Shown here piece after piece: positions 1 through 29,123 of a stretch of 29,123 nt of DNA. This DNA is from a virus. How positions within the stretch are numbered: the stretch's first letter is position 1; each line of letters opens with the position of its first letter. The translations under genes and the position numbers were made by a program. The stretch is from the IMG/VR virus record IMGVR_UViG_3300032242_000114, positions 1 through 29,123 of that record; one strand, written 5' to 3'. The notes beneath the pieces were generated by a model. The model searched no databases. It was not told the origin of the DNA and saw nothing but the letters and a program-made list of their open reading frames with translations.

Positions 1-71
1 AATCCACCTTTGGCATACGGACGCGGGGCAGTAAAATTGAGGGAAACTGGACGGAGATTTTGTGCCATCAT
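1..71 (-). CDS. Start of a gene cut off by the window edge (KGG-motif N-terminus)
   Basis: This is the N-terminal part of a gene that continues beyond the left edge. The ATG at 71-69 overlaps the stop of the preceding 76-aa gene (ATGA overlap); a second ATG directly follows at 68-66. The visible peptide begins MMAQNLRPVSLNFTAPRPYA and continues into Lys-Gly-Gly, so the Ala-Lys-Gly-Gly motif seen in several other proteins of this window is present around residue 20. Its place after the gp10-like tail hub and a small conserved protein would suit an internal virion or ejection protein, but too little is visible to assign a function. Confidence 0.6.
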   Translation of the reverse strand, partial: MMAQNLRPVSLNFTAPRPYAKGG

Positions 72-298
72 GGTATCACCTGTAAAAATCTCTCAGCCCA
101 CTCGCGCCAGTCTACATATTGGTATGGGTTCGGAGCGACACTTTGCCACTGTTGATTAATAAGGATAACACCAACTGCCCAATTTTGCCAGTTCTCGGGG
201 CCTTCTAATTTACCAACATCGCCATATGTATTCAGGAATGGCGTCATCTTGTCGGTCCACTCCATGACTTCCATGTTTCTTGGGTCAATACCAATCAT
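68..298 (-). CDS. Small conserved phage protein downstream of gp10-like hub
   Basis: A 76-aa acidic protein rich in Trp with no signal peptide or membrane segment. It starts MIGIDPRNMEVMEWTDKM, followed by a central Trp-rich stretch and a C-terminal segment with DWREWAERF. The ATG at 298 overlaps the stop of the gp10-like gene in an ATGA arrangement, which supports translational coupling. Small proteins of this shape (start near DPRN.EV.EW, end near DWR.WAERF) are, from memory, common directly after gp10-like genes in environmental podoviruses. The function is unknown; a minor structural or assembly role is inferred from position only. Confidence 0.75.
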   Translation of the reverse strand: MIGIDPRNMEVMEWTDKMTPFLNTYGDVGKLEGPENWQNWAVGVILINQQWQSVAPNPYQYVDWREWAERFLQVIP

Positions 299-2115
299 GA
301 CTGGACTGCTCCCAACAACGTGCCATCGGCTGGCTCGACGTGTGCAAGGGAGAGGCCCATCTGGTAATCGCCACCCACCACATTGCTGCGGAATTTGAAA
401 CGCATTTCGCGGCGAATGGTTTTGAAGAACACCACTTGTTCAGGTGGAGATGTAATGCTTGGAACATCCGGGAACATCATCTCATCAGATGTGATCTCAG
501 CAGAACGCGCATTCGACCGGCCAGCCACGGAAACTGTCATCGGGCCAGATTGAACAAAGTCAGGCTCAATCAGGGTGATCCGAAGGCTTCTATTTTGGGA
601 CTGTTCTGCTGCTGCGACTGAAATGTCGCTTGTCTCAAAATAACTATCGATTGGGTTAACAAATGACCCATTCAGTTCATCGACACCATATTCATGCTGC
701 CAGAGACTATATCCCGTCAAAGATGCGACACTTACGGTAAAGTTAGTTCCCGTCCCACCAATCAGTGCAGATGAGACGGTAAGAACATCACCTACCGAAT
801 ACCCAGCCCCGCCCGAAACCAATGTGACGCTTGTAACCGAGTTTCCGGAGACGGTTACATTCAACGTAGCGCCGGAGCCGGAAATATTGGTCGTATTGAT
901 CGTTGAGACATTGTAATATGTGCCATTGGTATAGGACGATCCTCCGACAAGGGTACCAAGTGTAGCAACTACCTTGTCAGTGGTGACACCCATCATCAAT
1001 GGGTATTGGAAGACGCGAGCAAACTGACCATTACTACGCCCGCCATTAGGTAAAACAGTGTCGTACCAAGTTTGTTCACGAACATTATAAATGACAGCAC
1101 GGTCACACTCCGTCGAAGTTCCCGATGGATAGCACCACCAAATTTCACCAAAACGCGGAACCTTTGTGGCAAATACCTTTTGACGTTGAGAATAGTTCAA
1201 ATTGTCAAAAAAGTAATTGAGGTTCAGGTTATTGGGTACTTCTCTGACTACGCCATTGTAGGAAAGGAACCGGTCCAATCCGACCCAATAATAAATACCA
1301 TCATATTCAATAACGGATTGTGACGATAGGATCGACGACATATCGGAGATCGTATCGAAAGAGAACGTCGGGTTTGATCCAGCCCCCGTGCTACCGATGA
1401 ATGACATACGGATTACGCTGTCTAAGCTAAATAGAAGCGCGGAAGGTGAATTGGTTGATCCGCCTCTAGTGACAATACCGGCCACGATCTTTTGGGCTGT
1501 GACATATGCTGCGCCGCCGCCAGATACAGTAGTCCAATTGGTAGGATCGCCGGGAGCAGACCAAGCCACGAATCCATTGTTTCCATATGCCACGAGATAT
1601 GGAGCAAGCGCCATGATGCCACCAGATACTGATGGGGATGTCCCACCAAGCGGGGCAAGTGCAGTATTTACTGAAATGTCGCCGCCATAAATTTGAAAAT
1701 TGGCTGAGCTGGCAATATCATTTAAATTCGTCGCAGCATGAGCAATCAGAGCTGTCCCGGCGGTAGCTGTATCGAAGATAGCATCAAGGCTCCACATGCT
1801 ATTCGCATTTGGAACATAGGCCGCTGGCGTCCGGTCGAATACAGCAGAACCAATTCCACTTGGATCGACGGTTATTGACTGCAAAAGATTTGAGCTTCCT
1901 GATGTCGTATACAGAAGGCCATTGAGTGGGTAGGTATACATCCCCCTAGAAAGACCACTGAAACCATTGGTAATATGGCGGTATCCCCACATTTTACGTG
2001 GAAGACCGCGCTGGAACCGCACCCATTGCCCATCAACATAAAAATCTCCCTCAAACACGGTTCCATCGCGCTTGATGCCCGGTTTTGATTGAATATGAAG
2101 AGGTTTAGGCGCCAT
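295..2115 (-). CDS. P22 gp10-like tail hub / packaged-DNA stabilisation protein with inserted domain
   Basis: A 606-aa protein that looks like the P22 gp10 family, a beta-propeller-like hub that closes the portal vertex and carries the tail fibres. Supporting features are the N-terminal DGTVFEGDFYVDGQWVRFQR segment near residues 18-36, the repeated blade-like motifs (APYLVAYGNNGFVAWSAPGD near 171-190, IYYWVGLDRFLSYNG near 274-288, IWWCYP near 325-330), and the C-terminal sequence around LWQHEYGVDE. Residues about 387-468 are a Gly/Ser/Thr-rich module (GGAGYSVGDVLTV core) that interrupts the hub between YPLMMGV and YSLWQHEYG. A related module sits at the end of the preceding 511-aa protein. 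The ATG at 2115 forms a TAATG stop-start junction with that gene. Family assignment is from motif recognition; the inserted domain's function is unknown. Confidence 0.8.
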   Translation of the reverse strand: MAPKPLHIQSKPGIKRDGTVFEGDFYVDGQWVRFQRGLPRKMWGYRHITNGFSGLSRGMYTYPLNGLLYTTSGSSNLLQSITVDPSGIGSAVFDRTPAAYVPNANSMWSLDAIFDTATAGTALIAHAATNLNDIASSANFQIYGGDISVNTALAPLGGTSPSVSGGIMALAPYLVAYGNNGFVAWSAPGDPTNWTTVSGGGAAYVTAQKIVAGIVTRGGSTNSPSALLFSLDSVIRMSFIGSTGAGSNPTFSFDTISDMSSILSSQSVIEYDGIYYWVGLDRFLSYNGVVREVPNNLNLNYFFDNLNYSQRQKVFATKVPRFGEIWWCYPSGTSTECDRAVIYNVREQTWYDTVLPNGGRSNGQFARVFQYPLMMGVTTDKVVATLGTLVGGSSYTNGTYYNVSTINTTNISGSGATLNVTVSGNSVTSVTLVSGGAGYSVGDVLTVSSALIGGTGTNFTVSVASLTGYSLWQHEYGVDELNGSFVNPIDSYFETSDISVAAAEQSQNRSLRITLIEPDFVQSGPMTVSVAGRSNARSAEITSDEMMFPDVPSITSPPEQVVFFKTIRREMRFKFRSNVVGGDYQMGLSLAHVEPADGTLLGAVQS

Positions 2116-3650
2116 TAACCAAGCCCTACCGCAAAAGCTATAGCATGATTATCAGACTGGCTCGTTGAGTATACTTCAAGAGTGGCCCGGGCAGCAGCTG
2201 CTGTGATCGTCCCGACTTGGACACTAAAGCCAAGACCAGTGCCGCCAAGATAGGTATTGTTAACGGTTAGTGTATCACCAACACTGTAACCAATACCCGG
2301 ATTATTGAGTGCAATTACCGTAATAGAACCGCCAAACACTAACATATCGGCAGTCGCGCCGACGCCAGAGCCACCAACAAGCGGGATATTAAAGTAATTG
2401 CTGCTTGCGTACCCACTGCCGCCGATCAAATTGGTAAATGTGGCAATAGATGCTGGTGTCGTAAATAATGCCTGTCCAATAGCCGTGCCACCAAGATTGG
2501 TCAAAGCTTGGGTCTGAGTTACTGATTGGAAGACAGAAATACCTGTTGAGCCGCCACCAAGGTTAATAAGTGCTGCACCGGCTGTTGTCGCGCTTGTTCC
2601 GCCATTTGCAATCGAGATCGGCGTTGAGATACCAGCCGTTGCCGCGTTAACGACATTTGTACCATCACAATAAAGAATGGCGCGTGAATTTTGAGGGACA
2701 GCATAACCTGTTCCGGCTGCCGTCTTAACCGTCAGCGAGTACGATCCAGTTGTCGAATTGTCTACCCAGTATTGCTGGACGGTCGGAGGAACGATGACAA
2801 CTCGGTTGCCCGTCAAAGTACCCGTGAAACGATAGGCAATCTTATTTTGCTCAGCCGTAGATAAGGTATAATTGCCTGTTCCAGCCACTGCAATCGAGGT
2901 GTAGTTGAAAGCAAAGTTTACATTCTGGCCATAGCCAATGGTGTAGTACCCGGTGCCATCGCAAACGATGAAGCATGAGTTTGTTGGCGCAATATCTTTG
3001 GTTGCACCGCCATCAATGAAATCACTTCCAGCTGGATCGATGGTCAGTGTTCCAGTGCCTTGGTTCCTGACGCTGATAAACCAATCATTGCCTACAGATG
3101 CTGCGAGCGGCAAGGCTAAGGTTCCAACGCCACCAGTCCAAACAAGGAGCTGCGAGCGATCCGTGCTGCCAGCCGTGTAATTGCTATTGAATGATGTAAC
3201 TGACTGAGATTGGTTCAGCGTCGTGGCAATTGCCTTTATGCCGTATCCAGCAAGAGAGCCAGCTGTCGCAGATGAAACTCCAGCGCCATATTGAAGGACT
3301 TGCCAGACACCGTTCGCAGTCGTGTTATCCGTGACATACACTTGCCAGAGAAGCCCAGAGGCAACCGACATAATGGTATTACCGCCAGCATCGCGGACAG
3401 TGAAGGCTACGGTTCCCACGTTATTGAATAGGATCGTCTGGCCCTGTGATGCCAACGCTGCGGATGGCAAGAAGACACTGCGCCCACCAGAAGTGCAGTT
3501 CACATCAATAATGCTGGCAGCAATATTTGTGGACGGAACAGTCTCCAGCGGCCACTGGAGAACGACATCTTGAGTGTTTAAGTCAACAGCAAAATACGAT
3601 ACCTGACTTGGGTAAACCGTTGAGCCGCCAAATACTTCTGTATAACTCAT
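2115..3650 (-). CDS. Beta-rich virion structural protein, C-terminal module shared with the gp10-like protein
   Basis: A 511-aa Thr/Ser/Gly-rich protein with no charged helical regions, typical of a virion surface or fibre-like protein. I choose the ATG at 3650 (MSYTEVFGGSTVYPSQ) because a GAGG ribosome-binding site lies six bases upstream and it lies just past the stop of the previous gene; the longer reading from 3683 would need a TTG and overlap that gene. Residues in the first half contain repeated beta motifs such as NDWFISVRNQGTGTLTIDPAG. The C-terminal roughly 80 residues before the last 26 (about 2190-2430) carry the GGSGY...GIGYSVGDTLTV module also inserted in the downstream gp10-like hub. 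Position suggests a tail or fibre attachment component; exact role unknown. Confidence 0.7.
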   Translation of the reverse strand: MSYTEVFGGSTVYPSQVSYFAVDLNTQDVVLQWPLETVPSTNIAASIIDVNCTSGGRSVFLPSAALASQGQTILFNNVGTVAFTVRDAGGNTIMSVASGLLWQVYVTDNTTANGVWQVLQYGAGVSSATAGSLAGYGIKAIATTLNQSQSVTSFNSNYTAGSTDRSQLLVWTGGVGTLALPLAASVGNDWFISVRNQGTGTLTIDPAGSDFIDGGATKDIAPTNSCFIVCDGTGYYTIGYGQNVNFAFNYTSIAVAGTGNYTLSTAEQNKIAYRFTGTLTGNRVVIVPPTVQQYWVDNSTTGSYSLTVKTAAGTGYAVPQNSRAILYCDGTNVVNAATAGISTPISIANGGTSATTAGAALINLGGGSTGISVFQSVTQTQALTNLGGTAIGQALFTTPASIATFTNLIGGSGYASSNYFNIPLVGGSGVGATADMLVFGGSITVIALNNPGIGYSVGDTLTVNNTYLGGTGLGFSVQVGTITAAAARATLEVYSTSQSDNHAIAFAVGLG

Positions 3651-3651
3651 A

Positions 3652-4314
3652 TTAAGCCTCGGCTCTGGTTGTGCTGCGGTCAACGATGCGCTTCAGGTCT
3701 TCCTGATTGATTGCATTTACAGCTTCTGAATAGAACTGTTTCCAAACAGGAATACGTTCGTCATTCTTCAAGAATGGAGTAGCTTCCAATAGCGCACCAT
3801 AAAGGATCAATTGCGGAGCGTATTCTGTAATCCAATTGGTTTGGTTCGAATCGCTCAAGAGCGCAGGAAGCTCGTAATACAAAATCTCGATTGGATAATT
3901 CTGATCCGGTGTCGGGCAGATAATCCAATTGTTGTAATTGTAATCAGCGTAAAATTTGGGCTGGTCCGTCTGTGATTCGTCAGGCCAATAATTCCGAACA
4001 TACTCATAACTGCGCGGAAAGATTGGTGTGCGGACGGTATTGTTTGAACCAGCGCCAAAGTTGAGTGAGATCGTGGTTCTCCACCGATCAGGCTTTGGGT
4101 ATACCGATACGCCAGTCTCCAGCGTTGTCGTCACTGCAACGATGAAGCCCTCGATCTTGAGATCGGCAATAATGCGGCGCTCAGCGAGAGTAATGAGGCG
4201 AGGTATCTGCTGATAGACGATTGGGTCAACCGCAGCCGAAGCACCGCGCTCCAGATAATTCTGGATGTCGGTTTGCAGCTCGTTGAAAGTCATACCAGTT
4301 TGTGAGGTCGCCAT
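3652..4314 (-). CDS. Head-tail adaptor-like protein
   Basis: A 220-aa protein starting MATSQTGMTFNELQTDIQNY. The pattern of an N-terminal helix, IPRLITLAERRIIADLKIEG near residues 37-56, a central beta region with YP.PDRWRTT, and a helical C-terminus with YGALLEATPFLKNDERI and a WKQFYSEAVNAIN helix is what I know from phage adaptor proteins that form a ring under the portal (gp6/gp4-type fold). It lies between the lysozyme gene and the 511-aa structural protein. The ATG at 4314 is four bases past the lysozyme stop. A separate gp4-like protein occurs at 13939-14994, so the phage may use two adaptor rings. The family call is moderately sure; assembly role is inferred. Confidence 0.65.
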   Translation of the reverse strand: MATSQTGMTFNELQTDIQNYLERGASAAVDPIVYQQIPRLITLAERRIIADLKIEGFIVAVTTTLETGVSVYPKPDRWRTTISLNFGAGSNNTVRTPIFPRSYEYVRNYWPDESQTDQPKFYADYNYNNWIICPTPDQNYPIEILYYELPALLSDSNQTNWITEYAPQLILYGALLEATPFLKNDERIPVWKQFYSEAVNAINQEDLKRIVDRSTTRAEA

Positions 4315-4318
4315 TTAC

Positions 4319-4855
4319 CTATCCGGTCATGCTGATTGCGGTCTTTTCAACCGATGCAACTCGGTTCCCCCATGTTGTACCATATCTATTCCAATCTGGC
4401 AGCCCCTGCAAAAAGGTAAGCCGATAATTGCAGAGCTTCCGAATCAGATCGCGGTCATCGGCGGCTTTGATAGCGCCAATCGTTTGAGCGCCCATGACAC
4501 CATCCGCTGTGACATCAAGGTTCATCTGCAAGAACCGTATGGCACGGCCAACACCAGAATTGACCGCCAAGTCGTACAGAGCATAATCCAAGCCCTCTGG
4601 AAGCTCGCTACACCGGCATGAGGCCCAGAAATTCTTGCGGTACAGCGGCTCAATATCGGCCGGAGTTAACGCTTTCATCTCATCGTGGGTTACTTGCTTA
4701 CCAACCCATGCTTCCCAAGTGGCTTGGGTTACGCCCATATTGGTACTTCCGGGGCGACCATCGGGGAGACGGTTGCCCTTGTCATGCTGATCGTCCTGAA
4801 AACCGCCTTCAGTTTTCAGGACGAGATTAAAGCATTGTTCGAAATTGTCGCTCAT
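4319..4855 (-). CDS. Endolysin: GH108 muramidase with C-terminal peptidoglycan-binding region
   Basis: A 178-aa cytoplasmic lysozyme expected to cut the glycan strands of peptidoglycan at lysis. The N-terminal glycoside hydrolase 108 domain shows the catalytic Glu16 in LVLKTEGGFQDD and the characteristic GSTNMGVT at 36-43 (G.T..GVT). The second half has YALYDLAVNSGVGRAIRFLQ at 91-110 and a TADGVMGAQT segment at 116-125, matching the peptidoglycan-binding half usually fused to GH108 enzymes. The length is usual for the family. No signal peptide is seen, so export depends on a holin. The ATG overlaps the stop of the 3TM holin gene (ATGA), which places it in a lysis operon. Confidence 0.92.
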   Translation of the reverse strand: MSDNFEQCFNLVLKTEGGFQDDQHDKGNRLPDGRPGSTNMGVTQATWEAWVGKQVTHDEMKALTPADIEPLYRKNFWASCRCSELPEGLDYALYDLAVNSGVGRAIRFLQMNLDVTADGVMGAQTIGAIKAADDRDLIRKLCNYRLTFLQGLPDWNRYGTTWGNRVASVEKTAISMTG

Positions 4856-5373
4856 TGCATTGGTGTCGATTTGTAAATCATTTCGTCTTTCCGTTGTGAC
4901 CCGGAGGAAGAGCCAAAAAAGAAAGACAAAACAAGAATCACACCATCACGAAGCGTCGTCAGAAGCTCCGAAACTGATGGATCGTTTACAGTGGACCAGC
5001 CAGCCATTTTCAGGCCAGTAATGGTAGCAAAGCCACCAACAATCAGGACAGCCAAAACACGGGGAATCCAGTCCCGTGTTTCAGTTTGCATACGCCGAGC
5101 ACTATCACGATCTTGCTCAGCGATTTGCTCTAAATTGATATCCAGCTGCTTCATCTGGACCTTAAAGTCGTCATCAACCTTCTTGAGCGAAGATAATTGC
5201 TCAGGGGTTGCCCCTAGAAGGGCAGCCTGAATATCATCAGCGGACCCATCTTGATGACCAAAAAGTGCAGAAGAAATAGCACGGGTAGCCATCCCAGCCA
5301 GAGGGCCGCCAAGAGCAGTAGCAATAGTTGGCGCGACGGCTTCAATTAATCCTCCAAGCTTTCCGAAGTCCAT
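4852..5373 (-). CDS. Holin of the three-transmembrane type
   Basis: A 173-aa membrane protein that fits the 3TM holin family first linked to gene-transfer-agent release. It has an N-terminal hydrophobic or amphipathic stretch (about residues 11-38), a charged central coiled-coil-like region (60-95) with DRDSARRMQTETRDWIPR, a clear membrane segment at about 103-121 (VLAVLIVGGFATITGL), and a second at about 143-154 (DGVILVLSFFFGSSSGS). The RDWIPR...G motif followed by the terminal FFFGSS.GS..K segment is the family signature. It overlaps the lysozyme gene by four bases and probably forms the membrane lesion that lets the endolysin out. Confidence 0.85.
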   Translation of the reverse strand: MDFGKLGGLIEAVAPTIATALGGPLAGMATRAISSALFGHQDGSADDIQAALLGATPEQLSSLKKVDDDFKVQMKQLDINLEQIAEQDRDSARRMQTETRDWIPRVLAVLIVGGFATITGLKMAGWSTVNDPSVSELLTTLRDGVILVLSFFFGSSSGSQRKDEMIYKSTPMQ

Positions 5374-5564
5374 TACTCATGGCCTTCTTCTGCATGAGAT
5401 GTAGAAACAGCTGCTGCCTGAAGCTGGGCCATCGCCTCCGATTCAACGCGCTTGATCAATACCATTGAAGCGCGAGCTGGCTTATCGAGCAGGGCGTCAA
5501 GGATAAGGTTAACTTCCTCGACCGAGAAGGTATAAGTTACGGTAGGCTGCATTTTACTCTCCAT
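5373..5564 (-). CDS. Small lysis-cassette protein of unknown function
   Basis: A 63-aa soluble protein, start chosen at the ATG at 5564 (MESKMQPTVTYTF). That ATG shares one base with the stop codon of the preceding coiled-coil membrane gene (TAATG), which strongly suggests reinitiation; the longer open frame upstream is an out-of-frame shadow of that gene. An alternative start is the Met five codons in (MQPTVTYTF). The middle, SVEEVNLILDALLDKPARAS, is helical and followed by a VLIKRVESEAMAQLQ helix. Short proteins with this layout are common among phages near structural and lysis genes. No catalytic motif is visible. Function unknown. Confidence 0.7.
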   Translation of the reverse strand: MESKMQPTVTYTFSVEEVNLILDALLDKPARASMVLIKRVESEAMAQLQAAAVSTSHAEEGHE

Positions 5565-5791
5565 TATTTGAAAAAGCTTTTGATATTGGACCAAAAGCCG
5601 ACGACTCCCATCAACGCACTCCCAATGGCGACGCCAATTCCTCCGACGGCAACCATTGCTTTCCAAGAGCCTTCTGCGTTGTGAAGGATTCTTAGCATTT
5701 CTTTTTGATCAAGTCTAATCTGTGAAACGTCAGCTTCGAGCCGATCAACTCGCGCCATCAAACCACCGATTGCTAAGCTTTCATCATCCAT
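5564..5791 (-). CDS. XhlA-like coiled-coil membrane protein (holin accessory)
   Basis: A 75-aa protein. I place the start at the ATG at 5791, which has a GAGTGAG ribosome-binding site seven bases upstream; the longer open frame upstream is a shadow of the neighbouring gene. Residues 11-36 form a heptad-patterned coiled coil (LMARVDRLEADVSQIRLDQK), then AEGSWKA, then a membrane segment at about 46-66 (MVAVGGIGVAIGSALMGVVG) and a basic tail NIKSFFK. Coiled coil, short loop and one C-terminal membrane span are the plan of haemolysin XhlA-type phage lysis proteins. It may partner or regulate the downstream 3TM holin. Assignment is by architecture, not a specific signature. Confidence 0.7.
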   Translation of the reverse strand: MDDESLAIGGLMARVDRLEADVSQIRLDQKEMLRILHNAEGSWKAMVAVGGIGVAIGSALMGVVGFWSNIKSFFK

Positions 5792-5819
5792 GATTATGCT
5801 CACTCTTAACTGTGGGCCA

Positions 5820-6149
5820 TCATGCGCTCCAAGGCGGTGGTAGATTAACGCTTGTTGGCGAAATTTGCTGTTGAATCTGAGCGGCAATATTAGCTTCCAG
5901 AGCAGCAACTTGTTCCGCACCAAGAGTGGTCGTCGTCCAACCTTGAACCTGAGCTTCGGTAAGCTGAGCATACGGCGTGTAAGGCGAACCAGCCACATAG
6001 GTCAGGCCAACCGTGCCATAAACAGAACCAGTGTATGTGCCGTCAGTTCCAGTTAGAACCCAATGCACTGTGTACACGACATCCGTTTGGCTTTCATAAG
6101 TAGGGTATGCGGTGAGGGTCGGGAACGACCATGTGTAGGTGATAGCCAT
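5820..6149 (-). CDS. Conserved small protein at the end of the tail-fibre block
   Basis: A 109-aa protein beginning MAITYTWSFPTLTAYPTYES. It has a beta-rich first half with VVYTVHWVLTGTDG and SVYGTVGL, and a helical second half with LTEAQVQGWTTTTLGAEQVA followed by ALEANIAAQIQQQ and a Pro-rich end. From memory this layout (a 'VHW...G.YS...YG' beta part and an 'L....V..WV...LG' helical part) is very common in environmental phages beside tail-fibre genes, with no established function. It lies 12 bases after the S74 fibre gene. It could be a fibre cap or an assembly chaperone; that is inference from context. Confidence 0.7.
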   Translation of the reverse strand: MAITYTWSFPTLTAYPTYESQTDVVYTVHWVLTGTDGTYTGSVYGTVGLTYVAGSPYTPYAQLTEAQVQGWTTTTLGAEQVAALEANIAAQIQQQISPTSVNLPPPWSA

Positions 6150-6161
6150 GTGTATTGGTCC

Positions 6162-7235
6162 TTAAGGGTGGGTGGCTTTATATGCTTCGAACTTGGCGTC
6201 AAGCTCTTGGATGGCTGCGACGAGAAGTGGGATAACTTCTGAATAGCGAACGCTTAGATTGCCATTAGAATCTGTGTCTATTACTTCTGGCAACACTTTT
6301 TGAAGGTCTTGAGCGATCAATCCAACTTGCGGTTTATTGGTATCATCTGATTTCCAAGTAAATTCAGCCGCCCGTAGGGTGGTAAGTTTTTTCAATCCTT
6401 CTTGAATAGTGCCAGTGATATTTTTAAGATTTTCGTCAGAAGTTCCAGACCAAGAAGTAGCTTGTGCAGGTAAATAAACACCCGCGAAATTTGAACCGTT
6501 TTGAACAAGAAAAGAACCCGTCCCTGATTGCGGACCAAAAGACCAATAAGATGTTCCATATCCAGAACCAAATTGGGCTGAATTATAGGGAGAAGTTGTT
6601 GTCGCGTATAAAAATCTGCCGGAGGAGTCGATACGCATGGCTTCGGAAGAACCGGAATTTATTGAAAACTGTAATGTGTTTCCGGTTGTTACATATATTT
6701 GTGGGCCACCGTTATTGAACTGAAGAACGGGATTTCCAGCGGAAAACCTAATATTTCCAGAAACGTCTAACTTAGCACCCGGCGAACTCGTCCCAATACC
6801 TACGTTGCCGGAGGAGTCGATACGCATACGTTCAGAGCCGTTTGCAGAAAGCAATATTCCGCCAGCAGCTCTATTATTTATTCCTGCGTTATTTGAGTTG
6901 TCTTGGTATAGATCAAAGGATGTTGATAAGTAAGAATTTCCATTTCCTGCTAACCAAAGCCAAGACGTATTACCCGATGAAGATTTAATACCTACGGTAC
7001 TAGCGCCAGCACTGTTGTTAATTTCTAATTTAGCGCCCGGAGAAATGCTCCCAATACCCACATTCTGCGAAGCATCTATATACACAGCATTAACACCCGC
7101 CGTGGATAACCCAAGCGTCGTGCTGGATGGGAAATACAAGCCCGTGTTGGATGACGTGGTATTGCTCTCAGAGGGGGCTGCTGCTGAGCCAAGGACGTTC
7201 TGAATGCCCGTGGAGCCGTTTAGGGTGATAGCCAT
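6162..7235 (-). CDS. Tail fibre/spike protein with C-terminal S74 self-cleaving intramolecular chaperone
   Basis: A 357-aa fibre protein. The first 260 residues are Ser/Gly/Asn-rich with collagen-like fibre repeats (SSGNVGIGTSSPGAKLDVSG near 141-160 and a diverged copy QNVGIGSISPGAKLEI near 57-72). Residues from about 263 to the end are a peptidase S74 intramolecular chaperone: SDENLKNI carries the Ser266/Lys271 pair (five apart, as in the K1F endosialidase chaperone), followed by AAEFTWK, QVGLIAQDLQKVLPEVI and a terminal coiled-coil VIPLLVAAIQELDAKFEAYK. In this family the domain drives trimer folding and then cuts itself off at the Ser. The mature fibre would therefore be about 265 residues. 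It shares repeat segments with the upstream 279-aa fibre gene. Confidence 0.85.
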   Translation of the reverse strand: MAITLNGSTGIQNVLGSAAAPSESNTTSSNTGLYFPSSTTLGLSTAGVNAVYIDASQNVGIGSISPGAKLEINNSAGASTVGIKSSSGNTSWLWLAGNGNSYLSTSFDLYQDNSNNAGINNRAAGGILLSANGSERMRIDSSGNVGIGTSSPGAKLDVSGNIRFSAGNPVLQFNNGGPQIYVTTGNTLQFSINSGSSEAMRIDSSGRFLYATTTSPYNSAQFGSGYGTSYWSFGPQSGTGSFLVQNGSNFAGVYLPAQATSWSGTSDENLKNITGTIQEGLKKLTTLRAAEFTWKSDDTNKPQVGLIAQDLQKVLPEVIDTDSNGNLSVRYSEVIPLLVAAIQELDAKFEAYKATHP

Positions 7236-7245
7236 GTTGATTCCC

Positions 7246-8085
7246 TTATACTGAGGTTATTGTTTGCCAAGCGGAGCCACTGTAAACACATAGTTTTGCA
7301 AGAGTAGTATCAAAAACAACAGTTCCCGCAGCCGGTGTAATTGCATTCTTTTGCGCTGTCGTCATGTTTGGAAAACGAACACCTTTAGTCGTTGATTGCA
7401 CATCTACAATAGCCCCCGCACCCGCACTTGTCGTCCCCACCAGCAGATTGCCGGAGGAGTCAATACGCATACGTTCTGTAACAGTATTTACACCACTTCC
7501 TGATGGAGCCGTACCAAATGCAAGAGAACCAGAAAAACCCGACCCACCAATCGGCCATATACCTGCTTGCGCCCAGTTTCCAGTATTATAGAACATAAGG
7601 CCAGCATTTTGGACTGTTTGCGCCCCATCGGCTTGTCCATTGCCTATAGTTAATTTTCCATAGGAAGACGCTCCGGCAATTGCTCCGATACCGACAGTGC
7701 CGGAATTATTAAGCCACATGATGTCAGTGTAGGACGACGCACCCGTCTGTTGCATAAAACGTATGCCAGTGGTGGCATTTGTTGATGGATTGACAGTATT
7801 CCAAATGTTAATTTCGGCGTTTCCAGCAGAAAAATTATTGCTAATGCCCAACGATAAATTTTGTGTAGGGTAAGTTGCTCCGGCGTTATAATTGCCTAAA
7901 TAAGCAAATGCATTCTGCTGTCTGAAAGAACCGTTTACATCTAACTTATAGGAAGGCGAAGTCGTCCCAATACCTACGTTGCCCGTCACCGGCACAAGAT
8001 ACGTGTTTCCAGAAGCATCAAGCTGAATGTTGGAGCTGGCCGATGATGGGTCTTGAATGATTGTCGTCTTGAGGGTCGCGGTCAT
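7246..8085 (-). CDS. Tail-fibre protein, modular
   Basis: A 279-aa fibre-like protein with no S74 domain. It begins MTATLKTTIIQDPSSASSNI and carries fibre modules GNVGIGTTSPSYKLDVNGSF near residues 35-54 and TERMRIDSSGNLLVGTTSAG in the second half, which resemble modules of the downstream S74 fibre. The end is a module seen in many phage fibres: GVRFPNMTTAQKNAITPAAG, then VFDTTLAKLCVYSGSAW. Part of the DNA (for example 7448-7476) repeats in the neighbouring gene with one mismatch. It probably forms a trimeric fibre segment or side fibre. Separation from the S74 gene by only ten bases suggests co-expression. Confidence 0.75.
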   Translation of the reverse strand: MTATLKTTIIQDPSSASSNIQLDASGNTYLVPVTGNVGIGTTSPSYKLDVNGSFRQQNAFAYLGNYNAGATYPTQNLSLGISNNFSAGNAEINIWNTVNPSTNATTGIRFMQQTGASSYTDIMWLNNSGTVGIGAIAGASSYGKLTIGNGQADGAQTVQNAGLMFYNTGNWAQAGIWPIGGSGFSGSLAFGTAPSGSGVNTVTERMRIDSSGNLLVGTTSAGAGAIVDVQSTTKGVRFPNMTTAQKNAITPAAGTVVFDTTLAKLCVYSGSAWQTITSV

Positions 8086-8268
8086 TTATGCCTCCACAGG
8101 CGCAGAGAATGTGCCGTTGGAAGGATTATATATCCAGCCAAATGTCACAGGAGAATCGGATGGAAGGCCAACTAATAAGCAGCCTTCTGGAGCTGGATCA
8201 ATGGAAGGATCAGCGACGATCAGATTGATGACGGTTTCATTGCTGTTTTGAACAACTGCACTATTCAT
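8086..8268 (-). CDS. Small fibre-associated protein
   Basis: A 60-aa protein, start chosen at the ATG at 8268, which shares a base with the stop of the upstream Gly-rich fibre gene (TAATG). An upstream ATG at 8283 in the same frame would add five residues but lies inside that gene. The sequence runs MNSAVVQNSNETVINLIVAD, then PAPEGCLLVGLPSDSPVTFG, and ends with a GWIYNPSNGTFSAP motif. The terminal G-W-x-Y-x...G-x-F-x-x-P pattern is common at the ends of phage tail-fibre and fibre-assembly proteins. It is likely a small fibre tip or assembly factor, though no function can be proved here. Confidence 0.65.
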   Translation of the reverse strand: MNSAVVQNSNETVINLIVADPSIDPAPEGCLLVGLPSDSPVTFGWIYNPSNGTFSAPVEA

Positions 8269-9209
8269 TACGTGAACTCCCAAACAAGAATAACACCCGC
8301 TGCACCAACACCACCAGCAGCATTATTAGGACTGAAAGAAGCTCCACCACTAGCACCCGATCCATAAGCAGCACCGTTAAGTCCTGTGGCAGGGTTTCCA
8401 GAGCTAGTATTAATTGCTGATGCTCCACCGCCAAAATAACTACTGCCACCAGCATTAGCACCATTATGTCCACCGCCGCCGCCAGTAACATTCAAATCAC
8501 CGTTTGTAGCTGAACCTCCCGCACCCCCGGGGACTGCGACGCCAGATGTACCAGTTCCGCCAACTCCACCAGTTCCCGTTACAGTGGTTGCTCCAACAGC
8601 AAATGTAGTGCTACCGCCTGTTGTTCCATTAGTGCCGGAGGTTGTTCCACCAGTACCGCCTGATCCAATTGCATATGTATATGAAGTAGAGCCAGCAACT
8701 CCAGAAATAAAATATTTTATTGCAAAACCACCAGCCCCACCGCCACCACCGTTTCCGCCATTAGTTACGCCACCACCACCACCACCACCGCCAACAAGCT
8801 CTACATACATTTTAGTAGTAGTAGATTGCGTGGTAAATGATGTTCCAGAAGTAAGGGCAGAGAATTTAATAAGCTGGCCTGATGCAGATAATGCAGCCCA
8901 AGTACCATCGCCACGAAGATAATTTGAAGAAGATGGCGTACCTGTTACGGGGTTTGCTGCCATATTGGTGACGGTTTCGATCACCGTTCCGGTTCCAGCC
9001 GGTAAAGTTGCCGTGCCAGATGCTACTGCGGAGGGAGCCAGTGTCGTTGTGCCAGACGTTGCGCCATTTAATCCGATGCTAGTTGCACCAGAAGACGTTA
9101 AAATTGTACCGGTGACAGCTGGAAGCGTAAGTGTATTAGTCCCCGCCACTGCGGGCGGCTGAAGCGTCACTTGACCAGATGTTGACCCCTGAAGTGTTAA
9201 GGCACTCAT
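8268..9209 (-). CDS. Glycine-rich tail fibre/adhesin
   Basis: A 313-aa protein. Residues 1-110 are fibre-like (MSALTLQGSTSGQVTLQPPA, and the GTPSSSNYLRGDGTWAAL motif found before fibre tips). From about residue 115 a sheet-forming segment (STTTKMYVELVGGGGGGGG) leads into a very Gly-rich domain with runs such as GGNGGGGGAGGF and VTGGGGGHNGAN, ending with GVGAAGVILVWEFT. This 'antifreeze-like' or polyglycine pattern is known from phage receptor-binding tips, where parallel glycine helices display variable loops. It is therefore a good candidate for the receptor-binding protein. The stop overlaps the start of the 60-aa gene. Confidence 0.75.
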   Translation of the reverse strand: MSALTLQGSTSGQVTLQPPAVAGTNTLTLPAVTGTILTSSGATSIGLNGATSGTTTLAPSAVASGTATLPAGTGTVIETVTNMAANPVTGTPSSSNYLRGDGTWAALSASGQLIKFSALTSGTSFTTQSTTTKMYVELVGGGGGGGGVTNGGNGGGGGAGGFAIKYFISGVAGSTSYTYAIGSGGTGGTTSGTNGTTGGSTTFAVGATTVTGTGGVGGTGTSGVAVPGGAGGSATNGDLNVTGGGGGHNGANAGGSSYFGGGASAINTSSGNPATGLNGAAYGSGASGGASFSPNNAAGGVGAAGVILVWEFT

Positions 9210-9210
9210 A

Positions 9211-9420
9211 TTAAATCACCGTCCAAGTTGAAGAGGATGGAATCGTCACTGTTGCCGATGCAGCAACCGTGATTGGACCAAAACTGCCAGCATTGATATT
9301 GGCTGGAACGGTATAATTATTGTTTACCGTCTGATTGTTTAGGAAAAATACCTGTTCACCGCCACCGCCCGTTGGCTGGGGAATATTTGGTATGGTTCCA
9401 AGGATACCTGTATATGACAT
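9211..9420 (-). CDS. Small fibre-block protein
   Basis: A 69-aa protein with no charged core and many Thr, Val and Asn residues. It begins MSYTGILGTIPNIPQPTGGG, contains VFFLNNQTVNNNYTVP, and ends in a repetitive beta segment, ITVAASATVTIPSSSTWTVI. That final A.G..VTVP.GS.WTV pattern is a common terminal module of phage fibre or baseplate-decoration proteins. It lies one base upstream of the Gly-rich fibre gene and 12 bases after the 108-aa gene, so it belongs to the fibre operon. Function unknown. Confidence 0.7.
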   Translation of the reverse strand: MSYTGILGTIPNIPQPTGGGGEQVFFLNNQTVNNNYTVPANINAGSFGPITVAASATVTIPSSSTWTVI

Positions 9421-9432
9421 GGTACGTTCCTA

Positions 9433-9759
9433 TTAGGTAATGTTCAGAACCGAGGCAATGACATCGGCTGATGTCGCAGTGTTCGTTACGACGACAAGGG
9501 CATCACTCGTGGTCAATACCAACTTCTGATCGCCACCGACAGCGACAAAGGTTTGGCCGGGAGCAATCGCGGCGCTTTTAACCACATAATAGTTGACTGC
9601 CGACCGGGTGACATAAATATCTGCCGTGATTGCTCCAGTCGTCGTATTGGCTACCGAAAGGCCAATAACCGTGGTTTGCGTAGCGGATGCAACCGTGACA
9701 AGCGTTACTGGCGATGTGCCAACATTTTTTGCCGCGTAAGAGGTGAAGGTATTTGCCAT
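9433..9759 (-). CDS. Small beta-sandwich tail protein
   Basis: A 108-aa protein beginning MANTFTSYAAKNVGTSPVTL with predicted alternating beta strands throughout: TTVIGLSVANTTTGAITADI, VNYYVVKSAAIAPGQTF, VAVGGDQKLVLTTSDALVVV. From memory, the 'YY.VK...I..G.....GGDQK.VL...D' pattern belongs to a widespread family of Ig-like small structural proteins found beside fibre genes in T4-like and podoviral environmental phages. It has no signal peptide or membrane segment. It sits between the 1105-aa fibre and the 69-aa protein. Likely a fibre or collar decoration; this is inferred. Confidence 0.7.
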   Translation of the reverse strand: MANTFTSYAAKNVGTSPVTLVTVASATQTTVIGLSVANTTTGAITADIYVTRSAVNYYVVKSAAIAPGQTFVAVGGDQKLVLTTSDALVVVTNTATSADVIASVLNIT

Positions 9760-9786
9760 TTAAATAGTCCCTTGTTTGAAGATATC

Positions 9787-12700
9787 TTACCCTAAAGCGA
9801 TTGACAATGCTACTGCCGTTCCAGCGGGATCGACCTGTAAATTGGTTTGAGCCGCAGAAACTGTAGTTGCTCCCGTTCCGCCATTGGCCAATGCAAGCGT
9901 ACCAGAAACGGTAACAGCTCCACTTGACGCCGTGGATGGTGTCAGGCCAGTTGTTCCAAACGAAATTGAAGACACGCTGGAGGCTGCCGACCAAATCGGT
10001 ACGCCACCAGAAAGCGTAAGAACACTACCATTTGTTCCTGCCGTTAACTTGGAAAGGGTATTGGTTGCAGACGCATAAAGCAAATCGCCGGTAGCGTAGC
10101 TTGATTGCCCAGTACCACCATAGGTTGGACCGAGTGCATTGGTTAGGTTCAGGGTAGCCACTGTCGTCGTGCCAGCTGACGAGATTGTCATGGCATCAGT
10201 AGTGCTTCCATTGACAACAAAATGGACTGCATTTGATGTCGTCGTGCCAAGAACCAAATCGCCAGATGTGGAATCAAGATAAACAGCGTTAGGGAGATTG
10301 AATGAACCGGACCCTGTAAAGCCCGATGAGTTCATTCCAAACTCACCAAAAAATGTAGATGCTGTTCCGCTACCATTTGCCACAATAAAGTTCGTCGATG
10401 CGGCCGATCCGGTGCTAGTATTCTGAAGCACCATTTCATTGTAGCCGTTCACCGAAGAGGCAAACGAGGCAACAATATTGGTATCGCTGAATGCTAATGA
10501 GCCATATGAGTATGCGCCAGCTGAAGCTGCTGAAGAGATAGAGCCATTAGCGATGAAGTAACCAGATGTCGTCGTTCCGGTGATAGTTGGGGATGACGAA
10601 TAGGACGGTGCCGATCCGATGCCACCAGACACAAGGATGGACCCCGTGGCAACATCAGCAAGCTTTGAGAGCGCTGTCGTCGAAGAAGCATAAAGAAGAT
10701 CACCAATCGTGTATGATGTTTGCCCTGTTCCGCCGTAGATTGCACCGATTGCCGTGCCTTGCCAGACACCGGCTCCGATAGTTCCGACACTGGTGAGCGA
10801 CGAAGACACCACGTTTGATGCTAATATAGTACCCGTCAAAGTGCCAGCTGGAGCGATAACTGCTGCTGTCGAAGCGGCAGTAAGCTGCCCTTGGGCATTC
10901 ACCGTGAAAGTTGGGATAGCCGTTGATGAACCATAAGCGGAAGCCGTCACCGCCGTATTGGTGATGCTGAATTGCGTCCCAGAAAGCGTTAAACCTGTTC
11001 CAGCCGTATAGCTTACGCTTGCCCCGATCTGGACAAATATAAGTGGGGTCGTGCCAATTGTAATTGGCAAATCGGTTGTTTGGGTCCATTGCGTGTTAGC
11101 ATTGGTTGTCCCACTGATAATAAATGTTGTGTCGCCGGGGGCAATTTCGTTTTGCCCAGTTCCGACCTGATCGTAGTCGGTTGCGCGGGTAAGAACCCAA
11201 CCAGCTACACCTGAGCCAACACTGGTAACCGTGTAAATGCCATTATACTGGCCACTTGTTTCATTCTTAACGAGAATGCGCTGGCCGACTGATGGATTTG
11301 CACCGTCAATCGATAGTGTTGCAAATGGCGATGTTTTTGTAATCGTCGCGCCAACGCCAGACGAGCCATTGTTATATGTGACCGAACCAAGGTCAGCGGT
11401 CGTCGCATAGTTGCAAGCAGCATGGTAATTATTTCCGGAAACAACTGAATCAACGTAGCTCTTATTGACAATATCCGTACTATTTGATGGCGTGGTACTG
11501 ATCGTACCAGTCGTCATTGCCACACTGGTAGCAGATGCTGCCCCCAATATAGGGGTAACAAGTGTTGGAGACGTTGATAGAACAATACTTCCAGAACCGG
11601 TCACAGCTTGCCCCAAAGCCGTCTGAACACCAGTCCCAAGAGACGCGATGCCAGTACCGCCATTGGCAATAGGAAGAATTCCGGTAACGCCTGTGGTTAA
11701 GGGCAAGCCAGTCGCGTTGGTGAGTGTAACAGACGTTGGCGTCCCGAGAATCGGCGCCACCAGTGTTGGTGAGCTTGAAAGAACATTCGAGCCAGAACCG
11801 GTCGATGTCGTAACGCCCGTTCCACCATAAGCAACTGCAATGGTTGACCCCTGCCAAACGCCAGTGCCAATCGTCCCCACGCTGGTCAGTGACGATGACA
11901 CGACAGTGGAGTTAAGGGTTGTTCCAGAGAGTGTACTGGCTGGCGCGATCACCACTGCCGTAGAGGCTACCGTCAATTGCCCTTGAGCATTGACCGTAAA
12001 GGTAGGTATGGCCGTTGAAGCCCCATAAATGCCAGCCGTCACCGTTGTATTGGCAATTGCAGCCGTCACATTGGTCGAGCCATTAAACGATGTGCCAGAT
12101 AGGCCAGTTCCGAGCGTCAAGGTTCCAGTCGTGCTCGCGGTGACCGTCGTTGAACCGCCAAGGCTGACTAAGTTGCCATTGATCGTTATGCTGCTATTGG
12201 CCAGACCAGAATTGGGGATCGCCGTATTGATAGCTGAGGATGGGATCGAGATTGTGGTATTGCCAGCAAGGGTCAATTGACCTTGAGCATTGACAGTGAA
12301 CGATGGGACCGCCGATGCCGTCCCATATGCTGCGGCAGTAACACCAGTATTGGCGATGCTGACTGTACCTGAAACAGTGATTGGCCCACCAGTCAATCCA
12401 GTCCCAGTGTTGATCTGGGTTACCGTACCGCCGGTCACGCTTGGGATTGTCCCAATTGTCGCGATTCGACCTTGTTGGTCAACCGTAATGACTGGGACAG
12501 CCGACGCCGATCCATAAGTACCCGGGGTCACCGACTGATTCGGCATGGCAACCGTTGGGTTACCAGACGTTCCGTCTCCATTGGTCACGGTCAGGCCGTT
12601 TCCAGCGACGATTGAACGGGAGACATATGCCCCACCAGTCTGATTGACAATCAGGCCGGACGTACCAAGGCCAGCGAGGCCAGTCAGATTATTGCTTAAT

Positions 12701-13104
12701 GGCTGAGCATCAGTAATGCCATAGCCAGCAAGTGTCGTTGGCTTCCCTGTAATCCCGCTGAATGGAACGGAGAACGTCGTCGATGATGCGGCGGTGATCT
12801 GTCCCTGAGAGTTGATCGTCAGAACTGGAACCTGAGTGGATGAGCCATACGTTCCACTGCTTACGCCGGTATTGCCAATGGCAAGCGTTACGTTTGATCC
12901 GAGGTTGCCGCCACCCGTCAACCCAGTCCCAGCATAGATATTGGTGGTATTTGGGGTTGCTACGGCACCAACAAAATTGGAAATGGTCGTTTGATATGAT
13001 GTCCCATTTTGGACAATCATAACAAGATCATTACCCACTACTGGCGTAGGAGGCGTTGGAAGGCCAGAAATTGCAATTGGGACGAGATTTGATGGTACGC
13101 TCAT
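9787..13104 (-). CDS. Large repetitive tail-fibre protein
   Basis: A 1105-aa Ser/Thr/Gly/Val-rich protein, the longest in the window, with almost no charge and no cysteine-rich domains. It carries at least five copies of a roughly 35-residue repeat with the core Y-G-x-x-x-x-(V/I)-P-x-(F/I)-T-V-x-x-Q-G-(Q/R)-(L/I). The first copy is near residues 78-110; others correspond to DNA near 10888, 11980, 12281 and 12470. It also has YGGTGQTSYTIGDLLYAS-type modules (two clear copies). The segment NKSYVDSVVSGNNYHAAC followed by DYDQVGTGQNEIAPGDTTF is a fibre domain found in many phages. The start ATG at 13104 overlaps the preceding CxxC gene by four bases. It probably forms the main trimeric side fibre. 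Confidence 0.85.
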   Translation of the reverse strand: MSVPSNLVPIAISGLPTPPTPVVGNDLVMIVQNGTSYQTTISNFVGAVATPNTTNIYAGTGLTGGGNLGSNVTLAIGNTGVSSGTYGSSTQVPVLTINSQGQITAASSTTFSVPFSGITGKPTTLAGYGITDAQPLSNNLTGLAGLGTSGLIVNQTGGAYVSRSIVAGNGLTVTNGDGTSGNPTVAMPNQSVTPGTYGSASAVPVITVDQQGRIATIGTIPSVTGGTVTQINTGTGLTGGPITVSGTVSIANTGVTAAAYGTASAVPSFTVNAQGQLTLAGNTTISIPSSAINTAIPNSGLANSSITINGNLVSLGGSTTVTASTTGTLTLGTGLSGTSFNGSTNVTAAIANTTVTAGIYGASTAIPTFTVNAQGQLTVASTAVVIAPASTLSGTTLNSTVVSSSLTSVGTIGTGVWQGSTIAVAYGGTGVTTSTGSGSNVLSSSPTLVAPILGTPTSVTLTNATGLPLTTGVTGILPIANGGTGIASLGTGVQTALGQAVTGSGSIVLSTSPTLVTPILGAASATSVAMTTGTISTTPSNSTDIVNKSYVDSVVSGNNYHAACNYATTADLGSVTYNNGSSGVGATITKTSPFATLSIDGANPSVGQRILVKNETSGQYNGIYTVTSVGSGVAGWVLTRATDYDQVGTGQNEIAPGDTTFIISGTTNANTQWTQTTDLPITIGTTPLIFVQIGASVSYTAGTGLTLSGTQFSITNTAVTASAYGSSTAIPTFTVNAQGQLTAASTAAVIAPAGTLTGTILASNVVSSSLTSVGTIGAGVWQGTAIGAIYGGTGQTSYTIGDLLYASSTTALSKLADVATGSILVSGGIGSAPSYSSSPTITGTTTSGYFIANGSISSAASAGAYSYGSLAFSDTNIVASFASSVNGYNEMVLQNTSTGSAASTNFIVANGSGTASTFFGEFGMNSSGFTGSGSFNLPNAVYLDSTSGDLVLGTTTSNAVHFVVNGSTTDAMTISSAGTTTVATLNLTNALGPTYGGTGQSSYATGDLLYASATNTLSKLTAGTNGSVLTLSGGVPIWSAASSVSSISFGTTGLTPSTASSGAVTVSGTLALANGGTGATTVSAAQTNLQVDPAGTAVALSIALG
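10888..12850 (-). repeat. Coding repeats in the large fibre gene
   Basis: Five diverged copies of an about 50-base segment occur inside the large fibre gene, starting near 10888, 11980, 12281, 12470 and 12800 (plus-strand core such as CCTTGGGCATTCACCGTGAA and its variants). On the coding strand they encode the P-x-F-T-V-N-x-Q-G-Q-L-T element. Spacing is irregular, so these are dispersed copies rather than a simple tandem array. They show that the fibre grew by duplication of a shaft module. Confidence 0.75.
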
Positions 13105-13403
13105 GGCAATATGTATTCTTCGATGTTTTGTGTGACGATGAAGTTATTGTCGTCTTCCGTAACCAAACCTTTAGGCGAAGTGCCAATCGGAACATCCGGG
13201 CGATAAAATGGCAATGTTATCTTCTCGGGCTGCCTAGCTGGCAAACGATATGGGTCCAATTCGTCTCTATCTTCCAAGCATACACGAAGTCCGGGAGAAT
13301 TGATATCTGGGTACAGATCATCAATCGACATTTTACGACGGCACCGGTCGCAAATACCAATCCCGAGAGTGCTTCTTCCTGTCGTATCAAGCCATATGGC
13401 CAT
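13101..13403 (-). CDS. Small CxxC protein, zinc-ribbon-like
   Basis: A 100-aa protein with a metal-site-like pair Cys18-x-x-Cys21 (ICDRCRRK) and one further cysteine at 42 in the segment GLRVCLEDRDELDPYRLP. A fourth cysteine, expected at 45 for a CxxC...CxxC ribbon, is replaced by Asp. After DPYRLPARQPEKITLPFYRP the chain ends in an acidic tail. Small proteins with CDRC and VC..D...DP.RLP motifs are common among phages next to head-closure and fibre genes, with no proven role. The start overlaps nothing upstream; the stop overlaps the large fibre start by four bases. Metal binding is possible but unproved. Confidence 0.7.
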   Translation of the reverse strand: MAIWLDTTGRSTLGIGICDRCRRKMSIDDLYPDINSPGLRVCLEDRDELDPYRLPARQPEKITLPFYRPDVPIGTSPKGLVTEDDNNFIVTQNIEEYILP

Positions 13404-13405
13404 GA

Positions 13406-13942
13406 TTAAATCTCCATTTGCATTGTAATGGTTGCTTTTCTTGACGCAACACGTTTTGCAATATGCTCAGGAGATTGTTTGAATCCTTTCCGAGAGGCAG
13501 ACATTTTTGCCCTAGTTTCTTCAGATGCTTTTGAGCCAGCCGTTGCAGGTGTCCGACCAAGCATCCATGGGGTTTGCCTTGGAACGCCTTTTAATGGGCT
13601 AACATAATCTTTACCACGCGGCTTAGAAACTGGTGGTTTTGAGCCACCTACATTACAATTCCAGCCAATTAATGATTTTGGCCTAAATTTTGTTTCCATT
13701 TCATAGCAATATTCTTCAGTTCCAATGATTAAAACTTCTTTAATAAGAGAATCCCAACCATATTTTTGAATAGCATTAAAAAATATTGGATTTTCAATTT
13801 GCTTTTTTGATGATTTCCAAAAATGCAACTTCCATCTTACTGTTGGATTCTTTGAAACACCAATATAGCCATCAGATAAAACATCGGTATGATGCTTTAA
13901 TTTAATCCAATAAACGCAACATTGGCCATTTTTTAATTTCAT
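13406..13942 (-). CDS. GIY-YIG homing endonuclease with NUMOD3 DNA-binding motif
   Basis: A 178-aa free-standing mobile endonuclease. The N-terminal GIY-YIG nuclease shows the paired strands CVYWIKLK (8-15) and DGYIGVSKNPTVRWKLH (24-40) with the expected Arg at 36, then FFNAIQKYGWDSLIKEVLI at 54-72 and NVGG at 97-100. The C-terminal half holds a NUMOD3-type motif, SEETRAKMSASRKGFKQSP (140-158), which binds DNA in such enzymes. Its DNA is visibly richer in A+T than the neighbours, a sign of transfer. It overlaps the stop of the gp4-like gene by four bases, so it inserted without breaking flanking frames. It likely cuts a phage lacking it at this site and spreads by repair. Confidence 0.9.
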   Translation of the reverse strand: MKLKNGQCCVYWIKLKHHTDVLSDGYIGVSKNPTVRWKLHFWKSSKKQIENPIFFNAIQKYGWDSLIKEVLIIGTEEYCYEMETKFRPKSLIGWNCNVGGSKPPVSKPRGKDYVSPLKGVPRQTPWMLGRTPATAGSKASEETRAKMSASRKGFKQSPEHIAKRVASRKATITMQMEI

Positions 13943-14994
13943 CGTGTGTATGGACTTATGTTGGGTGCCATCATGAATGGTGAGTTGTCTCGTTCTTCCA
14001 TGAATGCAAGGCTCATTGCCTCATTCGCCCGAGGAGCAATCCGGTCGGCCATAGCAATATCGACTTCTTTGATTTCAAAGCAAAGACGATTTGCTAATTC
14101 CCAAACGATGGCATCTACCCAGCGCTGTGGAAGCTCAATGGTTTCCGTCAGTGAGCCAACGTCCATGATATGCCGTTGACGCCATGTCACGAACTGAGCA
14201 AACTGAGCTTGCTGATCTGGCGTCGGCCATAGACGGGCAACCGGCGCTGCAAGCTGGCGGTCAAACCAGAACTGCAATGGGCGCCCTTGGAACGTCTTAT
14301 TTGGGAGATTGGTATAATCATCTTGGTTAAGGCGCGCCAATGGAATTTCAGTGGGATTACCCGCCGTCACAAATTCTGCCACGCTGAGCGTTGCGCCGCC
14401 AGTTTCAGACAAGCGCCAGTACTGGGCCGTGATCGATGGATTGATATCGTACCAATTCCAGCCGTTTTGAGGATAAACTGTTGCACCCGGGTTAACCACC
14501 GTTGTCCAATTTGTATTGTCATTGGACCATTCAATCTTGAGATTGTACGTGCCAGCAGCATACATATTGACGCCCAGTGTCGTGATAAGCGTAGGCTGCA
14601 ATAGGTTCTGGGTGATCGAGCCATTCGGAGCGGTCTGAATGCAAGCTGTTGCCAAATTGCTATCGTCTGCCAAGCTTGGCGAACCGCTGCTCGATGAGAT
14701 CGAACCTGTATATTGGTTAATTGTTCTGAAGTTGGAATTGAGAACATCAATCGTTCCTACTGGCATGGTAACATATCCGTTACCAAGGTAGAACGGTAGG
14801 ATGATTTTCTCAATCGTCCAGAGCTGAATACCCCTATTGCACAACGAAGAAATGAGCAAATACAGGCTATCGAGCGCTGTCTGCTGCATTTCAGACGTGA
14901 CAGTTTCAGGCGGAACCTTGCACCTTCTGAACGCTTGGTCCAAAATGTTGTTGGTATTGAATACCGTCTGAGAAACTGTACCGCTGGTTGTCAT
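13939..14994 (-). CDS. P22 gp4-like head-completion / tail accessory protein with inserted domain
   Basis: A 351-aa protein. The N-terminus (ILDQAFRRCKVPPETVTSEM, then ALDSLYLLISSLCNRGIQLW) and the region from about 216 on (IPLARLNQDDYTNLPNKTFQ, QFWFDRQLAAPVARLWPTPD, PQRWVDAIVWELANRLCFE, final SPYTR) match the gp4-like head-closure family that forms a ring below the portal. Between them, residues about 97-215 form an extra beta-rich segment (ADDSNLATACIQTAPNGSIT, LKIEWSNDNTNWTTVVNPG, YWRLSETGGATLSVAEF) that resembles a discoidin/F5-8C-type galactose-binding fold. That insertion would sit outward on the ring and might bind sugar. The fold call is by pattern only. The stop overlaps the homing endonuclease start. 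Confidence 0.75.
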   Translation of the reverse strand: MTTSGTVSQTVFNTNNILDQAFRRCKVPPETVTSEMQQTALDSLYLLISSLCNRGIQLWTIEKIILPFYLGNGYVTMPVGTIDVLNSNFRTINQYTGSISSSSGSPSLADDSNLATACIQTAPNGSITQNLLQPTLITTLGVNMYAAGTYNLKIEWSNDNTNWTTVVNPGATVYPQNGWNWYDINPSITAQYWRLSETGGATLSVAEFVTAGNPTEIPLARLNQDDYTNLPNKTFQGRPLQFWFDRQLAAPVARLWPTPDQQAQFAQFVTWRQRHIMDVGSLTETIELPQRWVDAIVWELANRLCFEIKEVDIAMADRIAPRANEAMSLAFMEERDNSPFMMAPNISPYTR

Positions 14995-15776
14995 TTCTTC
15001 TTAGACTTTCCGCCCTTTTTCAACATTTGGGGATTGCGAGACATTGCAATATTTGCCAAAGATGGTGGGGCTTTTGGCCGAGGGGCCATTGGAGTGGCCA
15101 TTTCAGATGGTAAAGCTGGTGCTTTAGGAGCCTTATAAGCTGGTGCAGCACGAATTGATACTGTCGGGGCGCCACCGCGAGCTAATTTTACATCGCCCCC
15201 TTTAGCGCGTCCCCATCCTTTTTTCTTTTGATCTGCTTCCCTGTCGCGATCTCTTGATGTCGTTGGATACTCTGGATAAATTGGCTGCTGTCCCTCTAAC
15301 CATGGGTTTTGGTCATCTTCCTTAACGACGCCATCAGAGCCTTCAGCGTAATGGCGAACCTTGCCACCAGTTTTAAATTTTGACGATGGCTTTGAATTAG
15401 CAAATGCGGTCGCAGCCTTAGACTTGGCCATCTCAACATTCTGAGCCATCTTTGTTGCCGATCCACCGCGAGCCAGTTTCTGAACGCCGCCATGAGTTTT
15501 GCTCATGATCTGCTGCATCCGTCGCGCATCAGACGGAGACACATCACCTGTATCCGACCCCTTAACTACCGGCTGATTTGGCATCGGCATGTCTTTGGTG
15601 TCCTCAATGACGCTCTCGATAGTCGGGCCGTCATCATCCATACCATCTCGCATAGGTCCACCGCGAGCTTTTTTAACTACACCGCCACGCATATAGCCTT
15701 TTACGGGCTTTTTACCACATGAACCGCTGAAGCCATTGGCCGAATCAAAAGTAAATTCACCATACTTAATGGTCAT
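14991..15776 (-). CDS. Lys/Arg-rich protein with seven (K/R)xGG-type motifs
   Basis: A 261-aa basic, low-complexity protein. Short motifs of the form Met/Ala/Lys-(Lys/Arg)-Gly-Gly occur at 29-32 (MRGG), 37-40 (ARGG), 102-105 (ARGG), 191-194 (AKGG), 199-202 (ARGG) and 253-256 (KKGG), plus KTGG at 135-138. Between them are acidic and Pro-rich linkers and a final lysine tail. A Met-rich helix (DARRMQQIMSKTHGG) lies at 83-97. No known enzyme domain is seen. It starts four bases before the stop of the preceding KGG gene and stops four bases into the gp4-like gene, so it is translationally coupled to both. I cannot name the family. It could be an internal head protein, an ejection protein, or a DNA-bound protein. 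Confidence 0.7.
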   Translation of the reverse strand: MTIKYGEFTFDSANGFSGSCGKKPVKGYMRGGVVKKARGGPMRDGMDDDGPTIESVIEDTKDMPMPNQPVVKGSDTGDVSPSDARRMQQIMSKTHGGVQKLARGGSATKMAQNVEMAKSKAATAFANSKPSSKFKTGGKVRHYAEGSDGVVKEDDQNPWLEGQQPIYPEYPTTSRDRDREADQKKKGWGRAKGGDVKLARGGAPTVSIRAAPAYKAPKAPALPSEMATPMAPRPKAPPSLANIAMSRNPQMLKKGGKSKKK

Positions 15777-16225
15777 TTCTTAAATCCCCTTAAGGTCTCG
15801 GCCAAACGAGCACGTTTTGCTAATTTAGGATCAGAAGACTTTTCGGCCTTTTTGATCTTGGACATTGGTATCTTCGTTCCCTCTGGGACGCCAAGCGAAC
15901 GATGAAGAGCACCTTTATTTTTGGTAGCTTCTTTAATCCAATTGCCGCCCTTAGCCATGCCGCCCTTTTTAAATCCAGCACCACCAGTGCCACCAGCTGC
16001 ACCGCCAGCTGATCCATCACCACCAGCACCCATACCAGATGGAGCACCACCAGACATACCGCCCGGTGCGGACGAGGCCATGTCTTCACCAGCGCTCTGA
16101 ATACCACCCATACCGCCCGGAGGCATCATAGGAGGCATTACAGGGGCCGATGGACGTGCGCTGCTTCCACCGAACATAGGATGAGCGCCATGGTGCATTT
16201 TGTGGGTGTGCTTGAAGTCTTTCAT
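15773..16225 (-). CDS. Gly/Met/Pro-rich protein with KKGG-x-AKGG motif and basic C-terminal domain
   Basis: A 150-aa protein in two parts. Residues 1-85 are low complexity (His-rich start MKDFKHTHKMHHGAHPMFGG, then Met/Pro/Gly/Ala). Residues 86-94 are KKGG-M-AKGG, followed by a folded-looking basic helical domain, NWIKEATKNKGALHRSLGVP (95-114) and SDPKLAKRARLAETLRGFKK (131-150). The 'WIK.A....GALHR.LGVP' and 'K.A.LA.TL..F' pattern is, from memory, frequent among small proteins of environmental phages. The start overlaps the stop of the 52-aa gene (ATGA). Function unknown; by position a virion component. Confidence 0.7.
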   Translation of the reverse strand: MKDFKHTHKMHHGAHPMFGGSSARPSAPVMPPMMPPGGMGGIQSAGEDMASSAPGGMSGGAPSGMGAGGDGSAGGAAGGTGGAGFKKGGMAKGGNWIKEATKNKGALHRSLGVPEGTKIPMSKIKKAEKSSDPKLAKRARLAETLRGFKK

Positions 16226-16380
16226 TTCTTTTTCCTCGCAGCTGCTGCGTTATCAACAGCGTTAGGGTAAGGACGACCAGCTTTTTTAGCGCGAGCTTTA
16301 GCTGATGATTTCTGTGAAGAAGTAAGCTTTTTGCTTTCCTTCTTTGGGTTTTTGGTTTCCCAAAACGGTTTATCAGTCAT
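16222..16380 (-). CDS. 52-aa basic protein (AKKAGRPYPN motif)
   Basis: A very short gene I read directly: ATG at 16380-16378, stop TGA at 16224-16222. It starts MTDKPFWETKNPKKESKKLT and continues with a lysine-rich helix, AKARAKKAGRPYPNAVDNAA, and a final basic tail (ARKKK). Both ends use ATGA four-base overlaps with the flanking genes, and the frame is open through a region that would otherwise be a 150-base gap, so the gene is well supported. The K.KARAKKAGRPYPN..DN motif is a recurring short module of phage and bacterial proteins; its function is unknown. The strong basic charge suits nucleic-acid contact. Confidence 0.8.
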   Translation of the reverse strand: MTDKPFWETKNPKKESKKLTSSQKSSAKARAKKAGRPYPNAVDNAAAARKKK

Positions 16381-16682
16381 TTTGGTTTTGCCTTATTCCT
16401 GCTTGAGATCGCCTTGGCCTTTGACTTTGCATCGGCCTTGCTGGAGGCGCCCCAAGCATTAAGCGACAACAATAGGCGAGTTGGCTTGCCTTTTTCATCG
16501 TGCTCAGGACCGGCCATATTACCCATGCGAGCCAGAAAGCTTGCGCGCCTTGGGTTATCTCCAGCCTTTACCGGAGCCTTAATATTGTGGCCCTCTGCCT
16601 TCAAGGATGCGCGGCCCTTGGCATTCAATCCACCCTTTGGATTTTTACCTTCAGACCGCTGCCAAACTGGGGTTTTAGCCAT
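16377..16682 (-). CDS. Conserved basic protein (DUF6321-like)
   Basis: A 101-aa lysine-rich protein with clear conserved motifs: TPVWQRSEGKNPKGGLNAKG at 4-23, GDNPRRASFLARMGNMAGPE near 41-60, and KPTRLLLSLNAWGASSKADA near 66-85. These motifs correspond, by memory, to a widespread phage protein family of unknown function (DUF6321-like), usually about 100 residues, and the length here agrees. It opens a run of four overlapping small basic genes. The ATG at 16682 is seven bases past the stop of the upstream structural gene. A DNA-associated virion role is plausible but unproved. Confidence 0.75.
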   Translation of the reverse strand: MAKTPVWQRSEGKNPKGGLNAKGRASLKAEGHNIKAPVKAGDNPRRASFLARMGNMAGPEHDEKGKPTRLLLSLNAWGASSKADAKSKAKAISSRNKAKPK

Positions 16683-16689
16683 ATATCAC

Positions 16690-17448
16690 CTAATTCTGTA
16701 CCAAAACGCCACCGATATTGATGCTAACAACGGCGGCAGTTGCGACACTTGAGGCAATTTGAAAGCGCAAATCTGTTCCCGCCGTATATGGGAATGGAAA
16801 ATCACGCTGCACTTGGTAGCTGGTATTGAACGGTGTTTGAAGAATTAACTTTTGAACACCAGATGGTGAATTTACAATAGCGCGATATGTAGTGTAATTC
16901 GCCGTGTTTCCATTAAACGATGAATAGGCACCATATCTCCAACCATAAAAAGTGTTCCCGGCTGGAACTGTGTAGACGGCCATTTGGCTTGTACCTATGC
17001 TACCTGTCGTTCCATTGAAAACAGCAGTATTTATTTGAGCGTATATTACCCCGCCATTGCTTAAAGTTACAGTATTTGACGGGTTGGTTGTACTACCAGA
17101 TGCCACAAACATACTATTAATACGGAAATAAGATTTTGTAGTTGTGACACCAGTTGCGCCATTCAAAACAAGATTTTCCGTTAAAATATTATAACTTGCA
17201 TCAAGTCCAACGATTGTAATAGTTGCTGTATCACCAGAGCCGCCAGTCAACGTCATAGTAGTGGCAGATGTTGGGAATACATAGTCTGCTGTAGCCATGT
17301 TTTCCCAAACGGTCCTAAATATACCGGCAGAAGCAGCAGTTGTCCCATACCCAAAAATGTTATTTTGCGTATGCCCAATAATTTGATTGCGAGCAACCTG
17401 AAGTTCAAATGATCCCGGTTTACTATTGAGATTAGCAGACGTTACCAT
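16690..17448 (-). CDS. Beta-rich virion structural protein
   Basis: A 252-aa protein starting MVTSANLNSKPGSFELQVAR. It has an alternating beta pattern: ADYVFPTSATTMTLTGGSGD, TITIVGLDASYNILTENLVL, then TTTKSYFRINSMFVASGST, AVYTVPAGNTFYGWRYGAYS and a C-terminal FPFPYTAGTDLRFQI. The 'FELQVAR..I.GH' start, the 'I.V.GLD..YN..TE...LNG' motif and 'YTVPAG.T.Y...Y' are familiar from structural proteins of marine podoviruses. The 'TITI.G.D' segment also resembles the 242-aa protein at 17916-18644. It lies after the capsid gene and its two terminators. Probably a head decoration, fibre-attachment or tail protein. Confidence 0.7.
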   Translation of the reverse strand: MVTSANLNSKPGSFELQVARNQIIGHTQNNIFGYGTTAASAGIFRTVWENMATADYVFPTSATTMTLTGGSGDTATITIVGLDASYNILTENLVLNGATGVTTTKSYFRINSMFVASGSTTNPSNTVTLSNGGVIYAQINTAVFNGTTGSIGTSQMAVYTVPAGNTFYGWRYGAYSSFNGNTANYTTYRAIVNSPSGVQKLILQTPFNTSYQVQRDFPFPYTAGTDLRFQIASSVATAAVVSINIGGVLVQN

Positions 17449-17458
17449 TTAAATCTCC

Positions 17459-17866
17459 TTATGAAGCGTAGGTTTTGATGACTTCTAAGATGATCGTATA
17501 TCGATCACCAGATGAAGCGCCGACAGTAGAAAATGCGACATTACCCGTCACGCCTGTTACAGCATTGTTGGGAAGTCCACCAAATTCATTGTATGACATA
17601 GTATACATTTCATTTTGTGGAATGGTTTCGCAGATAAGGTCGGTCGTAGCATCCCAAAGGATGTTAACGCCCATACCATCCGTCATTGCCCAAATTTTAT
17701 TGATCTTGCAGCCATTGCAAGCTTTACCAAATTGATTTGGGTTTAATGTAGACACAATAATCTTATTGACATTGGTTTCACCCGTGCCATCCGAGATATT
17801 TGTAAATTTTAGAATAGCAAGCCGATCACCATCAAGGATCGTCTGCGAAGTGACTGCATCAGCCAT
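17459..17866 (-). CDS. Structural-region protein of unknown function
   Basis: A 135-aa protein starting MADAVTSQTILDGDRLAILK with many beta-forming segments (VNKIIVSTLNPNQFGKACNG, CKINKIWAMTDGMGVNILWD) and a C-terminal SGDRYTIILEVIKTYAS. The sequence around ILKFTNISDGTGETNV resembles small head or tail proteins of environmental phages that precede a FELQVAR-type protein. It starts after the hairpin terminator at 17889-17908, with a GGAG ribosome-binding site seven bases before the ATG. The exact function cannot be read from the sequence. Confidence 0.65.
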   Translation of the reverse strand: MADAVTSQTILDGDRLAILKFTNISDGTGETNVNKIIVSTLNPNQFGKACNGCKINKIWAMTDGMGVNILWDATTDLICETIPQNEMYTMSYNEFGGLPNNAVTGVTGNVAFSTVGASSGDRYTIILEVIKTYAS

Positions 17867-17888
17867 TAGTGTTCTCCATGTGAAGGAA

Positions 17889-17908
17889 GGGGGAGACTAA
17901 GCTCCCCC
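17889..17908 (-). terminator. Hairpin terminator after the 242-aa structural gene
   Basis: A perfect seven-base-pair stem (GGGGGAG at 17889-17895 paired with CTCCCCC at 17902-17908) with a six-base loop lies eight bases past the stop codon of the 242-aa gene. Read on the minus strand, the hairpin is followed by TTCCTTC rather than a clean run of T. It may act as a rho-independent terminator, an attenuator or an mRNA-end stabiliser. Such gaps are rare in this otherwise overlapping gene string. Confidence 0.7.
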
Positions 17909-17915
17909 AACTCAA

Positions 17916-18644
17916 TTAAGCCGGAACAACACCGATTGCGCCAATCTGAGTTGCATTTGGGCCAGCCTGAATAGCTGTCATGCCAAGAGCAATCACAAGA
18001 CGACGCGAACCATTAGCAGCGTTACCAGACTGAGCATAAGTACCGCGAACGTCACCAGTCGTAGCCGTAGCTGGCGATGTCGCATCAGCTGCAACAAAAG
18101 TACCCGCATTGTCGGAAACAACATTGTCCCATCCAGTACGAAGAAGATAGCCAGCGTTGATGACTGCATATGGAAGACCAAACACATCAGCACTGCCGAC
18201 CGACAATGTACCCGTGATTGCAGCCGAAACAGCAACTTGAGTAATTGTTTTGAAAGTCTTGGTGCTAACTACAGTCGATACGCCACTGCAAGTGAGCTGC
18301 TGCGTCTGAGTCTGACCATAGTAGTCAGTTCCAGTGATTGTTACCGTCTGCGTTGTATTGCCAGCGTTTGACGTAACAATTGAGAAAGCGCGAGCATAAT
18401 CAAAAGTTGCCACACCAGACGTAGCCGAAGCACCATTGATTGTTGCGTTACCAGCAGCTGCTACAGACTGTGCAGCGCAAACTGCGGTTGCTGAGAGTGC
18501 GGCTGGTACGATATCGAAAATATATGTACGGCCTAGTGGACCTACGCCACGGCCAATTACGCCCGGATTGCCAGCATTGGCCCATCCAGCAGTTTGTGGG
18601 CCAGTTGCTGGACCCATCCAGAGATCGTCATTAGTTTGTCCCAT
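17916..18644 (-). CDS. Beta-rich virion structural protein following the capsid gene
   Basis: A 242-aa Ala/Thr/Gly-rich protein starting MGQTNDDLWMGPATGPQTAG. The first 40 residues are loop-like; the rest alternates in beta pattern (FSIVTSNAGNTTQTVTITGT, then DYYGQTQTQQLTCSGVSTVV, FKTITQVAVSAAITGTLSVG, VFGLPYAVINAGYLLRTGWD). The 'TVTITGTD..GQT' part resembles the 'TITIVGLD..YN' segment of the 252-aa protein downstream. AGGAG sits seven bases before the ATG. Being flanked by two hairpin terminators suggests an expression level set separately, as for an abundant head-decoration protein. Function inferred only. Confidence 0.7.
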   Translation of the reverse strand: MGQTNDDLWMGPATGPQTAGWANAGNPGVIGRGVGPLGRTYIFDIVPAALSATAVCAAQSVAAAGNATINGASATSGVATFDYARAFSIVTSNAGNTTQTVTITGTDYYGQTQTQQLTCSGVSTVVSTKTFKTITQVAVSAAITGTLSVGSADVFGLPYAVINAGYLLRTGWDNVVSDNAGTFVAADATSPATATTGDVRGTYAQSGNAANGSRRLVIALGMTAIQAGPNATQIGAIGVVPA

Positions 18645-18694
18645 TGGTCTTCTCCTTGAAAAGCTTGACCGTTTCAGATGATGTATAATGCAAC

Positions 18695-18720
18695 AAAGGG
18701 GTGGATTTTACCACCCCCTT
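18695..18720 (-). terminator. Strong terminator after the major capsid gene
   Basis: A ten-pair stem with one G-T wobble: on the minus strand AAGGGGGTGG, loop TAAAAT, CCACCCCTTT (plus-strand positions 18711-18720 and 18695-18704). It begins 12 bases past the capsid stop codon. The T-rich end of the stem continues into TTTGTTGC. Placement right after the capsid gene is typical of phage late operons. Confidence 0.8.
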
Positions 18721-18731
18721 GCCACAAGTTT

Positions 18732-19649
18732 TTAGAGGCCCGGAGTACCCCAGACGCCGCGAGGATCGGTCCATCCGAAGATGTAACGCTCAGTCGCCTT
18801 ATAGCGCATGGAATCGGTCTCAAAGTCGCCTTCCATGCTCTTTTCGAGCGGACGGCGCATAAGCAGCTTAAGGCCTTCTGGAGCGTCAGTCTCAACCCAC
18901 CAAGCGGTGTTCGATGTAAGACGCGACAGGTTCGTGTGGCCTTCCGACAAAACTCCGGTCGTGGTGATCGGATTAATGTCATTATTATTTGTGCCAGCAC
19001 GAAGAGCCGACTTCAGAAGAACTTCAGCTTGGAAGTAGTTCGAAGGAGCTGCAACGATCTTCTTTGGCTCAAGACGAATCTTTTTGCCGTTGTTGTCCAC
19101 TGCCTGACGAATCTGAATCAGCATCTGTTCGAGCGAGGTCTGCGAGAGTGCAGCTGCCGTCGTGAGCTGGTTCGAGAAGGTCTGACCGTTGGCGATTGGG
19201 TGGGCCGTGTTAACGAGCGTCACGCCGTCGCCGCCGTTGTAACCGGACGTAAACGCACGGTTCAGGATGTTCGCGCCAAGGGTTTCCTTGGTTTCGATAA
19301 GCGAACGAGCAAGATGCTCGGCATAGGTACGGCCAATCGAGATATGATCGCCGTCCTCGACGAGAACCTTCGTGAGCGCAAACGCCATGCCGTATACCCG
19401 GTAGGTATAGCGAGCAAGGAAGAGAACGCCACCGCTCTGGTAGGTTACTGGCGTGCCGTCTGGAAGTTCAGGGGCGGCGCCAAAGCCAAACAGAACTGGC
19501 TCTTCGTGATAGTTGCGTGGAATGCCACGCTGTTCTTTGAATACGGTAGCCCACTCGTCCTTACGGACATCATAGATACCATCAAAGGTTTCGTTGAGGA
19601 TTGGCTCAACTACCGAACGAAAGTCGGTACTGCGCATTGGAAGTGCCAT
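18732..19649 (-). CDS. Major capsid protein, Mu gpT-like HK97 fold
   Basis: A 305-aa protein that I assign to the Mu-like major head subunit (gpT) group of HK97-fold capsid proteins. It starts MALPMRSTDFRSVVEPILNE and has WATVFKEQRGIPRNYHEEPV (34-53), the YTYRVYGMAFALTKVLVED segment that gpT-like proteins use in the early domain, then EHLARSLIETKETLGANILN, the TLVNTAHP.....FSNQL motif, KKIVAAPSNYFQAEVLLKSA, and the C-terminal WWVETDAPEGLKLLMRRPLE and FGWTDPRGVWGTPGL. The length is near that of gpT. It follows the scaffold-like gene, as expected, and is followed by a strong terminator. No N-terminal cleavage signal was identified. Confidence 0.88.
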   Translation of the reverse strand: MALPMRSTDFRSVVEPILNETFDGIYDVRKDEWATVFKEQRGIPRNYHEEPVLFGFGAAPELPDGTPVTYQSGGVLFLARYTYRVYGMAFALTKVLVEDGDHISIGRTYAEHLARSLIETKETLGANILNRAFTSGYNGGDGVTLVNTAHPIANGQTFSNQLTTAAALSQTSLEQMLIQIRQAVDNNGKKIRLEPKKIVAAPSNYFQAEVLLKSALRAGTNNNDINPITTTGVLSEGHTNLSRLTSNTAWWVETDAPEGLKLLMRRPLEKSMEGDFETDSMRYKATERYIFGWTDPRGVWGTPGL

Positions 19650-19662
19650 GGTTTATGACTCC

Positions 19663-20235
19663 TTAGTAAGCAGCAATGTTGGCGACGTTCTGATGCTGAG
19701 AGATTTGAACTTGCACGATTGTGTAAGCATCACCCCAAGCATTGTCGATATAGTTCGACAAACCAACAACGCGCAGCTGTGCATTGGTGGCAGAAGACGA
19801 AACGTCCAAAGCGGTTGTTGACAGACCAAGAGGCGTAGTACCAGTGGCCGAGTTAATGTTGAACTGATTACCAATCGTGGTAATAGCCAACGGAGCATTA
19901 CCCTGAATTTCATAGGTGATGTAAGGATCAGCCGTGAGATAAGCGATAATGTTCGTAGCAACAGTCGATGCTGGCCAGAAGTTGCTGACGCGCTGACGAC
20001 CCGTGCTATCGACGTATTCAACGCCCATAAACGAACCGGTCAAACGGTCACCAGCAGCAGCAGCGACGACGTAACCTTCGACCGACCCGGAATCACTGGA
20101 GAGGCCATAGCGGCAAGGCTGGTACTGATAAATCGAAGTACCATAACCCGAGAGAATTTGACCTGAAGTCGGACGTACCGTACCCGTTGCCGAGTAGATA
20201 GGGCGAAGGCCAAATGGACTTGCAGAAGAAGACAT
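19663..20235 (-). CDS. Head protein upstream of the capsid gene (decoration candidate)
   Basis: A 190-aa protein beginning MSSSASPFGLRPIYSATGTV. It is uncharged and Ser/Thr/Gly-rich with beta motifs: YQYQPCRYGLSSDSGSVEGY, VVAAAAGDRLTGSFMGVEYV, AYLTADPYITYEIQGNAPLA and a C-terminal YTIVQVQISQHQNVANIAAY. The 'SPFGLRPI' start and 'ADP...YE.Q' element are typical of proteins encoded just before gpT-like capsid genes in environmental phages. The ATG at 20235 has an AAGGAAACGAAG ribosome-binding site. It is a candidate decoration or capsid-cement protein; no function can be proved here. Confidence 0.7.
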   Translation of the reverse strand: MSSSASPFGLRPIYSATGTVRPTSGQILSGYGTSIYQYQPCRYGLSSDSGSVEGYVVAAAAGDRLTGSFMGVEYVDSTGRQRVSNFWPASTVATNIIAYLTADPYITYEIQGNAPLAITTIGNQFNINSATGTTPLGLSTTALDVSSSATNAQLRVVGLSNYIDNAWGDAYTIVQVQISQHQNVANIAAY

Positions 20236-20267
20236 TCTTCGTTTCCTTTTTGGTTTTGGTTAAGAGC

Positions 20268-20786
20268 CTATCGGCTCATTGGAGACCGCAAAGCCGCCAG
20301 ACCATCACCCTCGTATATGTCACCACCTAGCTGTTTGGCTTGGCTACGGATGAAATCCGCAGTATCGGCCAACTTGCCTTCCTCTGCCAAAGGCCGCTCA
20401 TAATGGGCTTCATTCATATACGCCTCGTATAGGCTGAGGGGCAATTTGAAGGCCACCATTTCATTCACCCCGATGCAACCAGCATATTCACCCGTTTGGA
20501 CTGAAGCATGTTCCCAACCGGGTACTTCATGGGGCGCTACTGCTGTGTATCCGAGGGAGCGACGAGAATGGATAGAGTCGCGAGGATTGGCTGTCGTAAG
20601 CCAGCATATATGGTATCCGGGGATGTTGGGTAGGTCGGGCAAAGCGGATTGGAAAAAACTCTGCCTAAACATTGTAAGACGATCATCATCGCTGACATTT
20701 CTGTCCTCGGTAACAACACGATCTTCCATTTCCCGTGAGACGCGGTTTTCACCTTGTCCCTTTTTTAGACGTTCTTCATTTGACAT
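20268..20786 (-). CDS. Conserved protein between scaffold and capsid genes
   Basis: A 172-aa protein. The first 35 residues are very charged (MSNEERLKKGQGENRVSREM then EDRVVTEDRNV), the middle contains LPNIPGYHICWLTTANPRDS and RRSLGYTAVAPHEVPGWEHA, and the C-terminal half has GEYAGCIGVNEMVAFKLPLS followed by YEAYMNEAHYERPLAEEGKL. Proteins of this shape ('PG.H..WL.T.N..D....R...GY' and 'V.EMVA.KLP...Y') recur in capsid modules of environmental podoviruses, but the role is unknown. The start is 17 bases past the scaffold stop. It could be a head assembly or a minor capsid protein. Confidence 0.7.
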   Translation of the reverse strand: MSNEERLKKGQGENRVSREMEDRVVTEDRNVSDDDRLTMFRQSFFQSALPDLPNIPGYHICWLTTANPRDSIHSRRSLGYTAVAPHEVPGWEHASVQTGEYAGCIGVNEMVAFKLPLSLYEAYMNEAHYERPLAEEGKLADTADFIRSQAKQLGGDIYEGDGLAALRSPMSR

Positions 20787-20803
20787 AACTTACTCCTTGA
20801 GGC

Positions 20804-21733
20804 TCAACGTGGATTTTGACGGTCGTACTGTTGGAACTGCTTAATGTAACGCTTACGTTTCTCGGGATCATCCCAGACACCAGCGTCCTGCAAAGCTTTT
20901 TTCCGTTCAGGCGTCAAATACACTTTATTATCACTTGTGGACGGGCGGTTCGAATACTCTCCTCGGCCAGTCACAGGTGGGGCAGACCTTTTACGCTCCC
21001 GTTCAGAGCTAGCTGTCCCCAGCCGCCTCTTCACACGCGAATCAAGCTCGTCCCAATAATCCTCGCTAGATGGGTTTACACCCTTCCTTTGAGCCTCTTT
21101 TGCCCATGCTTCGTCAATCGCACGAGCAATTGCAGAATCCTCGTCGTCCCCCGAAGGGTTAAACCAAGGGTTTTTCTGCATCCATTGTTGAGCGTGCGTC
21201 TCTGTCCTTGGATCGAGGACGTTCGACTTCTGCTGCAACTGCGGATTCGATAGCCGCTTCTTAAGCTCTTCAGCTTCGCGGGCGGCATAAATGCTTTGTT
21301 CTCTTGTCTTTTGAGCAGCTACGGCCTTGTCGCCATCGCCAGTCTCAAAAGCTTCCTTTAAGTCTCGCTCTGCTTTGGCAATCTGCGCCATCGCATAGTT
21401 GTACCGCTGATCAGCGGTCTGAGCATCCGATTGGATATTGCGGTTCTCAAGGGCGATAAGTCGTTCCTTGGCTTCCAACAATTCCCGAAGAAGGTGCGCG
21501 TTCTCTTCGCGTGTTTTCTTCATAGTCTCTTTTTGACGCTGCTTCTGGCGTTTCCGGCGCAGCTGGCGAGCATTTACTTCTTCGCCGTCGTCACCTTCAT
21601 CCTGTGCGTCTCGTTGGTCAGATTCGAGGCGATCATCGTCACCATCGTTATCTTCATCATCATGCCCATCCTCAAGCTCGATGACTTCCAACTCGTCTTC
21701 GTCTTCTTCTACGATCTTTGACTTATCATTCAT
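20804..21733 (-). CDS. Capsid scaffold-like protein
   Basis: A 309-aa highly charged protein. Residues 1-52 are almost entirely Asp/Glu (for example EDEDELEVIELEDGHDDEDN), residues 55-175 form a basic and then mixed coiled-coil stretch (RQLRRKRQKQRQKETMKKTR, LLRELLEAKERLIALENRN, ERDLKEAFETGDGDKAVAAQ), and the C-terminal third has AQQWMQKNPWFNPSGDDEDS, AIDEAWAKEAQRKGVNPSSE and a basic tail, RKKALQDAGVWDDPEKRKRY. Acidic start, coiled-coil body and basic capsid-binding tail are the usual plan of podoviral scaffolding proteins, and the gene precedes the capsid gene by two genes. No protease is fused or adjacent. The assignment is by architecture and position. Confidence 0.78.
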   Translation of the reverse strand: MNDKSKIVEEDEDELEVIELEDGHDDEDNDGDDDRLESDQRDAQDEGDDGEEVNARQLRRKRQKQRQKETMKKTREENAHLLRELLEAKERLIALENRNIQSDAQTADQRYNYAMAQIAKAERDLKEAFETGDGDKAVAAQKTREQSIYAAREAEELKKRLSNPQLQQKSNVLDPRTETHAQQWMQKNPWFNPSGDDEDSAIARAIDEAWAKEAQRKGVNPSSEDYWDELDSRVKRRLGTASSERERKRSAPPVTGRGEYSNRPSTSDNKVYLTPERKKALQDAGVWDDPEKRKRYIKQFQQYDRQNPR

Positions 21734-21745
21734 GGCACTATCCTA

Positions 21746-22171
21746 TCAGATATACGCTTGGACGGAAAGAGGGTCCGTCGTCACGTTGCCAATGATGTCA
21801 AGGTCGTTGAAAACAACAAATTCAACTCGCTCTCCCTTAACGCCGGGAACTTCACGGCGCCATCTGGAACCACCATACTTCGAAACGAATACAAAGTCAC
21901 CTTCCTTGTACCACGCGCCTTCTGGCCATAGTTCCATCGTGTTGCGGTTTCTGAAGGCCAACGGCCCAGTAGCGATAACTTTTGCTACTTGCGTGTTGTC
22001 TTGTTCCGCATCTTTCGAATAGTCTGAAAGAATAATGCTACCAATTTTAGTCTTTGGTCTGCGTATTTGGACCAAAACTCTTGATCCGGTAGGCATAATG
22101 CCAAAGTCCATCTTAGGGAATGCTTCATCAATCTCTGATGATGAAGGGATCACCACGGCGCTTATAACCAT
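21746..22171 (-). CDS. GroES-like co-chaperonin
   Basis: A 141-aa protein with the chaperonin-10 pattern: IMPTGSRVLVQIRRPKTKIG at 25-44, IILSD at 47-51 (mobile-loop side), TQVAKVIATGPLAFRNRNTM at 60-79, and GAWYKEGDFVFVSKYGGSRW with VVFNDLDIIG towards the end. The length exceeds host GroES (about 95 residues) because of an extra N-terminal arm (1-24) and a longer middle loop. In phages, such GroES-like proteins (T4 gp31 is the classic case) replace host GroES on GroEL to fold the capsid protein. A GAGGAAG ribosome-binding site lies six bases before the ATG at 22171. Its position two genes before the capsid group supports that role. Confidence 0.85.
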   Translation of the reverse strand: MVISAVVIPSSSEIDEAFPKMDFGIMPTGSRVLVQIRRPKTKIGSIILSDYSKDAEQDNTQVAKVIATGPLAFRNRNTMELWPEGAWYKEGDFVFVSKYGGSRWRREVPGVKGERVEFVVFNDLDIIGNVTTDPLSVQAYI

Positions 22172-22379
22172 GATCGTCTTCCTCGCTCTCTTTATTCAAA
22201 GCCATTTCGATTGTCTCAACGGCTTTCATCAACCCGGAATAATGTCCGGTCACACGCCCATACTCAAAGGCGTCTCGGTGAGCAGGATGTGCCATCGCGC
22301 TTTCAGCAAATTCTCTTTGCTCTTTCTTAAGCGCGATGAGCACCCTCTCAATTAGTGGAAACTCAGCAAGCCTTGCCAC
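22128..22379 (-). CDS. Small helical protein between portal group and co-chaperonin
   Basis: An 83-aa protein, probably starting at a GTG at 22379 inside the end of the preceding KGG gene (17-base overlap). It has a helical first half, [20 protein letters not shown], and a conserved-looking middle, [20 protein letters not shown] followed by [11 protein letters not shown]. Small proteins with the '.YG...G.Y.GL..A...I' pattern are common beside portal genes in environmental phages. The 44-base overlap with the co-chaperonin gene suggests tight coupling. Function unknown. The start is uncertain; the next in-frame ATG lies 28 codons on. Confidence 0.6.
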
Positions 22380-22686
22380 CGCGCTTCAGTCCTTTCATAG
22401 ACTTCTGGCGGTCATGTTTGGCATCCATAGGGGACGCTTCCCAAGCTTTCATAGACATTCCGCGCTTTTTGGCAAGCTTCTTGTCCTGAGCTTCATCTTT
22501 TGCAGAACCTTCCCAAGCCATGCCGCCCTTTTTGAATGGCATGGTCTTTTTGGCTGGCTGCTTTACATCTTTTGGCTTGTTGTCAAGTAAACCACCCATT
22601 TTAAATGGGGTCGTCTTACCTTTTGGCTGTGGGATTGGTTTGCCCATTGCCATCATCTTGTGCTGATTGGTATCAGATTTCATCAT
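22363..22686 (-). CDS. Small basic protein with three KGG-type motifs
   Basis: A 107-aa lysine-rich, Met-rich protein, mostly disordered in appearance. It carries FKMGG at 28-32, KKGG at 52-55 (within [12 protein letters not shown]), and KRGG at 101-104 next to the C-terminal LKRGGKAC. A helix with [20 protein letters not shown] lies at 73-92. It starts four bases before the portal stop (ATGA), so it is coupled to the portal gene. The motifs match those in the proteins at 14991-15776, 15773-16225, 25142-26884 and 27270-27557. No enzyme domain is visible; the role is unknown. See the findings for the proposed link with the acyltransferase. Confidence 0.7.
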
Positions 22687-25142
22687 TGTCCTTGTCCTTT
22701 TGATATGCCCGTACCGTTTTTAAGGTTGGTACGATGTCCAGCCTCTAATTCAGACGCAGCAATAAGCATCGCCGTCTGGTTGTCCTCGCGGTTCATTTGT
22801 TCCCGCGCCTGAATATCCAACTGCTTGTTCTGAGTATCAGAAGCAATCTTCTGCTGATCAGTCTGAGTTTTTGACTGGTCGGCCATTGCCTTGCGTTGCG
22901 TTTCAGCCTGTTGAGCCTGAATTACAAGCTGGCTCGGGTCTGGCTGTTGCGGCTGATACTGCTGCATTGTCTGAATAGCTTGCTGGATAATCTGAGGGAT
23001 AGCTGCCAGTGTGCGTGCCGCCTCTGCCTCCACATGAGCATCGGCCGCAGCCAGCATTCTATCAAATGCTTTATCTACGTCTGGATTTTTAGGGTCCATC
23101 AAGGCTGAGATATCATGCCCTGCGGCTTCTGAAGCAATACGAACCGTTTCAGTCACATACCAAAGCGCGATATGATCTTTCAAATGGTTGAGCATTACCG
23201 GAACAACGATAGGCGACATAATACGGCTGCCACCCAATAGTGGGTTGGAGATATAGCTTAGATGAACCTGAATATGGGCTAAGTGATCTTGTTCAGGGAA
23301 GGCAACAATAGGAGACCCCATCGTTGCTGCCACGTTCTCATTGACAGCATTGAGCTTCTGAGGTTCTGGAACTTTCTTGAGTAGGCTCTTGGCATTTGGA
23401 ATCTTGGTACGGTCAAGGATCATTTCCTCGACCTTACGGAGATCATATAGATCAGGCATTGCCTGAGCGCGCTGCTCTACAATTTGCAGCTGGGCAAAGC
23501 GCTGGACTTCAGAAAAGATATTCGGGTCGGATACCGGTATGACATCCATTGGGCCTTCGAAGTCAGACCGGCGAACCATAAGCTCACCAAAGTCATCGAA
23601 GATATCAACATCATCAAGATAGGTTTTGTTAAGGCGGTGAAGAACCTTAAGAGTACGGCCCATTGCGTCGTGCAGACGCGCATGGATTGCATTGAATACC
23701 ACCATGCCCTGCTCGATCAGAGCCAGCGTAGTTCCTACTGGAAGGCGGTCTGGGTTGTCAGAGATATCTTCAAAGGTTGTACGGACAACACCCTTGGCCG
23801 CATCAACGAGGAACCCCATGAGGGTAAACAGCGTTTGTGACGGACCGGGGAACGGCAACTGCATGAATGTTTTGCGGATGTCGTCGTTATTTGGTGTACC
23901 TTCGACCTCAATAACTTGAGTGGGCTGGATGTTCAGGCTTTGACCACCCTTTGATCCACCCTTCAGCTTCAACCCCGTTTGAGAATTTTGGATATGCGCG
24001 CTGTCCATAAGCGCACGAAGCGAACCTGTAATACCGGCTGCGAGGCCACCGATCATGTGGACGATACCGATTGGGTATGCGCCACGCCACGGAACGAATG
24101 GGAACTCTACGATCCAGTCAAGCGCAACCCGGCGCTTATCTTCCATGTCCCAATTGCGGTAGACGGCTAAGATTTCTTTCGACGCTTTGTCGATTGTGAC
24201 GATGTACGGTGCAACTTCGCCGTCGGTCTCGTCGTCTTCTTCGATTTCGCACTCGACATAGATTTCATAAATCTCGCGAAGGCCGTCATCATCATAGTAA
24301 TCAAACTGTTCGCGGCCTTCAATTTTGTCATTGGCCTTTTCCGCCCTAGTCTGCTCAGGAGATGACGTGGCTTGCAGTTCAATATCACGATACAACCCGG
24401 ACTTGACCCTTCGGTCAAATTCAAGCTGGGTTACGTTCTGGCGGTGAGTTTTACGGTCTGCTGTATAGAAAGAAGTTGCCGCATAGGGCAAATACATATC
24501 ATCGATAGTGACGAGGAAGGGCTTAGGGCGCTTAAGACGGCGATCCCAAGTGAGCTTCATATATTGGGCGCCACCCAATGGAACCTGAGTAAGCAATTGC
24601 TCAAGCTCATTTCTGAACTCTGGCATCTGCTCGGTCATCTGCCAATTCATATACCGGCTCTTCCGCTTGGCCTTCTCAGCCTTTTCAGCGGTAGCTTCAC
24701 CAATAATCTGTTCTTTCACCGGGCCAGAATCTGATCCGGTGCGGGGGAACAGTTCCTTGATGGCTCGGGCAGCAAAGTCAATCGATACTTCGGTCAATAT
24801 AGGATGGACCACCTTCGACGCGCCTTGGAAAGATGCGCCACCGGGAGCGTCATTTCCTAAGCCTGTCCGCTTTAAGCCTTCCTCATATTGCTTATCACGA
24901 AGGCTGCGCGCTTCTTTATCTCGATTAATGGCATCCAAAAGATCGTCAGCAAGAGTATCAAGCGAATCCTCTGGAATGGTGTCCGCAAGGTTTGCATAGA
25001 ATTCAGGTCTTTCATCCTCTTCACTCTCATCATTGATGGTGACAATGGCGCCACCGTCTTCGGTGTCCTCCACATCCATTGTTTCATGTTCAATCTCGAT
25101 GAACTCACCGTCTATCGACATATCAAGAGGGTCATTTGCCAT
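22683..25142 (-). CDS. Portal protein, large N4/P22-type
   Basis: An 819-aa portal. The acidic N-terminal 60 residues contain [16 protein letters not shown], followed by [20 protein letters not shown]. The core includes [20 protein letters not shown] (101-120), FPRTG...[22 protein letters not shown] (173-192), TIDDMYLPY (212-220), [20 protein letters not shown] (343-362) and [20 protein letters not shown] (369-388), then [20 protein letters not shown]. These are motifs of the large portals of N4-like and related podoviruses. The C-terminus is a Gln-rich helix (QMNRE and [15 protein letters not shown]). A KGG pair ([10 protein letters not shown], 391-400) occurs in the core. It forms the dodecameric DNA channel. 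Its ATG and the preceding gene's stop share one base. Confidence 0.88.
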
Positions 25143-26884
25143 TATGGTTTCCGCATCATCATGTTAAGTGGACCCACTGCGCCGCCTTTTGCTGCCGTAG
25201 CATAAAAAGCATTTTCTGGACCATAGCCATATCGCAAAGGGTTACTTGGTGCGCCAAGATACTTCCTTGCAAAGTTAGAAGCAAGTGTAGAAGGCGCTGT
25301 TACCGTTGGAGTTGAAGCTATAGGTTTTGGCGCAACAATAGGCGCAGTTGGTGGAATAATTGGTGGGATAATAGCCTGAGAGCCGTTACCGCCACTAGCC
25401 ATCTCTGTATTAACCGCATGTGGCTGTGTTGATTGAATATAGGCTGGAGAGCCAACCTTAGTAAGCGATGGGTTAAAGATATCTTCAAGAAAAGAAGAAA
25501 TACTGCTACCTAAATTGGGAACCATTGTAACGGTGCCATCAGGATTTACTTTTGGAACCATTGTCTGTGGTGTTCTTTGACCGACAGCAAGCTCTCCGCC
25601 AACTGTGGTCGGGCCAGACAAGTTTCCATAAGTATTTGCATTGTAATTGTTAAAGCTGGCAATTGCTGATGGGTCTTCTGATCCCCAACCGGGCTGGTTC
25701 ATCAAATCTCTATATTGAGCATCAGTAAGCGATGGCTGGCTATACGTTGTAGCTGAGGTTGCTGTTTTTGCTGGTGTCGAGTCAGGAAACAATGTCCCAC
25801 CAACTGTAGGGCCACCAAACAGTCCAGAAACAGTATTTACTAAACCAGCCCCGGGGACAAAGCCTACCGCAGTATTGGTTAGGTTCTTTGGTGCTCCAGT
25901 AATGATAGCAGAGAGTGCTTCCTCAAATGGGGTTGTAGTTGGGGTGGGTGCCGGAGCAGGTGCTGGCGGCGTAGCAGTGAGTGCCGCAGAATAAGCTGGG
26001 TTGCTCGGTGGCATAGGTACGGATGGGTACTCAAGAGTTGGTGGAGTAGGAATGATTCCATCCGGAAAATTGGGAACATTTAACTCAGGTGGATTATCAG
26101 CCGCTACCGCCTTTGGAGTAAATGAACCCAAAAATTTACCCATAATGCCGGTCGTATCTATAACCGGAGGTTGTATTTCTTGTGGGGCAGGAGCAGGAGC
26201 TGGTGGAGTTTGTTGCTCAGCAACTTGAATTGGCGCTTCAGCGGAAGGCATTGGAGCAAAGTTGCCAAAATTTGCGGTAAACGGATTTTTAATATCGAGT
26301 GTTGAGGTGTCAACAACTGGGCCAGTCAACCCAAATTGCGCGGCCACGTTGCCGGTCCCAGTCGGGCTTTGCATAGTCGGGCCATACGCATTGAATGACA
26401 TATCAACATTTGAAAGCCCAGCCTCACGGGATGGGGGAGTCGGCGTCCCAGCCGGAGCTGGTACACCGCCCATCGCCGCAAGGTCGGCAGCCATTTGCGG
26501 GCTTGGGATTGAACCCATGGCGGCAAGGGCAGCTGGCGCTGCAATATTTGCACTATTGGCCGTTGCCAAACTGGCGTCATTTAATGTTAGGCCGGGGTTA
26601 TTTGCGGTCGAGAACGCATCTGCTGGCATTGCCCCACTTGGGGTCGGGCCAAAACCGAAGCTGGTCGTTGCTGGTGGCTGGCCTATAGCCTCTGCCCTCG
26701 CCTGATTGTCTGCTTGCGCTTGTGCGTCAGCTTGTGCTTGTTGGTCACGTTCAGCTTGCTGCCGTGCAGAAGCAGAATTTGCCTGTGCGTCAGCTTGCGC
26801 CTGTTCGCTATTCCCACCACCGCCGCCATCACCACCGCCGCCACCAAAAACGGCCATATTCCATAAGGAGTATTTATTGATCAT
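25142..26884 (-). CDS. Ala/Pro/Gly-rich protein with C-terminal AKGG motif
   Basis: A 580-aa protein without a recognised domain. Residues 13-24 are a polyglycine linker, residues 25-68 a Gln/Ala helix (AQADAQANSASARQQAERDQ), and the long middle is Pro/Ala/Thr-rich with PAPAPAPQEIQPPVIDTTG and PPAPAPAPTPTTTPFEEALS. The C-terminus ends with NPLRYGYGPENAFYATAAKG, then GAVGPLNMMMRKP, so AKGG sits at 565-568. It overlaps the acyltransferase stop by four bases and shares one base with the portal start. An AAGGAA site eight bases upstream supports the ATG at 26884. By position it may be a minor head or ejection protein. It is a plausible substrate of the neighbouring acyltransferase, which is inference. 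Confidence 0.65.
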   Translation of the reverse strand: MINKYSLWNMAVFGGGGGDGGGGGNSEQAQADAQANSASARQQAERDQQAQADAQAQADNQARAEAIGQPPATTSFGFGPTPSGAMPADAFSTANNPGLTLNDASLATANSANIAAPAALAAMGSIPSPQMAADLAAMGGVPAPAGTPTPPSREAGLSNVDMSFNAYGPTMQSPTGTGNVAAQFGLTGPVVDTSTLDIKNPFTANFGNFAPMPSAEAPIQVAEQQTPPAPAPAPQEIQPPVIDTTGIMGKFLGSFTPKAVAADNPPELNVPNFPDGIIPTPPTLEYPSVPMPPSNPAYSAALTATPPAPAPAPTPTTTPFEEALSAIITGAPKNLTNTAVGFVPGAGLVNTVSGLFGGPTVGGTLFPDSTPAKTATSATTYSQPSLTDAQYRDLMNQPGWGSEDPSAIASFNNYNANTYGNLSGPTTVGGELAVGQRTPQTMVPKVNPDGTVTMVPNLGSSISSFLEDIFNPSLTKVGSPAYIQSTQPHAVNTEMASGGNGSQAIIPPIIPPTAPIVAPKPIASTPTVTAPSTLASNFARKYLGAPSNPLRYGYGPENAFYATAAKGGAVGPLNMMMRKP

Positions 26885-27273
26885 AGGACTGATTCCTTGG
26901 AGATACGTTTACCATTCTGATACCGGATGTAGCTGATCTTCTTGCCCCAGTGGCCAAGTTCAATCAGCTTCTGGCGCATTTTAACCGCAATCTGTCGGCC
27001 ATGCCCATGCGGGGCGATGACATCAACGAGCACAAGATTATGGCCATTGTTGAAATCTGAAGGAACCAATTTCCTAGAACCAGTCAAGAAGGCATCAAGG
27101 GATTCATCGTTCATAGAAGCCCATGTTCCAAGACCGACAAGTTTTCCATTTTCTACGACATGGACAAACTGTATTAACTCAATAGGTGGTTGGATGATGT
27201 TATAAATGTCCTCAATGTACCAACGCTTGTGAAGGTACGATTCATTCATAAGGTCGATAATTGGATTAATCAT
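26881..27273 (-). CDS. HlyC-type lysine acyltransferase (RTX toxin-activating family)
   Basis: A 130-aa enzyme of the HlyC/RTX toxin-activating lysine acyltransferase family, which moves a fatty acyl group from acyl-carrier protein to the side chain of an internal lysine. From memory of the E. coli HlyC sequence, catalytic His23 (HRNW) aligns with His15 here (HKRW), and Asp92 (FIDWIAPFG) with Asp84 (LVDVIAPHG). The His-to-Asp spacing is 69 residues in both. Further matches are the central G-x-WAS (HlyC SWAN) and the segment ending in ISYIRYQNGK. The gene is shorter than HlyC (about 170 residues), lacking its C-terminal end. It is flanked by 4-base overlaps with two AKGG-motif genes. A GNAT fold was considered, but the Asp motif and spacing favour HlyC. 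Confidence 0.85.
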   Translation of the reverse strand: MINPIIDLMNESYLHKRWYIEDIYNIIQPPIELIQFVHVVENGKLVGLGTWASMNDESLDAFLTGSRKLVPSDFNNGHNLVLVDVIAPHGHGRQIAVKMRQKLIELGHWGKKISYIRYQNGKRISKESVL

Positions 27274-27557
27274 TGGTGCGCCATGCGTTGGGCCATGAAC
27301 TTGTCAAAATCCAATCCACGCTTGCGAAACTCTTCCCGGATATGGGCGATCAAAGCATCTGGTGTAGGCTCCGATACATGGCCACCCTTTGCCATATTAA
27401 GCTGGCCGCTCATTCCAAGCGGTGACATAGACATCAATGGCGATCCACCAACCATACCACCGGAAGCCATAATGTTACCAATCTGAGTTTGGGTGTCCTT
27501 CCCATCACTCTGATTGGCCCAATTGATATTACCGCCATCAATGAAATCAGACTGCAT
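27270..27557 (-). CDS. Small AKGG-motif protein directly before the acyltransferase
   Basis: A 95-aa protein with a disordered Gly/Met/Ser-rich first half (IMASGGMVGGSPLMSMSPLG near 29-48), the motif NMAKGGHV with AKGG at 56-59, and a helical C-terminal third, PDALIAHIREEFRKRGLDFD near 66-85. It overlaps the terminase gene end by 11 bases and the acyltransferase start by four bases, so the two are made together. It is too short and lacks a helix-turn-helix motif, so it is unlikely to be a small terminase. A lysine in AKGG is a candidate acylation site, by inference from context only. Confidence 0.7.
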   Translation of the reverse strand: MQSDFIDGGNINWANQSDGKDTQTQIGNIMASGGMVGGSPLMSMSPLGMSGQLNMAKGGHVSEPTPDALIAHIREEFRKRGLDFDKFMAQRMAHQ

Positions 27558-28995
27558 AAGGATTTACCACGGCTGCTGGGGGATTAAAGTTTTCTTCAGG
27601 TTGTTCTGTGACCGAGATATTAGCATTATCTGCCATCCACCGCAAAGCCTGAGTTGTCGAGTCAACGTAATCGTCATGCTTAATTGACCCTTCTCCTCTA
27701 AATGAGCATAACTGCGACATCATCTCCTCCGTCCATGTGGCGGGGGCGCCGGGCATTTTCTTGGATTCAACGACGTAGACTAGGCCAGAAGCGAAGAAAT
27801 GCGAGACGGCGTGAAGACGTTGGAGCTTAGAAGCCCTTCCGGGATTATAACCAAACGGAAAAATTCCCTCTCGATAAAGCGTTTGCCGAAGGGATATACC
27901 AGAACCTTTGTCTTCGATGATGAGATGATCAGGCTTTTTGCCCATGTTGTAGGGCTTCCGTGATCCAAAGGCTGGCTTGATCTCTGCGTTAAACTCGTCA
28001 TCGCCCCACCTTATAGCCATCTCTTTTTTAGATCGCTCAACAAGCTCAGGGAACCCCAGATGATCACTCCAACAGTCCAGCAGAAGAAACCCAACACGGC
28101 CATCATGATCAAAATATCCCCATACAGTACAAGCAGTAGGGTCCGGATCATTGCTCTTTTTGTTCTTTGTTTTCTCGGTAAAGGCTGTGTCAAGGGAAAC
28201 AACAATCATCTGGAACGGTGGAAGTGGCTCCGTTCTTGGCCAAATATTGAACCAGTCGCGCTTGATGATACCACCATCTTCCGAATCAAGTAGCTCACCC
28301 ATTAACTCCTGTCTACCGATCTTCGTACCATTGTACTGTGTCAGATTTTCAAAAAATGAGGCTGGGAGGTTTTTCTCATTGTCGAACGTGCTTCCCCTGA
28401 TCAGGATAGTATTTTGCAGGTTAACAATCCGGCGCACCGCAGCAGTAGGACGTGGCGTCGTCGTCCACACCGTCTGAGGGTTGTCGCCTAGTCGCATACC
28501 GAACTGGAGCATGTCCCAGACTTCATCGCCATTCTCCCAAGCAGCCAACTCATCTCCCCATGCCCAGTGATGCTGAGGGCCACGGAGGCGATCCGGCTCT
28601 GACGACGAGAAACCCTGAATCGTCGAGCCATTCATCAAGGTGAGTTTCAACTCGCTCTTGTTATACGCCTTGATAATATTCGCAGGACACTGCGCCAAAA
28701 TTCCGGCTGGCCCCTCAATACAAACCGATTGAGCATCGTACCGGGTAGGAGCAATGATCGCCCCAAACGACTTTGGATGCTGCCACGCTTGCCACCACGC
28801 CCATGCCGCTCCCATGCGCGTCTTACCAAAACCACGTCCAGCCAATGCCCCACAATAGGACCAATCATCGCCTTCAGGGATAACCTGATTGGGACGGGCC
28901 GTCTTCAACCACTGTAGACGGGCTAGGATTGCTTCTTGGTTCAGTGGATCGAGGGTGGATATGTTGTCTTGGATGGCTTGGATGGGGGAAATCAT
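27547..28995 (-). CDS. terL: Terminase large subunit (ATPase and nuclease)
   Basis: A 482-aa DNA-packaging motor and headful/cos nuclease. The ATPase domain has Walker A AGRGFGKT at 52-59, Walker B WGDE at 146-149 (HWAWGDELAAW) with the catalytic Glu149, and the coupling motif TTTPRP at 178-183. The C-terminal RNase-H-like nuclease has Asp269 (VVSLDTAF), the Glu361-Asp362 pair (HLIIEDKGSGISLRQ) and the Asp441/442/445 cluster (HDDYVDSTTQALRW). These are the motifs of the Terminase_6 / gp17-like group used by podoviruses and gene-transfer agents. Length is normal. It lies at the right end, after a short leader with tandem palindromes. No small terminase gene is seen in the window; it may lie beyond the right edge. 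Confidence 0.93.
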   Translation of the reverse strand: MISPIQAIQDNISTLDPLNQEAILARLQWLKTARPNQVIPEGDDWSYCGALAGRGFGKTRMGAAWAWWQAWQHPKSFGAIIAPTRYDAQSVCIEGPAGILAQCPANIIKAYNKSELKLTLMNGSTIQGFSSSEPDRLRGPQHHWAWGDELAAWENGDEVWDMLQFGMRLGDNPQTVWTTTPRPTAAVRRIVNLQNTILIRGSTFDNEKNLPASFFENLTQYNGTKIGRQELMGELLDSEDGGIIKRDWFNIWPRTEPLPPFQMIVVSLDTAFTEKTKNKKSNDPDPTACTVWGYFDHDGRVGFLLLDCWSDHLGFPELVERSKKEMAIRWGDDEFNAEIKPAFGSRKPYNMGKKPDHLIIEDKGSGISLRQTLYREGIFPFGYNPGRASKLQRLHAVSHFFASGLVYVVESKKMPGAPATWTEEMMSQLCSFRGEGSIKHDDYVDSTTQALRWMADNANISVTEQPEENFNPPAAVVNPYAV

Positions 28996-29073
28996 AGGTT
29001 TGAATCCGGGTGGGTGGGGTCTATAAAATATCTCCGAGGAACCCGATTGGGGGTATCGACCCTCTGGCGACAG

Positions 29074-29119
29074 TCCCTAATAGGACGGCACGTCATCCTA
29101 AATAGGACGCAGCGTCCAT
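29074..29119. repeat. Two tandem palindromic repeats upstream of terL
   Basis: Two imperfect direct copies, 23 and 24 bases, lie at 29074-29096 and 29096-29119. Each holds CCTAATAGG or CCTAAATAGG followed by an inverted pair GACG-3nt-CGTC. The second copy has a perfect GGACG-CAG-CGTCC hairpin; the first keeps the inner four pairs. No gene covers 28996-29123. Such symmetric tandem sites in front of a terminase gene could be an operator, a packaging (pac/cos) recognition site, or an mRNA leader element. The sequence alone does not choose among these. Confidence 0.6.
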
Positions 29120-29123
29120 GTTA

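Follow-up and report, generated by a model that had tools for sequence, protein, structure and literature searches.

One homologous module inserted in the tail hub and in the adjacent fiber-like protein of an uncultured phage

Introduction

In short phage tails, the hub is usually regarded as belonging to the conserved core. The window, by which we mean the whole stretch of DNA analyzed here (an IMG/VR virus record of 29,123 bases from an uncultured phage), encodes a hub whose later part appears to be interrupted, and a segment much like the interrupting one is found near the end of the protein encoded next to it. The locus therefore raises three linked questions: whether the segment is foreign to the hub, how two neighboring virion proteins came to share it, and what such a piece would do on a phage tail.

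Results and Discussion

Tail genes of the window

The hub belongs to a run of three tail genes on the minus strand, listed here in order of transcription:

3652-4314, minus strand: adaptor protein, 220 aa, upstream of the fiber gene; PF24175 SU10_adaptor, E 8.6e-27, over the cut-off
2115-3650, minus strand: fiber-like protein P0002, 511 aa; phrog_12796 tail fiber, E 5.6e-8, residues 248-421
295-2115, minus strand: tail hub (nozzle) protein P0001, 606 aa; phrog_3287 virion structural protein, E 8e-34

An adaptor of the SU10_adaptor type, encoded two genes upstream of the hub gene, is as expected of the same tail type. P0002 is similar in sequence to annotated tail fibers, both those of phrog_12796 and a homologue annotated as tail fiber in Caulobacter phage GB2A. 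No Pfam family came over the cut-off for the hub, the fiber-like protein, or the 1105-aa protein of the window, and an NCBIfam search returned nothing of note. Three relatives of the hub are found in bacterial genome contigs, all in MAGs, and we infer no host from them.

Other genes of the minus strand encode an endolysin of the glycosyl hydrolase 108 family (4319-4855; PF05838, E 1e-24), a tail fiber with a C-terminal Peptidase_S74 intramolecular chaperone (6162-7235; PF13884, E 5e-12) and, between structural genes, a probable homing endonuclease (13406-13942; phrog_314, E 2e-22, with weak GIY-YIG and NUMOD3 matches).

The hub as a propeller nozzle

We modeled the hub with AF2 (mean pLDDT, 85.6) and compared the model with solved structures. 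In VIA-align, it matched 9nwi_Y (Pa223) with a Z of 30.0 (458 residues), 8zkk_O with 27.6, SU10 with about 27, and P22 gp10 (8eap_D) with 24.1 (422 residues). The hubs of SU10 and phiCrAss001 gave Z values of 24 to 28 against it, with solved hubs aligning over the whole of the model, and T7 gp12 matched it in Foldseek with an E of 6e-11. The first-pass annotation had called this protein a gp10-like hub, and rightly so, since the model matches solved nozzle and hub proteins from end to end. As modeled, the window hub is a propeller nozzle of the T7 gp12/P22 gp10 type. Among the papers listed in literature searches, none dealt with VP1 or with the tail of Pa223 itself.

The segment under study, which we call M, is predicted in the hub model to form an antiparallel beta domain with a short helix. 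Its first and last strands continue a hairpin of the hub (371-390 and 460-474), so that, in the model, M lengthens a late hairpin of the propeller. The corresponding features are as follows:

985-1005, minus strand: hub strand 371-377, leading into the insert; in the DSSP assignment of the model, strand 371-390 spans hub and M
712-984, minus strand: inserted module M in the hub, residues ~378-468, absent from insert-less homologues; HMM score, 90.0 bits
718-969, minus strand: core of M in the hub, residues 383-466
694-711, minus strand: hub strand 469-474 (YSLWQH), which follows the insert; in the DSSP assignment, strand 460-474

Two copies of one module

A BLASTP comparison of hub and fiber-like protein gave one strong segment, hub residues 378-463 against fiber residues 397-479, with 38 of 86 residues identical (44%; E, 2e-13). 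Global alignment of the two copies scored 187.5, whereas 2000 shuffles averaged 33 and reached at most 83.5 (Z, 15). Predicted secondary structure carries the same letter at 73 of 85 paired residues, a comparison of letters and not of superposed coordinates. The fiber copy, modeled separately, had block-mean pLDDT values of at least 94 over model residues 21-100. Among the open frames of at least 60 residues in the window, a module HMM, whose training set included both window copies, found exactly two places, one in the hub and one in the fiber.

Hub residues ~378-468 and fiber residues 402-482 are thus one homologous module of ~82 residues. The first-pass annotation had proposed that the adjacent 511-aa protein carries the same module as the hub, and both the sequence comparison and the agreement, not divergence, of the predicted secondary structures bear this out. 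The two halves of M also resemble each other (hhalign E, 5e-5), and M may therefore have arisen by internal duplication.

The domain is inserted in the hub

We scored hub homologues for the content of the hairpin. Our first set held 84 homologues, the best 80 of at least 597 viral-contig relatives together with four from phage records. Addition of a fiber scan (best 80 of 245 relatives) brought the number of distinct hubs of at least 450 aa to 127. The hairpin was scored as empty in 46 of these (including two hubs that are unaligned and one that is partial at the site). The remaining hubs hold a triple short repeat (n=39), M (n=36), or other domains of ~100 residues (n=6) there. In insert-less hubs, the equivalents of V377 and Y469 are joined by few residues, for example, PILTGVKQEGGTYKMWQHE in the reference hub L059. 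Caulobacter phage GB2A has an insert-less hub of this family too, and none of five matching records of cultured phages shows an M-type module in the hub.

Because hub homologues without M exist, M in the hub is an inserted domain. The first-pass annotation had said as much, and had suggested a search for gp10-like homologues lacking the insert; intact hubs with nothing of M at the site are what that search found. Its insert was real, but its start was misplaced: since the short turn of insert-less homologues joins V377 and Y469, the extent of 387-468 (712-957) is corrected to ~378-468 (712-984). That M belongs to the normal hub fold we reject with near certainty. In its favor is only the presence of M in all complete hubs of the window's own lineage; the empty hubs speak against it, and the M profile has no convincing match to solved chains even though solved hubs align with the whole hub model.

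The other contents of the hairpin are also distinct. The triple repeat, of the R-I-T-E-A-G-D-x type (L009-L035 and others), occurs in three copies in 39 of 39 hubs, with a spacing of 8 residues for 75 of 78 intervals; these hubs are related and do not make 39 independent cases. Gene families restricted to the triple-repeat class, such as a 628-aa family in 14 loci, are likewise confounded by kinship. The six other domains fall into two sequence types (L036, L043, and L049 versus L127, L130, and L154). On a quick-method tree of 123 hub cores, built without the site, the state of the hairpin changes at least 9 times; L124, L111, L158, and L054 were left out of this tree as truncated or unaligned at the site.

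Inserts also occur elsewhere in these hubs. Twenty-five hubs have one after residue 99, and in two of them (L109 and L113) it is a third domain type that resembles, by eye, the hairpin insert of L127, L130, and L154. The hairpin insert of L386 and L387 is of yet another kind.

The module in the fiber-like protein

The fiber-like protein consists of a conserved N-terminal part, a stalk repeat, M, and a tail. The N-terminal ~370-390 residues are the conserved ones, with residues 3-374 or more matched in the best 80 of 245 relatives. The parts after it are as follows:

2451-2618, minus strand: stalk repeats (IANGGTSATTAG..., GGTAIGQALFTTPAS), the site of the M insertion; in L102 and L107, stalk passes to tail without M
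2205-2447, minus strand: module M in the fiber, residues 402-482; HMM score, 87.0 bits; modeled separately
2118-2204, minus strand: C-terminal tail that follows M, residues 483-511; the fibers of L102 and L107, which lack M, end similarly

We aligned 112 distinct fiber sequences, without homologues that were shorter than 300 aa, on the other strand, or less than 45% identical. In this alignment, the stalk of the M-less fibers runs on to a similar tail, and the fiber of L100 has two repeat units, each ending in M. Of the 153 loci with both fiber and hub, 152 have the two directly side by side, and only L019 departs from this.

M is carried by the fiber in 26 of 154 fiber-homologue loci (a few contigs stand under two locus ids). 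In 23 of the 26, the hub is long enough to tell, and all 23 have M in the hub as well; in L095, L096, and L099 the hub is cut off. The reverse does not hold, as L003, L102, and L107 have M in the hub and not in the fiber. These three loci count against the suggestion of the first-pass annotation that both copies bind the same partner.

Three sites for inserts, and nesting

Three further scans (best 80 each of 344, 599, and 350 relatives) enlarged the set to 303 distinct hubs. It is without L124, L111, L158, L054, and the distant L083 and L084, and without new hubs open at the 3' end or shorter than 480 aa; for earlier hubs the lower limit was 450 aa, and some of these are open-ended. Several contigs stand under two locus ids, as with L001 and L088. 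Of the 303 hubs, 157 contain M. This count depends on the queries, since M is present in three of the four used for hubs, and counts per site are not natural frequencies. In the numbering of insert-less L059, M sits after residue 86 (n=64), after residue 155 (n=1), or at residue 372/375 (n=93), which is the window's site. L312 is the single hub with two copies. Among the 303 distinct hubs, the 64 with M after residue 86 carry neither M nor any other insert at the hairpin.

Closely related hubs differ in these inserts. L187 and L232 differ in M at the first site with 89.0% core identity, and L045 and L312 differ in M at the second site with 89.2%, L312 having gained a further module around M. 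At the window's site, the closest pair differing in M is L256 and L320 (77.9% core identity), in which M is swapped for another insert. The second-site M of L312 has its nearest relatives (55%) among first-site copies from other hubs; the hairpin copy of L312 itself is less similar.

The further module is of a type that we call 'TGIPxxTTV' after its motif. In the examples read, it is the kind of insert at the second site; it surrounds M in L312 and in L062-type hubs, and in L320 it occupies the hairpin alone, without M. Among hairpin inserts with M, 26 of 93 are at least 120 residues long, enough for an extra unit; in the long ones read by eye (L062, L066, L067, L069, L072, and L077, of which L067 and L069 share one sequence), M lies inside a module of this type. 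An insert at residue ~155 recurs in 135 of the 303 hubs (L061-L064, L066-L069, L072, L077, L082, and others), 111 of them with a GIP-like motif under a loose pattern. Those that were read are of the 'VxGTGIPxxTTV...VTLSNAATASGTVTxTF' type.

Relatives of the module in other phages

Searches with a diverse set of 20 members showed M to be widespread. The set matched 20 PHROG families at an E of 0.01, and all those with a named function are virion parts. Each of the 20 members matches phrog_5342 (tail fiber), phrog_6005, phrog_32294, and phrog_438 (baseplate wedge). The best E to phrog_5342 was 1.9e-14, and the hub M of the window reached 4.9e-7 over residues 9-78 of 84; sequence homology to a cyanophage virion module thus extends over most of the length of M. 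Eight positions are invariant in the 20 members (G10, Y13, Y18, G31, G54, Y57, G74, and F77), and none of the members had a Pfam match over the cut-off.

A tblastn search of phage records with the fiber copy found 47 records, 46 of which bear the name of a Synechococcus or Prochlorococcus phage; the hub copy found nothing at an E of 0.001. In six cyanophage genomes, chosen because they match the fiber copy, the M profile gave 8, 16, 18, 22, 27, and 31 matches at an E of up to 10 and 6 to 20 each at 0.001, some of them part-length. The genomes of SU10 and GB2A gave no match at an E of up to 10. Foldseek against predicted viral proteins returned 21 matches under an E of 0.001, the named ones being from cyanophages or uncultured phages and several of them called tail or structural proteins.

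Among solved structures, the nearest candidate is domain I of the T4 sheath protein gp18. The M profile found only chance-like matches among PDB sequences (antibody light chains, E 0.12 or worse), and Foldseek of M against the PDB gave nothing significant (best E, 1.8). The top VIA match of the M model, a weak one, was T4 gp18 99-188 (Z, 4.5; rmsd, 2.8 Å; 72 residues; 18% identity), followed by EF-Tu-type domains at Z 3.0 to 3.7, in a range (Z under 8) that may reflect a common arrangement only. Ig-like folds were missing from the list, an absence that excludes nothing. In the T4 genome, the M profile had a single match at an E of up to 10, and it fell at the start of gp18 domain I (E, 0.023); it is short, covering 19 of 81 positions (20 columns in hhalign).

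The Pfam family of this domain, PF22639 (Gp18_dom_I), is weak on 2 of the 20 M members (best E, 0.052, below the 27-bit cut-off). It had no match in the window at an E of up to 10 and none in the records of eight relatives. Three of the six cyanophages match it below the cut-off, and in two of them the places overlap M in half-domain register; 2 of 14 control genomes match below the cut-off too, so that such weak matches mean little alone. We conclude that M is probably a distant relation of gp18 domain I and not a member of PF22639.

Origin of the two copies and rate of change

The first-pass annotation took the shared module to suggest transfer between the two genes. Recent copying is excluded, as the window's two copies are 47% identical in DNA (44% in residues) and their longest exact shared run is 7 bases. 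What stands is compatibility with an old common origin. In our careful tree of M, the fiber copies of the window's lineage, L103 excepted, group with its hub copies (support, 88/92), and a test of the lineage's hub and fiber copies as one clade gave an AU p of 0.355, on few columns and with many open forks. The fiber copies alone are not supported as one group in this tree (3 changes; p 0.2). A placement of the fiber copies with distant hubs, which a quick tree and plain identities had indicated, fails in the careful tree.

An old common source of the hub and fiber copies is therefore possible, judging from these sequences. Whether it lay in direct copying between these two adjacent genes is another matter, and we regard this as doubtful. 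The grouping in the tree agrees with it, as does the presence of a hub copy in every locus with a fiber copy where the hub can be judged. The age of any such event has been noted, and by plain identity the fiber copies are nearer to M of distant hubs (54-75%) than to that of their own hub (43-54%; 13 comparable pairs). Moreover, M is also carried by other virion proteins of phages, so donors other than these two genes are possible.

Comparison with five close relatives shows that M changes faster than most of its flanks. In the hub, M is 77-86% identical to that of the window, against 92-94% for residues 1-377 and 88-94% for residues 469-606. In the fiber, the values are 57-82% for M and 88-90% for residues 1-385. 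The 29-residue fiber tail varies as well, with 72-79% identity across these five pairs, so fast change is not special to M. In L088 and L089, fiber M is 57-59% identical to that of the window and residues 1-385 are 88-89% identical, reflecting either faster change or a module swap in the fiber.

Possible role of the module

We think it fairly probable that M is a self-contained beta domain of ~82 residues that acts as an exposed, variable plug-in on virion proteins of many tailed phages, a function that we infer. In the model, its first and last strands are neighbors and continue the hub hairpin, so that a tight turn could take up M with no more than a longer hairpin. The window hub would have received M in this way at its last propeller hairpin; the neighboring fiber would have received it in its stalk, either independently or in an ancient event. 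Because the hub hairpin is formed by the propeller strands that come last ahead of the C-terminal platform, M would stand on the outer side of the hub ring, presumably in six copies per ring, going by the monomer model and the analogy with solved nozzles. Recombination would be the means of its spread, and M may serve variable contacts with the host surface or another appendage and not the DNA channel. As relatives without M are common, no function that it may have is essential.

Alternatively, the hub hairpin could be the edge of the nozzle at which fibers or appendages dock, with M one of several exchangeable docking elements. The fiber dock of T7 gp12 is described as lying on the outer surface where the propeller ends (PMC6702177), and the SU10 short-fiber dock as a loop of blade 1 with Trp839, Trp847, and Trp857 for a trimeric fiber (PMC9509320). 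The window's insert comes 28 residues after conserved W350, and Trp839 comes 25 residues after the equivalent W814. The triple repeat, present throughout one hub class with its spacing of 8, recalls the three tryptophans (spacing 8 and 10). SU10 likewise has its fiber gene ahead of its nozzle gene, and the window's adaptor belongs to the SU10 family.

However, the fiber family accompanies every hairpin class (no insert, 47 of 50 loci; triple repeat, 37 of 41; M, 42 of 42; other, 6 of 6), and the neighboring fibers mostly share their N-terminal motif across these classes. The hairpin insert thus does not decide the docking of the neighboring fiber. The fiber profile also has no match to the SU10 short fiber gp16 (E, 0.26). 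The equivalence with the SU10 loop was drawn from spacing and the paper's description; the hmmsearch alignment ends near the conserved TW, before the loop, and one reading by eye took the SU10 loop to be a neighboring loop instead. Because the fiber is present in all hairpin classes, mostly with one N-terminal motif, and does not match the SU10 short fiber, we favor an exposed accessory module over a docking element, which we judge unlikely.

We think it improbable that M is neutral decoration, persisting because loops tolerate it and without a selected function. Many relatives lack M, and its sequence diverges more quickly than most of what surrounds it, which could reflect relaxed constraint without a binding role. 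Against this, its glycines and tyrosines are conserved, as is F77 among the eight invariant positions, and it recurs in virion proteins of very different phages.

A further, speculative scheme, to which we give little credence, would make the last propeller hairpin an interchangeable appendage socket. The 8-residue triplet would seat the chains of a trimeric fiber one per repeat, as the SU10 tryptophans do; elsewhere, the socket would hold a nomadic barrel domain, the distant cousin of T4 sheath domain I, or further domain types. The hub would then be refitted by plug-in swaps, even nested ones, with the DNA channel untouched.

Significance and comparison with known systems

The exposed accessory module that we favor belongs to a style of tail evolution by plug-ins that is clear here but essentially known. 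Extra domains in nozzle loops have been described, to go by the portions of the literature available to us, as Ig-like nozzle domains in SU10, as IG1 and IG2 in crAss phages such as phiCrAss001, and as the fiber dock and nozzle tip in T7. Sharing of homologous domains among unrelated phage tail proteins is also known in general (Smug et al. 2023, PMC10684548); the term "tail hub" occurs 0 times in the main text of that paper, judged by that term alone. In the titles and starts of abstracts listed in our searches, M is not named, which is no proof that it lacks a name. The hub with three sockets, the nesting of module within module, and the probable link to gp18 domain I are likewise unnamed in that literature, and we make no claim that they are unpublished.

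These hubs form a family with fixed loops at which whole domains come and go, at two of the loops between cores that are 89% identical. Hub pairs differing in M are ready-made natural pairs for asking what plug-ins do. The relatives of M also provide a testable link between a module recurrent in cyanophages, without a Pfam match over the cut-off in 20 members, and a solved T4 domain.

The propeller hub itself is common to the window and to SU10 gp17, T7 gp12, and phiCrAss001 gp44. Those three have Ig-like, jelly-roll, barrel, or crass-fold domains as inserts, and we do not equate their loops residue by residue with those of the window. T4 gp18 domain I is a six-stranded barrel with a helix, exposed and inserted in another domain, according to the portion of PMC3004832 available to us, and M too is an inserted domain, as insert-less hubs and fibers show. 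In T4-like cyanophages, M is recurrent in long open frames, the best matches lying in frames of ~500-4500 residues, whereas in the window it stands singly in the hub and singly in the fiber of a T7/P22-type tail.
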